From Bryobacterales bacterium (GTDB lineage Bacteria > Acidobacteriota > Terriglobia > Bryobacterales > Bryobacteraceae), in the NCBI GenBank assembly GCA_020852175.1, contig JADZBH010000041.1:1-64000 (forward strand): a DNA stretch of 64,000 nt, in the 5' to 3' direction. Shown piece by piece: positions 1-64,000 of the stretch; position 1 is the first letter of the stretch, and each line of letters opens with the position of its first letter. The notes below the pieces were generated by a model. That model did not search any database. It saw nothing but the letters and a program-made list of their open reading frames with translations, and had not been told where the DNA came from. Both the position numbers and the translations under genes were made by a program.

Positions 1-38
1 CCGCGCGGGCGTTCTCTGTTACACTGAAGTTTCCTACC

Positions 39-719
39 ATGAAAGTCGGGGTCGTTGTCTTTCCAGGAAGTAATTGCGACCACGATGCCTGGTACGCCAT
101 CACGGCGAACTCCGGACACCAGGCTGAGTTCATCTGGCACGCCTCCCAATCCCTGAACAATTTGGATGCCGTTTGGCTGCCCGGCGGATTTAGCTATGGC
201 GACTACCTGCGGTGCGGTGCGATTGCGAAGTTTTCGCCCGTGCTCGAAGCGGTCCGGCGGTTTGCGCGGGAAGGCGGACTCGTCATCGGCGTCTGCAACG
301 GATTTCAGATTCTCACCGAGGCGGGCATTCTGCCGGGGGCATTGGTGCGCAACCGCGGCCTTCAGTTCATCTGCCGCGAAGAGGCGGTCGTGGCCTGCAC
401 CGCGGATTCCCCATTCACCTCGACGATGCGGAGCGGCGCCGTGCTGCGCATGCCGATCGCGCACGGCGAGGGTTGCTATGTGGCCGGCGAACGGACGCTG
501 GACGAATTGGAAGCCGAGGACCGCGTGGTATTCCGTTATGCCAGCAATCCCAACGGAAGCCTGCGCGATATCGCGGGCATTCTGAGCAAGGAGCGCAATG
601 TGCTGGGCATGATGCCGCACCCGGAACGGGCGATGGACCCTCTGATGGGCTCCACCGACGGGTTGGCCGTTCTTGAAAGCATGGCCGCCGCGGTGGAAGC
701 GCGGGCGATCCTGTCATGA
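39..719 (+). CDS. purQ: Phosphoribosylformylglycinamidine synthase subunit PurQ
   Basis: 226 aa; [12 protein letters not shown]-terminus, GVCNGFQ glutamine amidotransferase nucleophile motif; overlaps purL by 4 bp. Confidence 0.97.
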
Positions 720-2992
720 GCGCCAGGACGCCGGCGCGTCCGGCACAGGAAGATCCCGCGTTCCACGGATTGACTCCGGAGGAGTACGCGCTCGCCGTCC
801 GGATTCTCGGCCGCAAGCCGAACGTCACCGAGATGGGCATTTTCGGCGTCATGTGGAGCGAGCACTGCTCCTACAAGACCTCGAAGGTTCATCTGAAGAA
901 ACTACCCACGCAGAGCGAACGGGTACTGGTCGGGCCGGGTGAAAACGCCGGCATCATCGACATCGGCGGCGGCTGGGCCATCGCCTTCAAGATTGAATCG
1001 CATAATCATCCGAGCTTCATCGAGCCCTTTCAGGGCGCGGCCACGGGCGTGGGCGGCATTCTGCGGGACATCTTCACGATGGGCGCGCGGCCAATCGCCG
1101 TGCTCGATGCTCTCCGCTTCGGGCCGTTGACGGCGGCTGAAGCGGGCAGTGAAGCCGTGGCGGCGCGCAACCGGCGCATCGTCAAGGGGGTGGTGAGCGG
1201 CATCGCCCACTATGGCAACTGTTTCGGCGTGCCTACGGTGGGCGGCGAGTGCATGTTCGACGCGAGCTACAGCGGCAACCCGCTGGTGAACGTCTTCGCG
1301 CTGGGCGTTTTCAAGCACGACGAAATCTTCTTTGGCAAGGCGACGGGCGTCGGCAATCCCGTGATCTATGTGGGCGCCAAGACGGGCCGCGACGGCATCA
1401 AGGGCGCGGCCATGGCCAGCGAAGTCTTCAAGGAGGACAGCAAGTCCAAGCGGCCGAACGTGCAGGTGGGCGACCCCTTCATGGAAAAGCTGCTGCTGGA
1501 AGCCTGTCTGGAGGCGATGAAAACGGGCGCCATTGTCGGCATTCAGGATATGGGGGCCGCCGGCCTCACCTGTTCCACCTGCGAGATGGGATCGCGCGCC
1601 GGTACGGGCATCGAAATCGAGCTGATGAAGGTGCCGCAGCGCGAAACCGGCATGACGCCGTACGAAATGATGCTCAGCGAATCGCAGGAGCGCATGCTGC
1701 TGGTGGCCGAAAAGGGCCGCGAGCAGGAGGTGTTCGACGTGTTCGCCAAATGGGGACTGGACGCCTCCACCATTGGCGAGGTGACCAACGACGGGCTGCT
1801 GCGCGTGAGGCACAACGGCACGGTGGTCGCCGAGATTCCCAATCGTGAACTGGCCGACGAGGCGCCGCGGTACAACCGGCCATACGATGTGCCGGCGTTC
1901 CGTTCGGCTCCGCTCGATGGTCCCGCGCTGGCCCCGCCGCCGGTGAGCTTCGATGACGCCCTGACGGCGTTGATGACCTCGCCAGACCTGTGCTCGAAGC
2001 GCTGGATCTGGCAGCAATACGACCACCAGGTCCGCACGAATACAGTGCTCGGGCCCGGAGCCGACGCGGCGGTTGTGCGCATCAAAGAGACAGGGACTTC
2101 CGTGGCGATGTCGGTGGATGGGAACGGCCGCTGGTGCATGCTCGATCCCCGCGAAGGGGCCAAGCACATGGTGGCCGAGTGCTGCCGCAACCTGGCTACC
2201 ACCGGGGCACTGCCAGTGGCCGCCACGAACAACCTGAATTTCGCCAACCCGGAGCGGCCCGAGATCATGCGCCAACTGGTGGAGGCCATCGAAGGCATGG
2301 CCGAGGCCTGCCGGTTCTTCGAGACGCCCATCACCGGCGGCAATGTGAGTCTCTACAACGAAACGCACGACGAAGCCGATCCGGACGTGAGCGTGCCGAT
2401 CTTTCCGACTCCCGTGCTGGGCATCGTCGGCCTGATGAAGACCGAAGCGCCGCCGGGCATTGCCTTCCGGGCTCCGGGCCGCGCGCTGGTGCTGGTGGGC
2501 GGGCTGGGCTTGTCCGACGCACGTCAGTTCGGCTCCTCGCAGTACGCCCGGCAGGTTCTCGGCTCCGTGTGGGGCCTGCCGCCAGCGCTCGACATGGCCT
2601 ATGAAAAGCGCGTGCACGAAGCCGTGCGCGAAATCGTCACAGCCGGGCTCGCCGAAAGCGCGCACGACGTGAGCGAAGGCGGATTGGCCGCGGCGCTGGC
2701 CGAGTGTTCGTTCGGACCGGCCGGCGTGGGCGCCGAGGTTGCGCTGGCCAGTTCGATGCGCGATGATTTCGTCTTGTTCCACGAAGGCCCCTCGCGGGTT
2801 CTCGTGTCCACAACCTCCCCCGAGGCCGTGCTGGCCGTGGCATCACGGCACGGCGTGGACGCCATTCAGGCCGGTGTAACGGCCGTTGGATCGCTGGCCG
2901 TCCGCGTCAATGGGCGCGTGGCCATCGATGTCAAGGTGGATGAGTTGCGGGAAGCCTGGGAATCGGCCCTGCCTGCTTTGTTGTCGAACTGA
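716..2992 (+). CDS. purL: Phosphoribosylformylglycinamidine synthase subunit PurL
   Basis: 758 aa; [18 protein letters not shown] and GGNVSLYNE motifs. Confidence 0.97.
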
Positions 2993-3017
2993 GTAGTCTG
3001 ACGGATGGGAGGCGCGG

Positions 3018-4429
<1,412 letters not shown>

Positions 4430-4433
<4 letters not shown>

Positions 4434-5632
4434 GCGCCACGCTGTCCGCTTCGGCGCGGTCGGTGGCTCATTCGCGCATTCGCGAACTGGCCGAGATCGC
4501 CATGACGATGGACGGCGTCTTCAAACTCTACTTCGGCGAATCGAACATACCCACTCCGGCCTTCATTCGCGACGCCGCCGCGCGCGCCATGAACGAAGGC
4601 TTCACCTACTACACCTCGAATGCCGGGCTGGACAGCACGCGGCAGGCCCTGGCCGCCTACTATGAGGCGAAGCACGGCGTTGCACTCGACCCTGCCCGCG
4701 AAATCGTCGTCACCGCCAGCGGCGTGCAGGCACTGAACGCCGCCATCCGCTGCGTGCTCGATCCAGGCGACGAAGCGGTGGTCCTCACGCCCGCCTGGCC
4801 CAACGGCGCCTCCATCGTGCAAATGTGCAACGCGGCGCCGGTGATGATGGCGCAACCGCTGGTCAAGGAACCCGGGGGCGGCACGCGCTACACCATCGAC
4901 TTCGACGCGCTCGAAGCGGCCATTACGCCGCGCACGCGTCTGTTGCTCTATACCTCGCCTTCCAATCCACTGGGCTGGGTGGCGACCGGGGACGAGCAGC
5001 GGAGGTTGCTCGAATTCACACGCCGCCACAAGCTCTGGCTGCTGGCCGACGAGGTGTATGAGCGGCTCTGGTACGATGGCCCCGCCCTGGGCGGCGTCGC
5101 GCCCAGCATACTCCGGCTGGCCACGCGCCAGGACAGCGTGATCGTGGCGCAGAGCTTCTCGAAAAGCTATTGCATGACCGGTTGGCGGCTCGGTTGGATC
5201 GCCGCCCGCGCCGACCTGGCCGCCCGCGCCCGAGAGTTGAATGAGTTCATCGTCTCCCACGCTCCCAGCTTCGGCCAGCGCGCCGCCGAAACGGCGCTCC
5301 GCGACGGCGAGCCCTTCATCGCCGGGATGCTCGAACAGTTCCGCGCCAACCGCGACTTCTGCCTCGATGTCCTGCGCCCCCTGCCAGGCGTCACCGTGCC
5401 GGAGCCGGGCGGGGCGTTCTATCTGTTCCCCCGCATCGACGGCCTTGCCGACAGCTTTGGTTTCTGCAAACGTCTGCTGGCTGAAACCAGGGTGGGGCTC
5501 GCCCCTGGCGTGGCCTTTGGCGCGGGCGGCGAAGGCAGCGTACGGCTCTGCTACGCGAGCGAACGCGGCATCGTGGAGCCCGCCATGGAACGGCTGGCGG
5601 CTTTCATCGCCCGCGGCGCATGGGATGGATAG
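4430..5632 (+). CDS. Pyridoxal phosphate-dependent aminotransferase, class I/II
   Basis: 400 aa; PLP-lysine motif SFSKSYCMTGWRLGW; ATGA overlap with purF. Confidence 0.93.
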
Positions 5633-5672
5633 ATTAGCTGCAACCCGGACGACCGCCCGGAGGCCGAGGCGC

Positions 5673-5741
5673 TCAACCGCCGCCGATGCGGCTGATGAAC
5701 AGCAGCGCGGCCAGAATCAAAAGCCAGAAGATGTATTCCAC
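5673..5741 (-). CDS. Putative 22-aa membrane micro-protein (MEYIFWLLILAALLFISRIGGG)
   Basis: GTG start at 5741 preceded on the minus strand by AAGGAAGGG about 6 nt upstream; one hydrophobic helix; TGA stop; in otherwise empty intergenic DNA. Confidence 0.5.
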   Translation of the reverse strand: MEYIFWLLILAALLFISRIGGG

Positions 5742-5773
5742 GTGGACCCTTCCTTCATTCAAGATGCACTGCT

Positions 5774-6859
5774 ATGCTGCGGGGTGACAGGATTTCTTTG
5801 CGTTTGATCACAACCCTCTTTCGACGCCCGGCCGCGCCCGGACGTGTATCCCTGGCGTGGCTGGCCTGCCTCGGACTCTCCAGTGCGGCCCTTCTCACGG
5901 GCCAGGGGCTTGTCGTGTTCGACGACGGCGACCAGGTGCGCATCAAAGGGGCCGTTTACGACGCCGCCATCGCCAAGAGCGGGTATGTCAGCGGCGTGGC
6001 GGGAGGCTCCTTCCTCGACCATAAGACCGGCTTCCGCGACGCGGGCTTCGGCCTTGCCGTCGTGGACTGGCTCGTCGAGCCCGGCTCGGACGAGCGGTAC
6101 CGCTCCTCGCTGCCGGAACAACTACTGTACAAATTCGGCGACCTCGTGCATGGCCGGATTCCCAAACGCATCGTCGAAGGTCCGCAAATCTGCACCCAGG
6201 CCCGCCGCCTCGATCCCAAGGTGACGCGAGGCGCGGACTTCGTCGCCGTTCAAACGCGCCACGAGTTCACCCAGGCCGCGCCAGGACGCCGCCCCGGTTC
6301 GGTTTGGGAGCAGACGCTGGTGTTCCCCGAGGGCAAGCGCTGGTTCTACGCCGCCGACACGGTGACGCTGGCCAACGACGGCGTGGGAACGGCGCTGCGC
6401 ATCGACATGCCAGGCCACATCCGGCATCGCGGCGGCGACCGGTTCGAGCGTATCTACCTGAGTTACGACGGCGTCTTCGCGAGCGACCAGTTCACGAAGG
6501 ACTTCGCGCCCGACGCGCGCTTCCGCTATGTCCGCAAGCCGGGCGAGCCGCCCAAGCGCTTCATCCGCGCCTACCGTCTTCGTGATCCGCGCACCGGCAA
6601 GCGAGGCCCCTGGCTGGCTGGTATGACGTTGAATCCCGAGGTGGTGAGCGAAGCCTGGTGCCATCAGCGCGGCTACGTCAGTATGATCCAGGAGGTAGGC
6701 GGGGGCGTCTACCGCCAGGGGGACCAGATCCGGGCCGCCTACCTGATCGGCTACTTCGATTCGCTCGAGGAGATGGACCGCACCTTCGACCGCGAAGCCG
6801 GTCCGGTGGCCATCGAAGTGAAGGGCGAAAGCTGGCGGCTGGTTAAGCCGGGCGGGTAA
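5774..6859 (+). CDS. Hypothetical protein, N-terminal hydrophobic segment
   Basis: 361 aa ORF with coding-like composition; no family recognised; start codon uncertain. Confidence 0.7.
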   Translation: MLRGDRISLRLITTLFRRPAAPGRVSLAWLACLGLSSAALLTGQGLVVFDDGDQVRIKGAVYDAAIAKSGYVSGVAGGSFLDHKTGFRDAGFGLAVVDWLVEPGSDERYRSSLPEQLLYKFGDLVHGRIPKRIVEGPQICTQARRLDPKVTRGADFVAVQTRHEFTQAAPGRRPGSVWEQTLVFPEGKRWFYAADTVTLANDGVGTALRIDMPGHIRHRGGDRFERIYLSYDGVFASDQFTKDFAPDARFRYVRKPGEPPKRFIRAYRLRDPRTGKRGPWLAGMTLNPEVVSEAWCHQRGYVSMIQEVGGGVYRQGDQIRAAYLIGYFDSLEEMDRTFDREAGPVAIEVKGESWRLVKPGG

Positions 6860-7853
6860 GGTCCGCAGCGCTCGCGGCAGGAGCCGCGCGCACGCGCACG
6901 TCGCGCTGCGGGAACGGAATCTCGATGCCCGCCTCCTGAAATGCAGCGAATATCGCGAAGCGCAGGTCGCTGCGCAACAGTCCCGGCGAATGCGTGCGGG
7001 AGTTGGTCCAGACCAGCAACTCGAAGTCGAGCGAGCTTTCTCCGAACTCCTGGAAGAGCACGATCGGAGCGGGCTGCGCCAGCACGTCGGGGTGCCGAGA
7101 AGCGACCTGGATGAGGATGTCCCGCACGTTCGCGGGATCACTGTCATAGGAGACGCCGATCTTGACGCCCACCCGCACCTCGGCGTCGTTCGCCGTCCAG
7201 TTGATCACCTGGTTGTTGATGATGTCGTCGTTGGGCACCACGATGATGATGTTGTCGTTGGTGCGGATCCAGGTGCTGCGCGCGGCGATGCGTACCACGT
7301 CGCCGGCCAGGCCGCCCAACTCGATGCGGTCGCCCACCTGAATCGGCTGCTCCACCAGCAGCACGAGCCCCGAAATGAAGTTGTTGGCGATGTTCTGCAA
7401 CCCGAGGCCGACGCCGATGCCCACCGCGCCACCGATGAACGCCAGACTCTTGAAGTCGATGCCCAGCGACTCCAGTCCCACCGTCATGCCGAGCACGAAC
7501 ACCGCGTAGCCGAACACCCGTTCGATGGCGAACCGCTGCCCTTCGCTTAGTTGCACCTTTGTCAGGACGCGGTGGCGCAGGAAGGCGCTGCTGGCCCGCG
7601 AGATCAGCAGGATGAGCAGCAGAAAGAAGGTGGAGCGCAGGAAAAAGGCCGGACTGATGCTGGTTTGCCCGATGGTGAAGAACGGGCGCGCCAGAAACTC
7701 GCCCGCGTCGGCCAGCAGTCTTATCAGCCAGTTGCCGGGCAGCACCGCCGCCAACGCGCGTGCGGCGAAGAAGGGCAGGGCGAGCAGCACCAGGTACACC
7801 AGCAGCCGCCATCCGGGCGTGGGAAGTTTGTTGGGTTGGCGCCGTGTGGACAA
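6843..7853 (-). CDS. Mechanosensitive ion channel, MscS family
   Basis: 336 aa; AVGIGVGLGLQNIANNFISGLVLLVEQPIQVGDRIE, typical of the MscS pore and beta domain. Confidence 0.94.
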   Translation of the reverse strand: MSTRRQPNKLPTPGWRLLVYLVLLALPFFAARALAAVLPGNWLIRLLADAGEFLARPFFTIGQTSISPAFFLRSTFFLLLILLISRASSAFLRHRVLTKVQLSEGQRFAIERVFGYAVFVLGMTVGLESLGIDFKSLAFIGGAVGIGVGLGLQNIANNFISGLVLLVEQPIQVGDRIELGGLAGDVVRIAARSTWIRTNDNIIIVVPNDDIINNQVINWTANDAEVRVGVKIGVSYDSDPANVRDILIQVASRHPDVLAQPAPIVLFQEFGESSLDFELLVWTNSRTHSPGLLRSDLRFAIFAAFQEAGIEIPFPQRDVRVRAAPAASAADLTRPA

Positions 7854-7863
7854 GTTGATGCCG

Positions 7864-8499
7864 TTACGGGCACATCTTCTTCATCTGCGCCGTGGCCGCC
7901 TTCATCTGTTCCACACAGGCGGCTTTGTCGGCGCCCGCGGCGTGGGCGCAGGCCGCGGCAGGATCCATGCTCGCCAGTTGCGCCTTGATTTGCGCGCACT
8001 GAGGGCTGCTCGAATCCATCTGTAACACCGAGTTGGATTTGCACGCGCCGGCATAGCGGTAGCGCGCCTTGATCGTCGTTACCTTGCCGTCCTTGCCGGT
8101 AAGCGTGCTTGTGGTGAGGTAGGAATCCTTCGACTCCGCCGTAATCACCGCGTGCGATTTCGTTCCGTTGGGGCAGGATACCTGGACCTCAGCCGCGCTG
8201 GCCGTGTTTTTCAGGACCTTCACATCGCACTTTTCGCGCGGATTCGACGAGTTCTGCTTCATCTGATCGCCCATCTCCGCCGCGGCGTCCATGCAGACGC
8301 CCATGCCGGATGCCATCTTGGCGTGCTTCAGCATTTCCTTGTTCGAGGAATCGACCAGTTCCATCTTCCACAGCCCTTTGCCCGGCGGACGGCCGCCGAA
8401 CACGGCCAGCTTGGGAATGTCCTGCGCGAACAGACCGGAGACCAGCAGGCAGAGAACCGCCGGAACAGCGGTGGCTTTTGGAACGATACTTCGATACAT
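7864..8499 (-). CDS. DUF3617-like secreted protein
   Basis: Start reassigned to ATG at 8499 (MYRSIVPKATAVPAVLCLLVSGLFAQ signal peptide); PPGKGLWKMEL and cysteine pattern. Confidence 0.7.
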   Translation of the reverse strand: MYRSIVPKATAVPAVLCLLVSGLFAQDIPKLAVFGGRPPGKGLWKMELVDSSNKEMLKHAKMASGMGVCMDAAAEMGDQMKQNSSNPREKCDVKVLKNTASAAEVQVSCPNGTKSHAVITAESKDSYLTTSTLTGKDGKVTTIKARYRYAGACKSNSVLQMDSSSPQCAQIKAQLASMDPAAACAHAAGADKAACVEQMKAATAQMKKMCP

Positions 8500-8571
8500 A
8501 CGGCCAGAATGGCAGGCGCGGCACTCGGGTGCAACCGCCGGAACGTAACGGTCCGGCGCGGACTGCGTCGG

Positions 8572-8577
8572 TATAAT
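8572..8577 (+). promoter_or_regulatory. Candidate -10 box TATAAT upstream of the ABC transporter operon
   Basis: Perfect TATAAT in intergenic DNA; no strong -35. Confidence 0.4.
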
Positions 8578-8634
8578 TGGTGCGGCGCGCCGCGCGGCTA
8601 GCATGACGGCGGCCATGGCGCACCCCCTGTCAGC

Positions 8635-9369
8635 ATGAACGAGTCAATGATCGAGGCCATCGGCCTCAGCAAGTTCTATGGAGATTTCGCGGCGACGCGG
8701 GAGGTGAGCTTCGCGATTCCGCGCGGCCAGGTGGTGGCGTTTCTGGGGCCGAACGGGGCGGGGAAGTCCACCACCATGAAAATGCTCACCGGTTACCTGG
8801 CCCCTAGCGAGGGCTCGGCGCGCATCGCCGGATTCGACGTGCTGGCGGAGCGCGAGCGGGCGGTCGCGCGCCTGGGCTACCTGCCGGAAAACGGACCACT
8901 CTATCCCGAGATGACCCCTCTCGGTTTGCTCCAGTTCTTCGGACGCGCGCGCGGAATGAAGCGGAAACGCTTGCGGGAACGGCTCGACGAAGTGGTGCGC
9001 CTGTGCGCGCTCGGCGAGGTTCTGGAAAAGGCGATCGGCAAGCTGTCGAAAGGGTATCGCCAGCGCGTGGGCATGGCGCAGGTGCTGTTGCATGAACCCG
9101 ACGTGCTGATCATGGACGAGCCGACCGCGGGGCTGGATCCGAACCAGATTCGCGACGTCCGCGCGCTGATCCGGGAACTCGGCAAGACCAAGACCGTGCT
9201 GCTGTCCACCCACATTCTGCAAGAGGTGGAAGCCGTGGCCGGCCGCGTGATCCTCATCAACGCAGGACGCGTGGTGTTCGACGGCACGCCCGGAGAACTC
9301 GCGGGCGGAGCAGGCATCGAGGAGGCGTTCCACCGCTTGACCGGGCCCGCCGCCGGGGTGACCGCCTGA
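8635..9369 (+). CDS. ABC transporter ATP-binding protein (GldA-like)
   Basis: 244 aa; Walker A GPNGAGKST, signature LSKGYRQRVGMAQ, Walker B VLIMDEPTAGLD. Confidence 0.95.
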   Translation: MNESMIEAIGLSKFYGDFAATREVSFAIPRGQVVAFLGPNGAGKSTTMKMLTGYLAPSEGSARIAGFDVLAERERAVARLGYLPENGPLYPEMTPLGLLQFFGRARGMKRKRLRERLDEVVRLCALGEVLEKAIGKLSKGYRQRVGMAQVLLHEPDVLIMDEPTAGLDPNQIRDVRALIRELGKTKTVLLSTHILQEVEAVAGRVILINAGRVVFDGTPGELAGGAGIEEAFHRLTGPAAGVTA

Positions 9370-11963
9370 TGCGTTTCCATGCGGTGCGCGCCGTGGCCGC
9401 GCGCGAGTTCCACAGCTACTTCAGCTCGCCCGCCGGGTATGTCTTCATCACGCTGTTCGTCTTCGTCAGCGCCGTGGCCGCCTTCTGGCAGGAGCGCTTC
9501 TTTCAAAGCAACCTCGCCAATCTCGATCCTTTGAACGCCTGGTTCCCCTACCTGCTGATTTTTCTGGTTCCGTCCATCACCATGGGTCTCTGGGCGGAGG
9601 AGCGTAAACAGGGCACCGAGGAGCTGCTGCTTACGCTGCCCGCCCGCGGCGTGGAGATCGTGGCCGGCAAGTACGCCGCCGCGCTGGGCATTTATACAGT
9701 GGCGCTCATCTTTTCGCTCAGCCACGCCGTGGTGCTGATGTGGCTCGGCGCGCCCGATCCCGGCCTCTTGTTCTCCACCTACTTCGGCTACTGGCTGATG
9801 GGCGCGGCGCTGCTTCCGCTGGGCCTGCTGGCGTCGCAACTGACGGAAAACCTCACCGTGGCCTTCATTGGAGGCGCCGCTCTGTGTTCGCTGCCGGTGA
9901 TGTTCCAACATGCGGGCGCCGTGCTGCAGGGGCCTGTCCGGCCCGTATTGGAGCAGCTTTCCGCGCCCGAGCAACTGCGCGACCTCGCCTCGGGAATCGT
10001 TTCGTCCGGGCCGCTCGTCTATTGCGCGGCGCTGGCGGCGGCCGTGCTCTATCTTTGCGTCCGTCTTACTGAACGGCGGCGCTGGCGCACGCCCGCGCTG
10101 GGCCGCCATTATGCCGTGCGGACGCTGGCGCTGCTGGTGGCGGCGGGAGCGGCGTCCCTGATCGCCGCACGGTCCGGTGCGCGGCTCGATGTCACCAGCG
10201 AACAGATTCATTCGCTCGCTCCGGATACCGTGGAACTGCTGCGCGGCCTCGATTCCAGGCATCCCGTGATGATTCAGGCCTACATCAGTCCCGAAGCGCC
10301 GCGCAGCTACTCGGGCGTGCGGTCGGACCTGATTCGCACGCTCCGCGAGTTTGCCGCCGCCGGCCGCGACCGCATTCAACCCCGTATCGTGGAGACGGTT
10401 AAGTACTCGCCCGAAGCCCGTGAGGCGCGGGAGCGCTATGGCATCCTTCCCTTCCGCGTGCCCGCCGCCGAGGAGAGCGCCTCCGCCGCCAATGAGATCT
10501 TCCTGGGCCTGGTATTCACTTGCGGCGCCGAGGAGTTCGTCATTCCTTTCTTCGATCGCGGGCTTCCCGTCGAATATGAGCTGATGCGCAGCATCCGCGT
10601 GGTGTCGCGCGCCAGCCGCAAGCGCGTCGGCATCCTGCAGACGGAAGCGAAGCTGTTTGGCGGCTTCGATTTCCAAACACGCCAGAACGCGCAGGACTGG
10701 TCGATCGTGCAGGAGTTGCGGAAACAATATGAGGTGGTGCGCGTGGCGCCGGAGGCCGAATACCCCGCCAATCTCGACGTGCTGGTGGCCGCGCACCCCA
10801 CCACTCTCGATGCGCCGCAATTGGCCCGCCTCACCGCGTATGTAAAAACGGGGAAGCCCGTGTTCGTGCTGGTCGACCCAATGCCCGCCTTCAACATCAA
10901 CCTCGCCCCCGCCGCTGGCGAATCCTCCTGGGACGTGCGCGCTCTCATGACCGCGCTCGGCGTGGAATGGGCGCAGAACCGCATCGCCTGGGACAAGTAC
11001 AACCCGCACCCGCAACTGGGCGAACTCCCGCCCGAGGTGGTGTTTGTCGGCGCGGGGAATGGCGCCTCGATGCCGTTTCAGCAGAAGGCCGCCCTCACCG
11101 CCGGCCTGCAGGAACTGGTGCTGCTCTATCCGGGCGTGTTGAAAGCGAAATCGAAAGCCGCCATCCCGCTGCTCACCACGGGGACCGGCTCGGGCACGCT
11201 GCGCTTCGATCAACTCGTCGAAACCACCATGATGGGCCGCTCCATCGTGCGCGGCCTGCCGCACACGCCGGACAAAGGGGAGCATGTGCTGGCCTACCGC
11301 GTGAAGGACGCCGCGCGGAACGCGGTCGTCATCGCCGACGTTGACGTCATGGGCGAGGAGTTTTTCGAGCTGCGCCGCCGGGGCGTGGAAACGCTCAACC
11401 TGGACAACGTGACCTTCGTGTTGAACGCCATCGACGAACTGGCTGGCGGCACGAGCTTCATTGCCCTTCGCAACCGCCGTCCGAAACATCGCACGCTGGA
11501 ACTGGTGGAGGCGCGTACGCGCGTGTATGAAGAGAAACGCGCCGCGGATTCGCGCGACGCGGCCGTGCTGGCCGAACGCCGCCTGCAAGAGGCGCAGGCC
11601 CGTCTGGATGCGGCCGTTGCCACCGTCCGCGCCCGCGCCGACCTCGACGATCAGGCCAGGCAGATCATGATCTCGAACCTGCAAACAGCCGAAACCCGCC
11701 GCTTGCAGGTGGCGCGGCAGAATATTCAGGACGAGCGCGAAAGGCAGATGGAAGATGCCCGCGTGGGAATGGAGTCCAGCGTCCGGCGGATTCAGAACAC
11801 CATCAAGTTGCTCGCCGTCGGCCTTCCTCCCGTGCCCGCCTTCCTGCTCTTCCTTCTGATGAGCCTGCGCAAATTGCGCCGCGAGCGGATGCGGATCGCG
11901 CCGGAGCGCTTGTTGAGCGCTGCCCCGCCCCCAACGCCGCCCGCGGAAGGGGGGGCCGCATGA
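9369..11963 (+). CDS. Fused ABC-2 permease (GldF-like) and GldG-like auxiliary protein
   Basis: 864 aa; N-terminal multi-TM permease, then GldG/ABC_transp_aux-like region, C-terminal coiled coil and TM. Confidence 0.85.
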   Translation: MRFHAVRAVAAREFHSYFSSPAGYVFITLFVFVSAVAAFWQERFFQSNLANLDPLNAWFPYLLIFLVPSITMGLWAEERKQGTEELLLTLPARGVEIVAGKYAAALGIYTVALIFSLSHAVVLMWLGAPDPGLLFSTYFGYWLMGAALLPLGLLASQLTENLTVAFIGGAALCSLPVMFQHAGAVLQGPVRPVLEQLSAPEQLRDLASGIVSSGPLVYCAALAAAVLYLCVRLTERRRWRTPALGRHYAVRTLALLVAAGAASLIAARSGARLDVTSEQIHSLAPDTVELLRGLDSRHPVMIQAYISPEAPRSYSGVRSDLIRTLREFAAAGRDRIQPRIVETVKYSPEAREARERYGILPFRVPAAEESASAANEIFLGLVFTCGAEEFVIPFFDRGLPVEYELMRSIRVVSRASRKRVGILQTEAKLFGGFDFQTRQNAQDWSIVQELRKQYEVVRVAPEAEYPANLDVLVAAHPTTLDAPQLARLTAYVKTGKPVFVLVDPMPAFNINLAPAAGESSWDVRALMTALGVEWAQNRIAWDKYNPHPQLGELPPEVVFVGAGNGASMPFQQKAALTAGLQELVLLYPGVLKAKSKAAIPLLTTGTGSGTLRFDQLVETTMMGRSIVRGLPHTPDKGEHVLAYRVKDAARNAVVIADVDVMGEEFFELRRRGVETLNLDNVTFVLNAIDELAGGTSFIALRNRRPKHRTLELVEARTRVYEEKRAADSRDAAVLAERRLQEAQARLDAAVATVRARADLDDQARQIMISNLQTAETRRLQVARQNIQDERERQMEDARVGMESSVRRIQNTIKLLAVGLPPVPAFLLFLLMSLRKLRRERMRIAPERLLSAAPPPTPPAEGGAA

Positions 11964-13177
11964 AGAACCAGTGGGCCATCACGTTTGCCTTCGCTGCCGC
12001 CGCGGCCGCGCTGGTGGCCGTGGCCGCACGCGTACAGCCGGAAACCTACCAGGCCGCCATTTTCAGCGACCAGGGCGAGGATCTCTTCCCAGCTCTTACC
12101 GGGGCCAACGCTGTACAGTCCATCGAAATCGTCGATTACAATGCCGATCAGGCCGTCGCCCGTCCGTTGAAAGTGGAGTTGCGCAAGGGCCGCTGGGTGC
12201 TCGCTTCCCACGGCGATTACCCGGCGGAAGCGCGCGACCGTCTGGCTCAAACCGCCGGCGCGCTGGTGGGATTGAAGAAGGACGCCGTGGCGAGCGACCG
12301 TTGGGATGACCAGGCGCAGTACGGCGTCATCGACCCTCTCGACCAGAAGAACCCGAGCCTCACTGGCCGGGGCAAGCGTGTCACCCTGCTCGGCGCCCAC
12401 GGTACGAAACTCGCTGAGATTGTTTTGGGAACCGCCGTGCCCAACCGTAGCGGTTACCGCTATGCCCGCATTCCCGGCCAGAAACGCATCTACGCCGTCC
12501 AAACGGCGGCGGACCCTTCGGCGCGCTTCGAGGATTGGGTGGAGGCCGATCTGTTGCATGTGGACGCGGGCGGCATCTCCCGCCTCATCGTGAACAGCTA
12601 CACGATCGACGAAATGACGGGCACGCTGGCCCATGTGCGCCGCCGCGTGATGACGCCCAACGGCGAGAACTGGGACGCAGCCGCGCGAAGCGCCGCGCAA
12701 ACGCTGGCCGGGTTGCGCGTGGCGGGCGCGCGCGCCAAACCAAAGCTGCTCGCCGAACAGTTGCGCACGCGGCAACTGGCGCTCTCGCTGGAAACCGTGA
12801 TGAGCCTGCGCGCGCGCGGCTTCTTCATCCTCCCCAACGGCCAACTGCTGGCCAATGCCGGCGAAGCCGTGGTGGAAACCACGCAAGGTTTCGTCTATAC
12901 CCTGCGCTTCGGCGAGGTGGCCGGCTCCAGCCTGGACGGCGAACCGGGACAGACTCCGGCCGCCGTGGCCGTCCAGTCCGGAGGCGACCGCTTCCTCTTT
13001 GTCACGGTGAGTTCGCGCAACCCCGCCACGGAGGCCCGCGCCAAGGCGCTCGATTCCAAGTTCGCCGATTGGTACTACATCATCGCCGGGAAGGATTTCG
13101 CCAACATCATGAAGGCCGCTCCGGCGGGCAGCGAGGTTCCCCGCGCTCCAAGGCCCGCCGCGGCAAGCCAGCCCTAG
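11960..13177 (+). CDS. DUF4340 domain-containing protein
   Basis: 405 aa; directly follows GldG-like gene; W/Y-rich repeats of the DUF4340 type. Confidence 0.8.
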   Translation: MKNQWAITFAFAAAAAALVAVAARVQPETYQAAIFSDQGEDLFPALTGANAVQSIEIVDYNADQAVARPLKVELRKGRWVLASHGDYPAEARDRLAQTAGALVGLKKDAVASDRWDDQAQYGVIDPLDQKNPSLTGRGKRVTLLGAHGTKLAEIVLGTAVPNRSGYRYARIPGQKRIYAVQTAADPSARFEDWVEADLLHVDAGGISRLIVNSYTIDEMTGTLAHVRRRVMTPNGENWDAAARSAAQTLAGLRVAGARAKPKLLAEQLRTRQLALSLETVMSLRARGFFILPNGQLLANAGEAVVETTQGFVYTLRFGEVAGSSLDGEPGQTPAAVAVQSGGDRFLFVTVSSRNPATEARAKALDSKFADWYYIIAGKDFANIMKAAPAGSEVPRAPRPAAASQP

Positions 13178-13205
13178 GCCGCCGGGGTATGCTGAATAAG
13201 CATGT

Positions 13206-13282
13206 GGGCGCGTAGCGCAATTGGATAGAGCATCAGCCTTCGAAGCTGAGGGTTACAGGTTCGAGTCCTGTCGCGCCTACCA
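13206..13282 (+). tRNA. tRNA-Arg (anticodon TCG), encoded CCA
   Basis: 7-bp acceptor GGGCGCG/CGCGCCT, anticodon stem TCAGC/GCTGA with loop CTTCGAA, GGTTCGAGTCC T-arm, ACCA end. Confidence 0.95.
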
Positions 13283-13320
13283 CATCCGGCCGCGGGCCCT
13301 CGCGGCGTTACCATAATCCT

Positions 13321-15387
13321 ATGTCTTCCATCGCGCCTGGGACGCGGGTTTCGACGTGTGCGCTGGACTGTCCGGACGCCTGCTCGATTCTGGTGGCTAT
13401 AGACGCCAACGGCCGTGCCACGAGCCTGCGTGGCAATCCCGATCACCCTGTCACGCGCGGCTTCCTGTGCGGCAAAGTGGCCCAGTATCTCGAGCGGCAG
13501 TATCATCCGGACCGCCTGCGCCACCCCCTGCGCCGCGTGGGCGCCAAGGGCGAGGGGCGTTTTGAACGGATCGGTTGGGATTCCGCGCTGGACGAGATCG
13601 CCGGGCGCCTTTCGGCCATCGCTCGCGAGCACGGTCCGGAAGCCGTGCTGCCTTACAGCTATGGCGGCTCCATGGGTCTGTTGCAGGGCAATGGAATGGA
13701 CCGCCGCTTCTTCCACCGCTTCGGAGCGTCCCGGCTCGACCGCACCATCTGCTCAGCCGCCGGAACCGCCGGTCTCAATCAAACCACCGGTTACCGCTAT
13801 GGCACCGAACCGGAGCAGTTCGCCCACTCCAAGCTCATTCTGGCCTGGGGCGCGAACATTCACGGCACCAACGTCCATCTGTGGCCCTTCATCGTGGAGG
13901 CCCGCCGCCGCGGAGCGCGCCTCTACACGATCGACCCCGTCCTGCGGCGCACGGGTCGCCTCGCCGACAAACATTTCTTCGTGAACCCCGGTTCGGACCT
14001 CGCGCTGGCGCTCGGCATGGCTCACGTCATCATCGGCGAACGTCTCCACGACGCGGAGTACGTCGCCCGTTACACCACGAACTTCGATCGCCTGAAGACC
14101 ACCGCCGCGCGCTATACGCCCGAGCATACCGAAGCGCTCACCGGCATTCCGAGCGAAGACGTCATCGCCCTGGCCCGTGACTACGCCACCACCCGCCCGG
14201 CCGTGATTCGCCTGAACTACGGCGCTTCCCGCAACGAACGCGGCGGCATGGCCTTCTCCGCTGTCTCCATGTTGCCCGCCCTCACCGGTTCCTGGAAAGA
14301 GGTGGGCGGAGGCTTGCAGGCCAGCGTCTCCCAGGCGCACCACTTCGACCGCGCCGCCATCGAGCGCGCCGATCTCCAAATGCAATCTCCCCTCGGCCGC
14401 CCGGCGCGCCTGGTAAACATGATCACGCTGGGCCATGCGCTCACGGAACTGAAAAATCCGCCCGTGAAGTCGCTCTTCGTGTATTGCTCCAATCCCGCCG
14501 CCGTGGCTCCCAACCAAAGCGCCGTGCGCCGCGGCCTGCGCCGGGACGATCTGTTCACCGTCGTTCACGAACAGTTTCAAACCGACACCGCCGACTTCGC
14601 CGACATCCTGCTGCCGGCCACGACGTTTCTGGAACATACGGACCTCTACGGCTCCTACGGCCACCTGCACGTCCAGATGGCGCGCCCGGCGCTGGAACCC
14701 GAAGGCGAGGCCCGCTCCAACGTCCAACTCTTCCGCGCGCTGGCGGAACGGCTCGGTTTCGATGATCCGGCATTTCGCGACACCGAGGACGATATGCTCC
14801 GCGCCGCTCTGGCCAGCGGTCACGAATTTCTGAACGGCATCACGCTCGGCACGCTGGAAGAGCGCCACCACATACGGTTGAACGTCGCGCCCGGAGGCCA
14901 GCCCTTCCTTCCGTTCGCCGAAGGCAACTTCGGCTCGCCCGGAGGCAGGTGCGACCTCGCTCCCGAAGGCATGGACTACACGCCTCCCATTGAATCGCGC
15001 CACGGCGACGCAGCTCTTGGCCGCCGCTTCCCGCTGGAACTTGTCTCGCCCAAGAACGACGACAGCATGAACTCCACGTTCGGCTACCGGGCCGGGGTCG
15101 ATGAACAAACCTCGCGGTTGTGGATGCACGCCGCCGACGCCGAGGCGCGGGATATTCACGAGGGCGACCTCGTGCGCGTGTTCAATGAACGGGGCTCCAT
15201 GCGGCTCACCGCCAGCGTCAACGGACACGTCCGCCTGGGAGCCGTGTGCGCTCCCAGCGTCCGCATGCCGCGCATGGCGCCCGACGGCAGTTCGACCAAC
15301 TTTCTCACCTCCGAACGCCTCAGCGACATTGGCGGCGGCGCCACTTTCTATAGCTGTCTGGTACAAGTAGAGAGATGCGGAGACTGA
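13321..15387 (+). CDS. Molybdopterin-dependent oxidoreductase with N-terminal 4Fe-4S motif
   Basis: 688 aa; CALDCPDAC...FLCGK cluster motif, molydopterin-binding repeats, C-terminal dinucleotide-binding domain. Confidence 0.92.
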   Translation: MSSIAPGTRVSTCALDCPDACSILVAIDANGRATSLRGNPDHPVTRGFLCGKVAQYLERQYHPDRLRHPLRRVGAKGEGRFERIGWDSALDEIAGRLSAIAREHGPEAVLPYSYGGSMGLLQGNGMDRRFFHRFGASRLDRTICSAAGTAGLNQTTGYRYGTEPEQFAHSKLILAWGANIHGTNVHLWPFIVEARRRGARLYTIDPVLRRTGRLADKHFFVNPGSDLALALGMAHVIIGERLHDAEYVARYTTNFDRLKTTAARYTPEHTEALTGIPSEDVIALARDYATTRPAVIRLNYGASRNERGGMAFSAVSMLPALTGSWKEVGGGLQASVSQAHHFDRAAIERADLQMQSPLGRPARLVNMITLGHALTELKNPPVKSLFVYCSNPAAVAPNQSAVRRGLRRDDLFTVVHEQFQTDTADFADILLPATTFLEHTDLYGSYGHLHVQMARPALEPEGEARSNVQLFRALAERLGFDDPAFRDTEDDMLRAALASGHEFLNGITLGTLEERHHIRLNVAPGGQPFLPFAEGNFGSPGGRCDLAPEGMDYTPPIESRHGDAALGRRFPLELVSPKNDDSMNSTFGYRAGVDEQTSRLWMHAADAEARDIHEGDLVRVFNERGSMRLTASVNGHVRLGAVCAPSVRMPRMAPDGSSTNFLTSERLSDIGGGATFYSCLVQVERCGD

Positions 15388-15902
15388 CCCTGCTTGCCGC
15401 CGCGGCCCTCGTGCTCGCCGCCACGCCCGCCTGCAAACGCCAAACGGCCAAGGTGGAAACCATCGAGAATGAACAGCCGCAACTGGCTTCGGCCGTAAGC
15501 GCGGGCGATCCGGCTCACGCCGTCCAGTTCGTGCAAGGCTTTTATGACATCGAACAGGGTTCGTGGCGGTGGACGCGTGGCAAGTTCTCTATCACGCTGC
15601 AGGCTCCCGCCGGCGCCGCACAAAAGGGCGCGGCGCTCGAACTGAAGTTTTCCCTGCCCGAAGCCGTGGTGAAGAAAGTGGGACCGGTGGCGCTCTCGGC
15701 CGTGTTCGACGGCAACCCGCTTCCACCGGAAAAATATGACAAGGACGGCGAACATGTCTTCCAGCGCGATATCCCCGCGGGCCTCTTCCGCGGTCCTTCG
15801 GTGAACATCGAGTTCTCGCTCGATAAGTTCCTCGCCGCCGGCGCCGTCGAGGAGCGCGAACTCGGCATCATCGTCCAGTCCGCCGCCCTCATGGCGAAAT
15901 AG
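15375..15902 (+). CDS. Putative lipoprotein / beta-sandwich domain protein
   Basis: 175 aa; lipobox-like LAATPAC; overlaps upstream gene; resembles the C-terminal domain of the next gene. Confidence 0.75.
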   Translation: MRRLTLLAAAALVLAATPACKRQTAKVETIENEQPQLASAVSAGDPAHAVQFVQGFYDIEQGSWRWTRGKFSITLQAPAGAAQKGAALELKFSLPEAVVKKVGPVALSAVFDGNPLPPEKYDKDGEHVFQRDIPAGLFRGPSVNIEFSLDKFLAAGAVEERELGIIVQSAALMAK

Positions 15903-15915
15903 GCCGCGGCCGCCA

Positions 15916-17790
15916 ATGTCCCGCTCAAGATTTTCCGCCCTCTGGCTGGCCGCCTCGCTGTTTTGCCTCTGGCTCTACTGGCCGGGCATGAAGGCATGGT
16001 TCCAGCAGGACGACTTCGCCTGGCTCGGCCTGGGACTGCACGTTCACACGCCCGCCGAACTTTTGAACGCCCTGTTCGCGCCCAAAGCCCAGGGCACCAT
16101 CCGCCCGTGGAGCGAGCGCGCCTTCTTCATGAGCTTCTTCGCCCTGTTCGGGCTCGACGCGCTTCCCTACCGCATCCTTGTCTTCGCCACACAGTTGGCG
16201 AACCTCGGCCTGTTGATCGCCATCGCCCGCCGCGTCACCGGCTCCACGATGGCGGCCGCGCTGGCGCCCCTGTTCTGGACCGCCAACTCCGCCCTCGGCC
16301 TGCCCATGAGTTGGACCTCGGCCTACAACCAGATTCTCTGCGCCACCTTCCTGCTGGGAGCCTTTTACTGTCTGCTGCGATGGATCGAATCCGGCTCCTG
16401 GCGCTGGTATGCCGCGCAATGGACCGTCTTCCTGCTCGGCTTCGGCGCCCTGGAAATCAACGTCGTGTACCCCGCCATCGCCGCCGCCTACGCTTTGCTT
16501 GCCTCGCGCCGCCACTTCCTGCACACGCTGCCCCTGTTCGCCGCCTCGGGAGCCTACGCCCTGCTCCACCGTGCGCTCGCGCCCGGCACGCGCGAAGGTC
16601 CCTACGCGATGCGCTTCGACGGCTCCATCCTGTCCACGCTGGCCACCTACTGGTATGGCGGCTTCGGCTCCATGCGCCTGGCTTCGCTGGAGGTTCCGCC
16701 TTGGCTGAGCGCCCTGGGGCTGGCCGCGCCCTGGATTCTTTCGCTCGCAATGGCCCTCTTCCTCGGCCTCCGCCTGCGCCGGGGCCAATGGGCCGTTCTG
16801 TGGCCGCTCGCCTGGTTCCTGGCCGTAATCGGGCCGGTCTTGCCCCTGCGCGACCACATTTCGGACTATTACAACGCCATTCCCACCCTCGGTCTTGCCC
16901 TGCTCGGGGGCTGGGCCTTTACGGCCGCCTGGAATGCACACTTGGCAGGCAAGGCCGCCGCCGTCTTCTGCGCCGCTCTCTACCTGGCCACCTCCGCCCC
17001 CGTGGCCCGCGCCACGGTTCGCTACAATTTCGAGCGCTCCCGCGCCGTGCGCGACCTTGTGCTCGGCGTCGCCCGGGCCCACGAAATCCATCCCGGGAAG
17101 GTCATTCTGTTGAATGGCGTCGGCACTGACCGCTTCTGGGCCGGAATGAATGATAAGCCCTTCCGCCTGCTGGGGATCGACGACGTCTGGCTGACGCCTG
17201 GATCGGAGAATACCATCCAGGCCTTTCCCGCGCTGGGCGATGTGAGCCAGTTTGTCTATCCTGCGGCGGCCACACTGCGTGCCCTGCGTCAAAAACAGGC
17301 GGTTGTGTACGAAGCGGGCGGACCGCGCCTGCGAAATGTCACGCAAACGTATGCAAACATGGCGCCGCTGCGTCTGAAAGCCACACTTCCCGGGCACATC
17401 GACGCAGGAAATCCGGCGTTTGCCGAGCAGTTAGGCGATGGCTGGTACCCGGCCGAGGGTGGTTACCGGTGGATGGCCAAGCGGGCATCTCTCAGGCTGG
17501 GAGTTGCTTCATCTACCGGGCTACGCCTCTTTCTGAAAGGATTTTGTCCTGCGACGCAACTTTCCAAGGGGCCTCTGCATCTACAGATATTCATTGACGG
17601 GCAAGTTTACCCGCCAGTGACAGTGAGTCGGCCAGATGAAGAGTTTTCGTTTTCCTTCACCCTTCCTGCCGTATTGAAAAATAAAGACTTTGTAGAAGTG
17701 GTGCTAGAGGTGGATCGGACGGTTGTCCCGCCTGCCGATGGCCGCGAACTTGGGTTAGCGTTTGGTAATTTTGCGCTACGACGTCTGTAA
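15916..17790 (+). CDS. GT-C-like multispanning membrane protein with C-terminal beta-sandwich domain
   Basis: 624 aa; QQDDFAWL acidic motif after TM1, many TM helices, soluble C-terminal region. Confidence 0.75.
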   Translation: MSRSRFSALWLAASLFCLWLYWPGMKAWFQQDDFAWLGLGLHVHTPAELLNALFAPKAQGTIRPWSERAFFMSFFALFGLDALPYRILVFATQLANLGLLIAIARRVTGSTMAAALAPLFWTANSALGLPMSWTSAYNQILCATFLLGAFYCLLRWIESGSWRWYAAQWTVFLLGFGALEINVVYPAIAAAYALLASRRHFLHTLPLFAASGAYALLHRALAPGTREGPYAMRFDGSILSTLATYWYGGFGSMRLASLEVPPWLSALGLAAPWILSLAMALFLGLRLRRGQWAVLWPLAWFLAVIGPVLPLRDHISDYYNAIPTLGLALLGGWAFTAAWNAHLAGKAAAVFCAALYLATSAPVARATVRYNFERSRAVRDLVLGVARAHEIHPGKVILLNGVGTDRFWAGMNDKPFRLLGIDDVWLTPGSENTIQAFPALGDVSQFVYPAAATLRALRQKQAVVYEAGGPRLRNVTQTYANMAPLRLKATLPGHIDAGNPAFAEQLGDGWYPAEGGYRWMAKRASLRLGVASSTGLRLFLKGFCPATQLSKGPLHLQIFIDGQVYPPVTVSRPDEEFSFSFTLPAVLKNKDFVEVVLEVDRTVVPPADGRELGLAFGNFALRRL

Positions 17791-18125
17791 TCGAGTGCTT
17801 TGATCCACTTTTTCCGCAGCTATCGCTTCTAGTGTAAGAGGTTGTTCGCTTGGGCGACTCTGCAAGGGAAGTCACAAACAACCGAAATTGTGAGAGAGGG
17901 ATGACTGGCTCCACAAACTGGATGTAAAGTTGCGGAAACCGGAAACCGCAGTGAGAATTCTTCGTCATTACAGTGTTACCACATAATGATGGATCCGGGA
18001 TCTGACGATAAGAAGGTGTTGCGGCGGCAGGTTCCCAATCGACGGAACTGGCCCGGCGGCGATGGATTGGGAGGCCGTGGATAGATTGGAACTAAAATTG
18101 CTATCAAAAGTGCTCCTCGCTGTGC

Positions 18126-18131
18126 TATCAT
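18126..18131 (+). promoter_or_regulatory. Candidate extended -10 (TGCTATCAT) in the long DksA upstream region
   Basis: TGN-TATCAT; no convincing -35. Confidence 0.25.
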
Positions 18132-18358
18132 CTGCGGTGGCCCAGCGAAACCGTTTCTGTCCACTCAATGGCGGTAGCAGAAAATTTTAGTACGGTTCGC
18201 TCAGAAGTTGAAACTTTTTTGACGCCGTATCGTCTACTAAGTGTCGAGAACGACAAAGTTTGAAGGTAACTAGGAACAGATTGACGGGCGCTGATAGACA
18301 GGGTCCCAGACAAGCAGTCAGTGACTGGTAAAACAAAAGAAAAATAGGAGAAGCAGCC

Positions 18359-18745
18359 ATGACGAAAGCTGAAGTGAACAAGTATAAGCAAATCCTGGAA
18401 ACGAAGAAGGCCGAATTGGCCCACGTCCTCCGGAACCGTGAGGCCATCGCGATCGAGAAGAGCCCGGACGCCTTGGACGAGGTACAACACGCCGCTGAGC
18501 GTGAACTCGCCATTCGCAATCTGGATCGCGAGTCCGGCCTGCTGCGCCAGGTGAAACTCGCACTGACCCGCATCGAGGACGGCTCCTACGGAGTGTGCCT
18601 CCACTGCGAGGAGGAGATCAATCCCAAACGGCTCGCCGCGGTACCGTGGGCGCCCTATTGCATTACCTGCCAGGAAATGGCCGACCGCCGTCAGGAAGAG
18701 GGAGACAACTCCGAAATCTTCGACGACGCGCTCGCCGCCGCCTGA
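18359..18745 (+). CDS. DksA/TraR C4-type zinc finger protein
   Basis: 128 aa; coiled coil plus CLHCEEEINPKRLAAVPWAPYCITC zinc finger. Confidence 0.94.
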   Translation: MTKAEVNKYKQILETKKAELAHVLRNREAIAIEKSPDALDEVQHAAERELAIRNLDRESGLLRQVKLALTRIEDGSYGVCLHCEEEINPKRLAAVPWAPYCITCQEMADRRQEEGDNSEIFDDALAAA

Positions 18746-18765
18746 TCCAGACGCAACCTTTCATG

Positions 18766-18797
18766 GGGCTCCTGCCACGAGGGCAGGAGCCCTTCTT
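18766..18797 (+). terminator. Rho-independent terminator after the dksA-like gene
   Basis: Perfect 11-bp hairpin GGGCTCCTGCC/GGCAGGAGCCC followed by TTCTTT. Confidence 0.85.
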
Positions 18798-18800
18798 TCA

Positions 18801-19466
18801 TTACTTCACGCGAATCCCGCTCTCCATGCGGCTGGACGTTGCGTCTCGCCGGAAGCTATGGAAACGCTCCGGGTCGCAGTGTGTGCAGAGACTTGCGCGT
18901 GCCACCCGGCCGGCATCCACGCCCGCGCCAGCCAGTTGCCGTGCCACGGCTTCTTCCAGGTCCACCGTCGTTCTGCGGTCCAGGTCGTCACGCTCTGGAA
19001 ACACACCTCGAAATTCGACCGCCACTTCGGGACCCACTTCGAAACAACACACGCCGATACCAGGACCGATGGCCGCTTGCACATCGCCGGGATCGGTTCC
19101 GAACTCAACGCCCATGCGCCGTACCGTCGCCGCCGCCAGTTCCAGCCGTGTGCCCCTCCAGCCGCAATGTACGGCCGCTACCACCCGCCGCCGTTCGTCC
19201 GCCAGCAGCACAGGCAGGCAATCGGCCGTCCGGATACGGATCCACAACCCGGCCCGGCGGGCCACCAGGGCATCGCCTTCGCACAGTCGCGCCCCAGGCG
19301 CTTCGGCGCGCACGATCACGGAGCCGTGCACCTGTTTAAGATCCGCGGAGAACTCCGCCGGCAGCCACCCTTCGCTCCTCCGCGTACCGAACCCATGCTC
19401 CAACCACTCCAGCCGCTCCCACTCCACGCACCGGAGCACGCCGGATTCGTCCAATCGGAAGGCCAA
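18801..19466 (-). CDS. pgeF: Peptidoglycan editing factor / multicopper polyphenol oxidase (YfiH) family
   Basis: 221 aa; RTADCLPVLLAD, AVHCGWRG and GPGIGVCCFEVG motifs. Confidence 0.92.
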   Translation of the reverse strand: MAFRLDESGVLRCVEWERLEWLEHGFGTRRSEGWLPAEFSADLKQVHGSVIVRAEAPGARLCEGDALVARRAGLWIRIRTADCLPVLLADERRRVVAAVHCGWRGTRLELAAATVRRMGVEFGTDPGDVQAAIGPGIGVCCFEVGPEVAVEFRGVFPERDDLDRRTTVDLEEAVARQLAGAGVDAGRVARASLCTHCDPERFHSFRRDATSSRMESGIRVK

Positions 19467-19473
19467 GCCGCCG

Positions 19474-20076
19474 TTACCTTGTCTTTGGCGCCGTGCCGGG
19501 GTTGATCTCGATGAACTCCGGAGCCGGGTTTCTCGTCTGCGAGATCATAATCTGCTTCTTGAAGTCCTCCAGCATCGATTCGTCCAGACGCACCTCGGTC
19601 GGCCTCTTCACCAGTGTCGTCATCGCGTCGATCTTGTCCTGTAGCTTCATGAGCGCGTAGAACAGGTTCTCCGGACGCGGCGGACAGCCCGTGACGTACA
19701 CATCCACGGGTACGATCTTGTCCACCCCCTGCAGCGTCGCATAGGTGTTGAACGGCCCGCCCACGCTCGAACAGGCGCCCATCGAGATGCACCACTTCGG
19801 ATCGGGCATCTGATCCCAGATGCGTTTCAGCACGGGGGCCATTTTGAGCGTCACCGTCCCGGCCACGATCATGAGGTCGCTTTGCCGGGGGCTCGGCCGG
19901 AACACTTCGGCCCCGAACCGGGCAATGTCGAACCGTGAGGTGGACGAGGCGATCATCTCAATCGCGCAGCAGGCCAGCCCGAACGTCAGCGGCCAGAGAG
20001 ACGATTTTCTCGTCCAATTGAACACATAATCGACCGAAGTGGTGATGAAGTTCTGCTCAAAGCGGTTTTGGAGCAC
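19474..20076 (-). CDS. nuoB: NADH-quinone oxidoreductase subunit B
   Basis: 200 aa; [33 protein letters not shown]2-cluster motifs; GTG start. Confidence 0.96.
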
Positions 20077-20139
20077 AGTCCTGGACTCTCCACGCCCATC
20101 GTAGCACCCCGGGCGCCAAAGCCCGCATCGCAGGCTTCC

Positions 20140-21075
20140 TCAACTCGTGCGGTACCACGCCAGCGTGCGCCGGAGGCCCTCTTCGAGAGAAAACTTCGGC
20201 GCGTGGCCCAATTCGGTGACCGCCGCCGCGGTGTCCGCCTGGGAATCGCGCACATCACCCGCGCGCGGTGGCCCATACCGTGCGGGAATCGACACACCCT
20301 CGATCTTCTGCAACGTCTCCCACACTTCGGCCAGAGTGTAGCGGTTTCCGTTGCCGGCGTTGAACATGCGTCCGCTCACGCCAGGCGTCCGCGATGCCTT
20401 CAGGCACAGCGACGCCACGTCCTCCACATAAGTGAAGTCGCGCGACTGGTTGCCGTCGCCAAACAGCGTCGGCGGCGTGCCTTCCAGCAGGCATTTCATA
20501 AAGATGGAAATGACGCCCGAATAGGGGCTGCTGGGATCCTGGCGCGGACCGTACACGTTGAAATAGCGCAGCGCCACGGTCTCCAGGCCGAAGCAGGAGG
20601 AAAACACCCGCGCATAGTGCTCGCCCATCAGCTTCTGCGCCGCATAGGGACTGAGCGGATCGGGCCGCATCGCCTCGGTCTTCGGCAGCACCTCGGTGTC
20701 GCCGTAGGCCGACGAAGAGGCCGCGTACACAACCCGTCCCACTTTGCCGTCCGCGCAGGCGCGAAACACCTCGAACGTGCCGTTGATATTCACATCGTGC
20801 GAAGGCAGGGGATCGGCGATCGATTTGGGCACAGAGGGGATAGCCGCCAGATGGAACACGCGTGCAGCCCCCTTCACCACCGGCGCCACGGCTTTGTAGT
20901 CGCGTATGTCCACGCGGTGCAGGTCCACGTGGCTGCTCACTTCGGCGAGGTTCGACTCCTTGCCCGACAGCAACGTGTCGATCACGGCCACGCGCGGCGC
21001 GCCCTCCTCCAGCAGCGCCCGCACCAGGGCCGAGCCGATGAACCCAGCGCCCCCGGTCACCACTACATGACTCAT
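20140..21075 (-). CDS. NAD-dependent epimerase/dehydratase (extended SDR)
   Basis: 311 aa; GGAGFIGSALV, YxxxK (SPYAAQKLMGE), FNVYGPRQ. Confidence 0.94.
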   Translation of the reverse strand: MSHVVVTGGAGFIGSALVRALLEEGAPRVAVIDTLLSGKESNLAEVSSHVDLHRVDIRDYKAVAPVVKGAARVFHLAAIPSVPKSIADPLPSHDVNINGTFEVFRACADGKVGRVVYAASSSAYGDTEVLPKTEAMRPDPLSPYAAQKLMGEHYARVFSSCFGLETVALRYFNVYGPRQDPSSPYSGVISIFMKCLLEGTPPTLFGDGNQSRDFTYVEDVASLCLKASRTPGVSGRMFNAGNGNRYTLAEVWETLQKIEGVSIPARYGPPRAGDVRDSQADTAAAVTELGHAPKFSLEEGLRRTLAWYRTS

Positions 21076-21917
21076 AGTTTTCCGATCTCCCCCTCGAGAT
21101 AGCGCAGCGATTCGTTGGCGATCCGCTCGCCGCCAGGCTCAAACAGAAAGGCCTCCAGAGAAACCCAACCCGTGTACTGTCTGGCTGCCAGCGTGCGCAG
21201 CAACGGCTTGAAATCGTAGTCTCCCGTGCCGCAATGGCCCCCGTCGATCTCGTTCACGTGGATGTGCCGGATCTTGTCAAAATACCGCGCGGCTACCTCG
21301 GCGTGCGGTTCGGTTTCATCCAGTGCATTGTGCGTGTCGAACATCGTCTGAACGGCCGGCGAGCCGATGCTATCGACAATCTCCACCGCCGCCGCCACCG
21401 TATTCACGATGTTGCTCTGGTTCTTCGGCAGAGCCTCCACCAGCAATGTCACTCCCCGGGCCTCGGCGTGTGGCGCCACGCCGGCGAAGCCGTCGCGGAA
21501 CCGTTTCGCCGCTTCTTCAATCGTCACTCCTGGCAGAGCCTCGCGCTGTTTGGGCGAGCCGAACACCAGCACGCGCCGCCCGTTGTGGCCCTCGTCGATG
21601 TCGGCGCACAAATCCACGAGGTCGTGAATGTGCCGCCAGCTTTTCTCGCGTAAAACCGTGTCTGAGGTGGTTACATGCAGCCCCTTGGGCGCCACCATCA
21701 GCCAGTGCAGGCCGACGAATTCCAACCCCTCGTCGCGCATGATGCGCGACACCTCTTTGCGCCGCGCCGGGGGAAGGGCGGCCGGCTGCTCGCTGAGGGT
21801 GAACGGGGCGATCTCCAACCCCTCGTACCCTGCCCGCTTCACCGCTTTACAGGTGGCCGAAAACTCCCAGTCAACGAAACATTCATTGCAAATAGCGTGC
21901 CGGAATCGGTAAGCCAT
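21072..21917 (-). CDS. Sugar phosphate isomerase/epimerase (xylose isomerase-like TIM barrel)
   Basis: 281 aa; LVEALPKNQSN, DTHNALDE, HIHVNEIDG motifs. Confidence 0.9.
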   Translation of the reverse strand: MAYRFRHAICNECFVDWEFSATCKAVKRAGYEGLEIAPFTLSEQPAALPPARRKEVSRIMRDEGLEFVGLHWLMVAPKGLHVTTSDTVLREKSWRHIHDLVDLCADIDEGHNGRRVLVFGSPKQREALPGVTIEEAAKRFRDGFAGVAPHAEARGVTLLVEALPKNQSNIVNTVAAAVEIVDSIGSPAVQTMFDTHNALDETEPHAEVAARYFDKIRHIHVNEIDGGHCGTGDYDFKPLLRTLAARQYTGWVSLEAFLFEPGGERIANESLRYLEGEIGKL

Positions 21918-21999
21918 GAACTACCAGTGTAGCCTTCCATGGCGGAAATTCTCCGTGCCGGAATGCTCAGGCGATTCAGCCAGTGCGCCGTCGTAGTCC

Positions 22000-22269
22000 C
22001 TACTCCTCGAACGAGCGGTAGCCAACCGGTTCGCCGTCGAGAAGCTTACGCGGAATCAGAAGCGCCACGCCAGCGCCTGCCAGCGCCCACGCCGCCGTTC
22101 CGGGGAGCGTGCCCTTGTATTCGAGTCCGCCCAGCCACGATGCGGACTCAGCCGGGGCGGTTACGCCGCCCACCCAATCGATCATGGCCGCTCCCGCCGG
22201 CACAGCCAAACCCAAGGCCACGGCCAGCGAACAAAGCGATAGCGCTCGTCGCATGAGATTCTCCTCCAC
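22000..22269 (-). CDS. Small secreted/membrane hypothetical protein
   Basis: 89 aa; signal peptide then second hydrophobic helix ending in IPRKLL; start may be at the internal MRRALS. Confidence 0.55.
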   Translation of the reverse strand: MEENLMRRALSLCSLAVALGLAVPAGAAMIDWVGGVTAPAESASWLGGLEYKGTLPGTAAWALAGAGVALLIPRKLLDGEPVGYRSFEE

Positions 22270-22370
22270 CTATGAATCACAGTGCAGCTAGGCTTGAGTC
22301 GCTCTCGGCTGCGTACGGTTGTAATTCAGCGTAAGACGGGGCGGGGGGAATCTACGATTGGCCGTTTACC

Positions 22371-23522
22371 TTAGAAGCTCTTCTGAATCTCCCTGTAAGC
22401 CCAATCAAGCCAAGGGGTGAGTGCCGCCAGGTCGGAGGTTTCCACGGTGGCTCCCCCCCAGATTCGGAATCCGGTGGGAGCATCGCGGTAGGCGCCGATG
22501 TCATACGCCGCGCCTTCCTTATCGAGAAGGCTGACGATCGACTTGGCGTGTTTGGCCTGGTCGCCGGCGGACAGAGCGTTGAACTTCGGATCCTTTACTT
22601 TCAAGCAGATGGAGGTGTTCGAGCGCGTCGCTGTATCTTCAGCCAGGAACGCCGCCCAGTCCGATGCGGCCACCCAATCCTCGATCACCTTCAGGTTGGC
22701 TCGTGAACGCGCCAGCAAGCCGGGCAGGCCGCCCACGCTTTCGGCCCACTTCAGGCCGTCCAGGGCGTCCTCCACACAGAGCATGGAGGGGGTATTGATC
22801 GTCTCCCCCTCGAAGATGCCGCCGATCAGTTTGCCGCTCTTGCTCATCGCGAAGATTTTGGGCAGCGGCCACGGTGCGGCGTAGCTCTCCAGACGATGCA
22901 CGGCGCGCGGGCTCAAGGCAATCATGCCGTGACCGCCTTCGCCGCCCAGCACCTTCTGCCATGACCAGGTGACCACATCCAGCTTTTCCCAGGGCATCTC
23001 CATGGCGAAGACGGCCGAGGTGGCATCGCAAATCGACAGCCCCTGCCGCCCGTCGTCAATCCAGCCGCCGTTGGGCACGCGTACGCCCGAGGTGGTGCCG
23101 TTCCAGGTAAACACGGTGTCGCGCGACCAGTCGGCCTGGCCGAGGTCGGGCAATGCGCCGTAGCCGGCTTTGAACACGCGCAAGTCGGCCAGTTTCAACT
23201 GGTTCTTGCAGTCGGCCGCCCAGCCGCTGCCGAAGCTCTCCCAGCAGAACACGTCCACGCCGCGTTCGCCCAGCATCGACCACAGCGCCATCTCGATGGC
23301 GCCGGTGTCCGAGGCGGGCACGATGCCCAGAACATAATCGGACGGCATGCCAAGCACCTTTTTGCTTCGCTCGATCACCTCGGCCAGTTTGGCCTTGCCG
23401 ATCCTGGCGCGGTGCGAGCGGCCGGTGGCCGCTCCTTTCAGGGCATCCACCGACCAGCCAGGACGTTTGGCACAGGGACCGGAAGAAAAACAGGGATTTT
23501 GAGGGAGTATTGTCGGCTTCAT
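22371..23522 (-). CDS. serC: Phosphoserine aminotransferase
   Basis: Start reassigned to [41 protein letters not shown]-lysine region. Confidence 0.92.
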
Positions 23523-23652
23523 GCTGAGGTGAACTTTTATTCTACCGGACGCGGGCCGGCTCCCCGGCTTCACCGTTCCGGCTTCGTCATTAAGTTGGAC
23601 CGCCGCCGCGCGGACGGCCATTCCTGCCTCCGAGTGGTAGAATTCGGTGTTC

Positions 23653-24375
23653 ATGCCGAGGGTCACCCTATTCGTTACCTGCATCGTTGACCAGTTGTTT
23701 CCCCAGGTCGGCCTTGCCATGGCCGACGTCCTTGAACGTCTCGGCTACCAGATCGACTTCCCCGAAGCGCAAACCTGCTGTGGCCAACCGGCCTTCAATA
23801 GCGGCTTTTGGGAGGAGGCGCGCGGCGTGGCCCGCCACTTCCTGGACACCTTCGAGGGCGATGGTCCCATCGTGGTCCCTTCGGGCTCCTGCTCCGCGAT
23901 GTGCAGCCATCATTATGCCGATCTCTTCCAGGACGACCCGGCCCAAATGGCCCGCGTCAAGGCCATCTCGTCCCGCGTGTACGAGTTTTCGCGCTTCCTG
24001 ACAGAGGTCGTCCAGGTGGATGATCTGGGCGCCAGTTTCCCCCACACGGTCACCTACCACGACTCCTGCCACGCGCTCCGCGAGTTGAAAATCAAGGCAG
24101 GCCCCCGGCAGTTGCTTTCCAAGGTCCGCGGGCTCACGCTCAAGGAGATGGACGCCGCCGAGGAGTGCTGCGGCTTCGGAGGCACCTTCAGCGTCAAGTT
24201 CCCCAACGTCTCCGGCGGCATGGCGCAAACCAAGCTCGACAGCATCCTGCGCACCGGGGCGTCACACATCGTCTCCATCGATTCGAGTTGCCTGATGCAA
24301 CTGCAGGGCGTCATCTCCCGCCAGGAACTGCCGCTCAAGACCATCCATCTCGCCGAAGTTCTCGCCAGCCGGTAA
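23653..24375 (+). CDS. lutA: Lactate utilization protein A, cysteine-rich (Fe-S) oxidoreductase
   Basis: Two CCG motifs ([22 protein letters not shown]); alternative GTG start at 23647. Confidence 0.94.
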
Positions 24376-24378
24376 GCC

Positions 24379-25818
24379 ATGAATCCGATCCCCGTTGACG
24401 CCATCAAATCGACGCTTTCCGACGCCCGGCTGCAGAACGCGATTTACTCCTCCACCGCGCGGCTCATGGACAAGCGCGCCCACGCCATCGCGCCCGATGC
24501 CATCGACGATTTCCAGGGTCTCCGCACGCAGGCCAACGCCATCAAGCGCCATGCCATAGACAACCTCGACTACTACCTGGAACAGCTCGAACAGAACGTG
24601 ATCGCCCGGGGAGGGAAGGTCGTCTGGTGCCGCGATGCCGGCGAGGCCATCCAGTTCGTGCTCCAGCTATCGCGCGAGAAGGGCGTGAAGCGCATCGTCA
24701 AGTCGAAGTCGATGACCACCGAGGAGATCGACCTCAACGAGCATCTTGAACATGGCGGGATCGAGGTCGTGGAGACCGATCTCGGCGAATACATTCTGCA
24801 ACTGGCTCACGAAAAGCCGTACCACATCGTCGCCCCGGCTTTGCACAAGACGCGCTACGACGTGGCCGACATCTTCACCGAAACGCTTAAGGTGGAGCGT
24901 GTCGAGGAGCCGGAGCAACAGACGCAGGTGGCGCGCCGCGTGCTGCGCGAAAAGTTCATCACGGCCGATCTGGGCATCACGGGAGCGAACTTTCTCATCG
25001 CCGACTCCGGGGCCATCGTGCTGGTGGAAAACGAAGGCAATGCGCGGTTGTCCAGTTCCGCGCCCCGCATTCAAATCGCCATCGCGGGGCTTGAGAAGAT
25101 CATTCCCCGCGCCCAGGATCTGGCCACCTTCCTGAAGGTGCTGGGCCGCAGCGCCACCGGGCAGCCACTTACCGTCTACACCTCGTTTCTGAGCGGTCCG
25201 CGCCGTCCCGGAGAAATCGACGGTCCCGAGGAGTTCTATCTTGTCCTGATGGACAACGGCCGTACGCGGCTGCTGGCCGATGAAGGCAAGCGCCAGTCGC
25301 TGTACTGCATCCGCTGCGGCGCCTGTCTCAATCACTGCCCTGTGTACCGGAAGATCGGCGGCCACAACTATCCGTGGGTCTATTCGGGACCGATCGGCGC
25401 CATCATTTCGCCCCAATTCCATGGCGTCACCCAGGACCCCTGGCTGCCGTTCGCTTCCAGCCTGTGCGGCGCCTGCTCTGAAGTCTGTCCGGTGAAGATC
25501 GATATTCCCCAGGTTCTGCTTGAACTGCGCGCCGACATCACCCATGCCAAGCGTAAAGAAGGCGCGGGCCAGTGGGAGCGCCGGGCCTTCCGCCTGTTCT
25601 CCTACGTCATGCGGCGGCCCAGACTGTATGAAATGGCCGCGGCCATGGCCTCCAGCGTCTTTCCAGGGAGCCGGGGTGCCTGGTTGCGTTCGCTGCCACG
25701 GTTGCTGCGGCTGCCGCCCGTCATGGGCTGGCTCAGCCATCGGGACCTGCCGCCGCCCCCGGAGCGTAGCTTCCGCGCCCTCTGGCGGGAACGCCAGCGC
25801 GCCAAGGGGGGGAATTGA
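24379..25818 (+). CDS. lutB: Lactate utilization iron-sulfur protein B
   Basis: 479 aa; two 4Fe-4S motifs CIRCGACLNHCPVY and CGACSEVCPV. Confidence 0.95.
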   Translation: MNPIPVDAIKSTLSDARLQNAIYSSTARLMDKRAHAIAPDAIDDFQGLRTQANAIKRHAIDNLDYYLEQLEQNVIARGGKVVWCRDAGEAIQFVLQLSREKGVKRIVKSKSMTTEEIDLNEHLEHGGIEVVETDLGEYILQLAHEKPYHIVAPALHKTRYDVADIFTETLKVERVEEPEQQTQVARRVLREKFITADLGITGANFLIADSGAIVLVENEGNARLSSSAPRIQIAIAGLEKIIPRAQDLATFLKVLGRSATGQPLTVYTSFLSGPRRPGEIDGPEEFYLVLMDNGRTRLLADEGKRQSLYCIRCGACLNHCPVYRKIGGHNYPWVYSGPIGAIISPQFHGVTQDPWLPFASSLCGACSEVCPVKIDIPQVLLELRADITHAKRKEGAGQWERRAFRLFSYVMRRPRLYEMAAAMASSVFPGSRGAWLRSLPRLLRLPPVMGWLSHRDLPPPPERSFRALWRERQRAKGGN

Positions 25819-25820
25819 AC

Positions 25821-26459
25821 ATGTCCGCACGCGAAGAGATTCTGACGCGCATCCGCGCATCGCTGGGGCGCGCGAACTCGACGGGCGCGCCCGCCGGATT
25901 GCCGCCCTCGCGCATCGTCATTCCCGACGTGCCCCTGGAACGGCGCATCGAAAAGTTCACCGCCGCGCTGGAGAAACTGAACGGCAAGGTTCACCGCGCC
26001 TCCTCGCGCGACGATGCCCGGGACTATGTGGAACGCCTGCTGCATGGACGCACGGCCGTCACGTCGAACGCGCCGTTCGTGGCCGAATGCGGCGTCCTGA
26101 CCCTGCCCAACGTGAAGCCGGGCGGTTCGGACCCCCTGCCGCTGCGCGGCATGTGCGCCACGCTCGATGCCGGCATCACCTCGGCCGACTATGCGCTGTC
26201 CGACACCGGTTCGCTCGTCATGCTCTCCTCGAACGAGGAGGCGCGCATGGTGTCCCTGCTACCGCCGCTGCACGTCGCGCTTGTACCGCTGGACCGTCTG
26301 CTCACGGGCCTCGACGAACTCTACTCGATTCTCCCGGTTCCCAGCGACCGCACCAGTTCCATGGTCTTCATCACCGGCCCCAGCCGCACCGCCGACATCG
26401 AACAGATCCTCGTCCGCGGCGTTCACGGTCCCGGTGAGATCCATGTTGTACTGGTATAG
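25821..26459 (+). CDS. lutC: Lactate utilization protein C
   Basis: LUD domain; GITSADYALSDTGSLVM; directly follows lutB. Confidence 0.93.
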   Translation: MSAREEILTRIRASLGRANSTGAPAGLPPSRIVIPDVPLERRIEKFTAALEKLNGKVHRASSRDDARDYVERLLHGRTAVTSNAPFVAECGVLTLPNVKPGGSDPLPLRGMCATLDAGITSADYALSDTGSLVMLSSNEEARMVSLLPPLHVALVPLDRLLTGLDELYSILPVPSDRTSSMVFITGPSRTADIEQILVRGVHGPGEIHVVLV

Positions 26460-27068
26460 ATGAGATCAACGGTCCTTTCCCTTCTCACCGTCCTCCTCGT
26501 CCCAGCCGCTCTCCCCGTTTCGGCGCAGGTCTTCGAAGTGGGATTTCATGGGGGCGTTTCGCGGCTGTCGTCCCGCAACATCGGCTCGGTTCAGGGCGCC
26601 GCGGCGGGCGATCCGCGCCAGGATGCGGAGTTAAAGGATGGCTGGCGCTTCGGCGTGCGGGCCACGCTCAACTCCGGCCGCTTCACCGGGTATGAGTTCG
26701 GCTACGCTTACAACCGCACGAAATTGACGCTTGGCGGCAAGGACGCCGGAGGCATGGCGATCCACCAGGGCCTGTTCAACTACCTGCTGTACGCCACTCC
26801 CGAGGGCAAGCGCATCCGTCCGTTCGTCACAGGCGGCGGAAATTTTTCGAACTTCATTCCGCCCGGCGCCTCGGTCACCAGCGGTGGCGGCGACAACAAG
26901 TTTGGCGTCAACTATGGTGGCGGCATCAAGGTGATCGCCACCGACAAACTGCTCTTTCGTGTCGATGTGCGCCAGTATGTCACCGGCAAACCGTTCGATC
27001 TGGTCGGAGCGTCCGGCGCCTTGAAGCAGTTGGAAATCTCCGCCGGTGTCAGTTTCTACATGAACTAA
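26460..27068 (+). CDS. Outer-membrane beta-barrel protein
   Basis: 202 aa; signal peptide and alternating beta strands. Confidence 0.75.
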   Translation: MRSTVLSLLTVLLVPAALPVSAQVFEVGFHGGVSRLSSRNIGSVQGAAAGDPRQDAELKDGWRFGVRATLNSGRFTGYEFGYAYNRTKLTLGGKDAGGMAIHQGLFNYLLYATPEGKRIRPFVTGGGNFSNFIPPGASVTSGGGDNKFGVNYGGGIKVIATDKLLFRVDVRQYVTGKPFDLVGASGALKQLEISAGVSFYMN

Positions 27069-28102
27069 TGCTTACGCCCGGATTCGCCACACCGGAAGGC
27101 ACCGCCCGCTTCGCGGACCGGTTCGCCGAGGCGCGCGCCCACGGTTTCTATCGCACCGTGGCCGGCCTGCGGCTTTCGACGCTCGGCATTGGCTCCTATC
27201 TCGGAGCCAAGGACGAGGCCACCAGCCAGGGATACGAAGCCGCCGCCACCGCGGCCCTCTCCGGCGGTATCAATTTCCTCGATACCTCGCTGAACTATCG
27301 CCATCAGCACTCCGAGCGCGACTTCGGCGCCGCGCTGGCCCGCCTGATGGAAAAAGGGCTGCTGGCCCGCGACGAATTCGCCCTTTGCACCAAGGCCGGC
27401 TTTCTGGTACCCGGCGCGCTGCCCGGCCAGCCGGCCGAATCGCTTGAAATCGCCGGCGGCAACCACTGCCTGCACCCGGATTTTCTCGAACACCAGCTTG
27501 CCGCCAGCCGCGAGAATCTCGGGTTGGAAACCATCGACGTCTTCTATCTGCACAACCCCGAGACGCAACTGCCCCTCATGTCCGAAGCGGCCTTCCACGA
27601 ACGCATGGCCCGCGCCATCGCCAAGTGCGAGGAGTTCGCCAGCCGCGGCTGGATCCGCTTTTATGGCACGGCAACCTGGAGCGGCTACCGTAAACAGTTG
27701 AGCGAAGACGGCGGACTGAACCTGGAACGCCTGCTTGGGCTGGCGCGGGAGGCGGGCGGCGAGGCGCACCGTTTCCGTTTCGTGCAACTGCCGTTGAACC
27801 TCGGCATGTGCGAGGCGTTGTCGAACAGCTTTCTGCTCGGACTTCCCGAGATGGGCGTTCATGGCATCGCCAGCGCCACGCTGTTGCAATCGCGCCTGGC
27901 CAGCGGACTGCCCGCCGGGCTGTCGCATGTTCTCCGAGGTCCCGTCACCGACGCGCAGCTCGCCATTCAGTTCGCGCGTTCCGCCCCCGGCATCGATATC
28001 GCCCTGGTGGGCATGTCGCGCATGGCCCATGTGCGCGAAAACCTGGGCGTCGCGGCCTTCCCTCCGGCCACGCGCTCCGAATTCGACCGCGTCTTTGAAT
28101 AG
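27068..28102 (+). CDS. Aldo/keto reductase
   Basis: 344 aa; FLDTSLNYRHQHSERDFG and DVFYLHNPE AKR motifs. Confidence 0.88.
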   Translation: MLTPGFATPEGTARFADRFAEARAHGFYRTVAGLRLSTLGIGSYLGAKDEATSQGYEAAATAALSGGINFLDTSLNYRHQHSERDFGAALARLMEKGLLARDEFALCTKAGFLVPGALPGQPAESLEIAGGNHCLHPDFLEHQLAASRENLGLETIDVFYLHNPETQLPLMSEAAFHERMARAIAKCEEFASRGWIRFYGTATWSGYRKQLSEDGGLNLERLLGLAREAGGEAHRFRFVQLPLNLGMCEALSNSFLLGLPEMGVHGIASATLLQSRLASGLPAGLSHVLRGPVTDAQLAIQFARSAPGIDIALVGMSRMAHVRENLGVAAFPPATRSEFDRVFE

Positions 28103-28106
28103 CGCC

Positions 28107-29270
28107 ATGCAGCTTCGTGAACCCGACCTCTGGCAGCGAGGCGCCGGTCCCGGGCTCGACGAATGGCTCTCCGCCATGCCCAACGTGCCGGCCGTCTTTC
28201 TGGTGCACGCCGCACCCCAGGGCAGGGATGCGGGTCCTCCTTATCTCGGCAGGACCGGGCTTGTCCGCCGCCGCCTGCTCCGCCTGCTCGGCGAACGCAA
28301 GCAGGCCAGCCGCATGCTTCACCTCCGCGACATCGCCCAGAGCATCGAGGTATGGCGCACGGCGTCCGCCATCGAGACGGCGCTGATCAGCTATACGCTC
28401 GCCCGCCGCCACTTCCCGGATACCTACTCGCGCCTCCTGCGTCTGCCCAAGCCGCCATATGTGAAGCTGATTTTGTCGAACGCCTTTCCGCGCACCATGG
28501 TCACCACGCGGCTCGGGGGACGTTCGCGCTACTTCGGCCCGTTCCGCACGCGCTCCGCCGCCGACGCCTTCGAAAAGGCATTCCTCGATCTGTTCCAACT
28601 TCGCCGCTGCCAGGAGGATCTGGAGCCTTCGCCCAGCCACCCCGGCTGCATCTACGGCGAAATGCACATGTGCCTCCGCCCCTGCCAGGACGCCGTTTCG
28701 CGCGAGGAGTACGCGAGCGAAACCGGCCGTGTCGAGGAGTTCCTCCGCACCTCCGGCCACTCACTCGTGGAAGCCGCGCGGACTTCGCGCGACCGTCTGA
28801 GCGAGGCTCTGCACTTCGAGGAGGCCGCCCGCGCGCACGCCATGCTCGACAAGATTCAGGGCATCGTCCGGCTGGCAGGCGATCTTGCCGCCGACGTGGA
28901 CTCGTTGCACGGCGTCGCCATCACGCGCAGCCCCGTCTATGATGAGGTGCTGCTGTGGTTCCTGCTGCGCGGCTGCTGGCAACCGCCCCGCCCTTTCGCG
29001 TTGAACGCCAGCATCGAAGGCCGTCCGGTGCCCATGGACGCGCGCCTGCGCGAGATCGCCGCCACGCTGCCCGGCACGCTCACGCTGCGTGACCGCCAGG
29101 ACCACCTGGCCATCCTCAGCCGTTGGTTCTTCTCCCACTGGCGCGACGGCGAATGGCTGCCTTTCGCTTCGCTCGAAGCCCTGCCCTTCCGCAAGCTCAC
29201 CAACGCCATCCACCGCGTGGCGGCGGGCAAGGAGGGCACGCCCGCTCAGGGCATCCTGCCGCTCGCATAG
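28107..29270 (+). CDS. UvrC-like GIY-YIG protein lacking the C-terminal endonuclease half
   Basis: Start reassigned to MQLREPDLWQ; UvrC-like Cys motif CX12CX7CX3C and a UVR-like helix. Confidence 0.75.
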   Translation: MQLREPDLWQRGAGPGLDEWLSAMPNVPAVFLVHAAPQGRDAGPPYLGRTGLVRRRLLRLLGERKQASRMLHLRDIAQSIEVWRTASAIETALISYTLARRHFPDTYSRLLRLPKPPYVKLILSNAFPRTMVTTRLGGRSRYFGPFRTRSAADAFEKAFLDLFQLRRCQEDLEPSPSHPGCIYGEMHMCLRPCQDAVSREEYASETGRVEEFLRTSGHSLVEAARTSRDRLSEALHFEEAARAHAMLDKIQGIVRLAGDLAADVDSLHGVAITRSPVYDEVLLWFLLRGCWQPPRPFALNASIEGRPVPMDARLREIAATLPGTLTLRDRQDHLAILSRWFFSHWRDGEWLPFASLEALPFRKLTNAIHRVAAGKEGTPAQGILPLA

Positions 29271-29296
29271 TCCCGCCGCGCTGGTAGCATCGGAAA

Positions 29297-29968
29297 ATGC
29301 ACTCCTCGGGCGCGCAGCCGGCGCAGGGCCGGGCCTCGATCTTCGTTCCGGTTGAGTTGCAGGAGCGGGGCTTCCTCGAAAACCCGCTCTTTCGTGAGCT
29401 TCACGACCGTGCCATCGTCCGCACCGGCGATGGCCTCCGTTTGATCCACCCGTGGATCCGGTGGCAGGATTTTTCGGCCCAGCTCGATTGCATCGCCTAT
29501 GCCGACCGTTCGCTGCGCGCGCTGCCTTCGGGACGCGCCATGAACCCCCGGCATGTGACGCCGGGCCGCCTCTACACGATCAGCGCCGTCATCCTTGCGC
29601 ATGCACTCGGCACGAACATCGCCGCATGGCTTGGCGAAACCCTTGTGCCCGGCGCCGCTGGCGAACGCCACTTCCTGAACCCCGGCTTTTGCGAGGAACT
29701 TGCCCGTCTCCACCCCGCCGCCAGCGAACCATTACAACAATACGCGCCGTTCGTGCGCGACATGGAGCATCATCGCGGCCTGTGGATGCATGCCACGCCG
29801 GATGACGCGCCGGGCCGTCCGGAAGCCCCCCTGGAGAAGCCTCCGGAGGAAACGGAGGATATGGTCCGCTCGCGTCCTGCCGCCGGAGCATTCACCGCGG
29901 AGGTGTTCCGCCAGGCTTCCGGGTTCTATCTGGACTGGCTCGGCTTCTCGCTCCGGCATGTGAAGTAG
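29297..29968 (+). CDS. Hypothetical protein
   Basis: 223 aa, coding-like composition, no recognised domain. Confidence 0.65.
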   Translation: MHSSGAQPAQGRASIFVPVELQERGFLENPLFRELHDRAIVRTGDGLRLIHPWIRWQDFSAQLDCIAYADRSLRALPSGRAMNPRHVTPGRLYTISAVILAHALGTNIAAWLGETLVPGAAGERHFLNPGFCEELARLHPAASEPLQQYAPFVRDMEHHRGLWMHATPDDAPGRPEAPLEKPPEETEDMVRSRPAAGAFTAEVFRQASGFYLDWLGFSLRHVK

Positions 29969-30040
29969 CGCCGCGCGCCAGAACCGGCATCCTGGAATCG
30001 CGTGATTGACCGCCGCCCAGCCGCGTCATATGCTCGGCGG

Positions 30041-30607
30041 GTGCCCCACATTCCCATCCCGGGCGGCCTTCCCGGCATCCGCGGCCTGATGGCCTTCCGT
30101 CCCGAGAGCGCCAAACCTCTGAACGAACTCGTCGATGTACTACTGCGCAGCGAAAGTACGCTCACGCAGGCCGAGCGCGAACTGATCGCCACCTTCGTCT
30201 CGGCGTCCAACGATTGCACCTATTGCCAGACCATCCACGGCGCCATTGCCGCGCACGATCTGGGAGGCGACGGCGCGTTGGTGGAGCAGGTGAAGCGCGA
30301 TCCCGAATCGGCGCCCATCCAGCCGAAGCTCAAGGCGCTGCTCGCCATCGCCGCCAAGGTGCGCCTCGGCGGGCGCGAGGTCGCCGGCGGCGACATCGCA
30401 CGCGCCCGCGGCGAGGGCGCCACCGATCTGGAAATCCACGACACCGTTTTGATCGCCGCGGCCTTCTGCATGTTCAACCGTTATGTCGACGGCCTGGCCA
30501 CCATCGCTCCGTCCGATCCCGAGTTCTACCGAACGCGCGCGGAATCCATCAGCCGCGATGGTTACTCGCGGGTGAACGCGGAGTTTCAAGCCACGCGCGA
30601 CCGCTAA
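30041..30607 (+). CDS. Carboxymuconolactone decarboxylase / AhpD-like peroxidase-related protein
   Basis: GTG start giving MPHIPIPGGLPGIRG; CTYCQTIHG active-site CxxC. Confidence 0.88.
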   Translation: MPHIPIPGGLPGIRGLMAFRPESAKPLNELVDVLLRSESTLTQAERELIATFVSASNDCTYCQTIHGAIAAHDLGGDGALVEQVKRDPESAPIQPKLKALLAIAAKVRLGGREVAGGDIARARGEGATDLEIHDTVLIAAAFCMFNRYVDGLATIAPSDPEFYRTRAESISRDGYSRVNAEFQATRDR

Positions 30608-31200
30608 TCGCGAACGTAGCCCTTGGCGATCAGCCGGCCCTGCCAGCGGTGCATCTCATCGGACATCGCCGGCACGCCCGAACCCGAAATCCAGCGGTTA
30701 TAGAAGTTGAACAGAGCGCAGGTGGTGATGGTGTAATAGATCGCCTCGTCGTCCCATCCCGCCTCGCGCAACGGCTCCATGTCGGCGGCCGACACCTCGT
30801 GCGAGGCGTGCGTCAGCTTCTTCACGAAGCGCAGCAGCAGCTTCTCCGGGGGCGCCAGCGGCGCACTCTCCGGGTCGTTCAGCACCTGCTCCACCAGTTC
30901 GTGGCTTTCCAGCAACTCGCCCGCCGCGGCCGCGTGCGCCTTGGTGCAAAAGGCGCACTGGTTCAGCCGCGACGTGTAGGCGGCCACGAGTTCGCGCAAC
31001 CCCGGCGAAATTGTCGCCGGCGTCCGCAGCAGGCCGTTCGTGAAGCGGGCCAAGTGGCTCGTGTGGTCTTCGCCGAAAGCGAAAAGATCCCAGATCTTCG
31101 GATACTCGGGGTGTTCGGATTTGGTCTTCTCGATCACCCCCTCGTAGACGCCTCCCGGCTTGGCGCGCTCCTCGATGGCCGGAATGTAGAGTCTTTTCAT
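30604..31200 (-). CDS. Carboxymuconolactone decarboxylase / AhpD-like peroxidase-related protein
   Basis: 198 aa; CAFCTKAH; similar in layout to the convergent gene. Confidence 0.88.
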   Translation of the reverse strand: MKRLYIPAIEERAKPGGVYEGVIEKTKSEHPEYPKIWDLFAFGEDHTSHLARFTNGLLRTPATISPGLRELVAAYTSRLNQCAFCTKAHAAAAGELLESHELVEQVLNDPESAPLAPPEKLLLRFVKKLTHASHEVSAADMEPLREAGWDDEAIYYTITTCALFNFYNRWISGSGVPAMSDEMHRWQGRLIAKGYVRD

Positions 31201-31228
31201 GCGGGTGTTCCTCCTGACGGGACGCTGC

Positions 31229-34200
31229 TCAAAAGATCACTTTCAAGGCGAGTTGCAGCAGCCGCGCCTGGCTCGCCGTGAGAATCCGCCCGAAGTTCGG
31301 CGAGGCGAGATCGGCGATGGGCAGTCCGAAGTTGGCGTGGTTGGCTACGTTGAAGGCTTCGGCGCGGAACTGCAAGCGCGCGCTCTCCGAGAGCCGGAAG
31401 TCCTTCATCAGGGAAAGATCGGCATTGAAGAAGCCAGGTCCGCGCGCGATGTTGCGTCCCGCGTTGCCGAATCTGCCCGCTTCGGCCGGGGCCTGCAAGC
31501 GGCGGAACGCTCCGCGTCCCAGCCACGATTCCACGGTGCGCGCCCCGGTATTGGGATCGCCCACCAGGTCCGGACGGCTCGCGGCATACCCTGAAATCGG
31601 CGGGCTCGTGGCCTGAAGCGCCACGTTGGCCGTGTCGTACACGGTGAACGGCGTACCGGTGTTCGCCGTGAGGATGCCGTTCACCTGCCAGCCCGCCGCG
31701 ACGGTTCGTTTCCAGCCCGCCAGTTGCTTGCCGAAAGGCAGTTCCCACAGGCCGCTCGCCACCAGGCGGTGGCGCGCGTCGAACAGCGACACGCCGCGCT
31801 CGGCGTTGAGGTCGAACGGATTCTGCGCAAGGTCGTTTTCGCCCGCCAGCGCCTGCGCCGACGTGATGTTCAGGTTCATGCCCGACAGGTAGTCGATGGA
31901 CTTGGAAAACCAATAGGACACGTTGAAGGCATAACCCGCCGCATAGCGGCGCGACACGCTGAACTGCGCCGCATGGTAGCTGGAATTCAGACCGTACATG
32001 AGCGTCGCCGCCGTGGCCAGCCGGCAGGCGGCGCCATCGGCCGGGCAGCCGGCGTGAATGCGGCGGCGGTCGGCATTGCCCGAGGTGGCTCCCGGCGCGT
32101 ACACCGACGGGTTGCGCTCCACCGTTCGCGGCAGACGCGTGCCCTTGGTTCCCACATAGCGGCCTTCCAGAACAAAACCGCGTCCGATGCCGCGCTGGAT
32201 GGAAAAGTTCCAGTTCTGCGCGTACGGCGGCCGCGCCTCCGGGGCCATCGCCAGCATGGTGGTGGGGCGGGCGAAGCTGCCGATTTCGGGGAGCGGTCCG
32301 GTTGCATAGGGGTTCTGGAAATTCACGTTGCCCGCCTTCTGCACGAACTGCACCCATGGCACGGCGCTTACGGCGAAGGTCGCGCCCACGTTAGCTCCGT
32401 TGGAGAACGGGTCATAAAACATGCCGTAGCCCGCGCGCACGGACCATTGCCCGTTGCCCGCCGGATCCCACGCCAGGCCCACGCGAGGCATCAGCGCCTT
32501 GTAGTAGTTCCGGGCTATGCCATCGCCCACTCCCTCATCGCCGGGGAAGAGAATACCCACCGGCGCGTCGGGCCGCACCGTCGATTGCACGCCGGGCACA
32601 AAACCGTTCAACCGTCCGCGAACCTCGCTGAAAGGGTTCACTGCCTCCCAGCGCATGCCGTAGTTCACCGTCAACCGCCGGTTCACGCGCCACTCGTCCT
32701 GCGCGAACGCCACGGCGCCCCAGTTGCGCAAGCCCCGTCCGAAGTCGCCCAGGCCCTGGAAGAAGATCTGGGGCGCGCCCAGCAGCAGGTTGGCGAACGC
32801 GTCGCTGGTGGGCGCCGCCGGAGTGAAGATCATCAGCCCATTGGGCACCGTCGCCTGAAACACGTTCAACTGGTTCCGCCGGAAACCGCCGCCTACCTTG
32901 AACGAATGCTCTCCGCGGAACCACGACAGGCTGTCGGATGCCTCGTAAGTGTTCTGCGCCGTCGTGCGCGGGCCGCTTTGCGCTCCGCCGATGGGCGAGT
33001 ATCCGGCGACGTTGAAGTATGGCGGACCCTGGCCCAACGCCGAAGCCGAGTCGTAAGCGAAGCCTAACTCGCGGGGCGAGGTCCGGTTCAGCCGTGCATC
33101 GAAGAAGAACTCATAGCGGAAGAACGAGAGACGGGCCGTGTTCGTCATGGCCGGAGACACGATGCGCGTGTGAGACAGCACCGCCGAATTGGCGGTCAGG
33201 TCATCGCGCGTGGGGAAGCCCGGCACAGGCGCCCCGCGCACGGAGATGGGGTTCACGTTGTGCCCCTTCGAATAGGAGTAGCGGGCGAAGAAGCGGTCGC
33301 GCTCCGAACGGTTGAAATCCACGCGTCCGCCCGCCTGGTTGCTCAGGTTCTCCATCACCACGGTCGTCGAACTCACCGAAGGCGCGATATTCCCATCCGG
33401 GTACAACGCCACGATGCGGCCCGAAAGCGGATGAAACATGCTCTCCGGAATCTGATTTCCCGGAAATGGCGCCCCCCCGGCGGCATTGTTCCGCAGGGGA
33501 TTCGGCAAGCCGGAAAAGTCGCCCCGCCGTTGCGCCGCCGTCGGAACCGCCGCCGATTGGGTGAAGCCCTGCCGGTTGCGGAAGCCCTCGTAATAGCCGA
33601 ACACGAACAGCCGGTCGCGCACGAGGGGAGCTCCCACCGTGCCGCCGAACTGATTCTGTTTCAGAGGCTCCACGCCGCGCGAAAAGAAGTTGCGCGCATC
33701 CATGTGGTCATTGCGGAAGAACTCATACAGAGTTCCGTGCGCCTGGTTGCCGCCGCCCTTGGTCACCACGCTCGTCGTCGAACCCGAATAACCGCCATAC
33801 TCCGGAGGTGCCGTGTGCGTGAGAATGCGGAACTCCAGAATCGAATCCACGGGAATCTTCAGCGCGTAGCCGCCATCCACGCGGTTGTTGATTTCCGAGC
33901 CGTCCAGCAGATAGTTGTTCGACTCCGGCCTCTGCCCGTTCACCGCGTAGGCCTGGCCTTCGCGCAGCGTGCCGCCGATCTTCAATACTCCCGAGGTCAC
34001 CGGAGCCACGCCGGTTTGCAGCAACCCCAGTTGGGTGAAGTTGCGCCCGTTCAGCGGCAGGTCGAGCACCTCGCGGCCGCTCACAGTCTTGCCTAACGTA
34101 TTCGTCGAAGTGTCCACATGGGGCGCATCGCCTTCCACCGTCACCGTGGCGGCCACGGCGGCAAGGTCCAGGCGCACATCCACGCGCGAGGTCTGGCTGG

Positions 34201-34492
34201 CCTGAATCACGATGGGTTCCTGCGTGAACCGCGAAAAGCCCGCCGCCTCCACCGTCAGGGTATATTCGCCCGCCGGCAGCGGAGCCAGGCGGTACAACCC
34301 GTTATCCGTGGTTTTTTGTGAGAGTGTGAACCCGGTTTGCGCGTGGCGCGCGGTTACCGCGGCGCCTCGGATGGCCCCGCCGGAACTGTCTCTGGCCTGC
34401 CCTTCCAATGCCCCCGCCGGGTCTTGCGCGCACAGGCGCCCGGCGGCGGCAAACACAACGAGGCCCAGTATAATTCGATGTGATTGCGTCAT
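31229..34492 (-). CDS. TonB-dependent receptor-like outer-membrane protein with carboxypeptidase regulatory-like domain
   Basis: About 1087 aa; N-terminal Ig-like GAVTARHAQTGF region, plug DLPLNGRNFTQL, long beta barrel. Confidence 0.93.
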   Translation of the reverse strand: MTQSHRIILGLVVFAAAGRLCAQDPAGALEGQARDSSGGAIRGAAVTARHAQTGFTLSQKTTDNGLYRLAPLPAGEYTLTVEAAGFSRFTQEPIVIQASQTSRVDVRLDLAAVAATVTVEGDAPHVDTSTNTLGKTVSGREVLDLPLNGRNFTQLGLLQTGVAPVTSGVLKIGGTLREGQAYAVNGQRPESNNYLLDGSEINNRVDGGYALKIPVDSILEFRILTHTAPPEYGGYSGSTTSVVTKGGGNQAHGTLYEFFRNDHMDARNFFSRGVEPLKQNQFGGTVGAPLVRDRLFVFGYYEGFRNRQGFTQSAAVPTAAQRRGDFSGLPNPLRNNAAGGAPFPGNQIPESMFHPLSGRIVALYPDGNIAPSVSSTTVVMENLSNQAGGRVDFNRSERDRFFARYSYSKGHNVNPISVRGAPVPGFPTRDDLTANSAVLSHTRIVSPAMTNTARLSFFRYEFFFDARLNRTSPRELGFAYDSASALGQGPPYFNVAGYSPIGGAQSGPRTTAQNTYEASDSLSWFRGEHSFKVGGGFRRNQLNVFQATVPNGLMIFTPAAPTSDAFANLLLGAPQIFFQGLGDFGRGLRNWGAVAFAQDEWRVNRRLTVNYGMRWEAVNPFSEVRGRLNGFVPGVQSTVRPDAPVGILFPGDEGVGDGIARNYYKALMPRVGLAWDPAGNGQWSVRAGYGMFYDPFSNGANVGATFAVSAVPWVQFVQKAGNVNFQNPYATGPLPEIGSFARPTTMLAMAPEARPPYAQNWNFSIQRGIGRGFVLEGRYVGTKGTRLPRTVERNPSVYAPGATSGNADRRRIHAGCPADGAACRLATAATLMYGLNSSYHAAQFSVSRRYAAGYAFNVSYWFSKSIDYLSGMNLNITSAQALAGENDLAQNPFDLNAERGVSLFDARHRLVASGLWELPFGKQLAGWKRTVAAGWQVNGILTANTGTPFTVYDTANVALQATSPPISGYAASRPDLVGDPNTGARTVESWLGRGAFRRLQAPAEAGRFGNAGRNIARGPGFFNADLSLMKDFRLSESARLQFRAEAFNVANHANFGLPIADLASPNFGRILTASQARLLQLALKVIF

Positions 34493-34578
34493 AGCAGCGA
34501 ATCCATGAATGGTACGGATTGCGCCGCCCGCCAGACAATAATGGGAACGCATTAGCGCCCCGTCGCGACGAGTTTAAT

Positions 34579-35505
34579 TTACAAACTTCCGCGCGGAGCA
34601 CCCTTCGTTTTCTCGAGATAGACGTCTTTCACCTGTCCGGCCCACGGGCTGCCCACCCAGTTCCGCGCCCGGGCCGAAAGCTTTCCGGCGGCGATCTGCT
34701 CCGGCGTCTTGCCCGCTTTCACGCCCGCCTCAACCAGCGCATTCAACTCCCGCATGAACGCCAGTTCGCCTTCCAGGATCTCCATGCCGCCGGCCGGCCC
34801 ATGCCCCGGCAGCACATGCCGCGGCTTCAATTTCATCGCCGACTCGACCACCTTCGGCCAGTTGCCCGCGTGCGCGTCGCCCAGGTAGTTGTAGGGGCCG
34901 TTGGTCGCCGCGTCGCCCGTGCACAGCACGCCTTCCTTGGGCAGCCAGGCGAAGCCGTCGCCCTTGGTGTGCGCCCAGCCGAAGTGGTGAAACTCCAGCC
35001 GGCGCGTTCCATCGTCCATCACGTGCGGGTTTTTCGAGAACACCGTTTTCGGAGGTTCCGCCGTGTCCAACTTCAATTCGGCCACGTCATTGCGGCTTTT
35101 GGCCGCGCTTTGCCAGGCTTTCGGCTCGCGGAGCTTCATCATCTCCACCACGCCGGGGAACCCCATGGTCACGGCGCCGTTGCGCGTCCAAAAGGCATTG
35201 CCGTAGGCGTGGTCGCCGTGATGGTGGGTGTCGAAGACATAGCGCACCGGCTTGGTCGATACCTTCCGCGCATCGGCCAGCGCCAGTTTGGCTCCGCTGG
35301 GGAAGTTGGCGTCCACGATCACAAGGTAGTCCTTCATCTCGATGATCACGTTGTTGCAGTGGCCCATCGCGTCGATTTCGCCTTCGCGGAACCACACGCC
35401 TTTGACAATTTCCTTCACCGTGCCGGGCTGTGCCTCGGACACCGTCGTGAAGAACGCCCCGGCCAGCAGGGCCGCGAACGTGACGCAGAGCAGGGAACGC
35501 CGCAT
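34579..35505 (-). CDS. MBL-fold metallo-hydrolase, secreted
   Basis: 308 aa; signal peptide, DTHHHGDH metal motif. Confidence 0.92.
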   Translation of the reverse strand: MRRSLLCVTFAALLAGAFFTTVSEAQPGTVKEIVKGVWFREGEIDAMGHCNNVIIEMKDYLVIVDANFPSGAKLALADARKVSTKPVRYVFDTHHHGDHAYGNAFWTRNGAVTMGFPGVVEMMKLREPKAWQSAAKSRNDVAELKLDTAEPPKTVFSKNPHVMDDGTRRLEFHHFGWAHTKGDGFAWLPKEGVLCTGDAATNGPYNYLGDAHAGNWPKVVESAMKLKPRHVLPGHGPAGGMEILEGELAFMRELNALVEAGVKAGKTPEQIAAGKLSARARNWVGSPWAGQVKDVYLEKTKGAPRGSL

Positions 35506-35507
35506 GG

Positions 35508-36476
35508 CTAGCGATTATACTTCGGCTGCGGGCCGCGCACACGCAGCCAGATTTCGTCGCAGCGCTTCACTACCTCTTCGCTCAGTGGACCCTCTTCGGC
35601 CGCGTCCAGGTTGGCAGTCAACTGATCCAGCCGGCTCGCGCCCAGCAACACGCACGCCGTCGAGGTGTGATGCAGCAGCCAGTTCAACGACAAGCTGATG
35701 AGAGACCGTCCCGCCTCCCCGGCCAGCGCGCGCAACTCGTCCACGGCATCGAAATACGCGGGATGCCAGTAACGGTCCATGTACATCCGGTTGCCGTCGA
35801 ACCGCGTGCCGGGCGCCGGACGCTCCCGCTGCTGCTTGCCTGTCAGCAAACCGCCCGCCAGAGGATTGTAGGCGACAAGGGCCAGTTCGTACTTCGACGC
35901 CATCGGCACGAACTCCTGCTCCAGTCCGCGCGCCACCACGTTGTACATCATCTGCGCCGCGGCCACCGGCGCATAGCCCTGCTCGCCCGTGATCCGGAAC
36001 GCTTCCAGCGTCTGCCAGGCCGCGTAATTCGATAGCGCCGGATAGAGTACCTTCCCCTGCCGCACCAACGTATCCATTGCCTCCAGCGACTCCTCGAGGG
36101 CCACTGAGTTGTCCGGCATGTGCATGTAATAAAGGTCGAGATAATCCGTCCGTAAACGGCGCAGCGACTGCTCGGCGTTGTGCAGGATCGCCGCGCGCGA
36201 AAGCCCCGATTCCAGCGGCCCGTCCCCCATTTTCCCGCGCACCTTGCTGGCCAGCACCACGTCCTGCCGGCGTCCGGCAAGCAGACTCCCCAGCATCTCC
36301 TCGGCCTTGCCCGCGTTGTACACGTTCGCCGTATCCAGGAACGTGATGCCCCGTTCCAGGCAGGTGTCCAGAATCCGCGCCGCCTCTTCCTCCATCGTCT
36401 GGCCGCCAAAAGTCATGTTGCCGAAGGCCAGACGCGACACGGTCAACTCGGTACGGGGAAGGGGAATTGTCTGCAT
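35508..36476 (-). CDS. Aldo/keto reductase
   Basis: 322 aa; FLDTANVYNAGKAEEMLG, DLYYMHMPD. Confidence 0.93.
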   Translation of the reverse strand: MQTIPLPRTELTVSRLAFGNMTFGGQTMEEEAARILDTCLERGITFLDTANVYNAGKAEEMLGSLLAGRRQDVVLASKVRGKMGDGPLESGLSRAAILHNAEQSLRRLRTDYLDLYYMHMPDNSVALEESLEAMDTLVRQGKVLYPALSNYAAWQTLEAFRITGEQGYAPVAAAQMMYNVVARGLEQEFVPMASKYELALVAYNPLAGGLLTGKQQRERPAPGTRFDGNRMYMDRYWHPAYFDAVDELRALAGEAGRSLISLSLNWLLHHTSTACVLLGASRLDQLTANLDAAEEGPLSEEVVKRCDEIWLRVRGPQPKYNR

Positions 36477-36540
36477 ACGCTAGGCCAGCATAACGCACGC
36501 CGGAGCCCCGCTCCGGGTTGTGCTATCGTTCTTTCCTATC

Positions 36541-37533
36541 ATGTTCCGCCGTGCCATCCTGTTTTCTTTCGCTTGGCTTCCGGCACTTTCCGCCGCCCAT
36601 ATCGAGTTGGTCGCCGGAGGCGGTGACGCCCAGCCCGGTGCGCCTCCCCTGGCGCTGCGGCTCGTCGAACCCTTCGGCGTCGAATACGATACGGCGGGCA
36701 ACTGGTACATCGTCGAACTAGCCGGAAACCGCCTCATCAAGGTGACCCCGCGCGGGGAAACCTCGTTGCTGGCCTCCTCCGAACTGAAGGAACCCCACGG
36801 CATCGCCATCACGCGCGAAGGCCGCCTGTTCATCGCCGATACGCACAACAACCGCGTCGGCCTTATCACCCTGCGCAGTAACGCCCTCACCTCCTTCGCC
36901 GGCACAGGAACTCCGGGGTACTCGGGCGACGGCGGACCGGCCAACGCCGCCGCTTTCCGCGGAGTCTTCGCGATCGCACTCGATCCGGCGCAGCGCAACC
37001 TCTACATCGCTGATCTCTCCAACCGGCGCATTCGCCGCATCGACCTCTCCAGCAACCTTGTCACCACGGCCGCGGGCAATGGCGGTAAGGGCGTCCCCAC
37101 CGATGGCTCCATGGCCGCGGAAAGCCCACTCACCGACCCCCGAGCCGTGGCCGCCGATTCCCACGGCAACATTTACGTGCTGGAACGCGGCGGGAACGCA
37201 CTGCGGCGCGTCGATCCAAACGGGCGCATCCGCACCCTGATCGCCCCAGGCCAGTTCACCCCCAACCTGAACGGCCCGAAGCATCTTTGCACCGACCGCC
37301 AGGGCCGGGTCATCATCGCCGATGCGGAAAATAACCTCGTTCGCCTCTACGACCCCGCCAACGGCTCCCTCCGGCCCCTGGCCGGAACCGGCAAACCCGG
37401 CATTACCGTGGTGGCCAACGACCCTCTACGCACGGAGTTGAACCGGCCGCATGGGGTCACCCTCGCGCCCGATGGCGCATTGATTATTTCCGACAGCTAT
37501 AACCACCGCATTCTCCGGCTCACCGGCTATTGA
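36541..37533 (+). CDS. NHL-repeat protein, secreted
   Basis: Repeated PxG(I/V)A...D..NxRI motifs; signal peptide. Confidence 0.88.
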   Translation: MFRRAILFSFAWLPALSAAHIELVAGGGDAQPGAPPLALRLVEPFGVEYDTAGNWYIVELAGNRLIKVTPRGETSLLASSELKEPHGIAITREGRLFIADTHNNRVGLITLRSNALTSFAGTGTPGYSGDGGPANAAAFRGVFAIALDPAQRNLYIADLSNRRIRRIDLSSNLVTTAAGNGGKGVPTDGSMAAESPLTDPRAVAADSHGNIYVLERGGNALRRVDPNGRIRTLIAPGQFTPNLNGPKHLCTDRQGRVIIADAENNLVRLYDPANGSLRPLAGTGKPGITVVANDPLRTELNRPHGVTLAPDGALIISDSYNHRILRLTGY

Positions 37534-37569
37534 TTTTCACGACAGCCTGCCGTATTTTGCAACATTCCG

Positions 37570-37598
37570 GCTAAGCGGCTGACCACGCGGCGCTTAGC
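37570..37598. promoter_or_regulatory. Inverted repeat GCTAAGCG-N13-CGCTTAGC (candidate activator site or terminator)
   Basis: Perfect 8-bp arms, about 110 bp upstream of a sigma-54-like element. Confidence 0.45.
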
Positions 37599-37711
37599 TG
37601 TTCAATAGCGCCTGCGCCTGCCGGATTCCTCCACGGCGATTTTCGCCGCGTCCCTGCTGTACATCCACACAAAGCACACGGAATCAGATACTTGCCCATG
37701 TGATGGCGAAG

Positions 37712-37727
37712 TGGCCCCCCGATTGTC
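37712..37727 (+). promoter_or_regulatory. Weak sigma-54-like promoter upstream of the GcvH-like/FeS/NrfD operon
   Basis: TGGCCC-N5-TTGT; correct -24 GG spacing but -12 C replaced by T. Confidence 0.35.
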
Positions 37728-37755
37728 CTTACAAAGGACGGAAGGAAGGTTCATC

Positions 37756-38475
37756 ATGACCGTCATTTTGGTGCTTCTCACGTTCGCGGCTTTCATTCTT
37801 CTGGACTGGATCCTGGAGGAAAAACCTGTTGTCACTCCAATGCCCGAGGTAGCGGCGACCCACGCAAGAGTCACGCCGCTGCTGGATTCTGTCGAGGGTT
37901 TCCACACTCCGGCCAATGTGCGCTATCACCCAGGACACACCTGGATTCTGCGTGAGCGCAAGGGCTATGCCCGCGTTGGCATGGACGAGTTCGCCGCTGC
38001 TTTGAGCGGCGGCATCGAGCGCTTGGAACTCCCCCGTTCCGGCCAATGGATCCGCCAGGGACAGCGTGTGATCGCCGTCACGCGTCAGGGCGAACGGGTG
38101 GAACTGGTATCCCCCACCGAGGGCGAAGTAGTCGAAATCAACGAAGAGGTTCTCCGCAACCCGGCGCTGCTCCGTCAGCAACCGTATGAAAAGGGATGGC
38201 TCTTTGCCGTTCACGTGCCGGATGAGGAATCCACGTCGCGCAACCTGGTGCCCACGAATCTTGTGCGCGCCTGGATGAGCGAAGCCGTCCACGCAGTGTA
38301 CGCGCTCCAACCGCAGGCCGCCGGAGCCATCGCCGCCGATGGCGCCAGGCCCGCGGCTGACCTGCTGGCGAACCTGCCGGAGATTCCCTGGCAGTCCAAC
38401 GCCGCGGAGTTCTTCCTCACCCGAAACCACGAAAAACCGGCTGCGGCCGGCATGGCCCGCGAATTGCAGTCCTAA
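37756..38475 (+). CDS. Membrane-anchored glycine-cleavage H protein-like protein without lipoyl lysine
   Basis: N-terminal TM MTVILVLLTFAAFILLDWILEE; HTWILRERKGYARVGMDEF...PTEGEVVEINEE...PYEKGWLFAV matches GcvH landmarks. Confidence 0.85.
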   Translation: MTVILVLLTFAAFILLDWILEEKPVVTPMPEVAATHARVTPLLDSVEGFHTPANVRYHPGHTWILRERKGYARVGMDEFAAALSGGIERLELPRSGQWIRQGQRVIAVTRQGERVELVSPTEGEVVEINEEVLRNPALLRQQPYEKGWLFAVHVPDEESTSRNLVPTNLVRAWMSEAVHAVYALQPQAAGAIAADGARPAADLLANLPEIPWQSNAAEFFLTRNHEKPAAAGMARELQS

Positions 38476-38502
38476 GTGCGTGCAGCGTGAAAGGACACAG
38501 AC

Positions 38503-39261
38503 ATGGCAAACGCGCTGCTGTATGACAGCACACTTTGTGTGGGATGCAAAGCCTGCGAAACGGCCTGTGCCGGGCGTTGGAAGCTTCCCTACAACGAGAA
38601 GATCGCCGAAGAGCAAACGCTTTCGGACCACAAACTCACCGTGGTGCAGACGCACGGCGAGAGCTTCGCCCGGCGCATGTGCATGCACTGCGCCGAGCCC
38701 ACCTGCGCCAGTGTCTGTCCGGTTGGCGCATTCACCAAGACGGCGCTCGGCCCGGTTGTCTACGACGCCTCCAAGTGCATCGGCTGCCGCTATTGCATGT
38801 TCGCTTGTCCCTTCCAGGCGCCGGTGTATGAATGGGGCTCCACGGCCCCCAAGGTCAGGAAGTGCGACCAGTGCCATGACCGCCAGATGGCGGGCAAAGT
38901 CACCGCATGCACGGAGGCCTGCCCCACTGGCGCCACCCTTAGCGGCGACCGTGACGCCATGATCGCCGAGGCCCGCAAACGCATCGCCGAAAACCCGGCC
39001 GGCTACTACCCGCGCATCTACGGGATTCAGGAAGCCGGCGGAACGGGAATGCTGCTGCTGAGCAAGGTCCCGTTCGAGCAGTTGGGGATGCCGAAGAACC
39101 TGCCGGACAGACCTCTGCCGCCGCTCACCTGGAACGTGCTCTCGTTCGTGCCGGACATCGCCTCGGTGGGTTCGGTTCTTCTGGGCGGTGTCTATTGGCT
39201 GACTCACCGCCGGGAGGCCGTGGCTCAAGCCGAGGACAGGCCACAAGGGGGCGTGTCATGA
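38503..39261 (+). CDS. 4Fe-4S ferredoxin-type electron transfer subunit (HybA-like) with C-terminal TM
   Basis: 252 aa; multiple CxxCxxC motifs including CVGCKACETAC, CIGCRYCMFACP, C-terminal hydrophobic helix. Confidence 0.93.
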   Translation: MANALLYDSTLCVGCKACETACAGRWKLPYNEKIAEEQTLSDHKLTVVQTHGESFARRMCMHCAEPTCASVCPVGAFTKTALGPVVYDASKCIGCRYCMFACPFQAPVYEWGSTAPKVRKCDQCHDRQMAGKVTACTEACPTGATLSGDRDAMIAEARKRIAENPAGYYPRIYGIQEAGGTGMLLLSKVPFEQLGMPKNLPDRPLPPLTWNVLSFVPDIASVGSVLLGGVYWLTHRREAVAQAEDRPQGGVS

Positions 39262-40424
39262 CCACGGCCGCGTTGCCCCTTCCCCGGCTGGACGCTCTGA
39301 GGCGGCGCATCTCCATCTGGCGCGTGATTTTCTACGCCATCATGAGCGCCGCTCTGTATACAACCTATCTGCGCGTCTTCCACGGCCTTGGCTCGGTCAC
39401 CAACCTCTCCGACCAGTTCCCGTGGGGCATCTGGATCGGGTTCGACGTGCTGTGCGGCGTCGGCCTGGCCGCCGGCGGCTTCACCCTGGTCGCCATTGTC
39501 CACATCTTCCACATCAAACGCTACGAGCCCATCCTGCGGCCGGCCATACTGACGGCCTTCCTGGGTTATCTGCTGGTCGTCGTCGCCCTGATGTTCGACC
39601 TCGGCCGTCCGGACCGCATCTGGCATCCGCTGGTCATGTGGAACCCCCGCTCCGTGATGTTCGAGGTGGCCTGGTGCGTGATGCTGTACAACACCGTGCT
39701 CGCTCTTGAATTCGCACCCGTCGTGTTTGAGCGCATGCAGTGGCGGCGCCCGATGAGGATGATCCAGTTCATCTCGCCGCCGCTGGTCATCGCCGGCGTC
39801 ATTCTCTCCACGCTGCACCAGTCCTCGCTCGGCTCGCTGTATCTGATCGTGCCGTCGAAACTCCACCCGCTGTGGTACTCGCCTCTGCTGCCGCTGCTGT
39901 TCTACATCTCGGCCATTTCGGTCGGCCTGGCCATGACGATTTTTGAAAGCTGGCACTCCGCGCGCGCGTTCGGCAAGCAACTGGAGTGGCCCCTGCTGAT
40001 GGGCCTTGGCCGCCTGCTGGCGGTTGTTCTGAGCGTCTTCCTGGTGATGCGTCTCATGGACCTGTCGCGCCGCCACGCGCTCTCCCTCGCCCTGGAACCC
40101 CGCATCGAGGTCTATCTGTTCTACGTCGAGATGCTCCTCATGGCCGCGCCCGTCCTGATTCTCTTTTCCGGCGCGACAGCCACCCGGCCCCGTCTGCTCT
40201 ATCTCTGCTCGGTGTCGGCGATCCTCGGGTTCATCGCCAACCGCCTGAACGTCAGCGTCACCGGAATTCAGGCCGTCACCGGCGCCACCTATGTGCCTCG
40301 CTGGACCGAGATCGCCATTACGCTGGGACTGGTCGCGGCGGGCTTCGCCATCTTCCGTCTGGCGGCCAAACACCTGCCTCTGTTTGAACATACGCCGCCG
40401 GGTCCGGTCCGGGAGAGTACATGA
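39258..40424 (+). CDS. NrfD/HybB-type membrane quinone oxidoreductase subunit
   Basis: Multispanning protein; LSDQFPWGIWIGFDVLCGVGLAAGGF. Confidence 0.92.
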   Translation: MTTAALPLPRLDALRRRISIWRVIFYAIMSAALYTTYLRVFHGLGSVTNLSDQFPWGIWIGFDVLCGVGLAAGGFTLVAIVHIFHIKRYEPILRPAILTAFLGYLLVVVALMFDLGRPDRIWHPLVMWNPRSVMFEVAWCVMLYNTVLALEFAPVVFERMQWRRPMRMIQFISPPLVIAGVILSTLHQSSLGSLYLIVPSKLHPLWYSPLLPLLFYISAISVGLAMTIFESWHSARAFGKQLEWPLLMGLGRLLAVVLSVFLVMRLMDLSRRHALSLALEPRIEVYLFYVEMLLMAAPVLILFSGATATRPRLLYLCSVSAILGFIANRLNVSVTGIQAVTGATYVPRWTEIAITLGLVAAGFAIFRLAAKHLPLFEHTPPGPVREST

Positions 40425-42061
40425 AGGCGCTGGAGACGTGGTCCCCTCGCGGATGGCTGCCGGGCCTGGCCGGCAAGCTGGCGGTGAGCCTTGTGCTCAG
40501 CCTGGCGGCCATTCTCCTCGTCTTCAGCATGCTGAATTTGCGCATCCAGCGGCGGCAGTCCGAGGATCTTGTTCTGCGCAGCGCCTTGCGCGTGACCGCG
40601 CTTATCCAGCGCAGCACCCGCTATCAGATGCTGCACAACGACCGGGACGCGCTGCACCAGGTCCTCAAGGACATCGGCGAGGAGAACGGCATCTCGCACG
40701 TCCGGCTGTTCAACCGCGATGGCGCCATCCGGATCGCCGCTGGCAAAGGCCCAGGCACGCCACCGGCGCCGGTCATCGACCAGGAGAATCCCAAGCCCAG
40801 TTGGCGCATTGTTCCTTCCCGGGATGGACCTTCCCCCTCGGGGCGGCAACTGAACGTTGTCCGTCCCATTCCCAACGAGGCCTCCTGCTCCAACGCCGCC
40901 TGCCACGCCCACCCGGCGTCCCACAAGGTTCTGGGCGTCATCGACGCTCATCTTTCGTTAGCCGAAGTCGATGCCCAGATCGCCGAGCACCAGAATCTGC
41001 TCGCCCGTTTCAGTCTCACCGCCATCGCCCTTCTGTGCGCCATCAGTCTCCTGTTCATTTGGCGCGTCGTCTACCGCCCGGTGCGCGCCCTACGGGTGGG
41101 CACGGCCCGCGTCGCCTCGGGCGACCTTGCCTACCGGATTCCGGAATCTTCGCGCGATGAACTGGGAGCGCTGGCGCATTCGTTCAATCACATGACCGCG
41201 GAGTTGCAGGATGCCCGCGAGGAGATCACCTCCTGGGCCCACACGCTCGAACAGCGCGTCGATGCCAAGACGCGCGAACTGGAACGCGCCCGCCGTTCGC
41301 TCGCCGCCACCGAAACCATGGCTTCGCTCGGTAAAATCTCCGCCGCCGTCGCCCACGAGGTGAACAACCCGCTGTTTGGCATCCTCACTTACGCCCGCCT
41401 GGCGCTGCGCGACAACGAAAATACGCCGGGGCAGGAGAAAACCGTGGAGCGCCTCCGCGTGATTGAACGCGAAAGCCGCCGTTGCGGCGACATCATCCGC
41501 AACCTGCTCAACTTCGCCCGGCCCCGGCAGCCCTCCCGCCAACCCACGGACCTCGCCTCGCTCGCCTCCCATGCGCTGGCTCTGCTGAAGCACCCGTTCG
41601 AGCTGCAGAACGTTGCCGTGGAACAGTCCTTCCCGCCGGATCTGCCCGCCGTGCGCTGCGACCCCGCTCAGATCCAGCAGGTGTTCGTCGCCCTTCTCGT
41701 GAACGCTGGCGAGGCCATGCGCGGCGGCGAAGGCTCCATCCACATGGCCGCCGAACATCGCGGCGACGAGGTGGACATCCGCATCGCCGACACCGGGCCG
41801 GGCATTCCCGCGGCCGTCCTTCCGCACATTTTCGAGCCCTTCTACACCACCAAGGCCGAAGCGCAAGGAACCGGACTCGGCCTAGCCGTTGCCCGCAGCA
41901 TCGTCGAACAACACGGCGGCAGCCTGTCCGCCGCCAACCGCGCCCAGGGCGGGGCCGAATTCCTCATCCGCCTGCCGGTCGCGCCTCCCGATCTCCCCAC
42001 GGTGGGCGCGGCCCCTGACGAACGCTCTGCTTTCGAGGAGACCTTCCATGGAAAACAATAG
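40421..42061 (+). CDS. Membrane sensor histidine kinase, HAMP, with periplasmic CX4CH motif
   Basis: 546 aa; two TMs, HAMP, H-box VAHEVNNPLFGI, ATPase ADTGPGIP/GTGLGLAV. Confidence 0.94.
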   Translation: MKALETWSPRGWLPGLAGKLAVSLVLSLAAILLVFSMLNLRIQRRQSEDLVLRSALRVTALIQRSTRYQMLHNDRDALHQVLKDIGEENGISHVRLFNRDGAIRIAAGKGPGTPPAPVIDQENPKPSWRIVPSRDGPSPSGRQLNVVRPIPNEASCSNAACHAHPASHKVLGVIDAHLSLAEVDAQIAEHQNLLARFSLTAIALLCAISLLFIWRVVYRPVRALRVGTARVASGDLAYRIPESSRDELGALAHSFNHMTAELQDAREEITSWAHTLEQRVDAKTRELERARRSLAATETMASLGKISAAVAHEVNNPLFGILTYARLALRDNENTPGQEKTVERLRVIERESRRCGDIIRNLLNFARPRQPSRQPTDLASLASHALALLKHPFELQNVAVEQSFPPDLPAVRCDPAQIQQVFVALLVNAGEAMRGGEGSIHMAAEHRGDEVDIRIADTGPGIPAAVLPHIFEPFYTTKAEAQGTGLGLAVARSIVEQHGGSLSAANRAQGGAEFLIRLPVAPPDLPTVGAAPDERSAFEETFHGKQ

Positions 42062-43403
42062 ACTGCGCATCCTGATCGTCGACGACGAGGCCGTTGTCCG
42101 CGAATCGCTCACGCAGTGGTTCATGGCCGAAGGCTATGACGTCTGGGCCGTGCCGGGCGGAGCCGAGGCCCTGCGTCTTCTCCAGGACCGCGCCGCCGAC
42201 CTTGCCCTGCTCGATATCAAGATGCCCGGCATGGACGGCATGGAACTCCAGGCGCGTCTCCGCGAGATCGACCCCGAGCTCACCGTCATCATCATGACCG
42301 GCTTTGCCAGCGTCGAAACCGCCATCCGCGGCCTGAAACAAGGCGCCTGGGACTACCTCACCAAGCCCATCGACCCGGACCAGCTCTCCCATGCCGTCTC
42401 CAAGGCGCTCGAACACCGGCAGGCCCGACGGGAGTTGCGCCGTCTTCGCGAGAGCCTCGAAGAGATGGCCCCGCGCGTCGAAATGGTGGGCAACAGCCCG
42501 GCCATGCGCCGGGTCATGGAGCTGGTGGACACGGTGGCCGCCACCGACGCCACCGTGCTGATCACCGGCGAAAGCGGCACGGGCAAGGAGGTGATCGCCC
42601 GCTCCATCCACGCCGCCAGTCCGCGCCGCCACATGCCCATGGTGACCATTCACTGCGGCGCCCTCACCGAAACCCTGCTTGAAAGCGAGTTGTTTGGCCA
42701 CGAGCGAGGCGCTTTCACGGGAGCCCAGTTCCGCAAGAAAGGGAAGTTCGAGGTGGCCGACGGCGGCACGGTCTTCCTGGATGAGATCAGCGACATCAGC
42801 CTGAAGACGCAAACCGACCTGCTCCGCGTGCTTCAGGAAAAAGAGATCGTACGCGTGGGCGGCACCCACGCCTTGCGCGTCGATTTCCGGTGTATCGCCG
42901 CCACGAATAGAAGGCTGGAGGATCTTGTGCAGGCCGGCGCCTTCCGCCCTGACCTCTATTACCGTCTCCACGTCGTCACCATCGACATGCCCCCGCTCCG
43001 TAACCGCCGAGAGGACATTCCCCTGCTGGTGGCCCACTTCCTGCGCAAGTTTTCCGTCGCCATGAACCTGCCGGAAACCCCGCGACTGCGCCCGGAAGCC
43101 ATGGACGCCCTGCTGCGCTACAACTGGCCGGGCAACGTCCGCGAACTGGAGAACGCCATCGAGCGCGCCCTGGTCGTGGGCCGCGGGCAGGAGATCGGGC
43201 CGTCTCACTTCGCCCTGAGTCCGGCACAGAACGGCGCCAGCGGCTGCGCCTCCCACCAGACCATGACGCTGGACGAGGTGGAGCGCGTTCACATTGAACG
43301 GGTCGTGAAAGATGCCAACAACAACTATTCGCGGGCCGCGCGCATACTCGGCATCGACCGTTCCACCTTGTACAACAAGCTGCGCCGTTATGGAACAAAA
43401 TGA
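42048..43403 (+). CDS. Sigma-54-dependent response regulator, NtrC family
   Basis: Receiver domain, GESGTGKEV, GAFTGA, C-terminal Fis-type HTH. Confidence 0.96.
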   Translation: MENNRLRILIVDDEAVVRESLTQWFMAEGYDVWAVPGGAEALRLLQDRAADLALLDIKMPGMDGMELQARLREIDPELTVIIMTGFASVETAIRGLKQGAWDYLTKPIDPDQLSHAVSKALEHRQARRELRRLRESLEEMAPRVEMVGNSPAMRRVMELVDTVAATDATVLITGESGTGKEVIARSIHAASPRRHMPMVTIHCGALTETLLESELFGHERGAFTGAQFRKKGKFEVADGGTVFLDEISDISLKTQTDLLRVLQEKEIVRVGGTHALRVDFRCIAATNRRLEDLVQAGAFRPDLYYRLHVVTIDMPPLRNRREDIPLLVAHFLRKFSVAMNLPETPRLRPEAMDALLRYNWPGNVRELENAIERALVVGRGQEIGPSHFALSPAQNGASGCASHQTMTLDEVERVHIERVVKDANNNYSRAARILGIDRSTLYNKLRRYGTK

Positions 43404-43978
43404 CGCCGGGGATCTCCCTCGTCCGGCTGGGCGACGGCGTGGACCCGGGTCTCCTCGCGCCGTTGCCTGCTGCCCTGACGTCGATTCTGCACATTCCTTG
43501 CTCGATAGAATCTGAAATATTAGATATTTCCCCGGCCTTCGATGCCGACCGCCGTCAATACCGCGTGGACCGGATCTTACAGCTCCTGTGCGACGGCATA
43601 CACCACCGGGGCGGTGTGCGCAGGTTGGGTGTGGCGGCGCATGATCTCTTCCTTCCCGTTCTCACGCATGTCTTCGGCGCGGGCCAGCTTGCGGGCTCCT
43701 GCGCCGTTGTTTCCCTTTACCGCTTGCGCGAGGAAATCTATGGCCTGGCTGAGTCGCGGCCCCTTCTGGAGGAGCGTCTCCTCAAGGAATCGCTGCATGA
43801 ACTCGGACATACGTCCGGTCTTCGCCATTGCGACGCCTGGCAATGTGTCATGTCTTCCAGCAATAGCGTGGAACTGGTTGACTTGAAATCGGCAAGGTAT
43901 TGCGTCCGTTGCCAAACATCTTTACAACGCACACTGCATGGACACGGCAGTCTCCGCTCCTCGGACCCGGCATCATGA
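43400..43978 (+). CDS. Archaemetzincin-type zinc metalloprotease
   Basis: 192 aa; HELGHTSGLRHCDAWQCVM...CVRC matches HExxHxxGxxHCx4CxM...CxxC. Confidence 0.9.
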   Translation: MTPGISLVRLGDGVDPGLLAPLPAALTSILHIPCSIESEILDISPAFDADRRQYRVDRILQLLCDGIHHRGGVRRLGVAAHDLFLPVLTHVFGAGQLAGSCAVVSLYRLREEIYGLAESRPLLEERLLKESLHELGHTSGLRHCDAWQCVMSSSNSVELVDLKSARYCVRCQTSLQRTLHGHGSLRSSDPAS

Positions 43979-44001
43979 GCCCATGCCAGTAATGCTGCAA
44001 T

Positions 44002-44017
44002 TGGCATCAATCGTGCA
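44002..44017 (+). promoter_or_regulatory. Candidate sigma-54 promoter upstream of the transcarboxylase operon
   Basis: TTGGCATCAATCGTGCA versus YTGGCACGN4TTGCW; -24 GG and -12 GC at correct spacing. Confidence 0.55.
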
Positions 44018-44052
44018 CCGGTACGATGTAAAGGGTGCATGGTCTGAGTCAA

Positions 44053-45570
44053 ATGACACAACAAAATCCAAGAAAAATCGAGGTCACCGAATTAGTTCTG
44101 CGCGATGCGCATCAGAGCCTGCTGGCCACGCGCATGGCGACCGAAGATATGATTCCGGCGTGCGAGGATATCGACAAGGCCGGGTATTGGTCCGTGGAGT
44201 GCTGGGGCGGGGCCACGTTCGACTCCTGTATCCGCTTCCTGAATGAGGACCCTTGGGAGCGCCTTCGCACCTTCCGGAAACTGCTGCCCAATTCCCGCCT
44301 GCAAATGTTGTTGCGGGGGCAGAATCTTTTGGGATACCGCCACTACGAAGACACCGTTGTCGATCGCTTCGTCGAAAAGGCCGCCGAAAACGGCATGGAT
44401 GTTTTCCGCGTGTTCGACGCGTTGAATGACGTGCGCAACGTACGCCGCGCCATCCGCGCCGTGAAACGGACCGGCAAACACGCCCAGGGCACCATCTGTT
44501 ACACCATCTCGCCCCTGCACACCGTGCAGGGTTATGTCGAGTTGGCGGAAAAGCTGGTGGACATGGGTTGCGACTCTCTCTGCATCAAGGACATGGCCGC
44601 CCTGCTGAAGCCGCAACCGGCTTACGACATTGTGAGCGCCATCAAGGAATCCCTGGGCGAGGCGGTGCGCGTCCACGTCCATGTGCATGCCACCACCGGC
44701 GTCACGCTGGTCAGCCTGATGAAGGCCATCGAAGCGGGCGCCGACGCCGTCGATACTTCCATTAGCGCGCTCAGCCTCGGCCCGGGCCACAACCCCACCG
44801 AAAGCCTGGTGGAGATGTTGGAGGATACCGGTTACACCACCGGTCTCGACATGGAGCGGCTGCTCCGGATCAAGGATCATTTCGCGAAAATCCGCCCACG
44901 CTACGCGGAGTTTCTTTCCAACATCACGGGAGTGGAGACCGAGATCTTCCAGTCGCAGATACCGGGCGGCATGATCTCCAACATGGAAAGCCAGCTCAAA
45001 CAACAGGGCGCCGCGGACCGCATCAGGGAAGTGCTTGCCGAGGTGCCCCGTGTGCGCGCCGATGCCGGCTATCCGCCGCTGGTGACGCCATCGAGCCAGA
45101 TCGTGGGCACGCAGGCCGTCTTCAACGTCCTGATGGGCCGTTACAAGGTGCTTACGGGCGAGTTCGCCGACCTGATGCTTGGCTACTACGGCGAAACCAT
45201 CGGGCCGCGGAACCCCGAGGTGATCTCGCTGGCTGGCGCCCACGCCAAGAAACCCTCCATCACCCAGCGTCCGGCCGACCTGCTCACGCCTGAATGGGAC
45301 CAGTTGCGCGCCGGGGCGCTGGCGCTGGAAGGCTGCAACGGCAGCGACGAGGACGTGCTCACGCACTCCATGTTTCCTCAGGTCGCTCCGCGCTTCTTCA
45401 AGACTCGCGCCCAGGGACCGAAGAACGTGGGACGCGACCCGCGGGCGGCCGCCGCTCCGCAGCCCGCCTCCGGTGCGCCTGCCCCGGGACAGACGCCCGT
45501 CCGCACGCCCATCACCTATGAAGTGAAACTGGACGGCCGGACGCACACCGTCACCGTCACACCGGCTTAG
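44053..45570 (+). CDS. Methylmalonyl-CoA carboxytransferase 5S / oxaloacetate decarboxylase alpha-type subunit
   Basis: LVLRDAHQSLLATRM, DMAALLKP, HVHATTGV carboxyltransferase motifs. Confidence 0.93.
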   Translation: MTQQNPRKIEVTELVLRDAHQSLLATRMATEDMIPACEDIDKAGYWSVECWGGATFDSCIRFLNEDPWERLRTFRKLLPNSRLQMLLRGQNLLGYRHYEDTVVDRFVEKAAENGMDVFRVFDALNDVRNVRRAIRAVKRTGKHAQGTICYTISPLHTVQGYVELAEKLVDMGCDSLCIKDMAALLKPQPAYDIVSAIKESLGEAVRVHVHVHATTGVTLVSLMKAIEAGADAVDTSISALSLGPGHNPTESLVEMLEDTGYTTGLDMERLLRIKDHFAKIRPRYAEFLSNITGVETEIFQSQIPGGMISNMESQLKQQGAADRIREVLAEVPRVRADAGYPPLVTPSSQIVGTQAVFNVLMGRYKVLTGEFADLMLGYYGETIGPRNPEVISLAGAHAKKPSITQRPADLLTPEWDQLRAGALALEGCNGSDEDVLTHSMFPQVAPRFFKTRAQGPKNVGRDPRAAAAPQPASGAPAPGQTPVRTPITYEVKLDGRTHTVTVTPA

Positions 45571-45615
45571 AGCCGGCCGCCCTTCGCCCTCGGATTGTGG
45601 AAACGGGAGACAACT

Positions 45616-47163
45616 ATGCCCACGATGGATGAACGATTGGAACAGTTGCGCACGCGCCGTGCCGCCTTGCAGGCCGGCGGCGGCGAGGAAAAGCTGGACA
45701 AGCTCCGCGCCCAGGGCAAACAGACCGCCCGCGAGCGTATCGAGGCTCTCCTCGACCCCAACAGCTTCCAGGAAACCGGACTCTTCGCCCAGCACCGCGC
45801 CACCCTGTTCGGCATGGCGGGCAAGGAGATGGCCGCCGACGGCGTCGTTACCGGCGCGGGAACCGTGGCCGGGCGTCTGATTCACCTGGCCAGCCAGGAT
45901 TTCTCCGTGGCCGGAGGCTCGGCCGGCGAGGTCCACTCGATGAAGGTCGCCGACACCATGCAGCAGTCGCTGAAGACCGGCACGCCGTTCGTGTTCATCA
46001 ACGACTCCGGCGGCGCGCGCGTGCAGGAGGGCATCGACTCGCTGTCCGGTTACGGCAAGGTGTTCCACACGAACGTCATGCTGAGCGGCGTCGTACCTCA
46101 GATCTCGCTCATCTGCGGCCCGTGCGCGGGAGGCGCCGCCTACAGCCCGGCGCTCACCGACTTCATCATTCAAACCCGCAAAGCCCAGATGTTCATCACG
46201 GGACCCGGCGTCATCAAACAGGTCACCGGCGAGAACGTCACCGCCGAGCAACTCGGCGGCCCCGACGCTCATATGGTCCACTCGGGCGTGATTCACTTCA
46301 TCGCCGAGGACGACGCCGAGGCCGCGCTGCTCTGCCAGAAACTGCTCAGCTTCCTGCCCTCGAATAATCTCGAGGACCCGCCCGAGTTCCCCACCGACGG
46401 CAACGTCGATCCGAACGAGGCGCTGAACACCCTGGTGCCCATCGAAGGGAAACAGGCCTATGATGTCCGCGACGTCATCGTGAACATCGTGGACTCAGGC
46501 GACTTCCTGGAAGTGCAGTCCGGCTACGCTCCCAACATCGTCATCGGGTTTGCCCGCATTCTCGGCCGCACCGTAGGCCTCGTCGGCAACCAGCCCAAGG
46601 TGAACGCCGGCGTGCTCGACATCAACGCCTCGAACAAGGCGTCCCGCTTCATCCGCTTCTGCAACGCGTTCAATATTCCGCTGGTCACCTTCGTGGATGT
46701 CCCCGGCTTTCTGCCCGGCGTGCAGCAGGAGTACGGCGGCATTATCCGCCACGGAGCCAAGATGCTGTTTGCCTACTCGGCCGCCACGGTCCCCAAGGTG
46801 ACCATTATTCTGCGCAAGGCTTTCGGAGGCGCTTACCTGGCCATGTGCGGCAAGGACCTGGGCGCCGACCGCGTCTTCGCCTGGCCCGCGGCCGAGGTGG
46901 CCGTCATGGGCGCCGAGGGCGCCGCCGAGATTGTCTTCAAGCGGGAAATCGATGCCGCCGTGGATAAGGCCGCCAAGCGCCGGGAAATGATCGAGGAGTA
47001 CCGGGAGGCGTTTTCCACGCCCTATGTCGCCGCCGGACGCCGTCTGGTCGATGACATCATAGAACCCGCCGGCACGCGCCGCGTCATTGCCCGGACACTC
47101 GAATACCTGCACACGAAGCGCGAACTGCGGCCGTCCAAGAAGCACGGCCTCATCCCGCTCTAA
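45616..47163 (+). CDS. Acyl-CoA carboxyltransferase (12S, methylmalonyl-CoA type)
   Basis: SGGARVQEGIDSL, PCAGGAAYSPALTDF, VDVPGFLPGVQQEYGGIIRHGAK. Confidence 0.95.
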   Translation: MPTMDERLEQLRTRRAALQAGGGEEKLDKLRAQGKQTARERIEALLDPNSFQETGLFAQHRATLFGMAGKEMAADGVVTGAGTVAGRLIHLASQDFSVAGGSAGEVHSMKVADTMQQSLKTGTPFVFINDSGGARVQEGIDSLSGYGKVFHTNVMLSGVVPQISLICGPCAGGAAYSPALTDFIIQTRKAQMFITGPGVIKQVTGENVTAEQLGGPDAHMVHSGVIHFIAEDDAEAALLCQKLLSFLPSNNLEDPPEFPTDGNVDPNEALNTLVPIEGKQAYDVRDVIVNIVDSGDFLEVQSGYAPNIVIGFARILGRTVGLVGNQPKVNAGVLDINASNKASRFIRFCNAFNIPLVTFVDVPGFLPGVQQEYGGIIRHGAKMLFAYSAATVPKVTIILRKAFGGAYLAMCGKDLGADRVFAWPAAEVAVMGAEGAAEIVFKREIDAAVDKAAKRREMIEEYREAFSTPYVAAGRRLVDDIIEPAGTRRVIARTLEYLHTKRELRPSKKHGLIPL

Positions 47164-47172
47164 GGAGACGCC

Positions 47173-47508
47173 ATGGCATCGGAACTGCGATTGGAATGTA
47201 AGTTTCAAATGGCGGAGATGGAGGCCCAGATCCATGATCTGAAGGCGAAGATCGAGGCTCTGGAGCGCCGGTTCGCCGCGGCATCCGCCGCCACCCCTCC
47301 GGCCGCCAGGGCAACGCCGGCTCCGAAAGCCGCTCCCCCGCCGCCGGGCATTCCGGAGGAGGTTTTGCTCGCTATCTCGGCCGCCGTCGCCGCCTTCCTC
47401 GGCAAGCGCGGACACATCCGCCAGATCCGTCTGGCGAGTTCCCCGGCCTGGGCTCAGCAGGGGCGCGCCTCCATCCAGGCCTCACACGGCATCGTCGTGC
47501 AACGTTAG
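47173..47508 (+). CDS. Small accessory subunit resembling OadG/MmdE-type C-terminal tail
   Basis: 111 aa between 12S and biotin carrier; coiled coil, Ala/Pro linker, EEVLLAISAAVAAFLGKRGHIRQIRLASSPAWAQQGR. Confidence 0.65.
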   Translation: MASELRLECKFQMAEMEAQIHDLKAKIEALERRFAAASAATPPAARATPAPKAAPPPPGIPEEVLLAISAAVAAFLGKRGHIRQIRLASSPAWAQQGRASIQASHGIVVQR

Positions 47509-47520
47509 CGGAGATTGAAC

Positions 47521-47898
47521 ATGAAACTGAAAGTTACGGTGGATGGCAAGACCTACGAGGTGGACGTGGAGGTGGCCGAGGATCCTCACCCGGCGCCGGC
47601 CGCCTACATGACTCAGCCCGCCCCCGTGCGGGTGCCCGCCGCCGGAGCGCCGCCCGTGCCGCCCGCCCCCTCGCCGGAGGATGGCGGCAAGGTGTGCCGC
47701 AGTCCCATCTCGGGTATCGTCGTCAAGATCAGCGCCCAGCCCGGCCAGCAGATTCAGCCCGGCGACATCCTGATTGTCCTGGAGGCCATGAAGATGGAGA
47801 CCAACATCACCGCGCCCGTGGCCGGCAAGGTCGCCGCCATCAAGGTGAACGTAGGCGACAATGTCCAAAGCGGGCAGGTGGTCGTCGAATGCGAATAG
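47521..47898 (+). CDS. Biotin carboxyl carrier protein (1.3S)
   Basis: 126 aa; biotinylation motif EAMKMET. Confidence 0.95.
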   Translation: MKLKVTVDGKTYEVDVEVAEDPHPAPAAYMTQPAPVRVPAAGAPPVPPAPSPEDGGKVCRSPISGIVVKISAQPGQQIQPGDILIVLEAMKMETNITAPVAGKVAAIKVNVGDNVQSGQVVVECE

Positions 47899-47915
47899 TG
47901 GCGGAGGAACGTACG

Positions 47916-48374
47916 ATGACACAGGAACTCTCACAAGTCCCCGGTTTTCTCTGCGTGGACCATGTCGCCGTCGCCGTCAAACCCGGTGAATTGGAGCAGC
48001 ATGTGGCTGCCTATAAGACCATGGGCTTCACCGAGATCCACCGCGAGGAGGTTCTCGGCAAGGATCAGGTGCGCGAAGTGCTGCTCCGTATCGGCGATGG
48101 TCCGAACCTGATCCAACTGCTCGAGCCGCTCACGCCTGAATCGCCCGTCTCCAGGCAAATTGAAAAGTCCGGGGGCCGCGGCGGCTTCGCCCACGTCGCT
48201 TTTCGCGTGGCCGGCATTCAGGCCGCCTTCGACCACCTGAAGGCCAACGGTTTTCAAATCCTCGACGACGCCCCGCGCCCCGGCTCGCGCGGCACCACCG
48301 TCTTCTTCGTGCATCCGAAGACGACGGCCCAGGCGGCGTTCGGCTACCTGATTGAAGTGGTGCAGGAGGGCTGA
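47916..48374 (+). CDS. mce: Methylmalonyl-CoA epimerase-like VOC protein
   Basis: [25 protein letters not shown]; position between biotin carrier and mutase. Confidence 0.88.
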
Positions 48375-48376
48375 CC

Positions 48377-51122
<2,746 letters not shown>

Positions 51123-51139
<17 letters not shown>

Positions 51140-52172
51140 GCCGGCGGCGCGGTTTCCCCGCCGCCGCCTGACGGTGGAGCAGTATGTCGAGGGCGTCCTG
51201 TCGGCCAACCGCGCCGTGCTGGCGCGCGCCATCACGGTGATTGAAAGCGATCATCCGGACGATGGCGGCCTTGCCGCCGACATTCTGGACGCCATCCTGC
51301 CGCACACCGGCAACTCGCGCCGGATTGGAATCACAGGCGTTCCGGGCGCAGGCAAGAGTACCTTTCTCGACACGCTCGGCATGCACCTGATTCGCGATCA
51401 TGGCGAAAAGCTGGCCGTGCTCAGCGTCGATCCCTCCAGCCCCGTTTCCGGCGGCAGCATCCTCGGCGACAAGACGCGCATGGAACGGCTCTCCGCCGAG
51501 GACAACGCCTTCATCCGCCCCTCTCCGTCGCGCGGCTTTCTCGGCGGCGTCGCCCGCCGCACGCGCGAAACCATGCTGCTGTGCGAAGCCGCCGGCTACC
51601 GCAACGTGCTGGTGGAAACGGTGGGCGTCGGACAGTCGGAAACCGCCGTCCGGTCGATGACCGATTTCTTCCTGTTGCTGATGCTCCCCGGAGCGGGCGA
51701 CGAATTGCAGGGGATTAAGCGAGGCATTCTCGAAATGGTGGATGGCATGGCGATCAACAAAGCCGATGGCGACAACGCCGCGCGCGCCGCGCGGGCCCGC
51801 GCCGACTATGCGAGCGCTCTGCATCTGTTCCCTCCGGCGCCAGGCGGCTGGACGCCCCGCGTGCTCTCATGCAGCGCCCGCACCGGCGAAGGCATCGCCG
51901 AAGTTTGGCAGAGCGTGCTTGACCACGGCGAACTGATGGTCCGGCAAGGGCTGATGGCGGCGCGGCGCCGCGAGCAGTCGCTCGCCTGGATGCGCGAGTT
52001 GATCTCGATTGGCCTCGAGGAAGAGTTTCATCGCGACGCCGGAATGCAGCGGCGATTGCCCGAACTGGAGGGGGAGGTGCGTTCGGGCGCCACCACTCCG
52101 TTCGCCGCCGCCCGGACGCTGCTGCGCGAGTTTCATTCGCTTCATACGTCATCCCCCCCGTCAAAGGAGTAG
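51123..52172 (+). CDS. meaB: Methylmalonyl-CoA mutase-associated GTPase MeaB
   Basis: 349 aa; [44 protein letters not shown]. Confidence 0.95.
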
Positions 52173-52175
52173 CGC

Positions 52176-53687
52176 ATGTCATTCCCGTTTCCCGTACTTA
52201 CCCCGGAGGAGGCGGCCGAACTCATCGACGATGGCGCCACCATCGGCTTCAGCGGCTTCACGCCGGCCGGCGCGGCCAAGGCCATTCCCGTCGCCATCGC
52301 GAACAAGGCCGAGCGCCTTCATGCGGCCGGCCAGCCCTTCGCCATCCGCGTGCTCACCGGCGCCTCCACCGGCCGGAGCCTCGACGGCGCGCTCGCCAAG
52401 GCCAACGCCATCAGCTTCCGCACGCCATACCAGTCCGACCCCACGCTGCGCAAGCAGATCAATTCCGGACAGGTCCACTTTCTCGACATGCACCTTTCCG
52501 TGCTGCCGCAGCAGGTTCGATACGGCTTCCTGGGCAACGTGAACTGGGCCATTCTGGAGGCCTGCGACATCACGCACGGCGGCGGCATCGTATTGACCAC
52601 ATCGGTTGGCGTCTCCAATACCTACGCGCACCGCGCCGAACGCGTCCTGATCGAGCTGAACCGGCGCCACCCGGCGCAACTTCTCGGCATGCACGACATC
52701 TTCGAACCCGCCGACCCGCCCGCCCGGAATGAAATTCCCATCTACAACGTCGATGACCGTATCGGCTCGCCCGTCCTGGTGATCGACCCCAGGAAAATCG
52801 CCGGAGTCGTCTTCACAGACGCCGACGACGAGGCCAGCCCTTTCGCCGACGCCACGCCGGTCACCGAGAAGATCGGCCAGAACGTCGCCGAATTCCTGGT
52901 GGCGGAAATGCGCGCCGGCCGCATCCCGAAAACCTTTCTGCCCTTGCAATCCGGCGTGGGCGATATCGCCAACGCGGTGCTTGGCGCGCTCGGCGCCCAC
53001 CCCGAGGTGCCCGATTTCGAGATGTACACCGAGGTTCTCCAGGATTCCGTCATGGATCTGCTCGAATCCGGCCGCTGCCGGTTCGCCTCGACGTGCGCCC
53101 TCACGCTCAGCCCCGAGAAGAACGCCCAGTTCCACGGCAACCTCGATTTCTTCCGCTCCCGGATTCTGATGCGCCCGCAGGAGATCACCAACCACCCGGA
53201 ACTGGTCCGGCGGCTCGGCATCATCTCCATGAACACGGCGATTGAAATGGACCTGGGCGGCAACGTGAACTCGACTCACGTCATGGGCAAGACGATGATG
53301 AACGGCATTGGCGGCTCCGGCGATTTCACGCGCAACGCCTACGTCTCCATCTTCAGTTGCCCCTCCACGCAAAAGAACGGCAAGATCTCCACCATCGTGC
53401 CGCTGTGCTCGCACATCGACCATAACGAACACTCCGTGCAGATTGTCGCCACCGAATACGGTGTGGCCGATCTGCGCGGCAAGGACCCGCACGAGCGCGC
53501 CGGCCTCATCATCGAGAACTGCGCACACCCGGATTTCCGCGACCAGCTCCGCGGCTACATGCGCCTGCTCCGCAGCGACACCCACGAGCCGTTCAGCCTG
53601 ACCGGCGCTTTCGCCATGCACCGGCACTTCCTGGAAACCGGGGATATGCGCGGCGTCGACTGGCCCGCCTGGAAGGAACGCCGGTAG
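52176..53687 (+). CDS. Acetyl-CoA hydrolase / succinyl-CoA:carboxylate CoA-transferase
   Basis: 503 aa; GFSGFTPAGAAKAIP, GVGDIANAV, GIGGSGDFTRNA. Confidence 0.93.
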   Translation: MSFPFPVLTPEEAAELIDDGATIGFSGFTPAGAAKAIPVAIANKAERLHAAGQPFAIRVLTGASTGRSLDGALAKANAISFRTPYQSDPTLRKQINSGQVHFLDMHLSVLPQQVRYGFLGNVNWAILEACDITHGGGIVLTTSVGVSNTYAHRAERVLIELNRRHPAQLLGMHDIFEPADPPARNEIPIYNVDDRIGSPVLVIDPRKIAGVVFTDADDEASPFADATPVTEKIGQNVAEFLVAEMRAGRIPKTFLPLQSGVGDIANAVLGALGAHPEVPDFEMYTEVLQDSVMDLLESGRCRFASTCALTLSPEKNAQFHGNLDFFRSRILMRPQEITNHPELVRRLGIISMNTAIEMDLGGNVNSTHVMGKTMMNGIGGSGDFTRNAYVSIFSCPSTQKNGKISTIVPLCSHIDHNEHSVQIVATEYGVADLRGKDPHERAGLIIENCAHPDFRDQLRGYMRLLRSDTHEPFSLTGAFAMHRHFLETGDMRGVDWPAWKERR

Positions 53688-53730
53688 ACGCGCCGCGCCA
53701 CACCCTTCCAGCGCATATAGAATAAGGGGC

Positions 53731-56688
53731 ATGCGTTCCGCTGGCGTTGTCCTGGGTATCTGCGCGCTTTCTCTCAATGCGGCCGAACGCCCCGTGGAAT
53801 TCAACCGCGACGTCCGCCCCATCCTCTCGGACAACTGCTTCACCTGCCACGGACCCGACGCCAAGACGAAGAACATTCCGCTTCGTCTCGACCAGGAAGC
53901 CGCGGCGAAGGCCGATTTGGGCGCCGGCCGCCACGCCATCGTCGAAGGCTCGCCCGAGCAGAGCGAAGTCATACGCCGCATCACCACGGAGAGCAAGGCC
54001 AAACGCATGCCTCCGGTGTATACGGGCCACTCCATCGCCACTCGCGAACTGGAGATTCTGAAGTCCTGGATCGCTTCGGGAGCCAAGTGGGAAAAGCACT
54101 GGTCCTTCACCCCTCCTCAATCGCCGGCCCTGCCGCGGGTGAGCACGCCCGCATGGGTCCGCAACCCCATCGACGCCTTTATCCTGGAACGCCTGGACCG
54201 GGAAGGGTTGAAACCTTCGCCGGAAGCCTCGCCGGAGACTCTGCTGCGGCGGGCCTCGCTCGATCTCACCGGTCTGCCGCCCACGCCCGCGGAGATCGAC
54301 GCCTTCCTTTCCGACCGTTCGCCCAAAGCCTACGAGCGCGCCGTGGACCGTCTGCTCGCCTCGCCCCGCTACGCCGAGCGCATGGCCTACCGCTGGCTCG
54401 ACTATGCCCGCTATTCCGACACCAACGGCTACCAGTTCGACGGCGAGCGTTCCATGTGGCGCTGGCGTGATTGGGTGATCGACGCCTTCGACCGCGACAT
54501 GCCGTACAACCAGTTCGCCATCGAGCAGATCGCCGGCGACATGTTGCCCAACGCGACCGCGGCACAAAGGACCGCCACCGGCTTCAACCGCAACCATCGC
54601 GGCAACTCCGAGTTCGGCATCATCGCCGAGGAGTACGCCGTCGAGTATGTCGTGGACCGCGTCGAAACCACGTCCGCCGTCTTTCTCGGCCTCACGCTCG
54701 GTTGCGCCCGCTGCCACAACCATAAGTACGACCCCATTACGCAGAAGGAGTTCTACCAGGTCTACGCCTACTTCAACAACGTGCCCGAGCATGGACGCGC
54801 CATGAAGTACGGCAATTCGCCGCCGGTGATCGCCGCTCCCACCGCCGCGCAGCAGGCCGAAGCCCGGGCGATCGACGCGAAGATCGCCGCGCTGCAATCG
54901 GCCATCGGCGCCCGCGCTGCCCATACGCGCGCCGGGATGGAGTCCTGGCGGCGCACGGTTGCCGGATCGCAAACCTCGTGGCCGCTGGCTTCCGGCCTGG
55001 AAGGCGATCTTTCGAAGATCCTCTATGACATCGATGACCGCTTCACGGTGTCGGCGCGCATCCAGTCCGCCGCCGTGCCGCACGGGGCGGTCTGGAGCCG
55101 CATGAGCAACTCACCGCGCGGCCGCGGCTTCGGCCTCTATGCGAAGCAGGGAAAACTGCACGTCCACATCACCAGCGACTACGATGACGACGGCATCCGC
55201 CTGAACTCGAAGACGGCGCTTGCGGCGGGGCGCTCCTACAACGTGCTGCTCACCTACAGCGGCTCGCGAATGGCCGAGGGCATTCATGTGTACGTCGATG
55301 GCGCCGAAGTGGAGATGGAGGCCGAACTCGATTCCCTCTACCGCCCGTTGGGCAATGCCGGCAAGGCATTCAAGGAGCCTTTCCGCGTCGGCGAGGGAGG
55401 CGGCCCGGAGAACAGGTTCAACGGCTCGGTCACCGGCGTCTCCGTCTACTCGCGCGTGCTCAACGGTGATGAGATCACGGCCCTGGCCTCGACTGGTCCC
55501 TCGCTGCTCTACTATCTCGATCACGCCGCCGCGCCGGAGGTGCGCGCCGAATGGGCATCGCTGTCCGCTCTCCGCCGGCAGAGGGAAGCGCTGGAGCGTT
55601 CGTTCCCCACCGTCATGGTGATGGCCGAACGCGGCGAACGACGTCCCACGCACATCCTGAACCGCGGCCAGTACGATAAGCCGGGAGAGGTGGTGGAACC
55701 GGGCGTCCCGGCGCAACTGCATCCGCTGCCCGCTGGAGCGCCGAACAACCGGCTCGGTTTCGCGCGATGGCTCGTGGACCCCGGCAATCCGCTCACCGCG
55801 CGTGTCGCCGTGAACCGCTTTTGGCAGATGATGTTCGGCGTGGGTCTCGTGAAGACCGTCGAGGATTTTGGCCTGCAAGGCGAATGGCCCTCCCACCCCG
55901 CCCTGCTGGACTGGCTGGCCACCGAGTTCGTCCGCTCGGGATGGGACACGAAGGCGCTGCTGAAGACGATGGTCACCAGCGCCGCCTACCGGCAAAGCTC
56001 AGCCGCCACGCACGAGCTGCTTCAGCGCGATCCCGAGAACCGGCTGCTGGCCCGCGGCGCACGGTTCCGGCTGCCCGCGGAAGCCGTTCGCGACGGGGCG
56101 CTGGCCATCTCCGGGCTGCTGGACGGCCGCACAGGCGGCCCCTCCGTGAAGCCCTACCAGCCCGACGGCCTGTGGAAGGAACTCACCATGCAGGACATGG
56201 ACTATGTGCAGTCGCATGGGCCTGACCTCTACCGGCGCTCGCTTTACACCTTCTGGAAACGCACGGTGGCCCCGCCCATGCTGGCCAATTTCGACGCCGC
56301 CAACCGCGAATCCTGCGTCGTCCGCGAAAGCCGCACGAACACGCCTCTTCAGGCATTGAACCTGATGAACGATGTTCAGTTCGTCGAGGCCGCGCGCCTG
56401 CTGGGCCAGCGGATGATGCGTGAGAGCGGCGCGACGCCTTCCGAACGCCTGCGTTACGGCTTCCGGCTGGCCACGGGCCGCCTGCCCAGCGCGAAGGAAG
56501 CGGAGGTGCTTTCGGGCAGCCTCAGCTATCATCTCGACTATTTCGCCGGCAACGCCACGCGCATCGACGAGTTCCTGGCGCAGGGCGAAACCAGGCCCGA
56601 CCCGGCTTTGGACCGGCGCGAACTCGCCGCCTATGGCGCCGTCGGCAGTCTGCTGCTGAATCTCGATGAAACGGTGACCCGCCCATGA
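53731..56688 (+). CDS. PSCyt1-DUF1549-LamG-DUF1553 protein
   Basis: 985 aa; heme motif [28 protein letters not shown], internal LamG-like region. Confidence 0.92.
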
Positions 56689-58121
56689 ACCCGCTTGACC
56701 AGGCCCGCCTTTCCATCACGCGCCGCCACTTTTTCGCGCGGACGGCCACCGGCCTCGGCGCGGCCGCTCTTGGGTCGTTGTTCGCCGCGGACGGTCCCAA
56801 ATCCGCGGGCGCCTTGCCCGGCCTGCCGCACTTCGCGCCCAAGGCCAAACGCGTCATCTACCTGTTCCAGCACGGCGCGCCGTCGCAGCTTGACCTGTTC
56901 GACCACAAGCCTGCCTTGGCAGGGGCGCGCGGCAAGGACCTGCCCGCCACCATCCGCATGGGCCAGCGCCTCACCGGCATGACGGCCTACCAGGCGAGCT
57001 TCCCCGTGGCTCCCTCCATCTTCCAGTTCGCCCAACATGGCCAGAGCGGCTCCTGGTTCAGTGAACTGATTCCGCACACGGCGCGCGTGGCCGACGATCT
57101 GTGCATCATCAAGACCCTTCACACCGAGGCGATCAACCACGACCCCGCCGTGACGTTCTTCCAGACCGGCTTCCAGCTTGCCGGACGCCCCTCGATGGGC
57201 GCCTGGGCCAGCTACGGTCTGGGCAGCGAAAACCAGGACCTGCCCGCCTTTGTCGTGATGGTGTCGCAAGGCACGGGCAACGCGCAGGCGCTTGCCGACC
57301 GCGCCTGGGGCAGCGGCTTTCTTCCCAGCAAGTATCAGGGCGTGAAGTTTCGCGCCGGCGGCGATCCCGTGCTGTATCTTTCCAACCCGCCTGGCTACGA
57401 GAGCCCGGCGCGGCGCCGTTATCTGGACGATCTCGCCTCTCTGAACGAGATGAGCCAGCGCGAGTTGCACGACCCGGAAATCGCCACGCGCATCGCGCAA
57501 TACGAGATGGCTTTCCGCATGCAAACCTCGGTGCCCGAACTCACCGATCTGACCAAGGAGCCCGAGGCCACCTTCGAGATGTACGGACCCGACTCGCGCA
57601 AGCCGGGCAGCTACGCCGCCAACTGCATCCTGGCCCGCCGCATGGCCGAGCGCGGCGTCCGCTTCATCCAACTGTTCCATCGCGGATGGGATCAGCACGG
57701 CAACTTGCCCCGCGAAATCCGCCAGCAGTGCCAGCAGACAGACCAGCCATCGGCCGCTCTGGTGCGGGACCTGAAGCAGCGCGGTCTGCTCGATGACACG
57801 CTCGTCGTGTGGGGAGGCGAGTTTGGGCGCACCGTCTATTCACAGGGCACGCTGACGGAAACCAATTACGGCCGCGACCATCATCCGCGCTGCTTCACCA
57901 TGTGGCTGGCGGGCGGCGGCATCAAGCCGGGCATCAGCTATGGGGAGACCGACGACTTCAGCTACAACATCGCCGAGAATCCCATGGAGATTTACGATCT
58001 TCATGCCACGATGATGCACCTGCTGGGCGTCGATCACACCAGACTCACTTACAAGTTTCAAGGACGCCACTACCGGCTCACCGACGTGCATGGCCGCGTC
58101 GTGCGCGACATCGTCAGCTAG
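56685..58121 (+). CDS. DUF1501 protein with Tat-like signal
   Basis: 478 aa; [37 protein letters not shown]. Confidence 0.93.
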
Positions 58122-58819
58122 CCCTCGGGCTCCCTTTCCTTCCGCGCCCGGCAGACAAAGCCCAACGTGAAGCCGCGGCGGGTGTCGAAGACATCCAGCA
58201 ACGGCAGCACAAGCACCCAACCGGCCAGCCCCGCCAGCGCCAGGGCGTTCAGAGGGAACGGCAACATGCGCGGGGCATGCGCCAACCTGCGCGCGAGCAG
58301 ACGGAAAAATCCGCCCACCGGTTCGATTTCAATTCCGCCGAAGCCGGCCTGCTCCAGCAGCAGCCGCAAGCCATAGCGCGTGAAGCGCCAGTAGTCGTGC
58401 GGCTGTTGGTGCTCCTCCCACTCGTGGGGAGCCACTAGCAGCAGCGTGCCGCCCAAACGCAAGGTACGGCTCAACTCGCACACGACGCGCGCCGGGTTCT
58501 TCACATGCTCCAGCGTCACCACGTTCAGGCACGCATCGAAGCGGCCTGAGGAGAACGGCAGGCGCTCGAGGTCGCCCAAGCAGTCCAGTTCCGCGTAGTT
58601 CCACGCCGCATCGCCAATGCCCAGGTCGATGGCCGTGTAGCGGTGCGAGGAAAAGTGCCGGGCGTATTGCCCTTCGCCGGCTCCGGCGTCCAGCACGCGC
58701 GCTCCGGCGGGCAGACCGGAGGCAAGGCGCGCCACCTCGTCCTCGATCACCGATTCGAAGTGGAGAATCCACCGGCGCAGTGGCGCGGGCAGGTAACGCG
58801 CGGGCGAGCCGTTTTTCAT
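58118..58819 (-). CDS. Class I SAM-dependent methyltransferase
   Basis: 233 aa; [12 protein letters not shown] motif I. Confidence 0.88.
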
Positions 58820-58826
58820 CGCTGCC

Positions 58827-59777
58827 TCACGCCTTCTTGCGCGAATCGATCATCACGGTCGAGCCGGCGTGGCAGGCGGCCTCAAGCAGCGTGAACGGCA
58901 CGCTGGCCGCCACCAGCCCCAGATAGGCAAGGTCCTTGGCCATGCGCGTTCCCGGCGTCTCGGCCATGGCGCGTATGCGCCGCGCCATGGGGTCCAGCGA
59001 TGGCGCCAGGCTCGATGCCAGACCGGCCGGGTTGTCCCGCAGGGAAAAATATTTCGTCCGCTCCACGTGGAAGCCGCAACGGTCCAGCAGGATCTCCAGG
59101 TCGTGCGCGCGATAGTTGATCAGGTGCCGGGGGATGTCCACGCCGTTCCAATTTTCGCCCAGCAACAGAAACTGCCAGCAGGCCGCGTTCGGCACTTGCA
59201 CCACGAGACGCCCGCCCGGCCGCAACAGTTGATGCGCCGCCTCCAGGTAGCCCACCGGGTCGAACAGATGCTCGATCACATGGAACATGGTCACCGCGGC
59301 GAAGCTCTCCGGGGCGAAGGGCGCCTGCGTCAGGTTTCCGCACACGGCCGGCACATGATTTTGATTCCACGCCGCGCCCGCCGCTCCCAGAGCGAAGTCC
59401 AAACCCACCACGGGATGCCCCTTTTCGTTCAGCATTCGCAGGAACAGCCCGCCGCCGCAGCCCACATCCAGCACCGGGCCTTCCACGGCCGACTCCCGCA
59501 GCGCCCGCGCCACGAAGTTCACATGGTCGCGCAGCACGAAGCGCCGGTAGGTCTCCTCCAGGCGCGACACCGTATCCTGTTCGGGCACGAACCAGTAGTC
59601 GCCGGGATAGTACCGCCGCAGATCGGAAGGCGAAGGCCATGGGTGCAGGCGGATCAGCAAGCATGCCTGGCACTCCACCACCTGAAACACGCTGTCCGTG
59701 GTACCGTACAGCCGGTCGGAGCCTTCCAAAAGAATCAGCGCCTGCTCGTGACCGCATGCCGGGCAAGTGTCGCGCAC
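58827..59777 (-). CDS. SAM-dependent methyltransferase with N-terminal zinc-ribbon-like motif
   Basis: Start reassigned to GTG at 59777 (VRDTCPACGHE); PVLDVGCGGGLFL motif I. Confidence 0.82.
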   Translation of the reverse strand: MRDTCPACGHEQALILLEGSDRLYGTTDSVFQVVECQACLLIRLHPWPSPSDLRRYYPGDYWFVPEQDTVSRLEETYRRFVLRDHVNFVARALRESAVEGPVLDVGCGGGLFLRMLNEKGHPVVGLDFALGAAGAAWNQNHVPAVCGNLTQAPFAPESFAAVTMFHVIEHLFDPVGYLEAAHQLLRPGGRLVVQVPNAACWQFLLLGENWNGVDIPRHLINYRAHDLEILLDRCGFHVERTKYFSLRDNPAGLASSLAPSLDPMARRIRAMAETPGTRMAKDLAYLGLVAASVPFTLLEAACHAGSTVMIDSRKKA

Positions 59778-59812
59778 CGTATCGGCGGAGGCCGCCTGAG
59801 GCGGAGACGCCG

Positions 59813-60889
59813 CTAATTCGACTGTTCGCTCAGCTCCCGCAGGGTGATCCGGTACCGCCACAGCAACCGGATAATCTCGCCGCTGGACAGCTTCCGGAGC
59901 GGGGTCAACTTCCGGCGCTTGGCGAACATCCGGGGCAGCATCCACAGAGCCTGCCAGTCGGCTTTGGCCATCGTCCACAACACTCGCAGTTTCGCGCCGG
60001 GTCCAGGAAACCGGTTGACTTCCCCCTTGTTGCGCAGCGCCGCCAGAGCCCCGGCGGCGAGCCTTGCGAGATAAAACACGCCGTTTAGCCACACCAGCCT
60101 CCAGGGAAACAGTTTCGCCACCAGCAAGACACGATTTCGTTCAATCAATTCCAGACGGCGCAGATTGGCCAGCCCCAGTGTGGCGCCCCGGTGGTGCCGC
60201 ACGACGGCCGCAGGGACATAAACACAGCCACAACCGGCTATTCTAGCGCGCAACCCCAGTTCGGCGTCGTCGGCGTAGGCGAAGAAGTCCTCGTCAAAGC
60301 CGCCGATCTCCTCGATCATTCGCCGCCGGTACAGGCACGCGCAGCCGTCCGGCCACAACGCCTCTCCCGGTTCATCATACTGTCCGAGGTCCAACTCGCC
60401 CGTGCCTCTCCCCCGGTTCTGCCCGTCCAGATAAATTAAATGTCCTACCTTGTCGATCCGTTCCGGGGTTTCCCAGACGAGAATTTTCGACGCCGCCATG
60501 CCCGCGCCGGGCTCGGCTTCGAGCGCCGCGCACAGGGCCGCCAGCCAGCCCGGTTCGGCCTCGGCGTCGTTGTTCAGCAGAGCGATGTAGGGCGAGGCGG
60601 CCGCCTCCATCCCCTGATTGTTGGCCTCGCAGAAGCCCAGGTTCCGCTGGTTCCGAATGACGCGCAGACGGAATGCCGGCGAGCCGCCAAACTCCCGGTC
60701 GGCCATTTCGACGCTGCCGTCGGTACTGCCGTTGTCCACGAGTACTACGTCAAAACGTTCCGATACCCCCATTTGCGCCGCGAGGGACTGAAGACAGGCT
60801 CGCAATAAATTGCAGCGATTCCAATTGACGACGACCACCGTGACGAAAGGGGCGGGCAGGGGAGGGGGAATCTGGCGCTCCGGCGGCAC
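59813..60889 (-). CDS. Glycosyltransferase family 2
   Basis: Start reassigned to GTG at 60889; VTVVVVNWNRCNLLRACLQSL, DNGSTDGS, LLNNDAE. Confidence 0.9.
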   Translation of the reverse strand: MPPERQIPPPLPAPFVTVVVVNWNRCNLLRACLQSLAAQMGVSERFDVVLVDNGSTDGSVEMADREFGGSPAFRLRVIRNQRNLGFCEANNQGMEAAASPYIALLNNDAEAEPGWLAALCAALEAEPGAGMAASKILVWETPERIDKVGHLIYLDGQNRGRGTGELDLGQYDEPGEALWPDGCACLYRRRMIEEIGGFDEDFFAYADDAELGLRARIAGCGCVYVPAAVVRHHRGATLGLANLRRLELIERNRVLLVAKLFPWRLVWLNGVFYLARLAAGALAALRNKGEVNRFPGPGAKLRVLWTMAKADWQALWMLPRMFAKRRKLTPLRKLSSGEIIRLLWRYRITLRELSEQSN

Positions 60890-60928
60890 TCGCCTCGCAT
60901 TATACCGTTGCGGTACAATCAGGTGGCT

Positions 60929-61810
60929 ATGTTCGGAATCGGCGAGCAACTCCGACAGGCGCGGCTGGCCAGGGGGGTTGATCTCCAGGAGATCGCCCGC
61001 GAGACGCGCATCAGTTCCCGGTACTTGGAAGCCCTGGAGCAAGAGGAGTTTTCCGTGCTGCCCGGGGTCCTGTTCGCGCGCAACTTCGCGCGCCAGTACG
61101 CGGCCCACGTCGGCCTGGATCCTTCCGCGATCGAGAAAAACCTGGAACAGGCGTTCCCAAAGGAACCCGATCCGGTGCTGGAACAGATCGCCACGCAGCG
61201 CGGCCCCATACATTTGCAGCCGCTGCGAGACTCCTTTTTATTCGACAGCTCTACCTGGCGCCGCGCGCGCTGGTCGGCCGTGGCGCTGGTTGCCGTCGTG
61301 GGCGCCTGCTCGGCCGTCTATATGGGTTGGCAGGAAATGACCGGCATCTTCGCCGAGGCCCGCACGGCCGCCCGTGTGCAGCAGGCGGCTCCGGCGGCGC
61401 CAGTCGCGGCGCCCTCGGAGACTCCGCCCGCGAACCAGTCCGTGACCGTGGCCAACGCCTCGTCCGGCGAAGAGGCCCCCGCCGATGGGGGGATTACGAT
61501 TTCGGCTGACGGCATGGCCGTTCAGGTGGTGGCCAGCGAACCTACCTGGGTCTCCATGTCGGCCAACGGCAAGCAGATTTTTTCGGGCATTCTCGAACCC
61601 AACCAGCGCAAGCTGGTGTCTGGGGTCGCGCGCGCCAAACTCGTCGTGGGCAACGCAGGCGGCATCGAGATCCTCACCAACGGCAAGTCGATCGGCCCCA
61701 TCGGTCCATCCGGCCAGGTGCGCGTGGTGATTCTCTCTCCCGATGGGCCGCAGATTCTGCGAAAGGTGAAGACGGCCGAGTCCGATTCCAACACGGCGTC
61801 CACGGACTGA
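60929..61810 (+). CDS. RodZ-like protein: HTH, TM, DUF4115-like domain
   Basis: MFGIGEQLRQARLARGVDLQEIARETRIS...; single TM; C-terminal beta domain. Confidence 0.88.
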   Translation: MFGIGEQLRQARLARGVDLQEIARETRISSRYLEALEQEEFSVLPGVLFARNFARQYAAHVGLDPSAIEKNLEQAFPKEPDPVLEQIATQRGPIHLQPLRDSFLFDSSTWRRARWSAVALVAVVGACSAVYMGWQEMTGIFAEARTAARVQQAAPAAPVAAPSETPPANQSVTVANASSGEEAPADGGITISADGMAVQVVASEPTWVSMSANGKQIFSGILEPNQRKLVSGVARAKLVVGNAGGIEILTNGKSIGPIGPSGQVRVVILSPDGPQILRKVKTAESDSNTASTD

Positions 61811-61831
61811 CGCGAGCGCCTTCGTGCCGCG

Positions 61832-62521
61832 CTAGTTCGCCGCCCGCTTCATGGATGCCTGTTTTTCCAAGGCCCGCCGCGCGTTTTCCTTCATCGCCAG
61901 CATCTCAGCCCGTTGCTGCTTCCGTTCCATGCGCAGAAGATCGCGCCGGCTCCGCGACTTCACTTCCTGGTCCACCATCCGCCAGAATTTCAGGAAGTAC
62001 ATCACCGCCGACACCACCGAGAAGAACACCACCACCCACATTCCGCCCATCGCGTAAGGCTGGATAGCCGGGTTGCGGATGCCGAGCATCACGAGCGAAA
62101 TCGAGATCACCTGCGCCACCATCTTCGTCTTGCCCAGGTCGCTCGCCTTGATCGTGTAGCCCGCCGAGGCGGCGATGGATCGCAAGCCGGTGACGGCGAA
62201 TTCGCGGCCGATGATGAGAATCGCCATCCACCCGGCCAGCGCTCTCACCTGTACCAGTGAGATGAGCGCCGCCGACACAAGCAGTTTGTCGGCGATCGGA
62301 TCCAACAACGTTCCTACCGTCGTCACCTGCTTCCAGCGCCGCGCCAGGTAGCCGTCCAGCAGGTCAGTGGCCGCCGCGAACAGGAAGATGGCCAGAGCCA
62401 CGAACTCGTTGTGGATGATCCTCTCTCCGATACCGATGCCCCAGCTATCCTGCACCAGCGCGGCCACCAGAAGCGGCACGAAGAAGATGCGCATGAGCGT
62501 AAGCAGATTCGGAAGGTTCAT
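61832..62521 (-). CDS. pgsA: CDP-diacylglycerol-glycerol-3-phosphate 3-phosphatidyltransferase
   Basis: MNLPNLLTLMRI...; CDP-OH motif DLLDGYLARRWKQVTTVGTLLDPIADK. Confidence 0.94.
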   Translation of the reverse strand: MNLPNLLTLMRIFFVPLLVAALVQDSWGIGIGERIIHNEFVALAIFLFAAATDLLDGYLARRWKQVTTVGTLLDPIADKLLVSAALISLVQVRALAGWMAILIIGREFAVTGLRSIAASAGYTIKASDLGKTKMVAQVISISLVMLGIRNPAIQPYAMGGMWVVVFFSVVSAVMYFLKFWRMVDQEVKSRSRRDLLRMERKQQRAEMLAMKENARRALEKQASMKRAAN

Positions 62522-62532
62522 TCCCTTTTCAA

Positions 62533-63807
62533 CTATATCAGCGGCGTTGCCGGAAGGGTCCCTCGTTTCGCATACTGCTGTAACCGCCGCTGGATGGACT
62601 GTGGCAGGTCGGCGCGCACCCACACGCCGCTTTCGTCATACCGGATCTCCCGGGGCCGGCCGTACTCGTGGATCATGTGCAGCGCCGCGCCTTCGCCCGC
62701 CGGCAGGTGCAGGCGCATCTCGGATACAGGGTCCAGGTCGAGCATGCCGTCCATCAGCGCGGCGATCCGCTCCAGACCCTCGCCCGTCCGTGCCGATGCG
62801 GGCGTCATCTGGTGCAGATCCAGCGCCGGACCGCCTCCGCCCCGCTGCGCCGCCAGCCGCCGCCCCAGCGCCTCGGCCATGGCTGTTGCTTCCTGGGGTG
62901 GAAGCAGGTCCGTCTTGTTCAGTACAACCAGTTGCGGCGTGGAAGCCGCGCCAATCTCGGCCAACACCTCCAGCACATGCGAGAAATGCGTTTCGGCGTA
63001 GGGTGAGGCCGCGTCCACGACATGCAGCAGCAACGCCGCTTCGGACACCTCTTCCAGCGTGGCGCGAAACGCCTTCACCAGCGTCGTGGGCAGGTTGCGG
63101 ATGAACCCCACCGTGTCGCTCAACAGGGCGCGCCGCCGCGACGGGAGGGCCATCTGCCGCACCGTCGGATCGAGCGTGGCGAACATCTTCGCGTCGGCCA
63201 GCACGCCCGCTCCCGTCAGCCGGTTGAACAATGACGACTTCCCGGCATTGGTGTAGCCAACCAGCGCCACAGTCGCCAGCGGCACGCTCTCGCGCTTTTT
63301 CCGCTGGATGGTCCGCGTCGAACGCACCGTCCGCAACTGACGCTCGATTTTGCTGATGCGCGTCCAGATGCGCCGCCGGTCGGTCTCCAGCTTGGTTTCG
63401 CCGGGGCCGCGCGTGCCAATGCCGCCTCCCAGCCGCGACATGGCCGCCCCGCGTCCGGTCAGCCGCGGCAGCAGATAGTTCAACTGTGCCAGTTCCACCT
63501 GCAACTGCCCCTCGCGCGTGCGTGCGCGGCGGGCGAAGATGTCCAGGATCAGTTGCGTGCGATCCAGCACCTTGCACTGCAATTCGCGCTCCAGGTTGCG
63601 GATTTGCGGGCCGGTCAGGTCGCGATCGAAGAGAATGAGGCTGGCCTCGGAGGCTGCCGCCAGTTCAGCGAGTTCGGCCACTTTGCCCGCGCCGATCAGC
63701 GTGGCCGGATCGGGCGCGGGACGGGTTTGCAGAATCCGGTCCAACACCTCGGCCCCGGCGCTTTCGGCGAGTACGGCCAATTCTTCCAGGGATTCGGCCG
63801 CGGTCAC
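62533..63807 (-). CDS. hflX: GTPase HflX (true start probably upstream of 63807)
   Basis: GGIGTRGPGETKLE, GYTNAGKSSLFNRLT, conserved N-terminal domain extends upstream in frame. Confidence 0.92.
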   Translation of the reverse strand: MTAAESLEELAVLAESAGAEVLDRILQTRPAPDPATLIGAGKVAELAELAAASEASLILFDRDLTGPQIRNLERELQCKVLDRTQLILDIFARRARTREGQLQVELAQLNYLLPRLTGRGAAMSRLGGGIGTRGPGETKLETDRRRIWTRISKIERQLRTVRSTRTIQRKKRESVPLATVALVGYTNAGKSSLFNRLTGAGVLADAKMFATLDPTVRQMALPSRRRALLSDTVGFIRNLPTTLVKAFRATLEEVSEAALLLHVVDAASPYAETHFSHVLEVLAEIGAASTPQLVVLNKTDLLPPQEATAMAEALGRRLAAQRGGGGPALDLHQMTPASARTGEGLERIAALMDGMLDLDPVSEMRLHLPAGEGAALHMIHEYGRPREIRYDESGVWVRADLPQSIQRRLQQYAKRGTLPATPLI

Positions 63808-64000
63808 CGGTTCGTGGTGGGGGGCGGAGGTTTTGGACGCTGTGCGCGACGGCGTGTCCAGTCCGACGAGCAGGGCGCGCTCGCGCCCGATCGCAGTGGT
63901 ATCCAGATCAGTTCTCGCTGGCGTCGGAGGCTGAAACTCCTACCGCCTGTCCGGGCACGCCAGGCTGTGACGCACCGTGATGCGGTCCGCCCGAGTGGTG

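Follow-up and report, generated by a model that had tools for sequence, protein, structure and literature searches.

A lysine-less relative of the glycine-cleavage H protein, with a predicted membrane anchor, in a conserved NrfD-type gene cluster of Acidobacteriota

The H protein (GcvH) of the glycine cleavage system ordinarily bears a lipoic-acid arm on one lysine. In LbpA, the GcvH-like protein of the sHdr sulfur-oxidation pathway, the lipoyl lysine is present in 95 of 95 aligned sequences, and a pair of cysteines is strictly conserved among most LbpA proteins (Cao et al. 2018, PMC6067878). A review of the NrfD proteins lists QrcD only from Deltaproteobacteria and makes no mention of glycine cleavage or GcvH (Calisto and Pereira 2021, PMC8076601). 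Our search of the open-access literature found no published description of the lysine-less GcvH-like family treated here.

The gene described here lies in a window of 64,000 nucleotides (the whole stretch of DNA that was analysed) from a Bryobacterales bacterium. It begins with the ATG at 37756 and ends with the stop codon at 38473-38475, and its product of 239 amino acids is composed of a transmembrane (TM) helix at residues 2-21, an H-protein domain at about 51-165 and a C-terminal extension at about 165-225. The features of the gene are as follows.

37756..38475, + strand: gene of the lipoyl-less GcvH-like protein (Pfam, AlphaFold2 model, Foldseek; lysine column occupied by Gly112)
38068..38109, + strand: codons of the lipoyl hairpin, residues 105-118, VIAVTRQGERVELV (ungapped HMMER alignment to the E. 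coli H-protein; model)
38089-38091, + strand: codon of Gly112, the canonical lipoyl-lysine position (HMMER alignment; model, with residues 111-112 at the tip of the hairpin)

The assignment to the H-protein fold, which the sequence-only reading had made from landmark residues, is borne out by the Pfam GCV_H match (E=1.2e-20; score 74 bits, cut-off 22.2 bits; residues 56-169) and by the top PDB sequence matches, which are H-proteins (E. coli 3a8i, 1.7e-14). A single-chain AlphaFold model, for which 42 family members served as input, has a mean pLDDT of 83, rising to about 95 in the H-domain and about 90 in helix 2-21. With Foldseek, the PDB yields 22 matches at E<=0.001, each of them a GcvH or GcvH-like chain, with TM(target) values of up to 0.89 against solved GcvH and an rmsd of 1.8 Å. 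The same reading had proposed an N-terminal membrane anchor and a C-terminal extension. The former holds as far as sequence and model reach, helix 2-21 being hydrophobic and kept across the family, and the latter is present, with a conserved ADGG/ADGA...W...FF pattern throughout the family.

In the alignment, which is ungapped over the hairpin, the lipoyl lysine of the E. coli protein (ESVKAASD) faces Gly112 (TRQGERVE), and a Thr replaces the Glu of ESVK three residues before the site. The hairpin strands occupy residues 104-110 and 113-118 of the model, and Q111-G112 therefore forms the tip. The earlier claim that the lysine column is occupied by Gly is thus upheld by alignment and predicted structure alike; an alternative lysine at the tip, sought in the model, was not found there. 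Lysines occur only at positions 23, 69, 146 and 227, with none from 70 to 145, and the 239 residues include no cysteine; the protein therefore has none of the residues to which lipoyl, c-heme or Fe-S would conventionally be attached. With the barrel free of lysine and the ESVK motif missing, the predicted inability to carry a lipoyl arm in the usual way also stands.

The extent of the family was assessed by searching 60 related genomes and by scanning 85,462 species genomes, from which the best 80 of 342 relatives were taken. On this sampling its centre is in the Bryobacterales/Solibacter-type Acidobacteriota, and outliers carry the labels Desulfarculales, Planctomycetota and Vicinamibacteria. 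The survey of lysine loss proposed at the outset gave a uniform answer: in an alignment of four canonical H-proteins and 134 Acidobacteriota-centred homologue entries (overlapping sets, with tandem and Qrc-linked copies included), the lipoyl column is without Lys in every one of the 134, and Gly is its most frequent residue. The invariant or near-invariant positions include YHxGHxW, GxD, QG, PxEGE, N, PYxxGW and, towards the C-terminus, DG(G) and W. As judged from these alignments, loss of the lipoyl lysine is an old, family-wide trait. In a tree of the H-domain the lysine-less sequences are set on one long branch apart from ten canonical ones, with modest support (0.64), a separation that does not order the events within the family. 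Lys appears in the aligned column in 3 of the 79 non-canonical sequences of the tree set, outside any ESVK context. Beyond the Acidobacteriota, 94 of 297 genomes (about one third) sampled from the phylum to which the Desulfarculales MAG belongs (assumed to be Desulfobacterota) encode a family member at E<=1e-25, and many of them hold several.

Many relatives carry N-terminal Cys-rich repeats (e.g., CVWMKAGVVNFRTCDRGYDCFNCPFDRAM, in four copies in L198). Such repeats are found in the protein encoded at L198:11705-13033, for which no Pfam family was matched outside GCV_H, and in GcvH-like genes of L191, L194 and L195; they are possible Fe-S or Zn modules.

Downstream of the GcvH-like gene the window contains five genes on the same strand.

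38503..39261, + strand: HmcB/HybA-like 4Fe-4S subunit with a C-terminal TM helix and no Tat signal (NCBIfam HmcB 6.5e-73, HybA 1.2e-56)
39258..40424, + strand: HmcC/HybB-type NrfD membrane subunit (Pfam NrfD 1.2e-25, NCBIfam HmcC 4.8e-96)
40421..42061, + strand: HAMP histidine kinase with an extracytoplasmic CSNAACH (CX4CH, c-heme-like) motif (Pfam, motif counts in relatives, window sequence)
42048..43403, + strand: NtrC-type sigma-54 response regulator (Pfam Sigma54_activat 1.2e-69, Response_reg)
43400..43978, + strand: archaemetzincin-type metalloprotease, HExxHxxGxxHCx4CxM...CxxC motif intact (Pfam M54 1.1e-23, NCBIfam archmetzin 6.1e-42)

The start of the NrfD gene was set by its ATGA overlap with the Fe-S gene, and the NrfD and kinase genes overlap by ATGA as well; the regulator likely starts at the ATG at 42048, the longest ORF beginning at 41889. 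This gene order, from the GcvH-like gene through to the archaemetzincin, is that of the family, with varying flanks. For 52 loci the sequence extends 6.5 kb or more downstream; 47 of them have the Fe-S gene and 47 the NrfD gene, 49 the kinase, 49 the regulator and 48 the archaemetzincin, and 44 have the complete set in identical order. In three loci (L114, L116 and L128) the GcvH-like gene is accompanied by the kinase, the regulator and the archaemetzincin, and the Fe-S and NrfD genes are absent; the bond to the regulator is therefore at least as tight as that to the complex. As a rule the gene goes together with NrfD in Acidobacteriota, but it is accompanied still more constantly by the two-component system and the archaemetzincin.

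The adjacency of the NrfD membrane protein, one of a quinone-interacting kind, and the 4Fe-4S subunit in the window is a feature of NrfD-type, CISM-like systems. A Tat signal is absent from the Fe-S subunit in 68 of the 69 genome-scan relatives, and the window copy has an in-frame stop just upstream. The Fe-S relatives of Desulfobacterota have a Tat signal, and their C-terminal TM helix shows the same charge pattern, with a positive tail. In the extracytoplasmic part of the cluster kinases (L065-L144), CxxCH occurs in 63 and CX4CH in 66 of the 69, about 43 residues apart, and most of these kinases therefore look like c-heme sensors. Such paired heme motifs suggest sensing through c-heme; in the window kinase and the two kinases closest to it only the CX4CH is left, the CxxCH having been lost. 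Of the 52 archaemetzincin copies in the clusters, 51 have an intact motif. It is conceivable, as speculation, that the target of the protease is the ADGG motif, found both in the GcvH-like proteins and in a small TM protein of some relatives.

Directly downstream of the cluster (44035-47898) are a PYC_OADA-type gene, an acyl-CoA carboxyltransferase-like gene (assigned by reading, without a Pfam scan), a short gene and a gene for a biotin-carrier-like protein (EAMKMETN). This set resembles a biotin-dependent decarboxylase or carboxylase and, among the loci compared, is confined to the same genus.

Other relatives are associated with different redox partners. Acidobacterial loci (L055:6166-12879, L057:6169-12768 and similar loci in L053-L063) encode a Qrc-type operon composed of the small TM protein (C-terminal sequence MADGGEPV), a Cys-rich GcvH-like protein, homologues of QrcA to QrcD, and a second GcvH-like protein that has a TM helix and four cysteines. 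QrcA scores above the NCBIfam cut-off, its neighbours are QrcB-, QrcC- and QrcD-like, and both GcvH-like proteins are lysine-less. In the Desulfobacterota clusters that were opened, some members adjoin Tat-bearing HmcB-like subunits and NrfD. The GcvH-like gene of L191 adjoins HdrA-like and CCG (HdrB-like) genes, and the GcvH-like domain is fused to the C-terminus of an HdrA-like protein in L198 (1134 aa) and of a FlpD/Molydop_binding protein in L199 (972 aa). The cassette of kinase, regulator and archaemetzincin often persists without NrfD (L191, L194, L196, L197, L198). The finding is thus wider than the initial claim about a single gene: a lysine-less H-protein branch goes with respiratory and Hdr-type complexes, and does so in two phyla or more.

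The reading that we favour, with a probability of roughly 0.6, is that the H-fold protein is an N-terminally anchored, cofactor-free docking or scaffold subunit of NrfD- and Hdr-type redox complexes, under kinase/regulator control by redox state. The protein would be held at the membrane by its N-terminal helix, with the H-domain probably in the cytoplasm. This orientation is suggested by the flanks of the anchor: in 42 aligned family members K/R residues are missing before the TM helix and average 2.6 after it, and 33 members are net positive. The corresponding flank of the window protein (LEEKPV) lacks the positive charge and is an exception to the family, and its orientation therefore rests on the relatives. 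The protein would dock on the NrfD/Fe-S complex, or in relatives on Hdr- or Qrc-type partners, through the surface of the H-domain and the conserved C-terminal ADGG extension, the docked domain acting as a cofactor-free scaffold or adaptor. Control of the cluster would fall to the heme-type kinase and the sigma-54 regulator, which would respond to redox state. A repurposed scaffold had been suggested from the sequence alone; it is still the function that fits best, and the docking role in NrfD-, Qrc- and Hdr-type complexes is one that we infer.

The constancy of the regulatory genes could also be taken to mean that the anchored H-fold protein is a signalling partner, which senses the state of the complex or relays it to the heme-type histidine kinase and is perhaps processed by the archaemetzincin. 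The loci that keep kinase, regulator and archaemetzincin without the Fe-S/NrfD genes (the three above, together with L194, L196 and L197), the frequency of CxxCH and CX4CH in the kinases and the intact protease motif all favour such a role. However, relatives fused to HdrA-like and FlpD catalytic proteins, or set in Qrc operons, are typical of enzyme subunits, and the sensor region of the kinase would be periplasmic whereas the H-domain is more likely cytoplasmic; we consider this explanation unlikely.

The retained fold and landmarks (YHxGHxW, DPYGxGWL) could in principle dock T-protein or lipoyl ligase, and the protein might then regulate or compete with the glycine cleavage system or the lipoate attachment enzymes. 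A PF01597 search of the 5.0-Mb genome returned two matches: besides the window gene there is a canonical GcvH (ESVKAVSD), encoded between gcvT and gcvP on a separate contig. The placement of the window gene in a respiratory operon, away from gcvTHP, its membrane anchor and the fusion of its relatives to HdrA/FlpD make a competitor of this kind very improbable.

We give still less credit to the idea that a displaced lysine carries a lipoyl or comparable arm. A Lys does follow the hairpin tip by one residue in many Desulfobacterota relatives (e.g., VDSKTIDM) and by two in many Acidobacteriota relatives (GEK), but neither is invariant, A, V, R and Q occurring as well. In the window protein these positions are occupied by Glu and Arg, and a shifted lipoyl lysine is ruled out there by the lysine-free barrel and the missing ESVK. 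Finally, a decaying, functionless GcvH duplicate, to which the loss of the one cofactor-bearing residue might point, is dismissed by the low dN/dS (0.13 with an orthologue of 88% identity and 0.115 with one of 78%, hence purifying selection at about 0.12), by conservation in many genera and several phyla with the gene order fixed, and by the conservation of the extra segments; the pseudogene reading is thereby ruled out.

For the docking or scaffold subunit we count the fold, the lack of a carrier residue, the family-wide loss, the intact canonical GcvH, purifying selection, the cluster, the redox partners that recur in relatives (Qrc operons, the HdrB-like neighbour and the fusions to redox enzymes) and the charge of the anchor flanks in the family. 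Against it we count L114, L116 and L128, with their missing Fe-S and NrfD genes, the LEEKPV flank, and the Tat-less Fe-S subunit as opposed to the Tat-bearing relatives of Desulfobacterota, a difference that bears on the membrane side at which the complex would work. More tentatively, at somewhat less than even odds, the H-fold may have been recruited once, and early, as a cofactor-free module (with its C-terminal ADGG segment) of Hmc/Hyb-, Qrc- and Hdr-like complexes in Acidobacteriota and Desulfobacterota, controlled by a common kinase/sigma-54/archaemetzincin cassette. If so, the family would represent an undescribed class of respiratory-complex subunit. Annotation pipelines read H-protein-like domains as glycine cleavage proteins or lipoyl carriers; given the widespread lysine-less branch, the label "GcvH" may mislead for many genes of Acidobacteriota and Desulfobacterota. 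Unrecognised subunits may also be present in complexes of the kind used for sulfate reduction and anaerobic respiration.

Compared with the described systems, the window protein shares with GcvH the fold (TM about 0.88), the landmark residues and the GCV_H Pfam family, and differs from it in having an N-terminal TM anchor and a C-terminal ADGG extension and in lacking the lipoyl Lys and ESVK. It scores 75.7 bits with NCBIfam gcvH (TIGR00527), below the cut-off of 115.85, and its gene has no gcvT or gcvP neighbours. With these three defining features (lipoyl Lys, TIGR00527 score, gcvT/gcvP linkage) missing, it is not a GcvH in function. The likeness to LbpA lies in a GcvH-like protein devoted to a redox pathway, and members of the present family are likewise found beside or fused to Hdr-like proteins. 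Both features of LbpA, the lipoyl lysine and the two cysteines, are missing from the window protein, which rules out that identity.

For the Fe-S and NrfD subunits of the window, the closest counterparts are those of the Hmc complex (HmcB, HmcC) and of hydrogenase-2 (HybA/HybB). HmcB and HmcC are the best-matching families, at scores below the curated cut-offs (245.5 versus 420 bits and 322.3 versus 550 bits, respectively). Unlike these complexes, the window cluster has no hydrogenase gene, its Fe-S subunit is Tat-less and a GcvH-like subunit is added; no HmcA-type multiheme cytochrome was found among the ORFs listed around the cluster. The Qrc menaquinone reductase (QrcABCD), a set not found in the window genome (92.5% complete), is matched by the relatives in L055 and L057, which add to it two lipoyl-less GcvH-like genes.
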